Assembly: GCA_030248295.1 (NCBI GenBank)
Contig: JASANH010000306.1
Location: 19,668 to 83,667, forward strand
From: Mesodorylaimus sp. YZB2_4
Taxonomy: Eukaryota; Nematoda; Enoplea; Dorylaimida; Dorylaimidae
Direction of reading: 5' to 3'
DNA: 64,000 nt
This document shows positions 1 through 64,000 of the stretch, in pieces; the stretch's first letter is position 1; every line of letters begins with the position of its first letter. Under the pieces are notes generated by a model. The model saw nothing but the letters and a program-made list of their open reading frames with translations. It made no database searches and was not told the origin of the DNA. Both the position numbers and the translations under genes were made by a program.

Positions 1-50
1 GATTACCAAACGCTCAGATGCACGGCTGTTTTTTTTTTTATCTGACGCAG

Positions 51-686
51 AGCGTATGGCGCCATGTGCAGGCTTTGGGCCACCAAGATCGATACAAGAC
101 TGAGGAGCAGTTTCGAATCAAGGTGAAGATGATCACTGCATAAGCTTTCGTTCCAGTCCAAGACGTCGAGGCCTCATTGGATATTTTGATTCACGAATAT
201 AAGAACGATGTCGATCTTATGGGTAAGCTTTACTACCGTTTCTGAGGACTGTTCTCCTTACTGTCTAATGATTTAGACGTGATCCGTTATTTCGAAGATA
301 ATTACGTTCGTAATCGAAATCGACGACGCCCAGTAAGATTTCCAATCGAATTTTAGAATTGCCATCACGCAACAGCTGAAGGCCAGCCTAGAACGAACAA
401 TAATGTTGAAGCTTGGCATTTGGCATTTGAGGTGGGTAATTGTCTTATTTGCATCGAAACATTTGCTTTTTTTCAAGCATATAATTATCAGAACATGATT
501 GGATCGCATCATCCGACAGTGCATCGTTTCGCGCAGTCGTTACAACTGGAACAATCGCTAACAGAGACGAGAAAGGCAGTCTACGAAGCTAACGACAATC
601 GATTAAAGAACCTTATCAACGATTATCCTAACCGCGACCGCATAGATTTTTCACGTGGCTGTTCATACAGATTTGATTTTTATTAG
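51..686 (+). pseudogene. MULE-type transposase C-terminal relic
   Basis: Three exons can be traced: 51-222, 277-431 and 492-686. They join in frame through GT-AG introns (GTAAGC donor at 223, GTGGGT donor at 432, acceptors TTTAG and ATCAG). The encoded series matches the C-terminal part of Mutator-like transposases and their relatives: a VWRHVQALG stretch, then YFEDNYV, then TNNNVEAWH, then GSHHPTVHRF. In this family the TNN.VE.WH block follows the DDE catalytic domain. The catalytic part would lie left of the window. Two in-frame stops break it: TAA in exon 1 between ITA and AFVP, and TAG in exon 2 where the family has a tryptophan before NCHHAT. It is therefore a dead copy. The last exon ends at a TAG at 684. 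Superfamily assignment is from motif memory, not a search. Confidence 0.6.
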
Positions 687-2820
687 GCGATTACGAATGC
701 GTCATCGCATGAGTATGCTGACGGTCTTCAAAAATGGTTACTTTGACGCAATGTCTTTTATGTACGTATTTATGTTCCAGATTTAAAAATATTTGGTTTT
801 ATTTGCAGATAAAAACGTCAGCGTTAACTCGTCTCGCGGTGAAATGTCATCACGTTAAATTGTCTTGCGTTGAAATGTCGGCGTTGCAACGTCTGCGCTA
901 AACTGTCCTTCGGTAAAAGGTCATAGCGCCAAGCTAGATATAGTGTGTATCGCGGTGGATTCCTGGCGCAGTACAAGAGCGTACTGCATTTTATGTGCAG
1001 CCTTTCTCACCACGCTAGAATAACCAAGGTTTGAGGCTTTTGTGTGGCTTGTTTTGAAAAATACGCGTACGGAATAATTGGGTCGAGTTTACAAGCTAAT
1101 TGAATCTAGCTACCAAAATATACAGTGTGTTTGCACAAGGTAAGGGATCATCTAACAAGTGTAAAGAAGGTCATAGTATACTCGTGTCTGGTACACAATA
1201 ACGTTACCTACAATGTTAAATGACAGTGAGTTGTGGGGGTATTATTGTCAGTGAGCTAGCATACGGAGCAGTGTGCAATTTTTTTAAAACGAGTAATTGT
1301 AAAGCAATGTCGGAAAGAGAAAAGTAACGGAAACCAAAACGCAGAGTACCACGGAAAGCGATGACACTTGCAAAAGAAGCAACAACGATAAAGTCATATC
1401 ACTATTGATCGTGCTGAATGCTCTTTCTAAACTGTGGTCGAAGCTAGCTAACAACTTGGCAAGTAGGACTTTGTGGAGAGTACGAGTACGTTCAGGTATG
1501 TGTCTCTAGGATAACTTTTGCTAGATGTTATTTGCTACAATGCACATGTAGCAGATAACGTGCGGCAGAAGATTGAGACAATGCGAACTAACGATGCCAT
1601 AAACGTCGGAAAGAACCAATCGTTTTTCTAGGTCATTGCCTGAAATCGATGAGAATAGACTATTCGATCTGGACCTTATCGATTGCGTAAGTACCATTAT
1701 TTGCCTCCTGCCCATCACTTGCATGTGAATTCGCGTGCGCTATTTCTGACACTTTCCCTCCTTGCGTTAGACTTTTGATTCTTTTAATTTCATTTCTTTG
1801 CGGATAGGATTTTGAACCTATCCCAAAACTGAAGATTTATGCCTTCGTTATTCCTTGTACCCACAATCGTTGATGGGTTTTTTTTGTCTTCATGATCAGT
1901 AATTAGGTCTTTTTACCCCGCAATGCATAGGTGTATGACCAATCTTTAATGCAGTTAGTTCCCCTTCCGCACATTCTTCAGTCTGGCTTTTCGACATAAA
2001 GGGGAAGGGGCTCAGTAGTTAGCGGTCGACCGATAACTCGACTCTATAACACGCAGGTATATATCTACACGTGCTATATCATCCAGGCGAACGTTTTACT
2101 GGGAGGCCCTCCCATTAGAGACAAGAGGTGATCGATAACGTTAAAACAAACAAAACCATGCCAGCTTCTGTTTGTTCGCTTACCTTCCAGTTTTAAACGG
2201 GCTTGCCATTGCTCACTGATGAGTGAAAGATGAAACAATAGAGGGGAATTGTCAGGTTATGCCTTGTCTTGTTGTGTTGTGTGTTGTGTCATTTGCAGTC
2301 GGTTATTTTTCTGGAAACGCAGATTCAAGAATTGGTTTTGTGCTTGCCAATATGCTTCCTATTGTCGTGCATGATGGAGGCTGTAAAAGGAATTCAAGTT
2401 TTTTAGCACTGTGATGTTGCTTTTTTCTGGCAATGGGGGTTGCGTGAGGGCAGTGACGATGGGGAGACTAATTGTAAGTGAGCATTAGGTCTCTTGAAAC
2501 CTTTTCTGTGAACATCAAGCTATGCCGAAGTCATTGACCATTTCACCTGGAAAGCTTATGGCCAGATAGAGGGTTCTGCTTGGGGCTACGGTTACTTACT
2601 CAAGGTACTGTCAGTTTGTGCCAAGGAGCATGGGTGAGGGCTCTAAATGCTTCTATGTACAGTAGGCAACCGCAGCTGTGGCAATAAAAATGCTTACGCG
2701 CATGTATTTTAGGTCTGCTTATCGGATTTGTCTAGGATCGATCGGACTATATTACAGGACTCGTTGCGCCTAATGCACTACGTAAATGTCATCAACCATT
2801 CTAAAAAATTTCAGAGTATA
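687..2820. other. No recognisable gene
   Basis: Only short open frames occur and none has a family signature. A degenerate tandem pattern lies at about 809-935, in which GTC, GCG and AAATGTC blocks recur roughly every 33 nt. The rest appears to be ordinary intergenic sequence. Confidence 0.5.
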
Positions 2821-5800
2821 GGGGGCATGAGGATCAGAGGAAGAGCAGGAGGTGATAAGGCCCTGTAGGAGGAGTGGTCGTCCGGAGAAGAAAGCGGAAA
2901 GGGACAAGCTTGTGGCTTTCACCGCCAAATTTCATTCAGATGAACTGCAGGCTTTATGCCGCATTCGAATAGACCACAATGTTTCGACACGCCGCGATTA
3001 ATTGGAATACTTCATGCAATTAGAGTCGGCCTAAAGCGATCGGTAGACACCGTTACAAGGTGGTCGCCGCTTCGATGAGCAGCGACCGCATGGAACACCT
3101 ACAGGTGCGAGGGCGCGCCGAATTTCAATTCCGTCGGGAGCTGGCAGTCTCTTTATCAGGGGTGAGGGAGAGGCAGTTTTTCGGTTTTGGATGCTTTACT
3201 ACAAGCATCACATGCTGTGCAGGTGCTCCCTCGGATGAGTCCAATCGTCATGGCACTGTTTCCACCGTAGAGCTGGCAGTAGATGACGCTGAGTTGATGG
3301 ACAGCGATTATGACCCGTATGAATTCGATCCTGAGGCGGTATTCTAGAAGCGTTTTCCAGCGAGATTTTCCAGTGAGGTGACTGGACTCTAGTGAGATGG
3401 GTGCGTTTGCTATTACAGAAACAATTACAGTTTATAGTCACAGGCATTGAGCCCGATAACACTGTTACTGCGCAAAAAATACCTAAAATGCTATTCCATA
3501 GAACTTTATCGCTCGGAAAGTCCAGTCCACTATCACAGGTGGCTGGGAAAAAGCTTCAGGTGCTCTCGATCGCTTGAAACTGTTTTCCAGCAAGCTTTTA
3601 CCGTATATAAATGGTAGAGTTTTGCCGTGAGTTGTCCCAGTGGCAGAGCAGAGATATGGCGGTCAATGCGACAGAGGATTTTTTCAGGTTTCCAATAAAA
3701 GTAAGGAGGTGCGGAAATTTAAGGACCACAGATAAACACTTCAGACAATTTCAAAAGTGGATAACTGCTCAATTGATTAGGCACATGTTATCGATGTAGC
3801 AAGTACGTCTTGAGCACGAGTTCGGATCTGACTGTGGAAAAAAAGAAAGACTGATCGTTTTACATCCACATTCTGTACTGTAATGTTTGTTTCGCATGAT
3901 TTTCTGCCTGACCACAGTGGTGTTCAGCTTGGTTTTGACATCGATCGGGCGATCCAAGTACCACCAAAGTAGATGGTCAACAGTCCAGTCAATAGACAGA
4001 TCTTGTGCACTTCAAAAAGAGGAAGAGCTTCAACCTCCAATGACAACTGACACGTGATAAGCACCGGTTCAATTCTTCCACTCAGCTCCACATGCATAAC
4101 ATTCCGTAGATTCCCTTATACCTCACACGAGAAGTTTCGAAGGGCTGCCCAAACTAGTGTGCATATACTCTTGAGATGAAACATTCGTAGTTTTGTTTGG
4201 CACTTGGAGCTCTCCCTCAAGCGTCATCAACAATGGGAGGAAGTCATGTAAGACGGTGCAAAAATTCAGAAAAATGAATGTAAGAAGTGCAGGAGTAGGA
4301 AGGAATAATCGTAAGAAGGGGAAGAGGGAAAGATAGAAGGAATCATGACCTGCAATTTATGTTCTCCACTTTTACCTGACATTCACACTCATCCCTCTAC
4401 AGCCGCTTCGAACACCTATTCGGGGATGCACTCATTGCGGGGATGCACTCAGCGTGGGTATCTATGTACAAACCGTAGGTGACAGCAAAATGCACGCGGA
4501 AATTGCTGGAATATGCGAGCCTTGTCACCAGGAAATAACAACGACCCTATTTTGTTTTTGGGATAGGCGCAATAAGTTAGGCCTTCATACAGTCACCACA
4601 ATTGACTTTCACAGAGAGCTCAGTGGAATAAGTCATAGTCACCTCATTGGAAAGTTACAGTCGCCTCGCTGGAATTTTCCTTTCATGTCACTATTTTTCA
4701 GCGAGAATACGGCCTTCGAACGGGAACCAGCTGAGACCGAGCTGCACACCCAAAGGATGCATGGTGCAGGTGCGGCAGGCAACGACAGCTTCGACATGAA
4801 TGACGGCTGTGGACGTCAGTTTCATCCGCCAGTACCTGACGATAGCCAGAGGGCAGCGGACAGGAAGGAGCTGATCACGCGAGCCAAAGAAGCAGAACCT
4901 ATAGAATACGACTAAAGCAACAGCACCCGCCTGCTCCCAGAGGGATACTACAAAAAGTTTAGCAAGGGAAAGAAAGTGAAGCTACATGTGGGGAAAACTC
5001 CAGTTGTGTCGAAGGATGGCTTGTTGATTTATCCTCCCGCTTGTAAGCGTCGGACAGAGAAGCAGAAACCAATGGACGTGTGATGATGGCAGGTTCTTTT
5101 CTTTATTTGATATCGCGTAAGATGCTGCAATTGCCGTTATAACATAGGTGGATCGTTGAGTTTTACCAGCTGATCAAACCCATTTCGTCAAAGTGTTATG
5201 TTAGCAGTTGCACTGCCAGCAACAACTTGGACCCAGAGACCATGAAACCTGGAATGAGAGTAAGCTGATGAGATCATTCATGATGCGACATAAAGTTGCA
5301 ACTTCTTTTCAGCGAGTCGGAGGCGTGCTGGAGATTACTGTCAAACGCAAGGGAAGTCCTTTGATACCCGAGTTCAAGTGGTCATTGTCCAGAAAACTGC
5401 AGCATTTTTCCCGGCCCCGCGCTCAATTTTGCGCTCTCAACACTATGCTCTCATCGGCCATTGTTGTTGTACGTGAGTGTTTGAGCGGTTCCCTGCTCCC
5501 ACCAAATCTAGCTCTACAACTCTGTAAGTCCTGTCATTTTTTCAGAGCGGCAACACCTATGGCATGTAGGCTGATGCGCATCATGAAGATGGTTTTGGGA
5601 GGCATGGAAAGATTACATTTAGACAATGAATATTTGCATGCCATCAAAAACGCAGTATCTCGGAGTCCGGCGGATGCTCGTGGCACCTGTCGTAGAGCGA
5701 TGCTTGCTTATCGAGCAAAATCTTATCGTCAATTCAATAAAATAAAACAATTTTTGGGTCATTTGCGCAGCAGATGGACAATTCGACAGTCCTGGATTTT

Positions 5801-7300
5801 GTGTGAGCGTCTTTCCTGGTGCTTATGCAGACTGCCTGTGAATGCTTTTGTTCTCAGGCTTTGTATTTAGACATACGTTCAAATGATTGTTGTCCTGGAA
5901 CGCGAGGAGGAGGATAAAACGATTCATTCTGAGAATACAGCGTCAGTGAGAACCGACGTGACCTTACTCGAGCTTATGCGTCAGTATTTTGGTAGATGCA
6001 ATCCTACACTCACGAGTTTTCCAAGCTCGCTTTCAGAACAAGCAAGAGCAGAACCTACGAAATTCCTCGAAGCGACGAAAACTTCACTCGCGGCTTTTGA
6101 TGACATTGATGACAGAATGTTGCAGCGCCTATTGCATTTTTTGTCAAAAGGCAAGCCATCAACTAGACCTGTGGCACCGGGCGAAGAACATGGGCTTCCA
6201 CTAATGTAAGGCGAGTTTTATGCTATGATAATTCAGTACGTATGATGATTAAGCAAAGATTTCTCATACTTCACTTCAGGGAGAAGGTTGGCAGCGAAAG
6301 GAGCAAGTTGTTGTTACCATGGATAGCAGTCAGTCAGAAATCATTTGTGGTACCTACGTTGCTAGCGGTGCAAGGGTAATGTAGAACTGATGAAGGCAAA
6401 CTTGTTTTCGATTCTGTGCCATGTGCGTGACATCCACAGAATTTCTGGACCCCCAGCATGCAAAAAGTGAGCGCATATCTGATGGGAGACACATGGAACT
6501 ACGTATTCTATGACATGTGCATTGCCTTCTAGGCAGAGAAAACGTACAGTCACATTCCTCATTTGATGGGGCCATTCTCGTTAAGGCGTGCCTCACGCTT
6601 TTTAGGATGGGGAACCACAGATTGTCGTGTTTTCCATCCAAAATTACCTGAAAAGGCTGGTCCCCAACACGGCTGGGGTGCAGGAGTCCTTGAAAGACGT
6701 GCTCTCTCTCGGTACAGAAGTCGGTACAATTTGGCAGAATTCATGGAACCCCTGAATGAGCGACCAGAGAAAGAAAATAAGACAATCATTAATCGCAATC
6801 ACGACAGACTATAGATTTACGGCATTGAGGAGGAGGCACTCACAGATGAGACAACCCAGCACCCCTCCGACAGTGAAGACTTCTGGTCTTGACTGTAGTG
6901 ACATGCATTCGCTGAAATGTGCCATCGTTTGTTCATAGATAGTCCGATTCTGCTGTTTCTTTTTTCCCACTTTGTATCCACTTATCTGCAACTGCATTGC
7001 ATAAAGATCATTTTCATCTGGTCTTCGAGTCAACTGAAGCATTTATCAGTGTTCGACATAATAGATACCTGAAGCATTTATGCATGCTGCTTTTGTTCTC
7101 CCTGCCCGTGCCACTTTAGGTGTTGCTTGATTATGGCGAATTCAACTATTCCTCTATTCATAACCAGAACGAGAACTGCGCACAAACGATCTAGGAGGGT
7201 GCAATTGTCAAGTTTACTGTTATTCAAGACCACCCTGTTGTTGCCCTCCCACCTGTTGTTGCTCATGTAGACCCCCTTCCTTGCTGTTGCTCCTGTTTAT
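2820..7300 (+). other. Unassigned exon-like fragments
   Basis: Several plus-strand frames look like exon pieces, but I recognise no domain. At 2841-3000 a basic stretch (RRSGRPEKKAERD) precedes a stop. The 4454-4915 frame ends in a charged segment, and past its stop a basic tail reads on to about 5081. A 220-codon frame at 5208-5870 and a 108-codon frame at 5883-6209 have unremarkable composition. Near 6815-6893 an acidic tail ending SDSEDFWS meets a stop, like the end of a gene. These could be exons of one or more genes, possibly including the 7.3-8.2 kb gene, or chance frames. I assign no function. Confidence 0.25.
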
Positions 7301-7342
7301 TGAATGGATGGAAATGTAGCGACGACAAATGTGCTTGTCCAG

Positions 7343-8244
7343 GTCGATTTTATGGGATAGTTCATCGTTACTCAGATTTTCGCGCCTGGCAGCTTGATGG
7401 TGTCGAGTCTGCCAACACCGACGTTTCAATCCCACAAGCCAGTTCGAAACTGGGCGAGAACAAGTACGAGGAGACCGATGTAAGTAAAATGCTTATTGAT
7501 AACATTAAGTGCTCATGCGGCCAGGACAGGTCTGTTTCAGCTGACGGAGCCAAATTTGAGTGAACAGGTTGACAGCCCACCTGCCGCTCCACACATGGTC
7601 TCGCGTCCGAAGGAGCCTGTCATGACCTTATCTGGAGCGAATGCTGCTGTTGCATGCCAGGTGGCATCAACTTTACGACGCCTGCGCACTCACGAAATCA
7701 CCCGATTCTTCTCTCAATTTGACTCCAGCGACATGGAGGCGCTTGAACAGTAGCTGTGACAGTGGATAGCCCCAAAAGACCAGAGCGAGCGCACACCGCC
7801 TCAGGAACTGCCCCTTTGACGCCGATGTGGACACGTAAGTGACTAGTCATATCCTGTCGTCCTATTTCTCTTGTATTGTGCTCTATAGCATTTCATCCTG
7901 TTTTCTCTCCCTGTGCATCGGATTAGTGGAGATATACATATACTGCTGCCTGTTTATTCATTCATATATTTTAGGGCACCCATGACGATGGGTCAACCAT
8001 GAAGCAGTTTCGTTATCATGCGTACCGCTCGTATATTTTGTGGATTTACGGCGTCTTGGCCCAAGAGGATCGGCGCCCGCTTCCCAACTGCGCGTACAGG
8101 GTGAGAAGCATTTCTCGCTCATCACTGCCAGCCTGCTGCACTTTGTTCCAGGTTATCCGAGGGTTGTGCCCTGAGCCGAACCAGGTGTACACTCATTTCC
8201 AGAATCAGCGCCAGCTACTCACATTGACTCATTTGACACGATAA
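7343..8244 (+). CDS. Spliced gene with P2X7-type C-terminal domain
   Basis: Exon-like blocks are bounded by good splice signals: 7343-7479 (acceptor TTGTCCAG, donor GTAAGT), one starting at 7541 (acceptor GTTTCAG), one ending at 7830 (donor GTAAGTGA), then 7975-8100 and 8152-8244 (donor GTGAGA, acceptor TTGTTCCAG). The last two encode FRYHAYRSYILWIYG, a proline/cysteine segment (LPNCAYR), then VIRGLCPEP and VYTHF. This pattern matches the intracellular C-terminal domain of the P2X7 receptor, which also occurs as a stand-alone zinc-binding domain in many invertebrate proteins. No P2X channel segments are visible, so this is probably the stand-alone type. The first exon has a RYSDF motif reminiscent of TruD/PUS7 pseudouridine synthases; I regard that as a weak alternative. 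The frame has stops at 7751 and nearby, so exon joining there is unresolved and the gene may be damaged. Confidence 0.42.
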
Positions 8245-8816
8245 ATTTGCATCAACAGAGTGCGATGGACTTGCTTTCTTGCTAGCTTGCTGTGTCTTTT
8301 ATTCGTGGGCTTTTTTGCATGTTCTACCTTTATTCGTAGTGTACGGTGGAGCGCACAGCTAGTGAATTCAGGCAAGATAATCAGATTTAGAGGCAGCCTC
8401 AATTTTTAGAATTGTTATTCAGCTTGTTAGAGCTCAAACTGAAAAAGGCCATTTGAAGAACACTACACCCCCTAATGATGATAGGCCATTGAACCATAGA
8501 GCGTTTGGAAGTGGACATAAGTCTTTTACTTGGTCACCGATTTTTTGCAAAATCCGATCAGTCTGATTCAAATTCGAGTTTCCCTAGAACGTTGAAAGCT
8601 ATTAAGCACGGCGAGCACAAATTTTAAAGAGAGGGATTTTAGCTCCCAAAAGCTGTCGGCCCGACGATCCCTGTATGCGGCGGAAAGATTTATGGATTGG
8701 CGAGGATTTCTTGAAAGTGGCCGCTATGTACTCCGGTAAATTCACCTGAATGTTTTATATATTTGCGCCCTAGCTCCCTGCACTAGCTTACTTTCGGTAA
8801 CAGTGGTATTTTGCAG

Positions 8817-8950
8817 TGTGTCTAGTCATTCGTCTGCCGTTCGATCAAAAGGAGCGTGTCGCCAAGGCCGAGAAGCATCGCCAACGCTGCGCAGATTTTG
8901 ATTTCGATCACATGGTACTGTTGCACATGTTCGAAAAATTTGACTATCAC
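8817..8950 (+). CDS. Possible DEAH-box helicase exon
   Basis: After an acceptor (TATTTTGCAG at about 8807-8816) an open stretch reads PFDQKERVAKAEKHR and then DHMVLLHMFEKFDYH. DEAH/DHX helicases have a PF....-basic helix-SDH-(L/T)LL-aromatic pattern in the region after the second RecA domain. I see neither the helicase motifs nor other exons nearby, so this is either an isolated exon, a gene fragment or a coincidence. The frame continues past the likely exon end to 9091 without further recognisable motifs. Confidence 0.22.
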
Positions 8951-9124
8951 TGTGAGATCTTTTTTTGTTGGTCCCTTCCCACAAAGAATGATTCTATTGC
9001 TACGGTATGGCGGACTGGGTGCGAGTATGGCGGCCTGTGTAGGCGGTCGCGTTTCGCCTTGCTCTCCTTCTGGCTCCTTGCCAAGTTTTAAAATTTCGTT
9101 TGCTAGTAAAACATTTTATCGTAG

Positions 9125-10060
9125 CAAGTATTGTTGAACAATGGGTTTTTCCAACGTTGATTCGGTCCTAGGGAAAATTGATTTCGTCAAAGCGAGGATC
9201 TTATCGCAAAATCACGATGCATTCGGTATTGTTGAAACAAAAATTGATTCCTCGATTGCGGACTTCTTGTTAGAGTTAGCTGTGTGTAATTATAATTTTA
9301 TTTTGTCTCGACAGAATGAAAAGTGGTGGCGGTCTGGCGGTTCTTGTTCGGAGAGATATTCCTGTAACGAGATTGAAATTAGGTGTTTATTAGGTCTATC
9401 AGCGAAATTATCACGGCAAAAAACAGTTAGCATGAATCGTCGAGAAAATTGGATTTCAAGTGATTTATTAGCTATGATTCAGCGTAAAAATGAGCAATAC
9501 TGGATTTAGAAGAGCATTGGGCTATCGACAGATAAACGTTTGTTCAAAACGCTTCGTCAGCAATGCAGAAAATCGCTGAGGGAAGCCGGAGAGAATTTGT
9601 TTCGTCGACGTTTTCAGAAGCTTCGTCCCCAGCAGAATTTTGGTCGTCGTTTCGTCGCCTTTCTCGCGGAGACCGCGGTCTTCCTGCACTGATGGACGAT
9701 TTAGGTCGATTTTGGTGATCGGCTCCGCAGTTACTTCTCATGTCCTCAATGAGAAATTCGGTTCAAATTTTAATCACGCTGATTTTGGTCCCTTAAAGTC
9801 ACCTAACGATGAATGTGCCATGGACGACGTAACGAATTATTCTGTCTTTGAGTCGTTTGTACGCCACGAAATTTTGAATTTAAGAAGATCGATCGCACCT
9901 GGCGAGGATGGATTACCTGTTCTGACTCTCAAAAATATTGTTGACTCTACTTCGCCTGCGGTGACAGCCTTATATAATCGCTCGATTTGTGAAGATATCT
10001 CTGAAAACGACTACAATTTTCTTGGAAGATTGGAACAGATCGTTGGATAAAAGGAAACTA
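9125..10060 (+). pseudogene. Decayed LINE: endonuclease and RT fragments
   Basis: The first frame (9141-9509) starts with a degenerate APE-type endonuclease, including a DAFGIVETKI segment matching the catalytic ETK motif. It then shifts frame in the GGG-rich segment typical of these endonucleases. Further on, SPAEFWSSFRRLS (about 9615-9660) and NLRRSIAPGEDGLP (about 9870-9920) are characteristic of the region before and at the start of the reverse transcriptase in CR1/Jockey-like LINEs. Most of the RT, including the catalytic YADD box, is missing, and several stops and shifts are present. The same motifs recur in the minus-strand LINE at 47.3-50 kb, so the two belong to one family. No poly-A tail is visible at the right end. 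Confidence 0.6.
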
Positions 10061-10439
10061 ATTGCGGGATTGTACCCAACCAGTCATTGCAACCGCATCT
10101 CATTGGTTTTGGTGCTTTCGCGGAGCAGTAAATGCGGTCAGCTGATCTTGGAATTATTCCGAATGGGCTGCGATGTTATGCGTAAGTAGTATCGATCTAG
10201 GGGTTAGGACATTGATTAGGGACCATACAAATACAAGGTGGTGTTTGTGCCCTGAGAGAGGGGGTAGAGCCTAGCGCGCAAGGGACAGCTAACGTGGTAT
10301 GCAGTGGAGGCAAAAAACGGGACATGAAGTCAAGATGCAGCAGAGCTTTGACTGAGCAAAGAATTTAAAAAAGAAGCCGTCTTTGTGACCAAATTATCTT
10401 TTTACAGCATGTTACGAGAGTCTTTGTAACAAACCTTGT

Positions 10440-10648
10440 TGCCATAACACGTGAGGAGTACAACGTTTGCTGCTTCGAGCGAAGGACAACCGCAAGATCG
10501 CGTCTACGCCAAATGCGAGGATCGAAAGGAAGAATTCGCCGAAATGCTGGATGGAGAAGATAAGGAGTTCGATGACACTGATGTTTTGCAACACGCGGAA
10601 GAGGAAGAGGGGGCGGATGATACTATGATGGTTGGTGGGAGTGATTAA
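10440..10648 (+). CDS. Acidic C-terminal exon, unassigned
   Basis: A 65-codon open frame encodes a strongly acidic tail, with runs such as DGEDKEFDDTD and EEEEGADD, and ends at TAA. Acidic tails of this kind end many chromatin and nucleolar proteins, but no domain identifies it. It may be the last exon of a gene whose upstream exons I could not connect. Confidence 0.25.
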
Positions 10649-10984
10649 TTGGCGACTTCTTGAATGTTTACAAATGTCGGTTTCTTTTGCACTAAGCACG
10701 CGTCGCCTTATCACGCTTACTTGTGACAGGCACTTTGCGCATTTTTTGGTAATTCAGCTCAACTTTTTTCTTTTTTCCCCGAGATCGGATGCACTACTCT
10801 TTTAAAAAATATTAACACCGTTCTAGATTATGAAAACAAGCACCATTTTGCCCTCATCGTTGATCATGGATATAGATATATAATTGACACAGCGAGATCG
10901 CATCCATCTCATGCATCCTAAAATCTCAATAACACCACATCTTATTTCACAACCTCCCTAGCTTCTTATCTATAAACTAGCTTC

Positions 10985-11700
10985 CGCTTCACTTGCGATT
11001 TAATTAGCTGAATTTTCTCACCGACTTTTCTCTCCAGCGCACGATTCTCTTGTGTCGAGTGATCGATGATATCCGAATTTTTAGCCGATAGTGCGAGCTT
11101 TCGGTTTTCCATTTCTTTGTCCAACTTTCGATTGTTACCGCCAGCCGCTGGTTTTTTTGCATCAAACTCTCGATTATTCTTGATTGTTCCAGCACGCCCT
11201 CGACTTAATTGCTGTTCTCCTTTGATATACAGGCTGATTCTTGAAATAATCGCTCATTTTATCCTTCAAGGCGCTTGTACAATTCCGGTGACGACCGCTC
11301 GTTCTGCAACAATGTTTGCTGACTGGCGAGATCGCCTTGCGGGCTAGCACAGGCAATGACATCGGCTTTAGTGGCCAGATTGAAGCAGCGCATTTAAAAC
11401 CATCAAAATTTAGAGCTGTAATAAGATCTGATTCTTACAAGTAGAACTTTCACAAATTCACGACTTTATTCAACGAGTCAATCAGTTAGTTTTGAATCGT
11501 GTTTTTTTCAGGTTCTACTGGACAGAGTCGTTGTATAGGCGCTAAGTTGTCTTACGGAATGCTCAAAAGCCGCCCAGCTACGATGCGCGTTGAAGAAACG
11601 TCCACTTCGTACTGACAGATAATCTCCCAATTCCTTTACAGCAGCAAATCCATCAGCTGGTTGGGCCATTAAATTTCGTGCCTTAACTTTCATCCCTTGA
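10985..11700 (-). CDS. Coiled-coil gene fragments, unassigned
   Basis: On the minus strand three blocks have coding character. One lies near 11508-11693 and contains AVKELGDYLSVR. One near 11265-11400 reads through CFNLATKADVIACASPQGD to a stop after KRLEG. One near 10985-11215 is rich in charged and aliphatic heptads (NNRKLDKEMENRKL, ENRALERKVGEKI), suggesting a coiled coil. They are in different frames and would need splicing or frameshifts to join. I do not recognise the family, and no basic DNA-binding region typical of bZIP proteins precedes the heptads. Confidence 0.25.
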
Positions 11701-11709
11701 TTTTCATCC

Positions 11710-12990
11710 TATGTGCTATGCGCCTCTGTTGCTCTTCTGTGCACAGTAGTACTCTCTTCTTGTTTGCAAGCCTCTTGTATGTAATATTGTGGGGCACTCC
11801 TTCAACTGACAGCAATCACCTGTCGTGGCTAAGGGCTCCAAAATAGACTTTCCTGGCAAGATCCAGTCTTCCCTAAAAGGCACGAATATTAGCAGCAAGC
11901 CACAGAGTAGTAAAGAGGGCTACTGCGAGGGGGTCTGCATGTGTATTCATTTAGTTCCCCTTAACCACATGACCCTCGGGGTGTCCCCTTGCGCTTTTTC
12001 AATTAAGTAAAACCCGCAGGAGCGCTTTTCGCGGTCATTTCAAATCAAGAATGTGAAATGGTTTTTAGTTGGATACATAGGAAGCGTGTGTAGCGTGTAT
12101 AACACATATTAGTTACGCATGGTTGACGAAACGCAAAATCCTCAATAGGATGACATAATTGGTGCCAGTTTTCGAATTTACTGGTATACCAAAAACTGTC
12201 ATCCTAAAAGGATTTTATTCAGAAACCATTACATGATAGAAAGCACTTCATGATAAAAACGGAAAAAAACAAAGTATTCCTGTACGCGATCTATTGCGGT
12301 TGTTGTTGTTGCTGCTGGCGGATAGGAGCCGCCTGCTGCTCCCAGCGAACGCTCTGCCGCTGTTAAATTTGGCCAAGTTTGCTCGGCCATTTTGCAGGCC
12401 AGGGCCATGTTGGCCGCCAGACCCGTGTTAAAAAATACAGTTCTTGCGTACAGCGAGAATCCATTGACTCAAGGCATTGTTTAATGTTCTAAAAATAAAA
12501 TATGATCTGATTGAGATAAGGTGGAAATGAGATCAAAACAATATTAAAAATAATAAGACTAGGCACTCGAGCTACTTAGTTAAGAATTACCAGGCTTTGG
12601 GTGATAAAAGAGAACAGGGCAGTGCGCCAACAAGTTTCGAGATTCACCAACAACCGTCCGTAGCCAAGTTTTCCTATTATGTTTCTGGTATCGTTTACTA
12701 ATGGAAGAGCGCAACACATCTGACCTGATAAACTTGGCCGGATGAATTGTTTCATCACCATTGACTGAATTTGAATGTTCACACTGTCGCCATTTTTGAT
12801 GACAGGCGGGTGCATATTATGTTGACAGTTTCTGTTTATAAGTTTGTAATTTTTATCTTACTTGACCGCATTTATCGGTTATCAAGAGCGATTGTTATAT
12901 AGGTTATTGATTCTACATATAATGGAAAAGAAGGGCATACTGGCAACTTCGCTTTTAAAACGTCTATCTATCTTTTGCAACTCCTGTTGA
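11710..12990. other. No recognised gene
   Basis: A minus-strand frame at 12576-12815 has no motif I recognise. A short TTG/CTG/GCC-rich microsatellite-like tract lies at about 12300-12345. Nothing else is supported. Confidence 0.4.
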
Positions 12991-13002
12991 GAAAACTCAA
13001 TT

Positions 13003-13726
13003 ATGAATTCGGTTGTTCTGGGCGCTATTTAACTTATTATCGGTCTAGTGTTTGCGGCATGTACTGTATGCTAGATGCGCTTTTACACCGTTTCAGTGTG
13101 ACCTTATTGCTTTTTCTGAAGGGTAAAACTAGTGAATTATTAAAAAAGTATCGTTGTGCAACTATCTCAGGAAAGACGTGTGTTCTTGTGAAAAGTACGG
13201 CAGTCCGCACGACGATGTAGTAACACATAACAACGAGCGCATCGAGGCAATGGTGGCTTTGAAACTTGTTGACGTTTTCGAAAAGTTAATCAAATTTGAC
13301 GCAGTCTTCATTGATGAAGGGTTGGTTAGTACTTACTCGCAACAGTTTTTTATTTTAGTTTTTTCCAGACATGCTTTCGGCGACCTTGCTACTACAGCCG
13401 AAGCATTGGCCAATCGCGAGGTACTCGTCGTGATTGCTGGTCTGGACCAAGGTTCCTTTCGGCAAGGAATGGTCTCGATGCTCGATTTAATCCTATTGGC
13501 TGGGAGGGTGGAGAAGTTGAGCGCACTTTGCGAGCGGTGTAAACAAGAGGCAGCTTTCACTCATAATAAAGACAATAGTCCGACGAGTAACAATAGAAGC
13601 CAGGGTTTTGAACCTTTATGTAGATTTTGTTATTTTAAAAAATGTCCGTGTGAACAAATGTTTGCACCTGATTCTTATAATGTACAAGAATCTTCATCTT
13701 TAGATGAGCCTTTTCTGGTAGTTTAG
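13003..13726 (+). pseudogene. Thymidine kinase 1-like gene, damaged
   Basis: The product resembles cytosolic thymidine kinase, which phosphorylates thymidine with ATP in nucleotide salvage. An ATG at 13003 opens a short exon ending LIIGLVFA at 13056. The next block (13122-13320) starts GKTSELLKK, so together they give a Walker A loop of the TK1 type. FIDEG, the catalytic DEG motif, falls at the end of that exon. A 48-nt intron (13321-13368) interrupts the segment. Exon 3 (13369-13726) aligns in order with TK1: FGDLATTAEALANR, VVIAGLD, LSALCERCKQEAAFT, and the second zinc CxxC in LCRFCYFKK. Damage is clear: an in-frame TAA before LIIG, and a one-base shift in an A run near 13190. The first intron would need a GC-AG junction, and the 48-nt intron has a weak GTTGGT donor. 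It could be a real gene with sequencing errors; I favour a pseudogene. Confidence 0.62.
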
Positions 13727-14010
13727 CTGGATAGGAAGAATACGTTTTTATTTCTTCATATCTGTGTATTAAGCTTCAGTTTGTGCTTATACTTAAGCGC
13801 TTAATTAGATAGAAGCAAAATACTTTTTAACACACTTTGTGATACATTTTTTAACCAGTGAGAATTAGTGTCGGTATTTACATACAATGAATGCGTATAA
13901 CCCATTTGCAACTACCTAATAGGATTGCAATGTGTCAAGGGGTAAAATTAAGTTAAAATATTCCATTAGTATAAGGGCGCACATCTTTTTTGTTTAAATA
14001 TTTTTCTTTT

Positions 14011-14376
14011 TCAGTGTCTGATCTCTACAAGGCTTTCTTTATCGAAGTCCTTGTACCAGGGTTCAAATTTCGTTTTATGAAATGTGACCAATGGTTTGCG
14101 AGCCATGAGCACATTTTCCAGACATTTGTCGTAATGTGTGAGTAATTTTACTAGTGTAAATACGGACTTCATTTTATTCATCAAATTTGAATTGCCAGTC
14201 GTCTCGGAAATTTCTTTCATGATTGCCCAATTTGTCTTCATCTCGTCCTCAGGGATTTGGCCACACAATACGGACGACAAATAAGAGTTCTCCTCATGGT
14301 CGTCCTGTAATATAAATTTTTTATTAGGGCCTGGTGTAAAAAGAAATAAAAACGACATCACATTTTCTTGAGCCAT
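14011..14376 (-). CDS. Hypothetical protein, 121 aa
   Basis: A clean ATG-initiated frame encodes a mixed-charge protein with alternating hydrophobic positions, for example NWAIMKEI and MKSVFTLVKLLTHYDKCLENV. This suggests helices. No signal peptide, transmembrane segment or known motif is visible. Composition is coding-like and it does not overlap a better candidate. It may be a single exon of a longer gene, since the upstream minus-strand sequence is AT-rich and has no obvious promoter. Confidence 0.35.
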   Translation of the reverse strand: MAQENVMSFLFLFTPGPNKKFILQDDHEENSYLSSVLCGQIPEDEMKTNWAIMKEISETTGNSNLMNKMKSVFTLVKLLTHYDKCLENVLMARKPLVTFHKTKFEPWYKDFDKESLVEIRH

Positions 14377-14636
14377 TATCCATTTGAATTGGTCAATCCT
14401 TATAACGCCTCGTTTGTAGAGTTATTTTATGACCCGTTTACCTTGTTGTAGGCATTCTTGGAAATGGTACAGTTGGTTCTCTTATGGAACGAGTTCGAGA
14501 CGAGCATGGAATTGCGATTAACGACCAGCATTGGATAGTGGAGGTATATGGTGGAGGAAGAGCCTTCGATTTTGTGGAACATGTGGTCGGGGCAGCTGGA
14601 TCTGCAGACAGAGAGGACGAGTAATACAGTGAAGAC

Positions 14637-15600
14637 TTGACCTTGGAGAGCAACCTGAAGACCGGCAGTGGACCTTTGAGAAAAACAAAGAAAGAGATGG
14701 TGGAGTTCTACAATGCAGGTCGGGAATACCAAGGATCGCACGGAAAGCGAGGGCGACCTGCGAAAGGCTCAAGACGGAAGACATTTGCGTCTGTACAAGA
14801 GCAATATCGTGGTGTTTCGGAGGCCCAATTTTCGCGGTTCAAGAAGCAAGTGGCGAATGGCGGTAAAAGGGCTGATAAGTGGCAACGTGTTGATGCCATT
14901 GTGACGGAGCGGTTTGAGAGAGCAAGGACCGGTATGCTGCCTGTCCATGAAACCGACTTGCGACAGTGGGCAGTGGACGCAGCATCAACTATTGGCTTAT
15001 TATCGCCAGTCAGCCGTCGGTGGGTCTCCAATTAGCAGAGACGGCACGACGTCATATCAAGAAAAGTTAGTAAAGTCTGGGCAGCGTCAAAGTTACAAAG
15101 GGTGGCCGAAACTGGAACAGCAGCAGCAGTGTTTCGACAGCAAGTGTTAGGAAAATTGGGCCACTATGATCCAAGGATGGTGCTAAACACCGATCAAAGT
15201 GGCTTTCAATTCGAGTACTACAGCGAGCGTACCCTTTCACACAAGGGCGAACATGCAACACCAATCGCTATCAAGTCGATGGCCAAAACGACCCACTCCT
15301 ACACAATAATGCCCACATTGAGCCTGACTGGCCAGCTGCAGTCGCCATTATTTTTGGTCACCCAAGAAGTCGGCGGGAAGATGGGCCCAGTGGTGAAGGA
15401 GACGTACTTTCGACCATCTAATGTGAGCTGCTGCTGTCAGCTGCTCGCGGTCTGGATAATGCCAGACCAGTCACATCGATTTCTACGTCTCCAATGTTTT
15501 GTCCCAAATCGTTACGAGCAACGCCTTGTTGATTCTCGACTCTTGGGTTGGACAACAGCAGCAGGGTAGCTTCGGGAGCCTGGGTGAATTAGGCGTTGAG
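14637..15600 (+). pseudogene. pogo/Tc1-mariner-like DDE transposase relic
   Basis: One frame runs from 14637 to 15569, interrupted by a single TAG at 15033-15035. The N-terminal half has a GRPAKG basic motif and, across the stop, a CENP-B-like helix-turn-helix (RWVSN, stop, QRRHDVISRKVSK). The catalytic core begins with VLNTDQSGF, where D is the first acidic residue of the IS630/Tc1/pogo DDE triad. It continues through TLSHKGE and SYTIMPTLSLTGQL, typical of this group. The second catalytic aspartate appears in another frame as LLILDSW (D codon at 15538-15540), showing a frameshift after about 15430. The third acidic residue is not convincingly visible. The element is inactive, and I could not find terminal inverted repeats around it. 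Confidence 0.6.
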
Positions 15601-15719
15601 GTCGAAGAATTGCAAGCATAAGGTATTTATTCGATGTCCATATTGTCAAGTGGATTTGTGTTTCCACAAATATTTTTTGCAATATCACGATCATTTGGAA
15701 GCCCCCACGAGCGTGTTCG

Positions 15720-16490
15720 ATTGGAGTTGGGTGTGATCATTGGTCTCGATGTTAGTGTTTTTGTTTTATTTCCGTTTTTGTTGTGGGGTTGATGTTTTTG
15801 TTGATGTGAATTGCATTCTTGTTAGCTCACCACTATGGACGAGAGGAGGGGGACAGGCTAAATCAGTGTCAGAGTTATCTGTTTGATCTACTTCGCTTCA
15901 CCGAACATCCCTTACTCACACTAGCATGGATAACGCGATCACATAAATCGATCAACTTTCCTGGGAGGAGGGTCACGTAGATCCCAGGATGAATCACAAG
16001 ACACAGAATCTGCGCTAGATTTAACTGTGATAACAGGTATCTTCAATCTCTCCTTTTTATTCTCTTCTCCCTTGATCCTCTCTTCTTCCTTCTTTTCCGC
16101 TTCCCTCCTGGTTTTCAGCTCGTTTGGATCAAAATCCCGCTTTAGGTTACCTGAAAATGTGTAGCGAATAGCTCACGCCTGACATCTGGCCCCGCATTTC
16201 CTATCTTGCTTATTTCTCAGTAAGAAAGTATTGTGTCTCGCTAAATACGCAATTTCTTGCTAAGATCTTAGTAGGAGAAATTTTTTAAGAAGGTAATAAT
16301 TCTTAGTACAGCAATTATTCTCACTAAGCTTGCTGAAATCTTGGTACGCTTGGAGTAACTTTGTTCACTCTTGCTGAGATCTTACTAAAATAACTGAGTT
16401 TGAACTAGGTGGCAAACGGCTCATTGAGGCAATCGACTTATACAGGCTGCTCTATGACTGAGAGAAAAGCAAGAAAGAGCAACAACAAAC
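15720..16490. other. No gene; degenerate short repeats
   Basis: Between about 16190 and 16390, variants of CTTGCTNAGATCTTA recur several times, some of them self-complementary around AGATCT. The remainder shows no coding or structural signal that I can support. Confidence 0.35.
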
Positions 16491-16494
16491 TTGA

Positions 16495-18820
16495 CTAATT
16501 GTGTTCGTAAGTCATACACTCATCAGAAATCATAAAAGGAGTTTTCAAAACGCGAATACATCTGTTTACAAAGCTTTCGAATACCAAAATACACAATTCA
16601 GCCTTTGGTTCAACGATGATAAAAAAGTTCCCATATGGGCGTTCACTGTGCACAAAATTTTTGTCCCATAAGGACACGATTAATAGCAAAGATGGCTTAG
16701 GAATATCGTCTACCAAATAAGGAACAACATCCAGTCTTTTTCCTAACGTTAAGGCATAAAATTTCTAATCAATCTATAAAATTTTGCAAATCATAAAATA
16801 AACGTTTTTTCCATCAACAATAAACTTCCCCAACGACGTGCACCATTTCGAGGTAATTTCATCCGACTGAGGCCAGATCAAGGTGGACTTGATTTTGATT
16901 TTTGAACAGCAAGAAACTTCAGATATATTGACATCGAGGAACATTGCAGAAATTTGTGACTATTCTGCAGCTGAGAAATTTCCTGGTATTTGCTTTTGAA
17001 GTAGCTTGATTGCACCAACTTTTCCAAAATCCATTCCATTTTTTTCTTTGCAAATAGTTTTTACAAGGTCGATAAAAGAAAAATCAACTGGAAAAAAGCA
17101 AAGAAATTACGCCCGTGCAGAAATCGAGGGGTTTCCCTTCTTACCGGGTCCACCTCCAATATTTCTCACCCAATCAGCGATAAATTTTTCTCCTCCAAAT
17201 CGCCTTGATACTTGTTGAATTGTGCCGTGGGAGCTCGTAACCATATATGTAATCATACAGTTGAACCCCTCAAACGCGAAAGCTGAATAATTGTGGAGTG
17301 GTCCAAGGAATCTCACAAATCGAGAAAGGTGCCGAGTTGCATGAGCATTGTACGTTTGCCCGTCATCGCCAAAAAAAGATGGTAGTAGCTGCTGCCAAAC
17401 AGACACCAGATGATCAACTTCACTCAACGTTTCGATCAGAATACAGTCGGAGTTAAGTCGGCGTGCAATTTCATTGTAAATTATCAGCCAATGGAAAAAA
17501 TCGCTCGCTTTTTGTATAGCCGATGCACGTGAAACTAAATGATCTGAAAAATATTTTTATTACGCTTTTTTAAAAATTTTCTGTCAGACAGCTGGAATTG
17601 CCCTTCATACTTTCCCTAAGTCACACTACTGTCCCACCAAGATAATCAGATCAGAGCTCTTAAAATTACTAACACCGCTAGAAAACCATTTATACTGGCC
17701 CTTCACTGCTGGTATGAGTCCATAAAACAGCAGGTTCTTCATCTCTGAAGCCTTGAAGTACGATACATTGCTGAGGGAAGGAATCGTTAGAGAGAAATCC
17801 GCGGGAAATCGAATCCCATTCAAAATTTCATCAACTTTGGTCATATTTCGTCCTTTCCCCAAAGACCAGCTATTACCAAATCCTGGAAACATCGATTATT
17901 CACAGCCTCGCCAGCACATAAAAGAATCACTGAACTTACCAAAAAGACTTTCCAAAATCGGCTTGAAAACTCCCTTGTACGCCTGGTGCATAAAGTCGAG
18001 TGGGTTTTGGCAAAAAGGATCAATGGCTAATTCACGCAGAACGGATAGTCCCTTGATTCCAAAACGTTCCCCATCGTGCTGCCCGTTAGCGATCTATGAG
18101 TGAACGTCTTTCTAAAACCGAGAATCCTTTTCCACGATCGATTTGTGAAATGGCCAAACACGGCGCCCATTCAGAGATTCACTTTCTTCAAAGCAGTCCA
18201 TGCACCCGAAACGTCCTGTTTTAATGGAAAAGACTGTAAGCCAAGGTTGAAAGATTTCACTGGCCGAACTTACCATTAAACTGAACAACATTCCAAATCG
18301 ATGCACGGGCTGGTAAATCAAAAATGGTCGCCAGTACGCGAACAAAAACCGTGTAAGATTTTCCGCAGATACTTGCCACGAATCCAAGTGTCGCCAAATA
18401 TTTTAGTTCACGCAAGCTCTCCTAAATGGTGTAACAGTTAAATGTCTTGCAAGACTCCCAAGAAAAACTAATACCTGCACGAATTTGACCCAACATGGTT
18501 TTGTTTCGCTTTGCCACAATTCCAACAGCAACGCATTTTTGAAAAACGTTCTGATTACTCGAGGCAATTCCACAACGATACCTAGCAGAGGCCAAAACGA
18601 TCCGATTTTGCCTTCGTAATTTTCGCGCCATCAGTATTGATCACCAGATGTAAAGTCCATGATGAGCCTTTGGGATTCGGATACACAGATCGATACAGTT
18701 CCCCAGTCAATAAATCGGTAAGTATACGACCATCGGCAGCTGCCTCAAATGAAACAGTTAGATTTCCATAATTTTTGAGCCATAAACCACCTCTCCTCGG
18801 AACGGTTTTCGGTTTGCTCA
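16495..18820 (-). pseudogene. CACTA/EnSpm-type transposase, multi-exon
   Basis: Minus-strand exons can be placed at 18820-18475, 18421-18274, 18215-17940, 17882 to about 17640, 17543-17145 and 17087-16960, with a likely further exon at 16716-16495. Most junctions are GT-AG and in phase. Diagnostic blocks appear in the order seen in CACTA transposases: LHLVINTDGAKITKAKSD (first DG), GRFGCMDCFEE, DPFCQNPLDFMHQAYKGV (the DxMH-type block), FKASEMKNLLFYG, then TYNAHATRHLSRF and HNYSAFAFEGFN, which match the DUF4218-type C-terminal domain. Damage: one base is lost after AKSD where the family has FWP, and two in-frame TAGs lie near 18117 and 18097. The 5' exons are missing because the upstream intron is cut by the 18S junction at about 18843. 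CACTA terminal repeats were not found. Confidence 0.65.
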
Positions 18821-18843
18821 CTTATATGTAAAGATTGTATAAA

Positions 18844-19985
18844 TACCTTGTTGATCCTGCCAGTAGTCATATGCTTGTCTCAAAGATTAAGCCATGCATG
18901 TCTAAGCACATGCCTTAATACAATGAAGCTGCGAATAGCTTATTACAACAGCCACCGTTTACTAGAAAATCGTTATCCTACTTGGATAACTGTGGCAATT
19001 CTAGAGCTAATACATGCAAAAAAGCTCTGCCCGCAAGGAACGAGCGCATTTATTAGAATAAAAACCAATCGGGTTCCGGCCCGTAATTTGGTGAATCTGA
19101 ATAACTTTGCCAATCGCACAGTCCTAGTACTGGCGATGTATCTTTCAAGTGTCCGCCTTATCAACTTTCGATGGTAGGTTATACGCATGCCATGGTAGTA
19201 ACGGGTAACGGAGAATAAGGGTTCGACTCCGGAGAGGGAGCCTGAGAAACGGCTACCACATCCAAGGAAGGCAGCAGGCGCGCAAATTACCCACTTCCAG
19301 TACGGAGAGGTAGTGACGAAAAATAACTAGACAGTCCTCTTCGAGGTCTGTCATCAGAATGGGTACAATTTAAATCCTTCATTGAGGATCTATTGGAGGG
19401 CAAGTCTGGTGCCAGCAGCCGCAGTAATTCCAGCTCTAATAGCGTATATTAAAGTTGTTGCGGTTAAAACGCTCGTAGTTGGATCTGCGGCCTCGGAGAA
19501 CGGTCCCCCGAAAGGGTGGTAACTGTCTCTCTTAGCCTGAATTCGAGTCGTCTCTAGGTGCTCTTTACCGAGTGCTTGAAGTGACTAGAACGTTTACTTT
19601 GAAAAAATTAGAGTGCTTAAAGCAGGCGAAATAGCTTGAATAAGGTGCATGGAATAATGGAATAGGACCTCAGTTCTATTTTGTTGGTTTTCGGAACCTG
19701 AGGTTATGATTAAGAGGAACAGACGGGGGCATTCGTATTCCGGCGCTAGAGGTGAAATTCTTAGACCGCCGGAAGATGGACAACTGCGAAAGCATTTGCC
19801 AAGAATGTTTTCATTAATCAAGAACGAAAGTTAGAGGTTCGAAGGCTATCAGATACCGCCCTAGTTCTAACCGTAAACGATGACAACCAGCGATTAATCG
19901 GCGTTAATATATGACCCGATTAGCAGCTTCCGGGAAACCAAAGTTTTTCGTTTCAGGGGGAAGTATGGTTGCAAAGCTGAAACTT
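18844..19985 (+). rRNA. 18S rRNA, 5' two-thirds, probably a pseudogene
   Basis: The sequence opens with TACCTTGTTGATCCTGCC, the 5' end of eukaryotic small-subunit rRNA (canonical TACCTGGTTGATCC). It runs colinearly through GGCAATTCTAGAGC, the 530-loop region, AACGCTCGTAGTTGGAT and GGTGAAATTCTTAGACC to GTATGGTTGCAAAGCTGAAACTT. It stops exactly where AAAGGAATTGACGG should follow. Base changes sit at near-universal positions: G to T in the 5' end, GCCGCAGTAATTCC instead of GCCGCGGTAATTCC in the 530 loop, and GCGAATAGCTTATTACAA for GCGAATGGCTCATTA. These and the truncation argue for a pseudogene or a dispersed rDNA fragment. Overall the type is metazoan and nematode-like. Confidence 0.85.
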
Positions 19986-20020
19986 GGTTGCAAAGCTGAA
20001 ACTGGGATGCAAAGCTAAAA
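19967..20020 (+). repeat. Triplicated 18-nt motif at the 18S break
   Basis: The unit GGTTGCAAAGCTGAAACT appears at 19967, again at 19986, and in a degraded form (GGGATGCAAAGCTAAAA) at 20004. The first copy is genuine 18S sequence; the next two replace the expected AAAGGAATTGACGG continuation. Slippage or microhomology-driven joining at the breakpoint would explain it. Confidence 0.85.
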
Positions 20021-20690
20021 ATTTGGCTGGTGAAACTTTCGGAGTTCAGCATGTCCCTCGCTGATTGCCTCCTCGGGGCGCAACTGGTAACACGAGAAGC
20101 TACGAAATCAGCTCTGGCTAGTAGTAGTTGAGTGGCTAAATATCAGCAGGGTTATTAGTATGGATTCCATTCATGCGTGGTCGATGGTTCCACGTGTGAC
20201 GGCGTTCGCATTCATATATATATACAGTAAATTCGATAAGAGGTGTCAGAATTAAGCCCGGCTCGACTAACTGAGCACGGGTAGGATAGCAGTCATCGAA
20301 GATCTGATGACCGTATCCGAGTTCGCCAATATGGAGGAGATGGATTTAGAACCCCTTTCCCAGTAGGGGGGTCAGCGTAATGTACCCCCTGCAAAGGGGG
20401 GATTCAATATCGATCTTCGGATCGATATATATTAAAATCCATCGAAGAAACCTCTGGCGAACCCGAAAGTCCGACGTTGTATCGGTCTTGCACGAGTAGG
20501 TCTGATGGCGATTCGCAGGCTTAACCGCCGGGCTCGCGTCTCAGATTGAATTGCAGGTACACGAAAAGTGGTGCTGGGTGAGAGGATACTGCTAATCAGC
20601 GACTTGTGGCGGGGTCGTGTAAGGGAGCTGTCCCCTGACTAGTAGTAGCGGGGGTCGCTCGCTTAAAACCATATTCTACCATTTTGTTCG
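20021..20690 (+). other. Hairpin-rich sequence of unknown nature
   Basis: This GC-richer stretch is unlike the AT-rich flanks and is not recognisable as 18S, 5.8S or 28S. It contains several compact inverted repeats: CCCGGCTC with GAGCACGGG (20257-20281), GTCATC with GATGAC (20292-20311), CCCCCT with a purine-rich partner (20385-20401), and a perfect 9-bp stem capped by TTCG (20407-20428). No long open frame crosses it. It could be spacer rDNA, an intron-like insertion or an unrelated structured RNA. I looked for group I intron core elements and did not find a convincing P7 pairing. Confidence 0.4.
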
Positions 20691-22760
20691 CCTGCGCTAA
20701 ACCCTATTTTACTTTTCTGATCAATTCGAAACCATACTTTACCCATCTTGAACCATATTTCACCCATCTAAAACAATATTTTACCATTGCAGTCCGTCCC
20801 CCGAACTTTTAAATCTAGTCCATTCTAGCTAAAGGCTTAGGCCGAATCCCGCCCATCCTAGCCTTAGCCCTAGGCTGAGATCAAGCCTAAGCCTGAGCCT
20901 ATTTGAGGACAAAGTGTCAAACAGGCCCTCTTAAAAATTATTTCCAAAAACCATTTTTCTGTTCTCTTCAATGACAATGTTCTCAGTCCATTTTTACTGT
21001 TACTGTTACAGCGTAAGTAAATACAGCGCGGGACGTTAGAGAGACAACTCAGAATTGCGACATTAGCCCAGGACCCAAGCCAGCCTTCTAATTCAAATTT
21101 GGCAAAGAGATAATCAAAGCAATTAAGTCTCATATAGGCGAATCAATCTACAGTTTGGTTCCAGCTAGGTATGCTAGATAAGAAGCTCCATGATTGTTCA
21201 TCAATCCACAATTCCCGCGTAAATAGAGTTCCTCTTGCGTAATGTTAGCAGGCAGACATCAGGAGGTGGCTTTAAGAAGCCTCAGATATGTGAGGCTATA
21301 AAAAGTCTCGAGAGATAAAAAAGTCTGAATGACTGAACAGTATGAGTCAACTTACCTTTGATGGTAGTAAATCCTAATAAAAGGTAGGTACTAAGCCCCA
21401 TGTATATAATAAAAAAAAGTAAGGGATATGGGGTGAGTTACGCGGGGTGAACAGTGGGTTGAAAACGTCTCGGAAAAGCAGTCGAAAAAGTGGCTACAAG
21501 AAGGCCTCAAAAAAAGCAATGATCACATTGATCAGATTGAGGAGCCATGCGAGACGGAGACTCCGCGAAAGCTAATCTATGCAAGTTGATCAGCCCATAT
21601 ATCTATAAGCACATAAATAAATTAGAGTTCCAAAACAGTGTGAATCAATGATAACCAAGGACAGCTGGTGCCCTGTATGCTTAAGCTACTTGGAGAACCT
21701 GATAGGTGTAATGAAGATTAGCTCGCCTTGATCTATTCTTAGAATTAGTAAGATAAACAGCAGATTCCAGTGAAAGCGAGAAAGCTGCGCTTTTAGTTCG
21801 CGCCGTATACTATTATTATAAGGCCCGAACTAAAAGGGCAGTTTTTTGCGTTATAATAATGATGCCGCATGCTCATAAAACACAAAGGAGCTCAGTCAAC
21901 AGACTCCCAGCCTTATATTGGCCCCAGCCTAGCCCAATATATATCCTAGCCCAATATATGACTCACAGCCTTATATTGGGGAGCTCAGTCAACAATTTGC
22001 TTCTAGCTTGATATCCTGACTAGGCGATATAAATTTGTGCCGTTTGCAGGTAAAGATATATTTTTGGCTCGAATCGATTTGATTAAGGGTTCCTTAATAG
22101 GAGTAATGTCCGAATTGACTCGCATGATATAGGTTGACTCTTCACTGAGACCGCATATTCATTAAACATGGCGCTTGCACATAGATGAAATGCGCAGGCC
22201 AGCCAGGTAATATGGGTGCGCTCTTGACTGCAACTCCTAATTAAGAATAGTGCCTCTTGCTCAAGAAAAACATCTCGCAATCTCGCTGACACTACGATCT
22301 CACCCATGAGATTAGCCCATGCAATGAGCATGGTTTCCAGCCGCCAGCACGAGGAGCCTCTCATTGGGATTTTTGGCGACCATATTAGTTTTTTTGTTTT
22401 TCATATTGTTGTTTCACAATACACAATTTCACAATATGTTTGATGATACATAAGACTGCCACATTGAATACAAAATGTGCACGGGCGATAAAAAAAACAA
22501 ACTTAAAATCTTCTAACCAACTAACGATTGACAAATCTCTGACCAATTGACCAACCAATTATCAATTCTCTGAATTCTCGCCGAGATGTGAATTTATCCA
22601 TGGCAAAACGTGTAGAGAAGAGAATCTTCATATTCTGGCTACCACATATGTAATCAATCCACACCAAAGCTTGCAGATGATAGATTCACTCCAACTTCTC
22701 GCTTATAAGTCGAAGCAGTCAATCAATTTCTATCGCCTGGAAAAAGCTTTTTCATAAAGG
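20690..22760. other. Intergenic, with short repeats and one hairpin
   Basis: At 20665-20790 a degenerate AACCATATTTTACCCAT unit recurs about five times. At 20840-20905 CCTAGCC/TAAGCCT variants cluster. At 21890-21990 the phrase GCCTTATATTGG and the phrase GAGCTCAGTCAACA each occur twice. A perfect hairpin lies at 21790-21836 and is listed separately. No gene is visible; the minus-strand frame at 22083-22364 has no recognised motif. Confidence 0.4.
21790..21836. repeat. Perfect 11-bp inverted repeat, 25-nt loop
   Basis: CTTTTAGTTCG at 21790-21800 is matched by CGAACTAAAAG at 21826-21836, with an AT-rich loop. It could be the ends of a tiny foldback element or an RNA hairpin. Confidence 0.6.
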
Positions 22761-22761
22761 G

Positions 22762-24443
22762 TCAAACGCGAGTCGTAAATTCATTTTCATACACGACACC
22801 CCAGTTTCGCTTTTCAAAGTGCTTCTTAACGAAATTGAAAAGTTCCGTCTTTTTTTCAAGAAGATGATCCAGCCCCTTTTCCTGAATTTTTTGTGCCACT
22901 CTATCTAATCTTAGTCTGAACTGCCTGTACTGCAGGAGATTGTGATATTTCCTCGCCTGTGTGCGGCGGAACTGTCCAATTTTATTAGACAACTGCGATC
23001 CTGGGTCCTTGGCGATCGCAGCGGCTGTTGGCAAAATGTCATCCGGCCCATTCAAATACTTGTCGATCAAGTATTTCTGTACGTTTCCATCTACGCCATC
23101 ATCGTCGTTATCCGCGTGCTGATCAAGCATAGTTGTATCTGCTTGGGCCAAACGATCCAAAATTGTGGCCCCGCGAATGCAATGCTGGGGCTGTGGATCG
23201 ATATAATTTGTCTTGGCAATCATAACCGAGTGGCCAATCAGCCCTGCAAATTCTTCTTGGTCATCCTGGGTATTTAGCGACTTTGATTGGGTTTCGGCGA
23301 TATGTCGAGCTTCACTTGATGTAATTCTGAAAGGGCTCGCCATTTGATTTAGAAATCGATCGCGGATGGCTGAAGGGTTTTTCAAATGCGATCGTTTGTT
23401 TAATGTGATGAAAAATGGTTCATCACCTTTTTTGGCCGGGCTGCGAAACAGTTCGAAATACGCCTCAAATAGCTTGGCGTCTTCTTGACTTAACGCTATT
23501 TGGTGTATCCCCTTTGTCTTGGCTGTTTTATGTTTGGCTAATCCGATTACAACCTTGTTATCCACCTTTGATCGATGTAGCCAATCATCGACTTGCAGAT
23601 TCTTGGCCACTTTGGGCCTCTGCAAATAAACAAGCTGCAGTTTTGCAACCAAATATCGTTGCAAGAATGAATGGTCGGCGCTTGAATTTCGCTCAGCCCG
23701 CGAAATGATTTCGTCAATTCTCTTTTTCACATCCCTGTTGTCGAACATTCTTCTTAGTGCCCCCAATGATCGTTTTTGTTTTCTCCGATATTTCTCCGCC
23801 GTTTTGCTCAGTTTCTCTTTGGCTATTATTTTGCCCGTCCTTTTTAGAATCCGATTCAATGACACCCGCGCCCGCTGCAGCATTTGTAGCGAGTTTCTGT
23901 TCCGAATATGACTGAATCCGATCAGCCAATCTAGAAAATTTGCTGCGGACGTGACAACGCGGCGCAATGTTTGGCCTTTCAGTTTACACGCTTCCATCGC
24001 ATGGACGAATGATAAAATACGGGTTATTGTCAAATTCTCAGCCAACTCTTCATCATTATTCAAATTTTGCAAAGGCAGCTCGTACTTTGAATAGATGTGA
24101 GCCAACATGCGAGCGACATATTCGGTTTCTTGATTTAAAATCGCCTCATTCATTTGTTGTTTCGTTTGGAATTGCTTGGAGCGTATTAATAGAGCCGTTT
24201 TTGAATCGATGCGTTTAAATAGGCCTTTCTGTTGTTCGATTAGTTTGCCACTTCCCTCGCTAAACTTTATGCCTTCTTTCGGATCGACGATCTTTGGGGG
24301 CCTCGCTTGCTTAAGCAACTGTTTCAATTCTTCATCACCATCATCGTCAGCTTGCGCCTCATTTACATCACCAGCTAAGCACGAAGAAGATGATGATGAC
24401 GACGTTGATGATGAGGTTGATGATAATCCGAATCGGGTATGTT
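22762..24443 (-). CDS. Tyrosine recombinase-like protein (Crypton-like)
   Basis: The open frame covers about 521 codons from a TTG at 24327 and extends open upstream to about 24517, with no ATG. A candidate acceptor (CATACAG) at 24444 suggests that it is a downstream exon. Numbering from the TTG codon, the N-terminal 200 residues are basic and helical, as in core-binding domains. The catalytic half carries an arginine in YLQRPKVAKNLQVDDW (R237), a basic beta-hairpin (AKHKTAKTKG), ITSSEARHIAET (R341), GLIGHSVM (H366) and a tyrosine in TNYIDPQ (Y375). This fits the R-K-R-H-Y order of tyrosine recombinases that cut and join DNA through a phosphotyrosine. The layout resembles invertebrate Crypton-type proteins. 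No disabling stop is seen within the frame. The upstream serine-rich stretch and acidic DDDGDEE lead in to the domain. Confidence 0.62.
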
Positions 24444-24578
24444 CTGTATGAATATGAATATTCTGTATGTATCGGGTATGAAGGCGTGATAATATGATAA
24501 AATGTGAATAAGGCTATGATGCTTTAGGTTTTTTGTGGAACTTATATTTTGCTTTATGTCTAATAAACATATAACTTG

Positions 24579-24899
24579 TTAAAAATGTTCTGATTTTTTG
24601 GGCTCACGGCTTTCTACCTCGACATCTTCTTCGTTGGTTATATAAAACCCAGCCTCCTTCAGGCGATTACGGATGGCGTCGAAACGAGATTTCACTGGAT
24701 CTAACCTGCAGTACTCAAAGAGTTCATTGGCATCAATCACTGATGATTCACATACCAATCTGGCTTGTGTATTGGCTGATTCCAAAACTTGATCTTCCGA
24801 GACGCCCGATGATCTGCGTTTAGGGCAAGTTTCCAAATGCTGCGGCAGTCTATCGGAGCTTTTCAAACAGGCTGGGCAAATTAGTCGCCAGCGCGGCAT
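24579..24899 (-). CDS. Zinc-finger N-terminal exon of the recombinase element
   Basis: This frame begins ATGCCGCGCTGG and encodes CPACLKSSDRLPQHLETC, a C2HC-type finger, followed by a helical region (FDAIRNRLKEAGFYI) and a charged tail. Tyrosine-recombinase proteins of invertebrate Crypton-like elements often have such a CP.C....RL..HL finger at their N-terminus. A good donor (GTGAGC in CCGTGAGCCC, about 24600) lies near its end, and the recombinase frame begins about 150 nt further, behind a plausible acceptor. I therefore infer that both are exons of one gene; RNA evidence would settle it. It overlaps the upstream frame by 19 nt. Confidence 0.5.
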   Translation of the reverse strand: MPRWRLICPACLKSSDRLPQHLETCPKRRSSGVSEDQVLESANTQARLVCESSVIDANELFEYCRLDPVKSRFDAIRNRLKEAGFYITNEEDVEVESREPKKSEHF

Positions 24900-25285
24900 C
24901 GTTTTAATTTTCTTGAGAAAAGTTGCGCATTGCCGATCGGTTGAAAAAAAACTAAAGATCTGGGGGGGATCTCGTCGGGTTGAAGAATTGGCAAGCGACC
25001 ATCGAAAGCGACATTCGGCTGGGTGGGAGCTGGTGGTGGTGCAGGTGCAGGGACAGGTAGAGGGGCAGGCGCAGGCAACAAAGCGGGCGCAGGCAACAAA
25101 GAAGGCGCAGCGACAGGCGGCTGTGCTGGCGGTGCAGGCAAAACCGGAAGCGGTGCGGGTGCTTGTGCAGGTGCCCCAACTACCTGAGCACGCAATTGAT
25201 CCACCTGCAGACGTAAATTTTGGATCTCCAGCTGTTGCATGGCGATCGTCTGGGCCATCAAAAGGATTTGCTGCTGCGGATCCAT
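24881..25285 (-). CDS. Coiled-coil, proline/alanine-rich protein of the recombinase element
   Basis: The 134-aa protein starts MDPQQQILLMAQTIAMQQ and continues as a short coiled coil with leucine/glutamine heptads (LEIQNLRLQVDQLRAQV). About 60 residues of alternating proline and alanine follow, then a tail with PIGNAQLFSRKLKRC. Low-complexity P/A linkers evolve fast, so no homology is claimed. Its end overlaps the start of the zinc-finger frame by 19 nt (the ATG lies just before this frame's TAA). That arrangement suggests reinitiation, a programmed shift, or a single-base error in what was one protein. Confidence 0.45.
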   Translation of the reverse strand: MDPQQQILLMAQTIAMQQLEIQNLRLQVDQLRAQVVGAPAQAPAPLPVLPAPPAQPPVAAPSLLPAPALLPAPAPLPVPAPAPPPAPTQPNVAFDGRLPILQPDEIPPRSLVFFQPIGNAQLFSRKLKRCRAGD

Positions 25286-25990
25286 CGCGTGACCTTAAAA
25301 AAGGGATTTGAAATTTGAGCCTCGTCTGAAAACTGCGATCACGGCCATCACATTGATCACATAAGCGCCTCGAAAAGTCATCCTAATGATGGATCGCCTC
25401 AGATAAACACCACAAACTGCTGGGGTCGAACCTTACTGTAATCCTAGCGCGACAAGCATAGGATTCAACAGGTTTATTCTAACCCAAGATGAACGATATG
25501 ACTCGCTTACCAGTAGTCGAAACAGAAAATAATGAAAGAAGGCGAAAAAGTAATAGGGATCAACCGATCGAGCTGACGAAAAAAGAACACATCGACTGGG
25601 AGAGAAAACTCGCCTCCTTTTATAGACGCCTTCCTCGGTGACCTCGATTAGAGCGAGGAAGCGCGCAAACAATGGGCCACTGGCGTAACAAAGGGCCACG
25701 ATCAAAACAAGAGGCCGCACGATCAAAACAACATGGTCATATATGTTAGTTGTGTACTGCCTGCCCTTTGCTGGTATGCATAGCTATAGTGTGCAGGCGC
25801 CGAGGCTAGTCGGGCCTATCTCTCTCTCTTGTTTGTGTGTCAAGATACCTCTGAAACCAGTTATAAGGAAAACGTGGAAGAACCTTTTGGCCATTTCGAT
25901 TTTTTTGACTTATTCATCAACTTTTTTTCACCAAGTAGCCTGCGAGGGCGAAAGGTGGCATTAGAAGAGAAATTGGAAAGATTGATCTGC
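25286..25990. other. Region between the recombinase element and the LINE ORF1
   Basis: No gene is recognised. It should contain the promoter side of the minus-strand recombinase element and the 5' untranslated region of the LINE. The LINE 5' end is not marked by any repeat or target duplication that I can see. Confidence 0.4.
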
Positions 25991-25991
25991 G

Positions 25992-27494
25992 ATGGACGCG
26001 CCAGAGATCATGATGGAGAACGAAGAATTATCCGAGAACGTAACGGCGACGAAAATAGGAGAAGATAAGATTGCCTTCATTCCACTTGAAATCAACAACC
26101 TGCTGAACAAGCAACCTGGTGAAATTGTCAAATCGATTGCTCTGGAAAACCCGAAAGAGAAACACCCCATCTGCGCTTTGCGACTGAAGAAAGTGATCAA
26201 ACTGATTTTTGCCACGAAAGAAGCCAGAGATTGTGCTGTCAAAGAAAAGTTGTCGCTCTTCGGCCTTCGGGTCGAGCTCGATTATCCGAGGCCGTACGTC
26301 CCGATGCAACGGAAGACCATCTACTTATACGGTATTCCTTACGAAACAGATGGCGATGAGATCAAAAAGTGGTTGAAGGAGCAAGGCTTAAATACGGTAT
26401 CAGAAGTTAGGAAAACATGCTGGAGGGACACAGAGATCGAAAACGGAGGAAGATCAGTCGTCGTCCAGGCCGCACCAGGAAAAGAAATTCCTGGATTCGC
26501 CTTCTTCAGGCCATCCCCGCGATCGAAGCCAGTAACAGTGCAGATTTGGTATCCTGGTATCGATGTGTGGTGTTGGAAATGCAAAGGAAAAGGCCACATC
26601 TCGAGACAGTGTCCAGCGATGGATTATCAACCACCACCAGGATCCTATGCCGCGATGGCGAGTGGCACCGCCGGAGGCGGATTTCGAACAGTATCCAACA
26701 TAAACGAGTCAGTCGCAGATCGTACCCAAGGAGCTGGAGGCGTCGACAACGAGAATTTCCCCCCTCTGACAGCATTAAATCCGACGCAGCCTCTGGTCAG
26801 GAGAAGGAAAGAGAAAGATCACAGAACCAGTGCAGAATCCGAGGTGCTTTCCAAAGCGGATATCCATCCTTTCTTCAAGGCTGAAAATCCTCTGTCAAAC
26901 CACCACTCGTGCTCATTTATGATCGAGGGTCAGACCTATGCATCGACAGAGCAATATCTCTTCAAGGCGAAAGCTGTAGCCATGGGAGACAAAGCGGCGG
27001 AGAAAAGAATTATGAAGGCGAAGTCAGCCAATGAAGCCAAACAAATCGGTGAGAAAATACAGTGGGACGAGGAAGCAAAGGGGCCTTGGATGGCCTTCGC
27101 AAAAGAAAAACTATGGCTCGCTAATGAAAAGAAATACGAACAGAATCTTGGATTGAGGAAGCACCTGTTTGAAACGGCTCCCAAGCTCTTGGTCGAAGGG
27201 AATCCGAACGACGATCGGTGGGGCGTTGGAATCAAATGGGACGATCCTAAGATACAGGACCCGGCCAATTGGAGAGGAAAGAACGAATTTGGAAAATTGC
27301 TCACACAGCTGCGAGACGATTTGATGTCACGATCAATGTACGCCGAGGAAGTAGACGAGGTGGCGAGGCAAAGAGAACAAGCGGATGAAAGAAGCAAACG
27401 ACCTTTGAGCCCAGACAGCGAATCGAGCCAAGACGACGACCATCGATCCAATCGCAAGCAAAGGACCGAAGACCCAACGGACACAGACTTCTGA
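25992..27494 (+). CDS. LINE ORF1: RRM-like, CCHC knuckle and NADAR domain
   Basis: The 500-aa protein starts at an ATG. Residues about 105-160 look like an RNA-recognition fold (RKTIYLYGIP as RNP2, RSVVVQ as RNP1). A retroviral-type zinc knuckle follows, with C194, C197, H202 and C207 (CWKCKGKGHISRQC). After a proline/serine linker, residues about 290-445 form a NADAR (YbiA/DUF1768) domain: NPLSNHHSC, YASTEQYLFKAKA, ENP-type EGNPNDDRWGVG and WRGKNEFGKLLTQLRD are the family blocks in order. The C-terminus is acidic and serine-rich. In LINEs, ORF1 packages the RNA. NADAR proteins are glycosidases acting on riboflavin intermediates, or removing ADP-ribose from guanine in nucleic acids. The enzyme-like residues appear kept, so the domain may be active. 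The role here is inferred. Confidence 0.85.
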   Translation: MDAPEIMMENEELSENVTATKIGEDKIAFIPLEINNLLNKQPGEIVKSIALENPKEKHPICALRLKKVIKLIFATKEARDCAVKEKLSLFGLRVELDYPRPYVPMQRKTIYLYGIPYETDGDEIKKWLKEQGLNTVSEVRKTCWRDTEIENGGRSVVVQAAPGKEIPGFAFFRPSPRSKPVTVQIWYPGIDVWCWKCKGKGHISRQCPAMDYQPPPGSYAAMASGTAGGGFRTVSNINESVADRTQGAGGVDNENFPPLTALNPTQPLVRRRKEKDHRTSAESEVLSKADIHPFFKAENPLSNHHSCSFMIEGQTYASTEQYLFKAKAVAMGDKAAEKRIMKAKSANEAKQIGEKIQWDEEAKGPWMAFAKEKLWLANEKKYEQNLGLRKHLFETAPKLLVEGNPNDDRWGVGIKWDDPKIQDPANWRGKNEFGKLLTQLRDDLMSRSMYAEEVDEVARQREQADERSKRPLSPDSESSQDDDHRSNRKQRTEDPTDTDF

Positions 27495-27623
27495 ACACGA
27501 CGGACGGACGATCGACATCAGCATTATTGCCGAAAGGTGAGCAAGGGCCAGAGTACCAAACTGACCTTGTGTTTCCCCCTGGGGTTTTTTTGTGGGTTAG
27601 CAGAATAACCTTTTTTACTGTGT

Positions 27624-28766
27624 TTGGTTTCCTTTTTTTCTAAAATAGGTGGCGATAGGATATCCTTTGCGACTTTAAATGCAGCAGGACTGAGAGATAA
27701 ACCAACCAAGACTGTATCCTTTTTTGACTTTGTAAAATTATATTCGATTGTGTGCATTCAGGAAACCCACTTCAGAAATAAGAAAGAGGCATCGTATTTT
27801 GACAATGTTTTTGAGGCCAGGTTTAAAGTTTTCCACAGCTTCTCAGACGAGTTTAGTGCAGGTGTGTGTTTGCTCATTAATCGATCTTCCCTGTTTTCGG
27901 ACATTACCCGTTTGACGAGTGTTGATGGGCGTGCTATCCTTTTGACTGCCAAATATGAAAGTAGAATTTTTCTTGTGTGTGGTTTGTATGCTCCAGCTCA
28001 GGAAGCGCCGAGGAAGATGTTTTTTGAGAGTCTTCTTGAGAAGGCATTACAAAGGTTTAGGTATCATGATGCGGCTGTGTGTCTGGGGGATTTTAACTTT
28101 GTAGAATCGAAGGAGCTCGACCGAAGTGAACTTACTTTATATACTGAAGCTGGACATAAAGAATTTCGAAAGTTCTCTTCGAAATTCAAGCTTCTCGATA
28201 TTTTTCGGTATCATAATCCTAGTAGCAAACTTTTTTCGCATCTGGCACATAGTACAAAAACTCAGGGCAGACTTGATAGAATTTATTGCACACAAAACTT
28301 AGTTGAATCTTATGTAAACTATGACTTCATTGATACAGCTCTGTCTGATCACAAAATCTTTCATGTAAATTGTAACTTTGCGTTTGCACAGATTAAGAGG
28401 GGACCGTCTTACTGGAAGCTTGATGTTGATCTACTGCAAAGAGACGAAGTTTTGCGGGACCAGATCAGAGGCAAGCTGCAGTCTTTGCAGACTAACATGG
28501 AAAGTGCGCACGACAAGGAGGTACTGTCCATGTGGGAGGATTTCAAGGATGAGATAGCGTGTTTGTGCAAAGCACATAAAAGGTACATTGAAAGGGAGAA
28601 TAGAAGGCAACGAGCAGAGTTGGAAAAAGCACTGCAAAAATGTAAGGCGTGGTTAGGAATGCACCCAACTAGCGAAATGCTGAAAGCGGAGTTTTCGGAC
28701 ATTCGCGAGCGACTAAGAACGTTTGATCGTGAGGAAATCAGGAGAAGATTGGGAAAAACACATTAA
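27624..28766 (+). CDS. LINE ORF2 N-terminal part: APE-type endonuclease
   Basis: This is the 5' part of ORF2, which nicks target DNA to prime reverse transcription. Catalytic blocks of apurinic-endonuclease-like LINE nucleases appear in order: ATLNAAGL (N), CIQETHF (E), LYAP, LGDFNFV (D and N), GRLDRIY and LSDHKIF (D, H). A helical linker with many lysines and arginines follows. The frame begins at a TTG; no ATG exists before the catalytic asparagine, so initiation is either non-AUG, by reinitiation after ORF1 (same frame, 129 nt apart), or depends on splicing. GTGAGC at 27537 and CTAAAATAG at 27648 resemble an intron. It ends at a single TAA (28764-28766) that splits ORF2. Confidence 0.8.
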   Translation: MVSFFSKIGGDRISFATLNAAGLRDKPTKTVSFFDFVKLYSIVCIQETHFRNKKEASYFDNVFEARFKVFHSFSDEFSAGVCLLINRSSLFSDITRLTSVDGRAILLTAKYESRIFLVCGLYAPAQEAPRKMFFESLLEKALQRFRYHDAAVCLGDFNFVESKELDRSELTLYTEAGHKEFRKFSSKFKLLDIFRYHNPSSKLFSHLAHSTKTQGRLDRIYCTQNLVESYVNYDFIDTALSDHKIFHVNCNFAFAQIKRGPSYWKLDVDLLQRDEVLRDQIRGKLQSLQTNMESAHDKEVLSMWEDFKDEIACLCKAHKRYIERENRRQRAELEKALQKCKAWLGMHPTSEMLKAEFSDIRERLRTFDREEIRRRLGKTH

Positions 28767-31181
28767 AGGGATTTAGCAACGGATCAATTTACGTTGGTGA
28801 CTGCTAAGTTAATGCAAAAAGCCTCAGCGGAGCAGAGGGCAGTGTATGCGATTAATGATGAGAATGGGGTCACTCACTTCAACCAGTTGGACGTGATAGG
28901 AGAGATAAGGAGGCAGTACGAGGGTCTGTTCACAAGTGTGGGCAGAGTGGACACTGCGGCAGCTGATATTTTCCTGACGCAACAGCCGCACGGCACAGCA
29001 GGGGACGAGGACAGAGCAATTCTAGGAGAAGAAGTGAATGAGGACGAGGTTGAGAAAGCAATGAGGTCTTCCCAGAAGAGGAAAACACCAGGCAGTGACG
29101 GATTGCCCATTGAATTCTACGCCATGTTTCCGGCTGAACTGTCTAGTGTCCTATGTCAGGTATACGCATCCTCTTTTCGCTTAGGGAAATTGCCGCCGAG
29201 CTGCTACTTTGGCATCATCTCTCAACTGTACAAAGGGGAAGGGGATAAGAAGGTCAGGTCCAACTGGAGGCCATTAACAATGCTGAATGTCGACTATAAA
29301 ATATTAGCCAAAGTTCTGGTAATGAGACTGAGGAAGGTAATGCGCAAAATCGTTCATCCGGATCAAACCTGTGCTGTGCCAGGGAGGGATATTAGGGACG
29401 GGGTGCTTACCATCTATAATGCTGCAGAATATGTGAAGGAGCAAGAGATGGACGCCCTAACTTTGTCGGTGGATCATATGTCAGCTTTTGACATCATCGA
29501 ATGGGAATATCTTTTCCGAGTGCTAGATTTTTTTGGACTGGGGCCTGTTCTCCAAAAATGGGTTGGTATAATCTACAGAATAGGATCAGTGAGTTCGTCA
29601 GTTCAGGTAAATGGATACGTGTCCTCGCCTTTCAGTCCGACCAGGGGAATCAGGCAGGGCTGTCCCCTGTCGGCTTTGCTCTACGTTTTGGTCTCTGAGA
29701 CTGTAACCAATTTCATAAGGAGGGACAGAACAGTGAAAGGCATCGATGTGTTTGGGCAACAACTAAAACTGAACAACTATGCAGACGACACAAATTTTTT
29801 GCTTGCTGACTCAGAGTCTGTAAAACGTGTGTTTGAGGTATACAATTTGTACAAGCGGGCTTTTGGGGCAAGATTAAAAATAGCCAAAACGAAGATTCTG
29901 TTGCTGGGAAAGATGAAAAAGGACTGCTTGGAGGCTAACCTGCAGGACCTAGTTGTGAGTCAAGTGAAAGTATATGGTTTCTTAATTAAAAACGAGGGAA
30001 TGGAGATAACAGAAAATTGGGAAGCAGTGCGAAGACACATAGGCAAGCTGGGGGATAAGACTCCTCACACTGAGGTGTCCTATTTTGGTAGGGTATACGT
30101 GGCCAATACCTACTTCCTGTCCAAACTTTGGTATTTAGCATCAGTAATTGCACCAGAAGATGATTTGCAAAGGTTTGCTGAGACACAGATGGACTCATAT
30201 CTTAGGCATCCGGCTAAGCAGAATGTGATAAACAAGCTTATTTTGAAAAGGACCAAAGAGCAAGGAGGAGTGGGGTACCCTGACATTGGCTTTAAGGTGC
30301 TTGCATTTCGCTTAATGTTGTTGGTACGCAGGCATTTGGCTCAGGAGAAGGCTGTATGGCACTCTTTCTTCGATTACTTCTATGGTAAAGTAGAGAAGGC
30401 GACTTTGCCGCAGATTAGCTCTATACAGACACCCCGTTTATACAAGGACGTTCGGAAAGCCGTACTGAGTGCTAAATTTAGTATTTTGAGTGATCATAGT
30501 GTAGGTCTGGATTCGAAGACTTATCCAATAAAGCATGTAAAAACCAAGCTTTTGTATAGACATATGCTTGAAAAAAAGGTGGGCAAGGCCAATAGGGCAA
30601 TTGAGGAATATTGGAGGGAGAAGTTTAGGAAAGAATCGATTGACTTTGGTGCATATTGGAGACTAAATACAACAAAGCACGTCGATGGTCTGACACGAAG
30701 CATACATTACTCCCTTCTGTACAAAGGATTGTATACAAGGAGCAGAGTGTCCAAGTTTACAGATGTTAGTCCAAATTGTAAGTTCTGCACAGAGATGGCT
30801 GGCGAGGATAAATGCGAAGACGTTTATCATGTTTTTGTCGAGTGTCACAGGTTTCAGATTTTTTGGAACAGAGTAAACGTACTCATTCAGGGTTTCGACC
30901 CGACCATCACTTTGAAAGAGGAAAGCAGGATTTTTGGAGTGACTGGCGGAAAATCCTCACATCTGAAGGTGATTGTAAATTTGATTTTACAATCAGCGCA
31001 GAGATGCATCTGGTTTGCTAGAATGGATTATGAGGAAAAGAATTCAGACACTGACCTTTGGGTTTCACTTTTAAAGCGCCTTCGACTTTTGTTTAAAAGA
31101 GCTAGGTATACCTTGACACCGCATCTGTTTAACGAGATCTTTGTAAAGTCTTCTTTTTTGTTCAGAATTAGAGAGGGATAA
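28767..31181 (+). CDS. LINE ORF2 C-terminal part: reverse transcriptase
   Basis: It continues in the same frame as the endonuclease after one TAA, so the two are halves of one protein. Reverse transcriptase blocks are complete: TPGSDGLPIEFY, YFGIISQLYKGEG, NWRPLTMLNVDYKILAK, DHMSAFDIIEWEYL (catalytic D), GIRQGCPLSALLYVLV, NNYADDTNFLL (catalytic DD) and GFLIKNEG. Downstream lies a LINE-specific thumb and, near the end, a CCHC motif (CKFCTEMAGEDKCEDVYHVF) typical of the Tx1/L1 branch. The ATG at 28803 is probably incidental. Read as a unit with the upstream part, the protein is about 1,186 codons, the usual length for this group. No other stop or shift is present. Confidence 0.85.
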   Translation, partial: RDLATDQFTLVTAKLMQKASAEQRAVYAINDENGVTHFNQLDVIGEIRRQYEGLFTSVGRVDTAAADIFLTQQPHGTAGDEDRAILGEEVNEDEVEKAMRSSQKRKTPGSDGLPIEFYAMFPAELSSVLCQVYASSFRLGKLPPSCYFGIISQLYKGEGDKKVRSNWRPLTMLNVDYKILAKVLVMRLRKVMRKIVHPDQTCAVPGRDIRDGVLTIYNAAEYVKEQEMDALTLSVDHMSAFDIIEWEYLFRVLDFFGLGPVLQKWVGIIYRIGSVSSSVQVNGYVSSPFSPTRGIRQGCPLSALLYVLVSETVTNFIRRDRTVKGIDVFGQQLKLNNYADDTNFLLADSESVKRVFEVYNLYKRAFGARLKIAKTKILLLGKMKKDCLEANLQDLVVSQVKVYGFLIKNEGMEITENWEAVRRHIGKLGDKTPHTEVSYFGRVYVANTYFLSKLWYLASVIAPEDDLQRFAETQMDSYLRHPAKQNVINKLILKRTKEQGGVGYPDIGFKVLAFRLMLLVRRHLAQEKAVWHSFFDYFYGKVEKATLPQISSIQTPRLYKDVRKAVLSAKFSILSDHSVGLDSKTYPIKHVKTKLLYRHMLEKKVGKANRAIEEYWREKFRKESIDFGAYWRLNTTKHVDGLTRSIHYSLLYKGLYTRSRVSKFTDVSPNCKFCTEMAGEDKCEDVYHVFVECHRFQIFWNRVNVLIQGFDPTITLKEESRIFGVTGGKSSHLKVIVNLILQSAQRCIWFARMDYEEKNSDTDLWVSLLKRLRLLFKRARYTLTPHLFNEIFVKSSFLFRIREG

Positions 31182-31189
31182 GAGAAAAA

Positions 31190-31603
31190 AAAAGAAGATA
31201 AAGATCGAAATTAAAAAAAAAAAAAATTTAATGAAAAAAAATTATATATAATAAAATATTAAAAAAAAAAAATTGAATAAACAGGAAAAAAGAAAAGAAG
31301 AAGGAAAAAAAAAAGAAAAAATATATTTAAAAAAATAAAAAATAAATAAAAAATAAATGAAATATAAAAAAAATTTAAAAACAAAATAATGAAAAAATGG
31401 AAAAAATGTGTGCGTGTGTTGCGCTACGTATAGTACCTGGGGAGGGGGACTACTCCCCGCTCACCAAGTAGGCGGTGGCTCGATGGAGAGAAAGAAGATT
31501 AAAAACGACAAGTGATTTATAGTGATATGATTAACCTGGTGGTTATGTTTGTATTGATTGCCTCAATTCCGTTTATACAATAAAAATGCATAGGAAAAAA
31601 AAA
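31190..31603 (+). other. LINE 3' untranslated region and A tail
   Basis: An A-rich tract with AATAA and TAAAA repeats fills 31190-31400. A GGGGAG/CTCCCC hairpin lies at about 31439-31459, AATAAA at 31579, and an A9 run at 31595-31603. Confidence 0.65.
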
Positions 31604-31781
31604 TGCAAAGGGGAGGCTTGGCCGCCTTCCAAAACATGACAAGGACAAGACTCGTACAAAATGGGCATGAAGAGAGGCAGAAGAGAAGAGCTCACTTTAA
31701 CAAAGGGGAAACATAGAAGAATTGGGAAGTGGAAAAATTTTGGATAATCAGTGGCCATGATTCTGTTTGCATGTGAACCAT

Positions 31782-32205
31782 GATCGGCGGGTCCCCGTTT
31801 TTATCATATTCATAATCATCGTATTGAACTACCCCAGAAAATTAGTTATTAGTAAAAAGACACGCCAAGAATTTGAGTGAATTGATATGGCAAAAGGAAA
31901 CTATGAATTCTAAAAACTCGAAAAATTGGCCGCCTAAACGTCTTTGTTAGATAGGAACTGCTGATCGCGGGTCCCCGCTTTTAGCATATTCGTGATTAGC
32001 GTACTTCGCTACCCCAGAAAACTAGTTATTAGTAATTGAGCACTAGGAGATATCGAGGCATTTAATGCCCTAAATGGAAAACTGGCAAAAAATCTGAAAA
32101 TTTGAAAAATTTCCTCTCAAAGCTTCCTATTAAAAAAGGACTGCTTATCAGGGGTTCCCGCTTCCAGTATATTCATATTTGGCGCACTTCGTAACCTCTC
32201 CGTAT
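31782..32205 (+). repeat. Tandem repeat of about 181 bp, 2.3 copies
   Basis: Copies start at 31782, 31963 and 32145, each opening with a GATC/TATC-GGGTCCCCGCTT box. The first two share the CTACCCCAGAAAA and AGTTATTAGTAA blocks. The third is truncated near 32205 before a TATA-containing segment. The array begins just behind the LINE tail. Confidence 0.75.
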
Positions 32206-32444
32206 AATCTTGTCCCGCTCGTCTCTCTCTCTTGACGATCTCTTCGCTGACCACTCCTATATATACAGCGGTAAGTTTGCGCGCGAAAGTTTCCCTGTTA
32301 GCTTCCTATGTTCTCACTACCAACGACAGACATTGCGCATTACGGCGCCTAGTCTGCATTTCGCGATGGAAATTGACGATGCCCTCGTACTTGTACATCA
32401 ACAGGCGAACCTGCATCAGTCAGAGTACTTTTTTATCAGCTTGG

Positions 32445-32580
32445 TAATGATCTTCCTGCAGGTTTACCCACGGAAACCTTGTTACGACTTTTACTTTCTT
32501 TAAATGACGTAGTTCGATCAAGTAGGTTATACGCCTACCATGGTAGTGTATGGAGTAGGTAGGCCACAAGTATAACCTAC
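32445..32580 (-). rRNA. Scrambled 18S rRNA snippets
   Basis: Positions 32445-32520 are the reverse complement of the 18S 3' end (TAATGATCTTCCTGCAGG, CCTTGTTACGACTTTTACTT). Fused directly to it, 32522-32548 is a plus-strand piece of the 5' half of 18S (GTAGGTTATACGCCTACC), and 32570-32580 (GTATAACCTAC) is its mirror. The order and strands are impossible for a functional rRNA, so this is dispersed, rearranged rDNA. Confidence 0.75.
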
Positions 32581-32874
32581 CAGTATTAGTCAGGCGCAGG
32601 CACAAGTGAAACGACAGGCGTAGGCTGAAAGGCGCGAAAAATTATCCTCGACACGATGCGAATGAAATGAAAGCGCTTACAGCAAAAATTTTTCAGAAAA
32701 CATGTTTCTGACCCGATTTCGAAAAATTTACTCTTTTAACGGTTGGTCTGACAACGATTCCCAATGATCTATGAGATTCAGCGTAAAAAACTACCCAAGA
32801 TATTTTCTTCTCGCATCTTAAAACTTAATTTTATATCAACGACACATCGTCTCAATCTCTTTTTCGGCAAAATA

Positions 32875-33300
32875 GTGCCGTATATAGCACTTTTTGCCGC
32901 AAATGGCACTTTGGATGGCATGGTGAAAAAAAAATTCATCCGGAGAGGATGGGAAGGAGGCTACTAGGTCAACTTTCCAAGCTGAACACGATGCAACATT
33001 GGAAATTCTGTGAAATTTTGTCCCTGAAAAATTTGCCATTTTGAGGGCCGTATATGGCACTTTGGATGGCATGGTGGAAAAAAATTCATCCGGAGAGGCT
33101 GGGAAGGACGCCACTAGCTCAATTTTCGATGGTGAACACGATGCAACATTGAAAATTCCCGAAAAATCGATCCTGGAAAAATTAGTCATTTTGAGGGCCG
33201 TATATTGCACTTTGGATGGCATGGTGGAAAAAAATTCATCCGAAGAGGCTAGGAAGGAGGCTACTAGGTCAATTCTTCAAGCTGAACACGATGCAACTGA
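32875..33300 (+). repeat. Tandem repeat of about 150 bp, three copies
   Basis: The shared phrase ACTTTGGATGGCATGGTG begins at 32908, 33059 and 33209, spaced 151 and 150 bp. Each copy also carries AAAAAATTCATCCGGAGAG and GAACACGATGCAAC. Divergence between copies is modest. Long open frames on both strands across the array are by-products of the repeat and not genes. Confidence 0.85.
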
Positions 33301-33673
33301 CTTTGACCGAGCTAACTGTTGGCAACGAATTTTCAATTGATCTGAAATTATTGATAAATTTGAACTTCGATCAACCAAGTCGCGTTGGAAAGACGTTTAA
33401 ACATCATTCGAGTCGGGAATAAAACGAATTATTTCGTGCAAGGTATAGGAGGCCATACGTACAGATTTGTACTCGAACCAAAGTTGGATAAAATACGAAA
33501 ATGGTGGAAAATTGGATGAAATACGCAAGAATGATAGACCGACCGAGCGTCAAATAAGTCAAAGAAACACTGACCGTTTCCAGCCAGTTGGGCTCCTTTT
33601 ATAGCCAACAGACCAGCGGGCGTTATTTTCGATTCCAGGGTGCTGGTGGCGCTGGTCAATGGCGGGCTCTGGT

Positions 33674-34032
33674 ACCTAGGCAACCGACCCTTGGCGTCCC
33701 TAACAGCCATTGTTCAACAGCTGTCTACAAAAGATAAGATCTCGGCTCGGGCGTGACGCGTCGTGTTTCAATTACCCAAAGGATGCGCGGTGTTTTACTT
33801 AGCTAGGCACCAGCAGCTGCCCACAATAGCTTAATTACCGAGAAAGCCCATGGAGATTGAGCGAACGGCTTGTCATCACTGATGTCAGCGCGACGGTAAT
33901 GGTCTAGCGTCTCCAAGTAACCGTCCCTTAGCATACCTGACTGCCATTGTTTAACAGCTGTCTACAAATAGAAAAGATATCGGCTCGAGCGTGGCCGCAT
34001 CGTGTATTATTTATTAAAAAGGACGCGCGATG
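33674..34032 (+). repeat. Diverged duplicate of about 125 bp, 233 bp apart
   Basis: Segment 33674-33796 and segment 33907-34032 share AACCG.CCCTT, GCCATTGTT.AACAGCTG, TCTACAAA, ATCTCGGCTCG and a GCG-TCGTGT block in the same order. It could be a tandem duplication with an intervening segment, or a long-period satellite. Confidence 0.65.
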
Positions 34033-34238
34033 TCTGTCTAAAATAATCTGAAAGACGCCGCACTAGTCAACATCCGTCTTACATAACAGGGGGCTTGCTC
34101 TCTGGAAATAAGAAATTACAAGCCCCTCATTATTTATTCCTTTCGCAGACGCTGGGCAGGTGTTGTATGAATAAAATGGACACAGCAAAAAATATTTACA
34201 TTGACATACAAAAACAAACCGTTTTAAAAATTAAATTG

Positions 34239-34661
34239 CTAACAATCATTACCCCAGTAAATATCGCTACAAATATATACGACTTTTCCACTCGCCCAGC
34301 GAGTGGCTTGACACTCACATTCATATTCACATCGTCGAATTATGCCACGTAAAAAATTTGCGTAATTTGCGTGGCCTCTATCAGTCTGGCCGCCATAATA
34401 TTTTTCGATGTGATCCAGCCTCATTCCGAGTTCTAAGGAGGCTCTTTGACAAACGGGAATTTCATACAAGTCAATATTGTAAAGTAAATGGTAAGCCGAA
34501 CTATGTAGTCTTTTTTCGGCGAAATGATCGGCGCACCATTGATAATAATTGTAGGGAACGGTTCTTGTGCAATTTCTCTTTAAACAAATTGGATTTGGTG
34601 GCGGTGAAGGTAGATGCGGTGATAGGTCATCCCACCCACCAAACGGACTCGATGGAGACAC
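34239..34661 (-). CDS. Hypothetical protein, 140 aa, cysteine-containing
   Basis: The frame starts at ATG and encodes a proline-rich N-terminus (SPSSPFGGWDD, SPPPNP), then CLKRNCTRTVPYNYYQWC followed by a histidine (ADHF). This could bind a metal ion through C, C, C and H, though it is not a motif I can name. The rest has scattered cysteines (RRCEYECECQ) and tyrosines. No signal peptide or membrane segment is seen. Composition is coding-like and it has no better-supported overlapping frame. Treat it as hypothetical. Confidence 0.4.
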   Translation of the reverse strand: MSPSSPFGGWDDLSPHLPSPPPNPICLKRNCTRTVPYNYYQWCADHFAEKRLHSSAYHLLYNIDLYEIPVCQRASLELGMRLDHIEKYYGGQTDRGHANYANFLRGIIRRCEYECECQATRWASGKVVYICSDIYWGNDC

Positions 34662-34699
34662 TAAAAAACATTTGACAATACTGTACTGTAGTTCTTATT

Positions 34700-35840
34700 T
34701 GAAGGAGACAAAGTTTAGAGTTGACTTGATGGGTCAGATTCAAACTCTAGGTTCCAATGTTGATCCTGTGTTTCGATTCTATGGGATGACTGTTGGCTGA
34801 GTTTTCGGGAAAGGGTATGGATGTGGTATAGCACAGTTTCACACCCATTTGAAAGTATTGACCTAAACTTTATGAACTCGCCTCGTATGTCTACATTAGG
34901 ACACCATTGTGTTGGCGACGCTGGTGTCTGGTAACGATACTCCTCTCCAGAGGGATCCATCAACGCAACGATCCCCCCCCTTTTTGAGACCTTTAGTGTT
35001 GCGGGTAACAGTGCGACCGAGCTGCGGCATCGTTCATGTTACGTTTGCGTTTTTCCTCTGCTATTTCCAGGATTTGAACCACCCTTGATTTGTCTGCTTG
35101 CCCGCTAGCTTTTTTGCGAACTCGGCTACTTACTATATTATAAAACACCACCTAGCTTGCGGTCAGAGTATGTACTTACCCTGATTATTTTTATATGGTT
35201 CAGGTCTTAATTAGGTCGTGTTTTATTTTAAGACCACAACGCCATTTCCCGCATAAATGGTTTTTCGTTGTACGCGAAGATCACGTATTTAAACACAGCC
35301 CTCGCCCCTAACATGGCCGAGGCCTGTAATATGGCCTCGGAAACTTGGCCCCATTTGACAGAGGCTCAGCGACAGTATTGGAAACAGCGAGCTGCTATTA
35401 TTCGTCATAAGCAACAGCAACAGCAGTAGAAACAGCGGCTGCGTCGATAATCACACTATTCGATATCACATTTTGATTTTGTCAGGGTTTAAACCGTGTA
35501 TTTTTTATCATCTTAAGCATTTTTCATTCGCACTAATTTTTAAAATAAAATTCTTTTAGGGTGATAGATTTGGCGGCCTTGTAACTTTAAAAACTGGCGC
35601 CAACTATATCACCTTATTGAGGATTTTGCTCTTCATCAACCAAGCATAACTAATACAAATTATGCACTACATAATTTTGTATGCTACAGTATGTACATCT
35701 ATGTAGGTTACTATCGCGTGACGTGTGCCTGGTAACCACATACAGTTCCCCTGGGGTCATATGTTGCACCTCGCATAGCAGCCGTTCATCCCACATAGCA
35801 AACGGTTGCCATTTTTTGCTTCGAGACGATAAAGTTGATT
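34700..35840. other. No recognised gene; one tiny frame
   Basis: A 38-codon frame at 35313-35429 begins with an ATG and ends in a glutamine run (HKQQQQQ). Its leader is related to sequence at 37060-37150. Nothing else can be supported. Confidence 0.35.
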
Positions 35841-35883
35841 TTAGAAAGTGTCTTTTCGTTCTACATTCCTCGTTACCCCCACC

Positions 35884-36262
35884 ATGTCGTGTGGACAAGA
35901 TTTAACGCCTATTTCAACCGAGTTGAGGAACAACATCCACGAACCGTTGCGCGAAATGACCAATTGTGTGACTGGCCCCATTGCAGTATCAGGGGGCTAT
36001 TTTAGATTCAATGAAACTTCAACTTTGACTGCCCTGGTTTCTGCAAACGTTTCAAAACATCGCAAAAACCGTGAACAATCTCGTCGAAACTCGCGAGAAA
36101 AAGCAAGGATGGAAGAAATTGTGAAGAACTTCAAAATTGCGGGTTCTCTCGTCGGTGGACAAAATCAGGCTCAAATTTTAAGAAATGCTACAAATCGATT
36201 GGATGAACTTACCAAAATATTTTTCTCGTTTGACGACACACAATTATCAATGGATCAGACAG
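35884..36262 (+). CDS. First exon of a possible bHLH-like protein
   Basis: An ATG in favourable context (CCCACCATGTCG) opens a frame ending at a GTTAGT donor at 36263. After an N-terminal part without motifs, a basic segment (HRKNREQSRRNSREKARMEE) leads into a helix, a short loop (LVGGQNQ) and a second helix (AQILRNATNRLDELTKIFF). The order and spacing resemble basic helix-loop-helix DNA-binding domains. The invariant glutamate of the basic region and the usual hydrophobic pattern are only partly met, so this is tentative. The frame upstream of the ATG is also open for a few codons. Confidence 0.32.
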
Positions 36263-36479
36263 GTTAGTTTTTACGGCGGGTTTTTAGGTCAGACACGGAT
36301 CATGGCCAGGCGAGATATGAGCGGGAAATTTTAAAGTTGCGTTTTTATATTTTTTTTTAATTCTTATAAAAAAGAGTAAATTACCTTCGACTGGATCTAA
36401 ATGTTTTAAAAAACCCGTTGTTCCGTCAGGCGTTGATTGCGCTTGGGAAATCTCGGTTAATTTTTCGTTATTCATTGAT

Positions 36480-37540
36480 AATAGCGCAATAATAGCATAA
36501 AATAATGAGCGTGGTTTTCAGAACCGATTTTTCTAAACCAATTCACGCCCAGAGTTGAAGCAAGCAGACGATAACGAACTTAGAACAACCGACTCTGGCC
36601 CGACTTTAACTTCAAACTCTGGCTCAATTCGATCATATCAACAATAACAAATGCTCTCTAAAACTTGGATCCGAATTTACGCTTTCTTGTCCGTTCGTCT
36701 TTCTCAAGGTTGTTTTGTTGATTGAGCGTATACAAAACTGACAGGCAATTTCTCAAAATCGATTTCACGCGGTGGTATAGTATGAGAAACCCAAATATAT
36801 AGCAGATGGGATGCAGCAATTACTGTACTCGCCGAGTCCAATATGCTCTAATATCCATCCGTCCATCGTTACTCTTAACATTCAAAAAATAACACAGCGG
36901 GTGTCCAAACTTCAAAAGTTTAGGCTTTGGGGTTGAGTTTAGACTGCCCCTACTTTAAACATAATTTTTTGTGCTTATAACCATTAGTTACGGTGCAGCG
37001 CAGTACGAATTTTGTGTACATCTTCATGGTTTTTAGTTTTTATGCGGCATGATTCCTTTCATCTATTTGTAGCCTTTTCCTTGTACGCGCGATTCACTTA
37101 TCTCGACACGGACCTGGTAGCTAACATGACCAAAGCCTGCGAATTGGCTACCCGGACCTAGCCATTTTTAACTCGCATCTCGAGATAAGGATTGCCGGAT
37201 CTTTTCGATGGTTTCAGCTAAAAGCTGATTTATTTTACAATATTGTATTTTACTCTTTACATCCACTATCGGTGTTATCAGAGAAAATATCATTAATCGG
37301 ATGGATCCGGGTTGAAAGATTTTCTGCGGTTGCCGTGTGCAAAATGTGCGCAGTATTGTCGAGCGATTTTTCGACGATCGAGAATTTGGAGGATCGGAAA
37401 TCAGGAATAATAAAACAGGTGATACTTGCGTATGCTTAATCTATTTTCTAGTATATTTTGCAGTCGTTGTTATCATTTAAATGGAATCAATTAGTGTCTT
37501 TTGTACCCAAATAATTGAGCTTTAGAAAGAGGGGGACTTC
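36480..37540. other. No recognised gene
   Basis: AT-rich sequence with no coding signal. A stretch at 37060-37150 resembles 35230-35340, including an ATG in CTAACATG followed by a short frame. Confidence 0.4.
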
Positions 37541-37545
37541 TGAAC

Positions 37546-38100
37546 TCAGTCTAATTGGACTCGACCATCGTGCGAGGATAGAATGGGATAGGATAGGTCA
37601 CTTGTTACAGGATAGGAAATGGTCATATTCAAAGCACCACCGTTCGTATTAAAATCTAGGCGAACCCATGCATTCGATTGGACAGTTTTTTTAAACCTTT
37701 TATCGGCTTTATCAATGTAGGACGCATCGACGTCCTCCTTCCGCGTAAAAAGTAACCAACCAACGCAATAAACACCGCAATCACTAAAGCGAAAAAGAAA
37801 GGAAATCATAAGGATGTCCTTGAGGGAAAATCTGCCGCCATCCGATTCATCTAGACTCTTGACTGTACTCGAAAAGTTGGCAATAAAAACGGTACGATCG
37901 ACATTTTCCTTCGAGCCGTGTTGTATCTTTGACGATTGTTCCACGCACGGGTACTCGGAGCGAATAATGTGTTGCTCGGCCAGTGTTGCGGGTGCTGCTA
38001 AGGAGAATCGTGCCATCGTATTCGCTCCTCGTCCCGTTGACGAATTAGCCGAGGTTAGGCGTGCGATGAGAAAGATTAGGAGCAACTTTGTCCGACTCAT
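37546..38100 (-). CDS. Predicted secreted/single-pass membrane protein
   Basis: Starting at the ATG at 38100, the protein opens with MSRTKLLLIFLIARLTSANS, a signal peptide with a clear n-region, hydrophobic core and small residues before cleavage. About 75 residues follow, with possible N-glycosylation (ANFSS) and two cysteines. A hydrophobic stretch near residues 95-120 (ILMISFLF, GVYCVGWLLF) then leads to a basic stop-transfer (TRKED). The remaining 60 residues would be cytoplasmic and end at a TAG. I do not recognise a family. The frame is open further upstream with a GTG at 38136, but the signal peptide makes the ATG the likely start. The CRE/E-box promoter lies 430 bp upstream. Confidence 0.5.
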   Translation of the reverse strand: MSRTKLLLIFLIARLTSANSSTGRGANTMARFSLAAPATLAEQHIIRSEYPCVEQSSKIQHGSKENVDRTVFIANFSSTVKSLDESDGGRFSLKDILMISFLFRFSDCGVYCVGWLLFTRKEDVDASYIDKADKRFKKTVQSNAWVRLDFNTNGGALNMTISYPVTSDLSYPILSSHDGRVQLD

Positions 38101-38393
38101 TTCTTCGAGTAGGTCAGCTTCAATTCTTGGCTTCACATCTAGTTCTCCTATAAGGAAAAATCTATCGCGTACAAATCTAAAAACCTGTAACTAAGACAGA
38201 GCCCCTCGCTTTTATGAGATAGCATTTCTCACCCCTTACCAAAACTAGCTAATTTTCTTGAATTTTGTTAAATAATTTCAAACCAAAAAACTCCTTAGTA
38301 GCCATATCTGGTCGCTAGGAGACGAACGCGCGCGAGACCCCAGCCAGCTAGTTTTTCGAAATTTTAAATTCGAAGCCGGCTCGGCGTGGCGTG

Positions 38394-38520
38394 AGGGGGG
38401 GGGGGGGGGGGGGGCTAACACCCGCCCGCCTAATTAATCAACTTTTTTAATCGATTAATTAATTACCTCGCCAGCCGGCCCGTCTAGCCAGCCAGCGGGG
38501 GTGGGGAAGGGGGGGGGGGG
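38394..38520. repeat. Paired long G runs
   Basis: About 21 consecutive G lie at 38394-38414 and a second run near 38508-38520, with CCCGCCCGCC between them. Such runs can form G-quadruplexes and are prone to sequencing-length errors. Confidence 0.8.
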
Positions 38521-38534
38521 GCTAGCCGGCTTAA

Positions 38535-38623
38535 TGACGTCACGCGAGCCCGCGCGCGGCCGACCAATCAGAATCGAGGGGCGTGGCTTAGCGGTCACGT
38601 GACTCCGCCCATCAGCCAATCAG
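38535..38623. promoter_or_regulatory. Compact promoter: CRE, E-box and two CCAAT boxes
   Basis: Within 89 bp lie a palindromic cAMP-response element TGACGTCA (38535-38542), a CCAAT box (GACCAATCAG, 38562-38571), a palindromic E-box GTCACGTGAC (38594-38603), CCGCCC, and a second CCAAT box (AGCCAATCAG, 38614-38623). The region is GC-rich between AT-rich flanks. The CCAAT boxes face plus-strand transcription, but the palindromes are symmetric, so it may serve both the minus-strand gene at 37.5-38.1 kb and a plus-strand transcript. Confidence 0.6.
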
Positions 38624-38787
38624 ATGTAATAGAGGGCTAACATGCAAAAATAAGGTAGTCTTTTTCTTATGAATACACTACTTCTGAGCCTATAAAATAA
38701 TCATATAAAACAGTCAGCAAAAAAGCTACGGACAAAAGAGTTGGTTTTTCTGAAAGCTCTCATGGCGCGAAGTATTCTTTTGAGGGT

Positions 38788-40180
38788 GTGATTTTAAGAT
38801 TCGAGCTAATTAATTCTTTGTGCTCGAAAAACTGGATTTTAACGCATACCACCAGCAGGCGGAATATTTTTTTTAGCCGTGCGGCGCCCGTAAGTGCTAG
38901 CCGTAGTTACCCTCTGGTAAAATTACTGGCCGGCCAAGACGAGTGTGGTGTTCTGTTTATAGTTTGGTTGAACTTTTTCTTTTAGTTCGGTGGATTAGCT
39001 GGCTTTTTTTTATTGATTTGATTTTCAAGCCAAGAAATTTTGAAAAATCCTCTCGCGATCCACTGTACATTCTCTTTAGCAAAGAATATTTGTCGCGTAA
39101 CTGGAGCCCGTTTGCCACCAGAAAATAACTCGAATGTAGGCATCTCTGCATCGAGCTTGAACTGATGTACGTCTATGCGTTGATTTTTTAAAATTTTGAC
39201 TTCTTGACGAGTCGCTCACTCTATTCTGGCTCGCATTGTGCAGCAGATATTTGGTTCCCACCTGGCTAGTCTCGGTTTTCCGCGATATACTTCCCAGCAT
39301 GGGTTTTCTGTCTAAGCAGCTTAAAGCATGCACTTGAACTAGAACTTGAAATGTGCCAGATGGCTGATTGAGAGTCTGTTTGCTGCTTCATTGTCTTCAG
39401 TAGTTCCACTTTGCAGTCGAGACCTGCGTACTCCTGTTTCTCAATGACAATATTGTGCTGATCGCTTCTGTGGCTTTGGCTTCTTTGTTCCAACATCAGC
39501 TGCATCTTAGAATATAAAATCTTCCGTCAGATCATTGCAGATTTTTGCATCAAATAACAATGAAGGCCTAGCTACTCGTTGCTTAGCGCCCTGACAGATA
39601 AGCAAGCCAGGTCTTGGTTCTGGAAGTACGTTCAGAATGTCGTTTTCATTCACTATCACTGGACTTTCACATTCGCTTCTCAAGAACTGATTAGTCTTCG
39701 TTGTTTTTTGAAGTATGCGGATCTGTGCTTGGTTCTGATCATCGTCCACCTTCAGCACTTGAGCGGCTGTCCATGAATTATTTATCCTGATTGCAGAGTG
39801 ATTGCCAGATTCCAGTGCTAATGTGCCATCAATTGCATGGATTTCTTCTGAATCAGGTATTACACCTTCTTTAAATGCAATCTGGTGTTTAGCTTTTTGC
39901 CAACGAGTGGAGCAGGGAGAAGCATCTGCAATTTCATGCGAAGTTTCTGGATGCCCGAATCAGCCTAGAAAAGGAGGTGAACAAAATTTTTTTGTTTATG
40001 TTCTCTTCGTTTTTCGGAACATTCTTACTGTGGCAAAGGGGAAGGGATGTAGTCGTAAAAGATACGTTTTCGTTCAGTTTGACAATTGTGTGTCTCCCTC
40101 ATTTTATAATTTCATTCCAAGCACCCTCACTCATCTACGATCGGAGCTGAATAACTGACTGGACCGTCGTCAGGAAAGTG
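38788..40180. other. Unassigned exon-like frames
   Basis: Minus-strand frames at 39507-39950 and 39266-39505 look coding; the second begins MQLMLEQRSQSH after an acceptor-like ATTCTAAG. They include charged, glutamine-rich stretches, but no domain is recognised, and the two frames do not join without a shift. Confidence 0.25.
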
Positions 40181-40194
40181 AAAGGAATGACAGA

Positions 40195-40473
40195 ATGGCA
40201 GAGGCTGCATTCTGGGGAAAGGCTGATCACGCATATAATGAACGCAAGAGAATCGAACAAGCTAGACGCCAGGCTGGATTAGTGGAAGATTTGCCGCCTT
40301 TTCTGCTAGAAACCGAACCGCTTAGGCCAAAATGGTATGAGCGACTCAGTGAATGTGATGAAGCGAGAAGACTCGCTAATGAAGACTATGACCATGCCAA
40401 ACTGGCATGACGCGCAAAGATTGCGGGAGAAATGGATGCACAAAATTTAAGAGCGCGAAAAGCGCAAAAATGA
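40195..40473 (+). CDS. Small charged protein with internal TGA
   Basis: An ATG at 40195 starts a 71-codon frame rich in Arg, Glu and Ala (NERKRIEQARRQAG, DEARRLANEDYDHAKLA). After a TGA at 40408-40410 the same frame continues for about 20 codons of like composition (RAKIAGEMDAQNLRARKAQK) to the TGA at 40471. The continuity suggests a mutated sense codon rather than a true end. The protein would be helical and perhaps coiled-coil. No family is recognised. Confidence 0.35.
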
Positions 40474-40609
40474 TGTTTTCTCATTAATCTCTTGAAAGAA
40501 TATATTGGGTTTTTCCCCCCAGAAATAGGTCTTCACCTATGACATCATATTCCAAAGTATTCCCGTTTAAAAGTTCACACCCTGTGAGAGCGGGCTCCCC
40601 AAGTTGAAA

Positions 40610-40880
40610 CGGCCTTTTCTCCGTTTCTCCACTTTTTGATTTTTTCCCCCTCACCCCCTCCCGCCTTTTTCGAAAATTCGTTCCCCCCCCCCGCCCCTTC
40701 CCTTTTCCAAAAATTTTTTTTTTTTTCTTTTTTTTCCCCCCCCCCTCCGGGTTTTTGCCCCATTTTTTCTTACTCCCCCCCTTTTTTTCTTTTTTTCTTT
40801 TCTCTATTTTTTTTTTCTGTGGGAAACCCTTTTTATTCTTTTTTTTTCTTTCTTTTTTTCCCCTAAAATTTTTTTTTTCT
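40610..40880 (+). repeat. Low-complexity C/T tract
   Basis: Nearly pure pyrimidine with irregular C and T runs. It may be a simple repeat, but the ragged pattern also resembles poor-quality sequence. Confidence 0.7.
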
Positions 40881-41817
40881 TATCCCCAATAATATCTTTT
40901 TTCCACTAAAAACACATATAGTTGTTGTGTTTTTTGACGGATTAAATTCCTGGTTGCCAACGTGTCGAATTCTTCGCACATCAAAATACCTAACGGAATA
41001 AACAGCAAGAATAAGTTTCGATGGATAACGCATTTTTGAACAAGTAAGGCGAACATGCATTATGCACTGTGTTGGCCTGAAAAGAATTGTGGGCTCACGG
41101 ATTGGGCCATGCATAATAGCAGATAATCTGATTGCATAAACAAGGTAACGAAAGGGGAGGCCAGGTCATGTTGTGAGCCCGCGTAACTTTGCGCTGGCGA
41201 TATTTTGCTCACAACGTGGATGCAGCGAATGTTTGCATACGGCCTATTCTGATCATTGAATACCTTTCTCTACTGTCTGGGGCTGAATCAATTTTTTCAG
41301 CATGACTTCGTTTGAGAACTTTGTCGTGCTTTTTGAAACTTAAGAATCATTGTGCGATTCTGCTTATTTTACATTCAGTTAGTGCTCTGTCACCTGCAGG
41401 GTCCCTTGTCTGTGCACACACATGGGAAGTGGTATGCGCAGTGATTCGACAATGGCCTTGTCTGCGCACATGAATTATCTTCGCTCCCTCGCACTTTGTC
41501 AAGTGACTGACACCCCGTTCCGCCTGGGCTCTGTTGATCTTACACAAAGTCCCATTCACTGAGCGCCAATTATCCGGAACATAATTCTTATTTACAGAGT
41601 TACGTATCTGTGGGCGATTTGCGACGCGACCAGGGCCGGGTTCCTGAATCGCGATTAACTTTAACTGGGCAATTAAATCTAGCTTCGCCGGGCAGTCAAC
41701 TTTAACTGGCGTTCCTGAGTTGCGGTTAAAGTTAACTGGAAAATTCAACCGGGCGACTTGACCGCCCAAATCTAACCTACCTCGAGAGGTAGATTAACTT
41801 GCCGGTTATCCCATCTT

Positions 41818-42922
41818 TTGCACTGCGGTGAAGTTTTGAATGAAAAACCCATCATGAATTTGCTCCCATACATGCCGATCATCCCTATTTTTGATATAAG
41901 TGCTCGATCAGCTCACAATAGGCGCCCATATGAATTAATTAAGCAAAATCGGATAAATCCAGTCGACTATTACTCAGATAAAGATTTTCGAAAACGGTTT
42001 AGATTTCATAAGGAAACTTTTAAATATTTATGCGAAGCATTTGAAAGTGATCTTGGACGTATCACTAATCGTCATGCTTTGTCAACTGCAACTCAACTGG
42101 CCATAGCACTTTGATTTTATGCGACTGGGAGTTTCTTGGAAGCGATTGGCGACAATGGCGGTATCAAAATCGACAGTTAGCCGAGCGGTTCATGCTGTCT
42201 CATTAGCCATGTGTATTGTGGTTGGATAACTTTGTCAAGTTCCCAGATGATCGAAATGAATTAAGAAAAATTACAAAAGGATCTTTGACATTGGGAATTT
42301 TCCTTGCGTTGTTGGCGCCATAGATGGCTCACATATAAAAATTTTGGCACCTATTGGTGATCAGGAACACGTGTATGTGAATCGCAAGCAACAACACTCG
42401 ATCAATGTTCAGGGTATTTGCGATCATGAGGGCAGATTCCTTAATATCGTGGCTGATTGGCCTGGTAGTGTCCATGATTCGACGATATTGAAGCGTAGCA
42501 AGATTGGTATGGAGTTTGAGACTGGTCAGAGGCATGGAATTCTGCTCGGTGACAGTGGATACGCTTGCAGTCCCTGGCTCTTGAACTTATTTCTGGCACC
42601 AGTCGGAGACGAGCAGCGACGATACAATGTAGCACACAAAAGAACCAGGTGCGTTGTTGAAAGGTGTTTTGGTATGTGGAAACGTCGATTCCATGTTCTG
42701 CATAGCGAGATTCGAATGTCGCCTCTCCGAGCTTGTCGCGTGATCGCTGCCTGCGCTGTCCTACACAACATCGCCAAATCACGGAATGATGATGACGATT
42801 TTGATGTTCAAGATGAACAGACTGAGAGTGACGACGAGGAGGAACAATTTGACCATCAATCTGCTGATCGCAATACAGGTAGTGCGTTTCGTGCTCACTT
42901 TGCTCGAGAGCATTTTCGCTAA
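41818..42922 (+). pseudogene. Harbinger DDE transposase, N-terminal half broken
   Basis: The transposase would cut and move the element. Its N-terminal part (41818-42114) ends RHALSTATQLAIAL at a TGA where the family continues with RFYATGS. The next residues, FYATGSFLEAIGD, read on directly after the stop. A shift then puts the segment MAVSKSTVSRAVHAVS in another frame, and further shifts occur around 42230-42310. From about 42300 the catalytic part is open: [15 protein letters not shown] (first D), [13 protein letters not shown] (second D), [10 protein letters not shown] and [14 protein letters not shown] (catalytic E), ending in an acidic tail. The order and spacing are those of the DDE_Tnp_4 family. 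All three acidic residues are present. Because of the breaks, only the C-terminal half (42344-42922) could be translated as it stands. Confidence 0.85.
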
Positions 42923-43120
42923 CCACTGGCTTGGTATATCGTTTTTTGTTGTAGTTACATAGTGATCATAATTGTATTCCTAGTGAGAAACCAGCTGGCC
43001 ACTTTTTGCAAACATTTATCATTTAGCATAGCAAACTAATAGTGAACGTACAGCACGATTAGACGGTACGCACGTCGCCATACTTATCGTTCATGCACAC
43101 TTGCATGATTTATCTTGACA

Positions 43121-44174
43121 TCAGCCTAAATTGGCCAAATTATAATCGTTGCCACTCGGCGAGGTCAGCGAACCAAGTCCCACATGGCTAGGAGAATTGA
43201 ACAACAAAATGCTTGAAGTTGGAGTACGAACTGGTGATGTCATTTGAGGACCATTGGGAACACTCGGTTGCTTGGTAATTTTTTTCAATCTTAAATATTC
43301 TCTTTTTTCTTCGAGATAAGCCCTCTTTTCTGCTATTAAAAGCCGCTTTTCTTGATATGCAGCCGTTTTCTCAGCAAGTAATAAACGATTTTGCCGCACC
43401 ATTTCCAATTGCTCCTTGACCAAATCTTGCTGCAAATTGAACAAAGGCACAGTCAGTGGACTTCCAGCTGCGAGCTAACCGCTTCGAGCACGAATTCCAA
43501 CTCTTTTTTTTCAGTGGTAAATTGGGGAAGTTTGGGACCACACTTGCAGCGGAAATTGTAGCATCCATTTGTTGAAAATTCTGATTATTTTTCTGCTCAC
43601 GCCTGATATCATCGTGGTATCCGCCATCCTGATTCACATCGACGCTGTCATAAAGATTTTGTGCCAAATTATTTACGTCTTCTTCAACTTCATCATCCGC
43701 TGATGCAGCACCAATGGCTTCTGCTGCAGTACCAGCTCCACTTTCCATACCTGACCCTATCCCTTCTAACGAATCGCCAGAAGATCCATAGACGATCTCG
43801 TACATTTTCATAATGAACGCATCGGGGTCATCCGGTTTTGGTCCGCCTCCAGTTTTGTGTCGGCGTAGGGCAGTCGCGTAAGCACGAGTTTGCTTTTTCG
43901 TATTTTCGATTTTTAATTTGATTTCATCCAGGGTACATGGACTGTCAATTGCTGATATATTAAATTCTTTTTCCAAATCAAGCCAAGCACCCGCCTGTTG
44001 TTTATTCGTAACCTTTTGACCCTGACCGACTATGATCTCGTGGTGGCCTTCATATAATTCGACCAAAATAGCAGCATCCTTTAAAGTCCAGTTGGGGCGT
44101 CGCTTTTTAATGTTAGCTTCATTATCCATAATTTTAGGATTAGTCTGACTCACTCTTTTTTGAGCTTTTTTCAT
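43121..44174 (-). CDS. Harbinger Myb/SANT-like accessory protein
   Basis: An ATG at 44174 starts a protein whose residues about 25-95 form a Myb/SANT-like trihelix domain (RPNWTLKDAAILVELYEGHH, AWLDLEKEFN, CTLDEIKLKIENTKKQTRAYA). An acidic middle part follows. The frame diverges after an A8 run near 43510. In the adjacent frame the sequence continues as a likely intron and then a coiled coil (43121-43434: QDLVKEQLEMVRQNRLLLAEK, EKRAYLEEKREYLRLKK) ending at 43121. In Harbinger elements this protein binds the element ends and brings the transposase to the nucleus. The A-run slip may be a real frameshift or a sequencing error. The element's subterminal AACTG repeats resemble Myb sites and are the natural candidate target. 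Confidence 0.75.
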
Positions 44175-44464
44175 AGTTAAAATATGCAGATTTCAAACAG
44201 ATTGCCTTCTGACGCGGAATCAAAACAAATTTGAAATGGAGATAGTCTTCCAATTACAGGAAACTGCTCTAGTTCGCCAATTGACTGCCCGGTTAGTGAC
44301 TTAGCGGGCCAGTTAGTTAACCGCCTGGTTAACTAGATATCAGGAACGCCAGTTAAATCTGCCTTAACTGCCCAGTTAGTGAACTGCCCGGTTAAGGCAC
44401 TTAACTGGGCAGTAAATTTTGACAGCCCAGTTAAAGTTGATCGCGATTCAGGAACCCGGCCCAG

Positions 44465-45730
44465 ACTTAAAAGTTGTTTCCGCCCACACTTTCTAGGAAT
44501 GCCTCTTTTATTGTATGTTTTGACGTAATTTGACATGACAATTAAAAAAAATGGACGGTGACGGAAATTAGGCTTTACTTGGATTATCTGCTGTGACGAA
44601 CATGACAATCTAGTCAATATCGCCTATTGTCCGCTCTATGTCTCCCTTTCATGTCAGTTAGCAACAGCTGACTGAAGTCTCGAAAAAGCAATTCGTGGGA
44701 GCGATAAAAAGACGCCACATAAGGGCTGGACATATCATAGGTAACGTCTCGTCGAGTGCAAGTATTGCCTCTTCCGAAAATTACCAAAATTATAACTCTT
44801 CTCACCATTTATTTGTTAATTGTATTTTATCGCCCCAACTCAGGTATAACAACTATTTTTCTTTCATTCCCGCCTCAGAAATCAGGATAACTATTTGTAT
44901 CCTCTTCCCGTAAACAGTAAAAGGCTCCCAAAGTTGGTTAAAGGGTGCGAAATAGAGTTTTTCTTTCGTGCAGCTCAATCCAATCGACTGGAATTTGCGA
45001 GCTGTTTCCTTGGTATAGCCAAGAAGCTGTGAAATTCAAGGAGGATGCATCATGCTTGCATGTGACATACAACCCGTGACCAATTTTCTTGTGCAACTTG
45101 TTATAGTTTCCTCTTTGCCGAATAACTTTTAATTCTCGTTTTTAAGTCATGTTAGTCTCTATCTTTTTTGTTTAAGTCATGTCAGCAAATCAGCCTGCCA
45201 TCAGACTACGACCCTAATCTCAGTCAGCGAATGGACCCACAAAGGAAAGAACCAGCAAGAATCTGCATAAATTCAACTCACAAGCCCCATCTATTCGCAA
45301 GTCATCAAGCCGCCGCTGAGCTCAGGGTCGTGGCCCAGCGGGTTAGGTGCGTACTTACAACGAAACTTCGACTTCCGCCTGGGTGACAAATGATTGTTAA
45401 ATATGTTCCTCAGCCCTGCGCAGTATCGTGCTTGGCTACGGATGAAGTATAATATTTCATACCTATCCTTGAACGAAATTCTTGATTTTCTGGGTGAAAA
45501 TTTGACCCCGTGATTTTTTGTGCCTAGTAGTAAGTACTCCATGAGTTGACTTGGCGTGAGTTTCACGCAACAACCCCCATGGATTCACTTCCTAGATCAG
45601 CCTTTCCACTTGGCTCCAAAACCCTTTTGCGTAGAGATATCGTTTATCTTGTCTGACTAGTTCTATGAGATACAGTGATGTTTACCAGTTTGTTCTTGTT
45701 CTTGAAACAATTTTTTCTTATATTTTTTAG
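44465..45730. other. No recognised gene
   Basis: Several short frames occur (44695-44913, 45168-45386, 45291-45566 minus) without any motif. Nothing supported. Confidence 0.4.
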
Positions 45731-45734
45731 GTCA

Positions 45735-45742
45735 GGACTGGG
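45735..45742 (+). promoter_or_regulatory. TATA box candidate
   Basis: TATATAAG stands alone in mixed sequence about 95 bp before an ATG at 45831 (ATGTCGAGACAG) and before splice-donor-like GTGAGA at 45891. It suggests a core promoter for the unassigned plus-strand exons that follow. Alternative: chance AT-rich word. Confidence 0.35.
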
Positions 45743-45807
45743 TATATAAGGAGCCGATTCTTTCATGCAGACAGAGTTGCCTTGTCGTATGCATTTCGCT
45801 GTGGCTA

Positions 45808-47030
45808 TTGTTTAGTAAAACTTCCGTATTATGTCGAGACAGTTTCGTGGTCGAGCGCCGCGTTATCAACCGTACAGCCGATAAGCGCTGGGTGAGAAGT
45901 AATATATGTGTAGTACAGTTGAGGGACCGAATTGGTATTAGCCTTTTCCCTAGACAGGCTCGAGTCTCCGTCAGCTTCATTACACCAGAGCATCTGTGCC
46001 AAAACGGTTGGATTGATTTCGGAACATGGCATGAAGGTGCGGCATTTGCGGTTTAATCACATTCTTTGAAGGTATGCAAGAACTTTCCGCATTTTTTTCT
46101 TATTAAGGCAGGATGGAAGCAGAGGCCGCTGCGAGCACAAAAAGAGGCCGCCGGCATAGGCGAATTTTCAGACAACCGCTAGATGACCCAGCTTTGAAGA
46201 GCGCGACTGGCTGTAGGACACATTCATGCAGGCCCTGTCGCTCGCTCTACCTCCCTTGTCTTTGGATCCTTTTCTGCGTGGTGTGTTGCGGCAAGTGACT
46301 TTTCCCTTTTGGAGAAGTCGGTGGTGGGTTGCACGTTTTTAGCTGAGCTCAAGAAGGTATCGAGCTTGTTACATTTACGCCGCATTGAGTTTGATTGTCT
46401 CACAGGACTTCTAACGACGACATCTTTCGGATTGGGAAATGGACGCTGGCGACTTCGAGCTCACAAATCAAGTCGCAGAGGCTGACCGTTTGTCCGACCT
46501 CTTTGACTGATAATACTCGGAAAAAGTCGCCCATCTTGTTGCCAGGCACTCCTTCCCCTGGTAGTATTGACTCTCAGCGACCTTGAATTTATGAAGTTTA
46601 TGAAGTCTGGTTCTGCGACATCCAATGTGTGTGGCTCGCATCTTTATGAGCACATCAGCGAAAAAGCAGTGACTATCGAGCTTATGTATTCGTTCGGCGA
46701 TATTTGCTCACTACAGGGCTGTGGCGGAGCCTTCCGCTCCCTGCTGGAAGTCGCCGACGTATGGGAGTTTTTCAAAGATCCTCGCCATCAATCAGACTGA
46801 TTTTCGCGTCAGTTTGGTTGAAGCAGATATTGACGGATGTGCCTGGGAATATAAGTCGAAAGCTTGCATCACTTCTTCATGGAGGAAGGGTGCTAGGCAA
46901 CCAGTTCTGGATGTCGGCAGCCGATAAGCCAGAAGACACTGACCTCCCGCATAAGCGAGGAGCTTATAGGCACACTAGCCAGCTCAGACAGGACTCTAAA
47001 ATTTGCAGACAACCCGCTATCACTTAGACT
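45808..47030 (+). other. Unassigned plus-strand exon-like frames
   Basis: Frames at 45808-46056, 46113-46298, 46567-46800 and 46704-47027 have moderate coding character, for example a basic start (MSRQFRGRAPRYQ) after the TATA-like box. I recognise no domain and cannot join them with confidence. Confidence 0.25.
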
Positions 47031-47289
47031 TTAGGCAAACTGCGTAGGCCGAAAAAAGCGGTATTTTCAAATTTGTTGAAACAATTCGTTGGGTTATATT
47101 CCGGTAAAAATTACTTCAGAGCAAACATTTGGGAGAAAAAAATTGTTTTATCGTGTCCCGCATGCTCTATTTCATTCATTCTTCATTCATGACCAAATGC
47201 ATTAAAGCACACTCAAGGATCATTGAACATGCCAAAAACACTACTCCACACACAAAGGGAAAATGTCATTTTATTGACGAAATTGGCAC

Positions 47290-49965
47290 TTGTCACACTA
47301 GGATCTGAACTAGTTTAAAGTCCCCTAAGCAACATCCACCGGCAGAGTATTCCACAAAGTCATTGCCCAGAAAATAAAACATTGCTTATATGACTCAAAG
47401 TTATGCCTTGGGAACAATAAATGGTGATATATTTCATTTAATCGAGCACTAGCGCGAACAGTATCTGATTTATGCAAAAAACGCGCGTTTGGAAAGTCAT
47501 GAAGGCCATGATAAAACTAATAAAACTGGCACAACTTCAAGAGCTTCCTTCTACAATAGAGGCAACTCCAACCAGCCTTTGCTAATCCATCCTTATAAGA
47601 AATTCTAAAATCATTCAAATATAACCTCAGCGTAAAAATGTGCGCGCTCTAATTCATTAACGCCTTTTTTTAACGTTGGGTCCAAGCATGCTGCCCCATA
47701 CTCTAGCACAGAGCGGATACACGTATTATAAACTTTTCCTAAAACACGCGGGTCCACGTGCCTGCCAAGCCTTCTTCTTAATGCCCCTATCTTATTAGTA
47801 GCCTTGCGAATTACGTTAGACACATGAGCACTAAACTTCATATTAGAATCAAAAAGTACGCCAAGATATACTACCTCAATCTGAACTCCAGTTTGTGACC
47901 TCGTGAGAGTAATGAGGGTTCATAAGGCAGTTTACCATGACCATACCGGAAGATGATCGCTTGCGATTCATCGAGATTGGAATCGAGACCAGCGGACTCG
48001 ACCCATGATGAGACGTAATCAATCGCTGGTTGTAGTAGCCGTTCCGCATCTTGCAATGATTTCAGTGCGGCGAACACTAATATCATTTGCGTATCCCTGA
48101 AAATGGACTTCCGGAAATCGATTCTGGAAGCCGCATAATAATGAGTCCATGAAAGAGGGCCCCAGTATGCTGCCCTGAGGCACTCCAGACGCAGCATGCA
48201 TGATGTCTGAAAAACAGTCGTCCACGACAACCCGCTGACTTTGGTCAGATAAATAAGAGGAGAGCCAACGAGCTTAGATGGTACGCGATGCTCAAATTGG
48301 AGACGACGTTGCAGGTGAGGATGAGGGACTTGGTCGAAGGCTTTCTTGAAATCGAGGAAGACACCCGATGACTCATTTGCAGGATTTTGAATTCAATGAG
48401 TCATGAATAACCTGGCTGGCTGAGATCAATGCACTGTTTTTACCACGGCGCTTGCAGAATCCATGTTGATGAGAGGATATACGAATATGAGATCGAAGCA
48501 AATGGCTAACATGACATTCCAGCAATTTGAATAAAATCGACAATAATTAAATTGGTCGATATGACTTGACACTCGCTTTATCACTTGGCTTTGGTATCGG
48601 AATCACCTTGCCCTTCTCCAAGCTGCAGGGAAAACCTCGCTGGAAATCGATCGATTGCACAGCAGTGCCAGTGCCGGTGCAATAGCGGACGCAATTTTCT
48701 TGATTATAGGCACAGTCAGTCCATCTTCTCCAAGGGCGCTGTTCCCCTTGAGGCGGCGGATTTCACAGAGAAGGAAATTTTCTTTAACAGTATAATCGAA
48801 GAGATCGTCAGGGTCGGCGTCAGGAACATGAAACGGCCTATAACCATTGGTGTTGAAACACCTGGAAAATTGTTCATTCAGCGCCTTTGCCTTCTCGCCG
48901 CCGCACAACAAAGGACGATCAAATTGATCAACAAGAATAGGGACTTTCCGATATTCAGGCGACAGGTCACGATATGAAGACCAAAACGCTGCTGGCGACT
49001 CCGCATTCGCGAAGGCCGTTCTGACGTAATCAGTCTTTGCTTTGCTAATTAGTTTCCGACATTGAGAGCGGAGGGAGATAAAGGACTGTTGGTCGACAGC
49101 TGTATTTGAACGCTTCCACGCCTTATATGCCATGTTCTTCTGGCGAACAAGAGCTAGTAAGGAAGATGAGATCCATGGGCTTCGTCCAACGCATCGAACA
49201 TTTTTTTGTGGTATTAGGGCCGTAAAAACTTCGTTGATCGTGGCAGTTAATCAGGAACAGGCTTCATCCATGGAAGGAGCATCAGCTACCAGCTGCGATA
49301 AGTTGCAGTCTTCCAACCGACGATTAACCATTTTCCAATCCACACGCTTCAATAGCCAGATTCGCTTCATGATTGGTGGGTGAGGTTTAGGCCGCCCAAG
49401 TAGCGAAACAGATATAGTGGCGTGATCGGATGTAGAGACTGGGGGGGGGGGGGAACTGTTGTATATATGTGTCGCTGGCAGTCTCCAATAATTATTAAAT
49501 AAAGCAGCGATCAATCCTTTTAAGTGGGGTGATCTACCGTTTGGATCCCACCCACCACAGATAGCAGATGAAGGAGACGCCGGCAGGCGGGAGAATCGAC
49601 TTGGAAGTCAACGTTAAAATCGCCAATGATCACCAAATTCCAAAGGTTGCTACTAAACGCCTGAAACAGATACCCACTTAGAGCGTCTACGGCGGCTTGC
49701 GAAGTCTTTGGAATATAAACACAATTGATCGCGCTGGAACCAGTACCAATCCGCACAGTCAGACTTCCCTTATCTTTTTGGTTGATGCCATATTCAGCTG
49801 GATATTTCAGGCGTATGCAAGCATGGGAATTCTTTGAGTAAAAGGCAACCCCACCACCTCCTTTCTTACGATCCGATCGTAACAGGTCATAGCAAATAAA
49901 TCGAGAGCTCGTTGTCCGTGATCGATGCATCGATTTTCGTCTCTGCTTAACTAAAGAAGTCATAA
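47290..49965 (-). pseudogene. Decayed CR1/Jockey-like LINE
   Basis: Read on the minus strand from 49963, the endonuclease part shows GGGGVAFYSKNS, LVIIGDFNVDFQV (catalytic D and N) and a degenerate C-terminus. The next frames (49133-48603) contain the linker SPAAFWSSYRDLSPEYR and LKGNSALGEDGLTVPIIKK, which leads into the reverse transcriptase. The catalytic core follows at about 48225-48019, with ASGVPQGSILGPSFMDSLL and a damaged active-site box GYANDI in place of YADD. The C-terminal segment at 47841-47611 carries RRRLGRHVDPRVLGKVYN and SVLEYGAACLDP, typical of this group. Frameshifts and stops separate every block. The 3' part toward 47290 has no recognisable repeat or poly-A. It is the same family as the fragment at 9.1-10.1 kb. 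Confidence 0.75.
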
Positions 49966-49969
49966 TTGG

Positions 49970-52900
49970 GCGAGAGAATTTCGCACTTCAAATCTTCTCT
50001 TTTCCCTAATATACTATTAATATTGCAAAATCCAAAGCTCCAATGGGGCGGAATTAATATAATAGACAGGCCTATGCATAGGAACGTCGCCATCATAAAA
50101 CCAGTTTACCTCGCAGAGAGCGATGGGAAGACACGACCGCTCTCCATGACGGACTACCCTATTCCCTATTTGATGGGAAAAGTTTTTCCCCGGAAGAAAT
50201 CGGTTGAGAATCTAAGAAACTGTAGTATGTACAGTTTCAACTGCTTCGTGGCTTATCAGTCGGACGATAAGTATTGTTTCCTTCTTATCTGATCAGGAGG
50301 AATCCAAGACAAGAGCAAGCGCGTTTGTTCGCGCTTTTGGAGGAAAGACCACAGAACGTTGAGGCATTTATAGCGAGGTGAATTCGCGTCGGCGCAGTGG
50401 TAGAGAGCGGTCTGTTCTTCTTCCCGCTCTCGACTCATGTGTCAATGAACAGACGCGGATGCTCTGTGCATCTATGCTCTAAGAATCAGTACCACCAAAA
50501 TATTTTCTAGTTTCATTCAAAATGTCAGCCATTTTACAGCAACTGGCAGGACATGACGATGATAAACACTTTCGGTACACCAGCAGGTTGCAACATTGTC
50601 ATAAATTTTTCAATGTACATGGGAGCGTGTGTGTGAATAGAACTCAAAACGTATCGTGATTAATCAATGACATGCGCATCAACCACACCATCCGTGAAGC
50701 CCACACGTTTAGCAGGATTTATCAAAGACGCAATATAATGCATTATGATAGCAGCCCTGGTTCGATTAGCTATTGGTAAAAGACTGATCAAGTCTTCAGC
50801 TTCACTTCGCTTTTCTTTTGGTTGAGCTTCTGCCACTCCCGATATGACACGGTGGAAAATATCCGGTTTTGGTCAACTCAGTTTGGCAACCCAGCATGTG
50901 GAAGCCGAAGACTGTGGAAGAAATCGCCAAGAAAAGGAGCAACTTCTATTTGGAACGGGAGAATGACAAGTGGAAAGTGAAACCGTTTACGCCAGTCTAT
51001 TTTGCTTGCTTGAACATTTTGATGTTGTACGGTTATGAAAGTATGGACCTGATATGTCACAGTGACGAGAATTAGAGCATTTTAGTTGTGTCTATGAGAT
51101 TGGACAGAGAAGCCTATGCTAGTAACATGGACGCTTCGAAGATGTATTTGTCTCAAGGCATGGATGTGGCGGATATGTTCAGACAGGCTTGAAATGAGTG
51201 TGCTCGAAAATAAACTTGTATACATTTTTTTTCAAGTACGCATTTCGTAAGCAGAGGCTAACGCAGAAAGCATGCGACAAAACATGATTTAAATTTTATA
51301 TCTTTTTGAAATCATTTGTCGCTGGCAACGATTGGAATTTTTTAGAATGCATTATATCGAAATAAGCACTCAGGTAAATGGATACGTAATTTCACTACGC
51401 GAACACGAAAAGCGAAAGTATGGCAGTGCACAGAATGGTCAGTCCAAGTACACTGTTGGCCCAGAATCAGTCTGTAACATAAGGAAACTATCCCAAGTAC
51501 GATTCTCGATCCACGACCGTAGTTGTGTATTTGAATCAGATAAATCAGAAACTCGGCACTTGTTGAGGCGAGTCGGGCGCAGTGGGCAACAAAGGCGTGG
51601 AAGGCCGCAATTCTCTGCCACGTGATTCCACTGGCGAACACTTTATCTGCGACCTGCTTGAGTCTGGTTATTTTAATCGATTCCACGTTGGCAATCAGTA
51701 AGAATCGTCTGTTCCTGAAAAACTTTTTCACTGCCCGACGCATGGCCGATGCGTATCGAATAGGTGGCGGGCTAGCGTCACCGATGCTTCACAAAATCAA
51801 ATTCCTAAAAAACTTCACTCGTTACTGAAGCAGCCATTCCCAGAAAGAAAAAAGCTGACAGTGATTAAAAGTTACTGCGACTCTGCTTTCATGGTCGCTT
51901 AGTTGCTTGGATGTGCTTCAAATTATTAAAAAGTGCTGCCTGCACTTTAATTTAAATTTTCTCGCCCATTCTATGCCTGGTTTTGTCATGTCTTCTCACT
52001 TTCAACAAAATTTGTTTCGTTTTTGTAAGCACACACACTACAGCACCTACAAAACCAACACCACATATTATACCATACCAACAAAACATACTGCTTATCT
52101 AATTAAGGTGAGCTAATTAAGGCCCTGCGGGGCTTGGCTTACGGCTACTGGTCAGAGGCTGAGGGGTGATAATAAGCTGCTATGCTAGCTGCGGGGCTTC
52201 GCCCGCAGCTAGCTACGCCAGCGCGACGGGCGCCATAACTACTCATGTGTCTTTCGATCCAAATGAACTTTGCCGTCCAGTTTCGGAACCTGATAACGTG
52301 GATGGATTTCTGTGCAATGTATCTTCTGCGGCATTAGAAACACTTATCGATGACTTGTCCTCTGCGCCAGCTGTCAACGGAACCACAGCAGTAAGCCAGT
52401 TCAAACATGTCTCCCTTTAGATTTGAGCACTATTCTTTTCCTAGCTCGAGCAGCACTGTTCTGATTTGTAAAAGTTTGGATTTCCCTCTTGAGTGCCTTC
52501 TTTTTTCTCCAACAACACTCCAATTCATCCAAACGATCAATTTATCCAATCGTGTAAATTCATAAACTGAAAAAATGCTAAAACAACCGTACAAATCAGA
52601 AATAATACGCCAAACTGACCGCCCTGCCTCAGCCACGCTCGCAACGTGGCACAGACCACCCCTTCTGGGCACCGTGCCAAGCGTGCTCGGAACCCCTCCC
52701 AGCCACGTCACTACGGTGGCTCGGAGACCCCTTCCCAGCCACAAATTCGCGGGGCTCGCCATACCTGGCTTATCTCGAGAACTTTCTAGGATTGGCCGTC
52801 ACCTATCGATTGCCGCTAAGCACGATGTGCATTACATTGGCCTATTTTTCCGCTTCGTCATCGTAGCCAATGATAAAGTCGAATCTATATCTAATAACAG

Positions 52901-54300
52901 TCTAACCACCGTCCATGACCGCCTGTCCGTCTTGGAAACCTCGTTACAACAGCTCCTCCCTCTTAGCCGTCGTGAAATACGTACGAGGGCGTGTTGACCC
53001 GTTGTTGTGGTTGCGCATTCTCGTACGATGTATGCGCGCACTGAATCTTTTTTAGGGCCGAACGGGGGTATCGCCACGAGTAAACTCTGGGGAAGATTGA
53101 CCAACTCTACGGCTTAAGGTAAGATACTGCAGCTGAGGATCCTGCTAAGTGATTTTAGCCCCGATTTGGGTGATATTAGCGCCACGTATGAAGCAACGCG
53201 GGCGGATCCAGAAACATCGACGATTCGCCACAGATTCGGGCGGGTATCGTCGAGAAAGGTGAAGCCAAACAACAGTTTGCAACAACCGAATCCTAAGAAG
53301 AGAGAAGACAACCATGGACTCGATGAAAATAGCAAAGTTTTGAGTCCAGCTAGGCATGAAAAGTGAGATTGCGGATCCCAGATTTCAGGCAGGTAGCTTT
53401 GGATTTGTTTACTTCAGTCTCGTGGCAGACAATGAGGCGGAAGAAGTGAAAGAAAACGAAGAAGCTCGTCCCGTGGTGAATCTGACCATTCCAAAAGACA
53501 AGGCTGATTTGCAAACACCAAAACCACCATTACGCAAGCGAGCACCGTCACCCGCTGCGACAGTCGTGGTAAGTCGCTTGCAGAGTGTTTTCGAGTCCAT
53601 CCTGGAACAAGTCATTTGCAGGTACCCGCAAAAAGTTTGATTACAGTTTCGCCTTTTTGAACAAAGGAAAAGGCCTCGAGTCCCTCGTTCTCGACTCCTC
53701 GTTTGATGCCGAGTAATCAAGGCAAGGCAAGGAAAGTGCTGTCAAGGTGGGTTGGTGTTCTGCATCTTAAAATAGAGGTGCGTGTTCGTACAATCAAGAA
53801 GCGCGTGTTCGTCTGCGCCAGCAACTGGCATCGGCAACGGTGAAACAAGAGGTAAAAATAAAACATTCGCGGATCCTGGCACTTTCCTTTGATTTTCAGG
53901 AGAGGGACTAGCCAACCCTAGTCCGACCGATAAGACAATTATCGGTATTGGCCGATAACCGAATACACAATTATCGGCCGATAAAAACGATAATACTGAT
54001 AAATTCTGAACGTGTGAAAACATCAAATTTTAGGGCGGGGTAGGTCAGCTCCTTGGGATAGGTCGGGATCACTTTTCCCATGATCAGGATCAGGTTTTTT
54101 TGCATTTTTTGCCTATGAACCCATTTTCCTCGCTAAAGCACACTTTAGTAATCCAGGTTTTTTTAAGCTTTCCCTAAGACCGATTCTCGATCATTATGAG
54201 CCTATAACTGACAGTCGGTGCCGTTGCCCATTTATAATGTATATGCCTAGCAAAGCGAGTGAGGTAAAGCAAATAAACATTTTTTAAGTTTGATTTTTTT
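49970..54300. other. Gene-poor stretch with unassigned frames
   Basis: The most coding-like pieces are 50869-51075 (after a GTCAACTCAG acceptor-like site, ending GYESMDLICHSDEN), 52166-52420, 53166-53366 and 53356-53640. None has a recognised domain. 52620-52740 is a GC-rich tract with repeated CCCAGCCAC and GTGGC words. A G12 run sits at 49441-49452. Confidence 0.3.
53925..54000. promoter_or_regulatory. Cluster of GATA-like sites with a palindrome
   Basis: About seven GATAA/TTATC cores occur in 75 bp. They include the perfect palindrome TTATCGGCCGATAA at 53971-53984 and the related TTATCGGTATTGGCCGATAA upstream. This is a plausible GATA-factor array or a small inverted-repeat element. Confidence 0.45.
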
Positions 54301-54303
54301 CAG

Positions 54304-54804
54304 CCTTGCAAATATGGCATCAAAACCTGGTGCCTTTGCGACGTTGATACAATGTATTTGTGCAATGCTGAGGTTTATCACAGCAAGAAAACAGCAGCTG
54401 CCAACGACACAGCAACTGCTGATCGATCATTGGGAGAACAGGTACTTTGATAGCCTTGATTGTAAGGAATAGCTATCAATCTCAATTGTTCTCGATTTCA
54501 GGTGGTGCAAACGCTGATGGCCCCACTCTAAAACAATGGGCGTACGCTGTACACTGATAATATCTTCACCTTAGTCGAGCTAGCGAACAAACTGTATGAA
54601 GAGCGGACGTATGTAGTGGGGACAGTTCGACCACATAGGGAAGAAATTTTAAAGGATTTCACAGTGGAGCCCATCAACCTGAATGAAAGTCGATTCCTAT
54701 TTTCTGAAGAAAAGACGCTCCTGAGATACCGAGCCAAGAAGAAGAAACAAAGTTTCTTGTTGTCGACGATGCATCATTCAAAGCAGGTCCAGAAAATCTC
54801 CTAA
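54304..54804 (+). pseudogene. piggyBac-type transposase fragment
   Basis: Two exons join in phase: 54304-54441 (after TTTTTTCAG) and 54502-54804 (GTACTT donor, GATTTCAG acceptor). They encode KYGIKTWCLCDVDTMYLCN, then GEQ-VVQTLMAPL, then RTLYTDNIFTLVELANKLYE and TYVVGTVRPHREE. These are the central blocks of piggyBac transposases: the GIK.W.L.D block, the second catalytic D in LYTDN, and YVVGT(V/L)R. Between APL and the LYTD block is an in-frame TAA at 54529-54531, so the copy is dead. The N-terminal catalytic part and any TTAA-flanked ends were not located. Confidence 0.65.
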
Positions 54805-54845
54805 GATCCGGCTTCTGACGATGAAGAATAAGATCAAGATGGACG

Positions 54846-54950
54846 AGGCAGCCGAGGACGGGCAGCCGTGGACGAGGCGACCGTGGACGTGGTGGTCTTG
54901 GATGTGGCGGTCGTGGATGTGGTGGTCGTGGACATGGCAGTCGGGGATGC
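54846..54950 (+). repeat. RGG-like coding repeat
   Basis: The tract is made of GG(A/T)CGTGG(A/T) units and reads GRGDRGRGGLGCGGRGCGG in one frame, resembling RGG boxes of RNA-binding proteins. A frame change near 54865 and the lack of a surrounding domain leave its status open. It directly follows the piggyBac relic. Confidence 0.5.
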
Positions 54951-55009
54951 CTATCAAAAAATACTCAGAACTGCAGAGCCAACCAGCCATCAAAAAAGGT
55001 CTGGCGCCT

Positions 55010-56240
55010 TAAAATTAACCCACTAAGGAAGTCTGTGACATGCGAAACAGGCTCACTGACTGGTCCATTTTATCCACGAGTTTTAGTAAATACTTCCTCT
55101 TATAGGTTGGAGCTGCCTGCGTTGCAGCGCAGCAATACGTCGGCGCTGTTAGGGCGCGCGTCCCGCGAACAGGAGACACTCAACAGGAAACAACTCCGAC
55201 GATAATAACGGCGATGACGACGAGGATACCAGCCCGAGGAGATCGTCCAGAGGTGGATCTGTTGGAGGAAAAGTCAAGAGAGGACTGTGCTGTGACCAAG
55301 TTCGTCTGAAACAGCCACCGAGCCAACGTGCGGTTGTGGTCGTTTTCAGATTAGCAGGCTGGTGTAACGGAAAATTGGTTCAGCGAGCAATGAACGGCAT
55401 GCTTGAAATTCCGATTCAACTCGACGGTGAGGACTGCTGGCGCGTCTATGAAGTGATTTCAAAGTTTAAATCCTCGGTCGTACACAAGCAGCGTTTAAAT
55501 GATTTTGTCATAAACGATCCGCAAATTCACAACAAGAACGGATCGTTGGTACCGGACATTCTAGCATCTACCAGTAAGCGTATGTCTTTCAATCGATTAA
55601 ATTTGGCTCACTAGTCCTTGAATAAAGCAAATGTGTTGGGGGTAAAGGAAGCTTAAATGCTTGTTTGGAGAGCCAAAAAACTAAGGGAGAAAGTCGCCTT
55701 GTATGAGCCTGTTTACCGGCACAAATTTTCCCAAACGAAATAAACGAAATAAATGGTAACTTCTCTTTAAGATCTGAGTTTCTGGACTTTCTAAGTTTCT
55801 GAGTTTCTGGAGTCCGAAAGAGCCGGAAAACCGCTGTTCTACGTGGCGCCACCGCCTCTAAAAGGCCCGCCGACGTGCGACGACGAGATGGAAGAATCTT
55901 TGATCGATAAGTTATTGTTCGCTAAATTTCACACACACCTTTTTTCCAGCATCGACCTACCTGACTGTTGACCAAGATTTGCATCATGATGCCATCCAGG
56001 GTAACGATAGGCCCAATCGGGCCGTCCCACCCCCCAACAGAAATTGATGATAACGACTGACTCAAAGCCGAACTGCTTTGTTCTCTCTGTCAGACCAATC
56101 ACAAGCAGAAACAGGACAGGGAGCCCGCGCCGGAAAGGGAGAACGTTATCATTCGCCAGTTAATGAAACCGGGAAATTTTAATTTAAGAGCCAACAATCG
56201 ATTGGCGTAATGGTCGATAGTGGCCCACAGTCTAACAAAA
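55010..56240. other. No recognised gene
   Basis: A 92-codon plus frame at 55336-55614 (QLDGEDCWRVYEVISKF) may be an exon but shows no known motif. The rest has no support. Confidence 0.3.
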
Positions 56241-56241
56241 A

Positions 56242-57060
56242 ATGCGAGAACCTAGGACAACGAGAGAGAAGTGGACAACAATCACAGTTAAGTGTATTGC
56301 CCAACCTACTGACGCCTTGTCGTCCATTACAGGCAACCAAGCAGTGAAACCAAAGTTATCCTTGGATGACGCGATTAAAGAGATGGAGGAGATACGGGAA
56401 GAGGGGGCGCGAGCGCTCAAAGAGTTGAAGGGAAACATCGACGCGAAACTGGACAAGTTCGAGGGCGCATCCATGAAGATGAGAAAACAATATTTCGAAA
56501 AACAATCCGAGGAGATGAATCGTGAGTTCCATGTGAATTTGTGCTAGGCTGGCTAGGAAGAAGCGGGGAGAAACCAGAAAGAACTGAAAAGGAGATCTGA
56601 GACGAGCCAACGCATACTTTAATGACATCTTTATGTTTTAGGTTAGCTGACGCAAATGGTGCTGCAGTTGGAGTGTTTCTACTGCACGTCATTTGCTCGC
56701 AGCCCGCAAGTCTGCCGCCAATGCTCCAAGATAATTTGCTGCAGAAGATGCGCTTTGCGAAATTCGGCATCGACGTCGAGATACAAACTACGAGGCGAAT
56801 TCAAATGCCCGATGTGCGATTCCGCGTTTCCACTTGTCGATATATCGGTGGCTCACAATAGAATCGTCATTGCGGAAAACGACGTCGCTCCGTTTAATGC
56901 CTTTCGCTATGGAGCACGAAATGCTGGAAGAGTTCAATAACGAGTTCGAAATCATTTCAAAGAACTCGCGCCCATTAGAAGGCTGAAACGATGACTGTTT
57001 TGAGGACGTCGTCGCGCCACCCGTAGCCGGCGAATCGGGCGCCGTAGCCGTACAAGAATA
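56242..57060 (+). CDS. Coiled-coil/RING-finger-like protein
   Basis: Exon 1 (56242 to about 56533) ends in a charged coiled coil (DAIKEMEEIREEGARALKE, MKMRKQYFEKQSEEMN) next to a GTGAGT donor. After a TTTTAG acceptor region, the second exon (about 56647-56940) encodes a cysteine-rich block: CFYC, VCRQCSKIICCRRC and KCPMCDSAF. The C-x2-C spacing and the final CP.C fit a RING-type zinc finger, which would suggest an E3 ubiquitin ligase. The third exon-like part (56895-57060, in another frame) is acidic and ends at TAA after AVAVQE. The exact junctions are uncertain, and the coil-before-RING order differs from TRIM proteins. The Pao element begins within 300 bp downstream. Confidence 0.42.
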
Positions 57061-57341
57061 AACAAAGACGAGGTACAGTTGGGAGGGGGGGGCGGTAGGC
57101 TTGCAAGATATGTGATCGGGACTGCGGTCGACGAGGTAGGAGTGCACCGTGTTGGGAAATGGTAGTTGTATTAATTGAAAGTGGCCTACGTTGAAGGAGC
57201 GATGTGTAAAAGCAACTTGCTACTCGAACTTTACTGTGAACCCAACGAACAAGCTAGCCGGGAAGTGAGTGGTTAGGGTTCTGTTAAGTCTGGAAAAGCG
57301 GAAAGAGCACCGAAGAGCATAGCGTGGGAAGATATTGGCAT

Positions 57342-60300
57342 TTACTCGAACTCGCAATACGCGACACTCGGGAGGCGAAAGTAGAAGCTGATTAGGGACA
57401 GAGGATAGATTTTATCACACATTATGTCGTCATATGCGTCTAGACTCTTCAGTGTTCTTGGTGATAATTTCGAGGGGAACGTGTTTGTTGGGAGAAGGCA
57501 GCTCGACGACGCGAATCGGATCCATTTGACTTTGGCCTGTTCGAGTTCATCTGCTGTGAGTTCGTGATTTGGATGTTTGACTTTTGAAACAATTCGAAGT
57601 ACCCAAGCAGTGACTCTGATCAATATGGTCAAAGATGAAAATTTCTTGTGATTGATAATGGCTTCTAATCCCCGCTTTGGAGCCTCAGGGGCGGCAAGGG
57701 TCATGCATTGTCTTTCTTCAGATGCAACGTTGTTCATGGTCAAGTTGTCCTTTGAATTAAAAGCATTGAATGGAGGCCAGTTCTCCTCGATTTTCTGGCA
57801 CAGAAATTCGGGTCCATGCCACCACGGGGCGGAATTGAGGAGGACCTTTGCTGGAAGGCCTCTTTAAGCGAGGTCTGCTGGATTGCGTTCCGTATCCACG
57901 TGATGGTATTCGGCTTTAAATTGATCCTTGACTTGATCGACGCGGTTGCGCACAAACACCGTTAATGGCTTTTCGGAGTGAAGCCAATGGAGGACACACT
58001 GTGAATCCGTCCATAAAACGTGGCGTTGAATAGGCATATGCGGTGATTTAGAAATGAATTCATTACACCTTTTGCCAACGTGTACTGCCATGAGTTCGAG
58101 GCGTGGTATTGTCATTGTTGGACGCAGCAGCGCTAATCGAGCCTTTGCGAAAAGCAGTTGCGATTGGATTTCGTTTTCATTGGTAATGCGCAGGTATGTG
58201 CAAGTGCCATACGCATCCATGGAGGCATCGCAAAAGGTGTGCAATTCGTATGTGGAGCCATTTTCCAGGAACCGTGGTACTTCGAATGTGGAAATCGCAG
58301 TAAGGTCCTGGGTGATCGATTGCCATTGATCGATTGCTGTTGCTAAGATTGGGTCGTCCCAACCGATGTTGTCCTTCCACAACTTTTGAAGCAGGATTTT
58401 TCCTTGCAATAGTGCTGGTGACACGAGTCCCATTGGGTCAAAAAACGAGGCGATGTGTTTCAGTATTGTCCTCTTTGTGGTCGGGTTCTAATGGTCGAAC
58501 GCTTCAGGTGTTGGAAGGGACAGGGTGTCACTGTCTGGATTCCATGGAAGGCCCAGAATTTTAAACTTTCCGGTGGCTCGATCCTCTGCGGGAATGTGTT
58601 TCAACGTTGTTTGTGAATTCGCCATCCATTCACGTGCGTTCATTGATGCCGCGGTGAAGAGCCGTTTGGTTTCATCGTAGAATTTGATGGCGTCTGACTC
58701 TGTACTGACTCCTGTGATGATATTGTCGACGTAGATGTTTTGGGAAATTTTTTCGGCAACTTCACCTCCAGTGTTGCGAAGATGATGGTTGATTGTTGCG
58801 GCTAGCAGGAAAGGGCTGCTAGTAATGCCAAACGGTACCCGTGCGAACCGGTAGCATTCCAAATTGTTGTCTGTGGAAAGAATTCCAGGGTTGCGTAACC
58901 ACAGGAACCGAGTAACGTCCTTTTCGGTTTCTTGAAGGGCAACTTGTAAAAACGCCTTTTCTATGTCAGCTGCTAGAGCAATTTTGTTCAGGCGGAATCG
59001 CAAGATGATAGCTACAACTTCATCCAGAATAACTGGACCTCGGTATAAGCAATCGTTGAGGCTTTTCGAATCTGGATGGGTTTTTGCTGAGGCGTCGTAA
59101 ACGATTCTCAATTTTGTTGTTCTTTCGGGATTGAAAACAGCGTGGTGGGGAATGTAATGTATTTTGTTTGTGGTTGGCTGCGAAATGTCGACCTTTTCGA
59201 TTACCCCTTTTTGTAGTTGATCTTCGATGACCTTTTGATACTGCTCAAGGACGACCGGATTTGATTTGTAACGATTGACCAACGACGTTAGACGTCCTGA
59301 GGCAAGTCCAAAATTTGTGGGCAATGCGGGATCCTCCTCTCTACAGGGCCAAGTGACAGCGTACCGACCGTCTTCGTAGAGTACAGTCTTTTCGAAATTT
59401 TGCACAGCAGCTTCGTCTCCAGGATCCATAGCCTGGTCCTTGATGCCTAGTGTTTCTAGGTTCCACATGAAGCTGAGGTCTAGTCCTGTTGGTGGAGGTG
59501 TGTTGGCTGTAAACTGCATGTCGTTGTCTTGCGTCCCAGAACCGGACCAAAGTGCAGCGATTGTTGTGATTGTGCTGGTTTCGTTTTTTGTCATTTCGGT
59601 TTGCCTTCCTCCTAGGAGCCATCCCAGCGAGGAACTGATCAAATGCAGACCTGTGGGTGTTGATATTTTCTCTCCTGTCAAGAAATCCCACATGTAGTCC
59701 GCTCCGATGAGGAAGTTGATTGGCGTTGTTTCGGGTTGGACAGGAATTGAATCCGCCAATGGCAGATCGCGGAAAAGCGTATGAAAACGATTGACGTCGA
59801 TTGGCGCCCTTCGGATTGCACCTGTGATTGTTGGTATGACGTTCGCGTTGAAGCAAACGAGTTGACCGTTCGGGAGACGAATTCGGACTTCCGTGACCAT
59901 CGATTGGATCTCCTTTGGAGGAGCTTGACCGAACGTGTAAACTGACAAGCGTCCAGCGGGTTTGGGTTGTAAGCGCAGTTGATTTGCCAGTTGCTCTGTG
60001 ATGTAGCTTTTCTGGCTTCCATTATCGAATACACCTCGTGCAGTGAAAGCGTGGTCGTTGCCACTTGAAACGAAGGTTGCCAATGCGGTTTGCAGGAGCG
60101 AGGTGCCTTGTGGGGCCATTAGAGTGTGTGCTTCTCCCTGAAGGCCAGTATTTGTTGGAGGCAATGCTTGCGCGGGTATTGGATGATCGACCAATGTTGC
60201 GGAACGTGCAGCGTCTGGATAGCGATCCAGACATATGCTGGAGTGATGATGCTTGACTTTGCGGCATGTGAAACATGGCTTAATCCTTTTGCATTCCTGG

Positions 60301-60982
60301 GTTGAGTGATTGGGTTTCAAGCAGTTGAAACATAGGCGTTGTTGCTGTAATTTTTGTTTCCTTGCGGAGCCGTTGGATGCGAGCATCATCGCAAAGTGAC
60401 CTGTTTTAGCGCAGAAAGGACAAGCGGACCACCCGTCTGGCGCTCATTGTCGGCGTTGATGGGGACCATTGTTGGTTGTTTGTGGTTGTTTGTCGATTGA
60501 ACCGCTCCTGTCCGACTCTGCGTTCGTGGATTTTTCCAGTGTGCTGGAGGTTTGGACTGCGCTGAAGTGAATACGCACTTGCGGTTGATTGTGCCCCTTT
60601 CTGAGAGATTCGGTCTCCAATGGGCCTTCGGATTCATGGGTATCCTTGGGTCCCGAAGCTTGATACGCGCTTTCATGAATTTGCAAGTATGTGCGGAGTT
60701 GTTCTCTCAGAGTATCCACATCCCATTCCTCTCGGATTCCTCACGTTTGATTTCCATTCGTTCCACGACGGCTGGTGGAAGTTTGCGGTGGATGACATGT
60801 AGAAATGCGATTGGTTGACATCTTCTCCCAGGGCCTGCAATGCGTTTAGGTGCATGTCCAGTTGATCGACGATTGGTCGAAGATCCCGTTGTTTTTGTGC
60901 AGGTGCTAGGTCCATCAATGCCAGTGTGATGCGCTTTTTTGATTTGTGCATCATTTCCGAACCTTGCTTTGAGCATATCCAA
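57342..60982 (-). pseudogene. Bel/Pao retrotransposon gag-pol, broken copy
   Basis: Read on the minus strand: a gag part with frame changes (60982-60386); zinc knuckles CFNCLKPNHSTQEC and CFTCRKVKHHHSSIC; an aspartic protease (VFDNGSQKSYI); reverse transcriptase with LAADIEKAFLQVAL and the active site NIYVDNIITG; then RNase H (HTFCDASMDAYG, LWTDSQCVLHWLH), up to the pre-integrase segment KKFSSLTILIRVTAWVLR. Breaks: a frameshift at the first knuckle (about 60389), TAG at 58488 and TAA at 57864. The order protease-RT-RNase H and the YVDN box identify Bel/Pao. The integrase core and both LTRs are absent; the element fades out near 57342. It forms one arm of the inverted pair with the copy at 61049-64000. 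Confidence 0.85.
57628..60571 (-). repeat. Left arm of large Bel/Pao inverted repeat
   Basis: This segment is the reverse complement, with scattered differences, of 61049-64000. Paired positions add up to about 121,620-121,628 along the whole length, so only a few bases of indels separate the arms. The right arm is cut by the window end, so the repeat may be longer. Confidence 0.9.
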
Positions 60983-61048
60983 TGCTGATTTTTATTTAAA
61001 AATTTAGCAGATTAGTTAGTTCTACATCAACCCAAGTGTTATTCACTT
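60572..61048. other. Spacer between the Pao arms
   Basis: About 477 bp. Most of it (up to 60982) is gag sequence of the minus-strand copy that the other copy lacks, followed by about 65 bp of AT-rich sequence. No LTR is visible. Confidence 0.7.
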
Positions 61049-64000
61049 CAGCGCAGTCCAAACCTCCAGCACACTAACAAATCCAGAATCGCCAGCAGTC
61101 GGCACCAAGAGCGGTTCAATCGACAAACAACCACACAACAACCAACAATGGTCACCCATCAACCGCCGTACAATGACCGCCAGACGGGTGGTCGCGCTTG
61201 TCCTTTCTGCGCTAAAACAGGCCACTTTGCAGATGAATGCATCAGCATCACAACGGCTTCCGCAAGGAAACAAAAATTACAGCAACAACGCCTATGTTTC
61301 AACTGCTTGAAACCCAATCACTCAACCCAGGAATGCAAAAGGATTAAGCCATGTTTCACATGCCGCAAAGTCAAGCATCATCACTCCAGCATATGTCCAG
61401 ATCGCTATCCAGACGCTGCACGTTCCACAACATTGGTCGTCAATCCAATACCCGCGCAAGCATTGCCTCCAACAAATACTGGCCTTCAGGGAGAAGCACA
61501 CACTCTAATGGCCCCACAAGGCACCTCGCTCCTGCAAACCGCATTGGCAACCTTCGTTTCAAGTGGCAACGACCACGCTTTCACTGCACGAGGTCTATTC
61601 GATAATGGAAGCCAGAAAAGCTACATCACAGAGCAACTGGCAAATCAACTGCGCTTACAACCCAAACCCGCTGGACGCTTGTCAGTTTACACGTTCGGTC
61701 AAGCTCCTCCAAAGGAGATCCAATCGATGGTCACGGAAGTCCGAATTCGTCTCCCGAACGGTCAACTCGTTTGCTTCAACGCGAACGTAATACCAACAAT
61801 CACAGGTGCAATCCGAAGGGCACCAATCGACGTCAATCGTTTTCATACGCTTTTCCGCGATCTGCCATTGGCGGATTCAATTCCTGTCCAACCCGAAACA
61901 ACGCCAATCAACTTCCTCATCGGAGCGGACTACATGTGGGATTTCTTGACAGGAGAGAAAATATCAACACCCACAGGTCTGCATTTGATCAGTTCCTCGC
62001 TGGGATGGCTCCTAGGAGGAAGGCAAACCGAAATGACAAAAAACGAAACCAGCACAATCACAACAATCGCTGCACTTTGGTCCGGTTCTGGGACGCAAGA
62101 CAACGACATGCAGTTTACAGCCAACACACCTCCACCAACAGGACTAGACCTCAGCTTCATGTGGAACCTAGAAACACTAGGCATCAAGGACCAGGCTATG
62201 GATCCTGGAGACGAAGCTGCTGTGCAAAATTTCGAAAAGACTGTACTCTACGAAGACGGTCGGTACGCTGTCACTTGGCCCTGGAGAGAGGAGAATCCGG
62301 CATTGCCCACAAATTTTGGACTTGCCTCAGGACGTCTAACGTCGTTGGTCAATCGTTACAAATCAAATCCGGTCGTCCTTGAGCAGTATCAAAAGGTCAT
62401 CGAAGATCAACTACAAAAAGGGGTAATCGAAAAGGTCGACATTTCGCAGCCAACCACAAACAAAATACATTACATTCCCCACCACGCTGTTTTCAATCCC
62501 GAAAGAACAACAAAATTGAGAATCGTTTACGACGCCTCAGCAAAAACCCATCCAGATTCGAAAAGCCTCAACGATTGCTTATACCGAGGTCCAGTTATTC
62601 TGGATGAAGTTGTAGCTATCATCTTGCGATTCCGCCTGAACAAAATTGCTCTAGCAGCTGACATAGAAAAGGCGTTTTTACAAGTTGCCCTTCAAGAAAC
62701 CGAAAAGGACGTTACTCGGTTCCTGTGGTTACGCAACCTTGGAATTCTTTCCACAGACAACAATTTGGAATGCTACCGGTTCGCACGGGTACCGTTTGGC
62801 ATTACTAGCAGCCCTTTCCTGCTAGCCGCAACAATCAACCATCATCTTCGCAACACTGGAGGTGAAGTTGCCGAAAAAATTTCCCAAAACATCTACGTCG
62901 ACAATATCATCACAGGAGTCAGTACAGAGTCAGACGCCATCAAATTCTACGATGAAACCAAACGGCTCTTCACCGCGGCATCAATGAACGCACGTGAATG
63001 GATGACGAATTCACAAACAACGTTGAAACACATTCCCACAGAGGATCGAGCCACGGGAAAGTTTAAAATTCTGGGCCTTCCATGGAATCCAGACAGTGAC
63101 ACCCTGTCCCTTCCAACACCCAAAGCGTTCGACCATCAGAACCCGACCACAAAGAGGACAATACTGAAACACATCGCCTCGTTTTTTGACCCAATGGGAC
63201 TCGTGTCACCAGCACTATTGCAAGGAAAAATCCTGCTTCAAAAGTTGTGGAAGGACAACATCGGTTGGGACGACCCAATCTTAGCAACAGCAATCGATCA
63301 ATGGCAATCGATCACCCAGGACCTTACTGCGATTTCCACATTCGAAGTACCACGGTTCCTGGGAAATGGCTCTACATACGAATTGCACACCTTTTGCGAT
63401 GCCTCCAAGGATGCGTATGGCACTTGCACATACCTGCGCCTTATCAATGAAACCGAAATCCAATCGCAACTGCTTTTCGCAAAGGCTCGATTAGCACCGC
63501 TGCGTCCAACAATGACAATACCACGCCTCGAACTCATGGCAGTACACGTTGGCAAAAAGTGTCATGAATTCATTTCTAAATCACTGCATATGCCTATTCA
63601 ACGCCACGTTTTATGGACGGATTCACAGTGTGTCCTCCATTGGCTTCACTCTGAAAAGCCACTAACGGTGTTTGTGCGCAACCGCGTCGATCAAATCAAG
63701 GATCAATTCAAAACCGAATACCATTACGTGGATACGGAACGCAATCCAGCAGACCTCGCTTCAAGAGGCCTCCCAGCAAAGGGCCTCCTCAATTCCGCCC
63801 TGTGGTGGCATGGACCCGAATTTCTGTGCCAGAAAAGCGAGGAGAACTGGCCTTCATTCGATGCTTCTAATTCAAAGGACAACTTGACCATGAAAAACGT
63901 TGCATCTGAAGAAAGACAATGCATGACCCTTGCCGCCCCTGAGGCTCCAAAGCGGGGATTAGAAGCCATTATCAATCACAAGAAATTTTCATCTTTGACC
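61049..64000 (+). CDS. Bel/Pao gag-pol, apparently open, runs off the window
   Basis: The frame with an ATG at 61148 is open through every stretch I translated up to the last base, and is open upstream to about 61040. It carries three CCHC knuckles (CPFCAKTGHFADEC, CFNCLKPNHSTQEC, CFTCRK...C), the protease motif LFDNGSQKSYI, reverse transcriptase with YVDN, and RNase H (HTFCDASKDAYG, LWTDSQCVLHW). The positions that are stops in the minus-strand copy are sense codons here (CAG at 63141, TCA near 63760). The integrase would lie beyond 64000. The upstream gag half is missing relative to the other copy, so the element is either truncated or rearranged at its 5' end. It would encode a polyprotein for retrotransposition. 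No LTR is seen. Confidence 0.8.

Follow-up and report, generated by a model that had tools for sequence, protein, structure and literature searches.

Does a retrotransposon of the nematode Mesodorylaimus sp. YZB2_4 carry a NADAR domain as a working part of its own ORF1 protein, and what would such a domain do for the element? The question is raised by a LINE within the window, the whole stretch of 64,000 nucleotides analysed here (contig JASANH010000306.1, positions 19,668 to 83,667, forward strand). The element occupies positions 25787..31603 of the plus strand, from its 5' boundary to the end of its A-run. The boundary at 25787 is common to the window copy and five sister copies at other sites, and the flanks differ among all six family copies compared. 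The A-run end at 31603 is the same 3' end as in L018 and L025, with earlier ends in the other copies. Target-site repeats are clear by eye at L019 and L023 only, and the window copy has a weak ATGCA. An AATAAA-like polyadenylation signal and the A-run lie at 31578..31603 (+), and A-runs are seen in the copies shown, as is typical of L1-clade LINEs.

The element contains ORF1, an open frame of 500 amino acids (25992..27494, +), followed by ORF2 on the same strand. The first part of ORF2 is an endonuclease (EN) of the APE type (27649..28763; Pfam E 2.9e-8), and the second is the reverse transcriptase (RT) with the C-terminal part (28794..31178; RVT_1 E 4.4e-27). Human L1 ORF2p is the closest solved relative of both (E 2.4e-14 for EN and 5.5e-45 for RT), and the order of an APE-type EN before the RT is that of L1-clade LINEs. 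These matches bear out the original prediction of an L1-like LINE. Its description as almost intact is likewise correct: the single defect of ORF2 is an in-frame TAA at 28764..28766 (+), which is private to the window copy and missing from the five sister copies compared. Other features of the window include a minus-strand frame at 58491-60389 with a DUF1758 peptidase and RVT_1, a fragment of an LTR-type element which we take to be Bel/Pao-like. A 521-amino-acid frame at 22765-24327 (-) has no Pfam match above the cut-off and may by eye resemble a tyrosine recombinase, and a Myb/SANT-like DNA-binding domain is located at 43374-44174 (-; PF13873, E 7.9e-9).

The NADAR domain is built into ORF1 of this LINE. 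It covers residues 290-448 (26859..27335, +), as delimited by the Pfam profile, the structure model and the residue alignment. Pfam NADAR (PF08719) matches residues 297-444 over profile positions 9-162 of 163, with an E value of 1.2e-28 and a score of 100.9 bits (cut-off 35.1). The SN, EQYL, NPNDDRWG and GKN blocks that had been noticed in the sequence are all present, and the model predicts the YbiA fold of the NADAR superfamily. In the modelled order, an RRM fold is followed by an RRM-like stretch, the knuckle region and the NADAR. The RRM fold (residues 20-101; 26049..26294, +) is assigned from the secondary structure and pLDDT of the model, and the second RRM-like stretch (residues 106-186; 26307..26549, +) is modelled with low confidence in part. 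Tandem-RRM chains align to the ORF1 model over about residues 20-160, with a high rmsd. The CCHC zinc knuckle (residues 194-208; 26571..26615, +) matches zf-CCHC with E 0.0012, slightly under the Pfam cut-off (19.3 versus 20.8 bits). ORF1 therefore has the RRM and CCHC elements of the L1 clade, the former by fold and the latter just below the profile threshold, and the NADAR is located after the RNA-binding parts and the knuckle, as predicted.

The active-site residues are largely retained. The residue set was taken from PMC11543638 and mapped through 8bau and the alignment; by our reading of the alignment, the 8bau chain numbering runs two ahead of that of PMC11543638. In the window protein the set corresponds to E320, K327, W366, E402, D407 and W410. 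Among 18 LINE NADAR rows, E320, D407 and W410 are each kept in 17, the remaining row having a gap. W366 is present in 17 rows (Q in one) and E402 in 16 (one G, one gap), whereas position 327 is K in 14, R in three and a gap in one. A nine-row LINE alignment shows no variation at four of the six ligand or catalytic positions and one deviating row at each of the other two, and six host NADAR rows are looser than the LINE rows at three of the six. E43 and K50 in the Phytophthora numbering correspond to E320 and K/R327. The K-to-R exchange in the E. coli C7 enzyme kept hydrolysis in vitro and lost rescue from DarT1 (PMC11543638). E402 supplies the Glu found at the E125 position in the YbiA subfamily; the DarT1-linked subfamily has Asp there and a DarT partner, and the genome has no DarT match. 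One LINE copy, L014, retains the domain and no longer has Glu at 402. Where the Phytophthora enzyme has R93, which contacts phosphate, our reading of the alignment puts an alanine, A370, in the window protein. The comparison was confined to the residues named, with the ligand contacts K75, R79, Y84 and D86 outside it. Conservation of E320, D407 and W410 in a set made up of the best 80 among 445 bacterial relatives and in an IMG/VR set (47) is no evidence in this respect, because both were collected by patterns containing these residues. Loss of the active site, which would speak against a working enzyme, is not what the aligned LINE rows show.

The fusion recurs across the genome. Searching 145 Mb in 1067 contigs gave 75 NADAR profile matches, a lower bound in which fragments and host genes are counted. 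Seventeen of these, counted from the match table, are full-length (profile start at or before 15, end at or after 158) and stop-free. For 15 of the 17, an L1-type EN follows directly downstream; the remaining two, C22 and C230, look like host genes. The many loci, with 15 intact NADARs adjoining a LINE EN, rule out an assembly join confined to a single copy, the artefact by which the fusion might have been explained away. The ORF1 N-terminus alone has 49 genome matches. PF01060, which we take to be a nematode-specific family, has 27, in agreement with a nematode host.

Copies with a readable ORF1/ORF2 junction were sorted by junction and similarity into ten groups, A-J. The 15 intact LINE NADARs are spread over groups A-H, with H close to A. 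A frame change or stops break the NADAR in group I (C56) and in group J (C49), which has diverged furthest. The check for NADAR-less relatives covered three stronger N-terminal matches without an adjoining NADAR match (L026, L027 and L028), and weaker ones such as C199, C336, C40, C208 and C107 fell outside it. L026 matches L017, a copy with a NADAR, at 99% identity as far as the domain start, continues into unrelated repetitive sequence and rejoins L017 inside the RT; given this identity, its lack of a NADAR reflects later loss by rearrangement. In L027 and L028 the ORF1 match is cut off by the contig end. Two near-identical NADAR LINE copies at L009 (929-1408, -, and 2287-2763, +) are divergently oriented, with their NADARs about 0.9 kb apart. 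Host-gene-like NADAR frames are seen at L158 (C18), L156 (C230), L162 (C4), L157, L163 and L159-L161; some hold more than one divergent NADAR per frame, and one may be SNA-3.

Between groups, the NADAR is conserved at the protein level while silent sites have diverged. For the 21 pairs among seven LINE NADARs, protein identity is 0.52-0.70 and identity at four-fold sites 0.16-0.51, and four-fold-degenerate sites are near saturation between groups. The corresponding protein identities (21 pairs) are 0.56-0.76 for EN and 0.61-0.81 for RT, the upper values belonging to the pair of the window copy and L021, whose ORF2 silent sites are unsaturated; without this pair the ranges are 0.56-0.66 and 0.61-0.66. 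The N-terminal part of ORF1 has 0.40-0.53, the near-identical pair L012-L013 excluded. Judged from these alignments, the NADAR is shown to be held by purifying selection between groups, about as strictly as EN. Among six young copies, pN/pS is 0.38 for NADAR, 0.47 for EN, 0.61 for RT and 0.76 for the ORF1 N-terminus, values that rest on 15 non-independent pairs. The low ratio of the NADAR is no sign of recent constraint, since it stems from a high pS (0.040; the other three parts have 0.014-0.024) and the NADAR pN is not low (0.0151, above their 0.0105-0.0113). The L021 and window proteins are 76-81% identical in ORF2, and their ORF1s have diverged as between distant groups, silent sites included; this points to exchange of ORF1 and ORF2 modules between LINE groups.

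The LINE NADARs also group together in a FastTree phylogeny of 115 of 165 NADAR rows, built after removal of near-identical rows and of rows with fewer than 85 aligned residues; the host genes C4, C230 and C444 are absent from it. One clade with a local support of 0.998 unites 11 LINE rows, the ORF1-like proteins P0001 and P0002 and the NADAR fragment P0003, the last three from samples other than this genome. The next node out joins P0014 and two host rows with a support of 0.243, and deeper nodes are weak. The sampled host NADARs, including the tandem C18 genes, were considered as a source, and they show no supported grouping with the LINE clade in a tree whose deeper nodes are weak. Most simply, a single NADAR capture would predate the split of the present groups. 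P0014 is a NADAR protein on a 403-kb contig that falls outside the LINE clade and could be eukaryotic. A search with the NADAR region alone gave no match, missing even two proteins that the whole-ORF1 query found.

How ORF2 is started bears on where the NADAR would act. In 23 of 26 copies read, spanning groups A-G and many of them near-identical, the frame holds no Met from the closest stop upstream down to the EN core, and the window ORF2 likewise has no in-frame AUG there. The loci concerned, besides the window copy, are L009-L025 and L164-L183. The exceptions are L022 (group H), with an in-frame Met and a frame open far upstream of the core, L183 (I), with a Met some 36 codons ahead of the IGSK stretch, and L181 (J), with an ATG immediately ahead of the core. 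The window copy contains a candidate intron of the GC-AG type at 27454..27648 (+), whose phase-1 pair of sites has GT-AG-like homologues in other groups; excising it would link ORF1 and ORF2 in one frame, with the NADAR before EN. CGTAAG occurs at one homologous place in the ORF1 tail in groups A, B, D, E, G, H and I (within B, L011 and L169 carry it and L182 has CGTTAG); the place reads CGCAAG in group F, that of the window, and CGTCAG in group C. At the other side, ATAG followed by G lies ahead of the core in all groups except B and J. In 14 of 18 copies analysed by script, the two sites agree in phase 1, counted in the NADAR frame, and joining them creates no stop; such a pair is lacking in L011, L013 and L025, and L022 has only a different one. 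CGTAAG looks to be kept at the DNA level, because in five ORF1s CGT accounts for 15 of 121 Arg codons and AAG for 89 of 215 Lys codons. Another window site, at 27536/27537 (AAAG before GTGAGC), was rejected since joining it to the 3' site used would not keep the ORF1 frame.

We hypothesize that splicing would fuse ORF1 to ORF2, and that retention of the intron would give ORF1 alone. Counting against such splicing are the GC-AG pair in the window's group, the weak 5' site in group C, the lack of a fitting 3' site in group B and the in-frame Met in three groups (H, I and J). Intron-less copies were found for neither group A nor group F, so the splice model gains no support from this side. Spliced human L1 copies are described (PMC5860796), and no LINE with an intron between its ORFs is among the literature matches listed. 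A search for SL1 RNA found no match in this genome and none in the control genomes either.

What, then, would the NADAR do? The reading we prefer, at somewhat under an even chance, is that a YbiA-type NADAR, captured once and kept by purifying selection, acts as an RNP-bound guanosine-ADP-ribose hydrolase protecting the RNA or cDNA of the element. It builds on the organisation of ORF1, the presence of the domain across groups, the retention of active-site residues and the constraint, all of which are established at the level of sequence. With its RRM(s) and knuckle, ORF1p would coat the RNA of the element; the NADAR would thereby sit on this RNA and hydrolyse ADP-ribose off guanosines there or in freshly made cDNA. 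Left in place, such marks would interfere with translation or reverse transcription. Should ORF2 arise as a splice fusion to ORF1, the NADAR would also travel beside EN and RT to the insertion site. This chemistry is in line with previous results: among the hydrolases tested, NADARs, YbiA included, are the sole ones reported to reverse guanosine ADP-ribosylation of RNA (PMC11833690), and they reverse it on DNA as well (PMC11125620). E. coli YbiA is weaker on RNA than the C7 NADAR (PMC11833690). Retention about as strict as that of EN across groups suggests a substrate met in every element cycle.

Going one step further, the marks may come from a host enzyme that ADP-ribosylates the nucleic acids of transposons or RNA viruses. 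The lack of a DarT match in the genome counts against this host-defence step. In its favour, PARP has ten genome matches, nine of them above the cut-off, found exon by exon, but we know of no guanine-specific PARP. Neither phosphate-end marks (PMC11833690) nor PARP10-made marks on uracil (PMC13036486) are removed by the NADARs tested, and an ordinary PARP may therefore be no source of the LINE NADAR's substrate. A nematode defence by guanosine ADP-ribosylation, countered by an RNA-bound eraser that is also splice-fused to EN and RT, is a distinctly unlikely combination, made less likely by the in-frame Met of group I. In full, it would have a regulated splice start the AUG-less ORF2, a gag-pol-like switch combined with a counter-defence enzyme, and this we regard with the same considerable doubt.

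Rather than protecting the element's own nucleic acid, the NADAR may bind or remove PARP-laid ADP-ribose at the nicked target and so aid target-primed reverse transcription. The genome has PARP-type matches, the putative splice fusion would set the NADAR directly before EN, and between groups the domain is about as conserved as EN. We nevertheless consider this role unlikely, as the NADARs tested do not act on phosphate-end marks (PMC11833690) and a combination of LINE-1, PARP and retrotransposition terms returned no literature match. The host being a nematode, the NADAR could instead dock element RNA to spliced-leader or cap-binding factors as in SNA-3, a protein that depends on its NADAR residues and makes contact with the cap-binding complex (PMC9303266). 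In favour of such docking, ORF2 is without an AUG in most copies and carries splice-like signals; against it, the LINE NADARs do not group with the sampled host NADARs with useful support (0.243), a weak argument from a tree with no row identified as SNA-3. We regard this role as quite improbable. A soluble ADP-ribose derivative or a riboflavin intermediate, whose cleavage might for example blunt a host signal, is a still less probable substrate: YbiA-type proteins cleave riboflavin intermediates (PMC11125620, PMC9303266) and phage NADARs are proposed to target soluble ADP-ribose derivatives (PMC9503650), but fixation inside an RNA-coating protein would better fit a nucleic-acid substrate. Finally, ORF1 proteins need oligomer and RNA contacts and L014 keeps the domain without the Glu at 402, yet a fold serving only in structure or RNA binding, with no catalysis, has little probability given the near-invariance of the six positions in the nine LINE rows.

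The original interpretation as a whole is thus partly supported, and hydrolysis of guanosine ADP-ribose on element RNA or cDNA remains our preferred reading. A NADAR in a LINE hints that worms may ADP-ribosylate nucleic acids and that the element counters or uses the marks. If the domain is an eraser of guanosine ADP-ribose, this would argue for animals placing the mark on transposon nucleic acid, and the element would provide a direct genetic handle for finding it. We know of no enzyme or role for guanosine ADP-ribose on transposon nucleic acid in worms. The mostly AUG-less ORF2 with its conserved splice-like signals poses a second question, namely how the LINE makes its polymerase.

Several known systems resemble this element. 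Closest are the Tx1 LINEs of Crassostrea gigas, reported in a single sentence to have a NADAR in ORF1 (PMC12477816); they share a YbiA-family NADAR inside the ORF1 of an L1/Tx1-type LINE, but the host is an oyster and the passages of that source on these elements hold no tests of selection, residues or RNA signals. The same source describes Gypsy elements of Ectocarpus, also retrotransposons with a built-in YbiA-family NADAR, which differ in being LTR elements of a brown alga with the domain in Pol, and it suggests a role of retroelement NADARs in processing RNA intermediates (PMC12477816). No other NADAR-bearing retrotransposon is among the literature matches listed. Animal plus-strand RNA viruses, including nematode nidoviruses, similarly have a NADAR in the replication proteins of an RNA-based parasite, where it is proposed to remove host ADP-ribose (PMC9503650); they are viruses rather than LINEs, and their sequences are absent from our tree. 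DarT1-linked NADAR antitoxins and E. coli YbiA share the fold and the compared active-site residues (PMC11543638, PMC11125620), but are free-standing bacterial proteins, and the DarT1-linked ones have Asp where the LINE NADAR has Glu (PMC11543638). Nematode SNA-3 also places NADARs in an RNA-handling protein, although it is a cellular protein with three NADARs that functions in trans-splicing and is not an RRM-knuckle LINE protein (PMC9303266). A NADAR in LINE ORF1 is accordingly known already, whereas neither a nematode lineage of such LINEs nor signs of selection on the domain appear among the literature matches listed.
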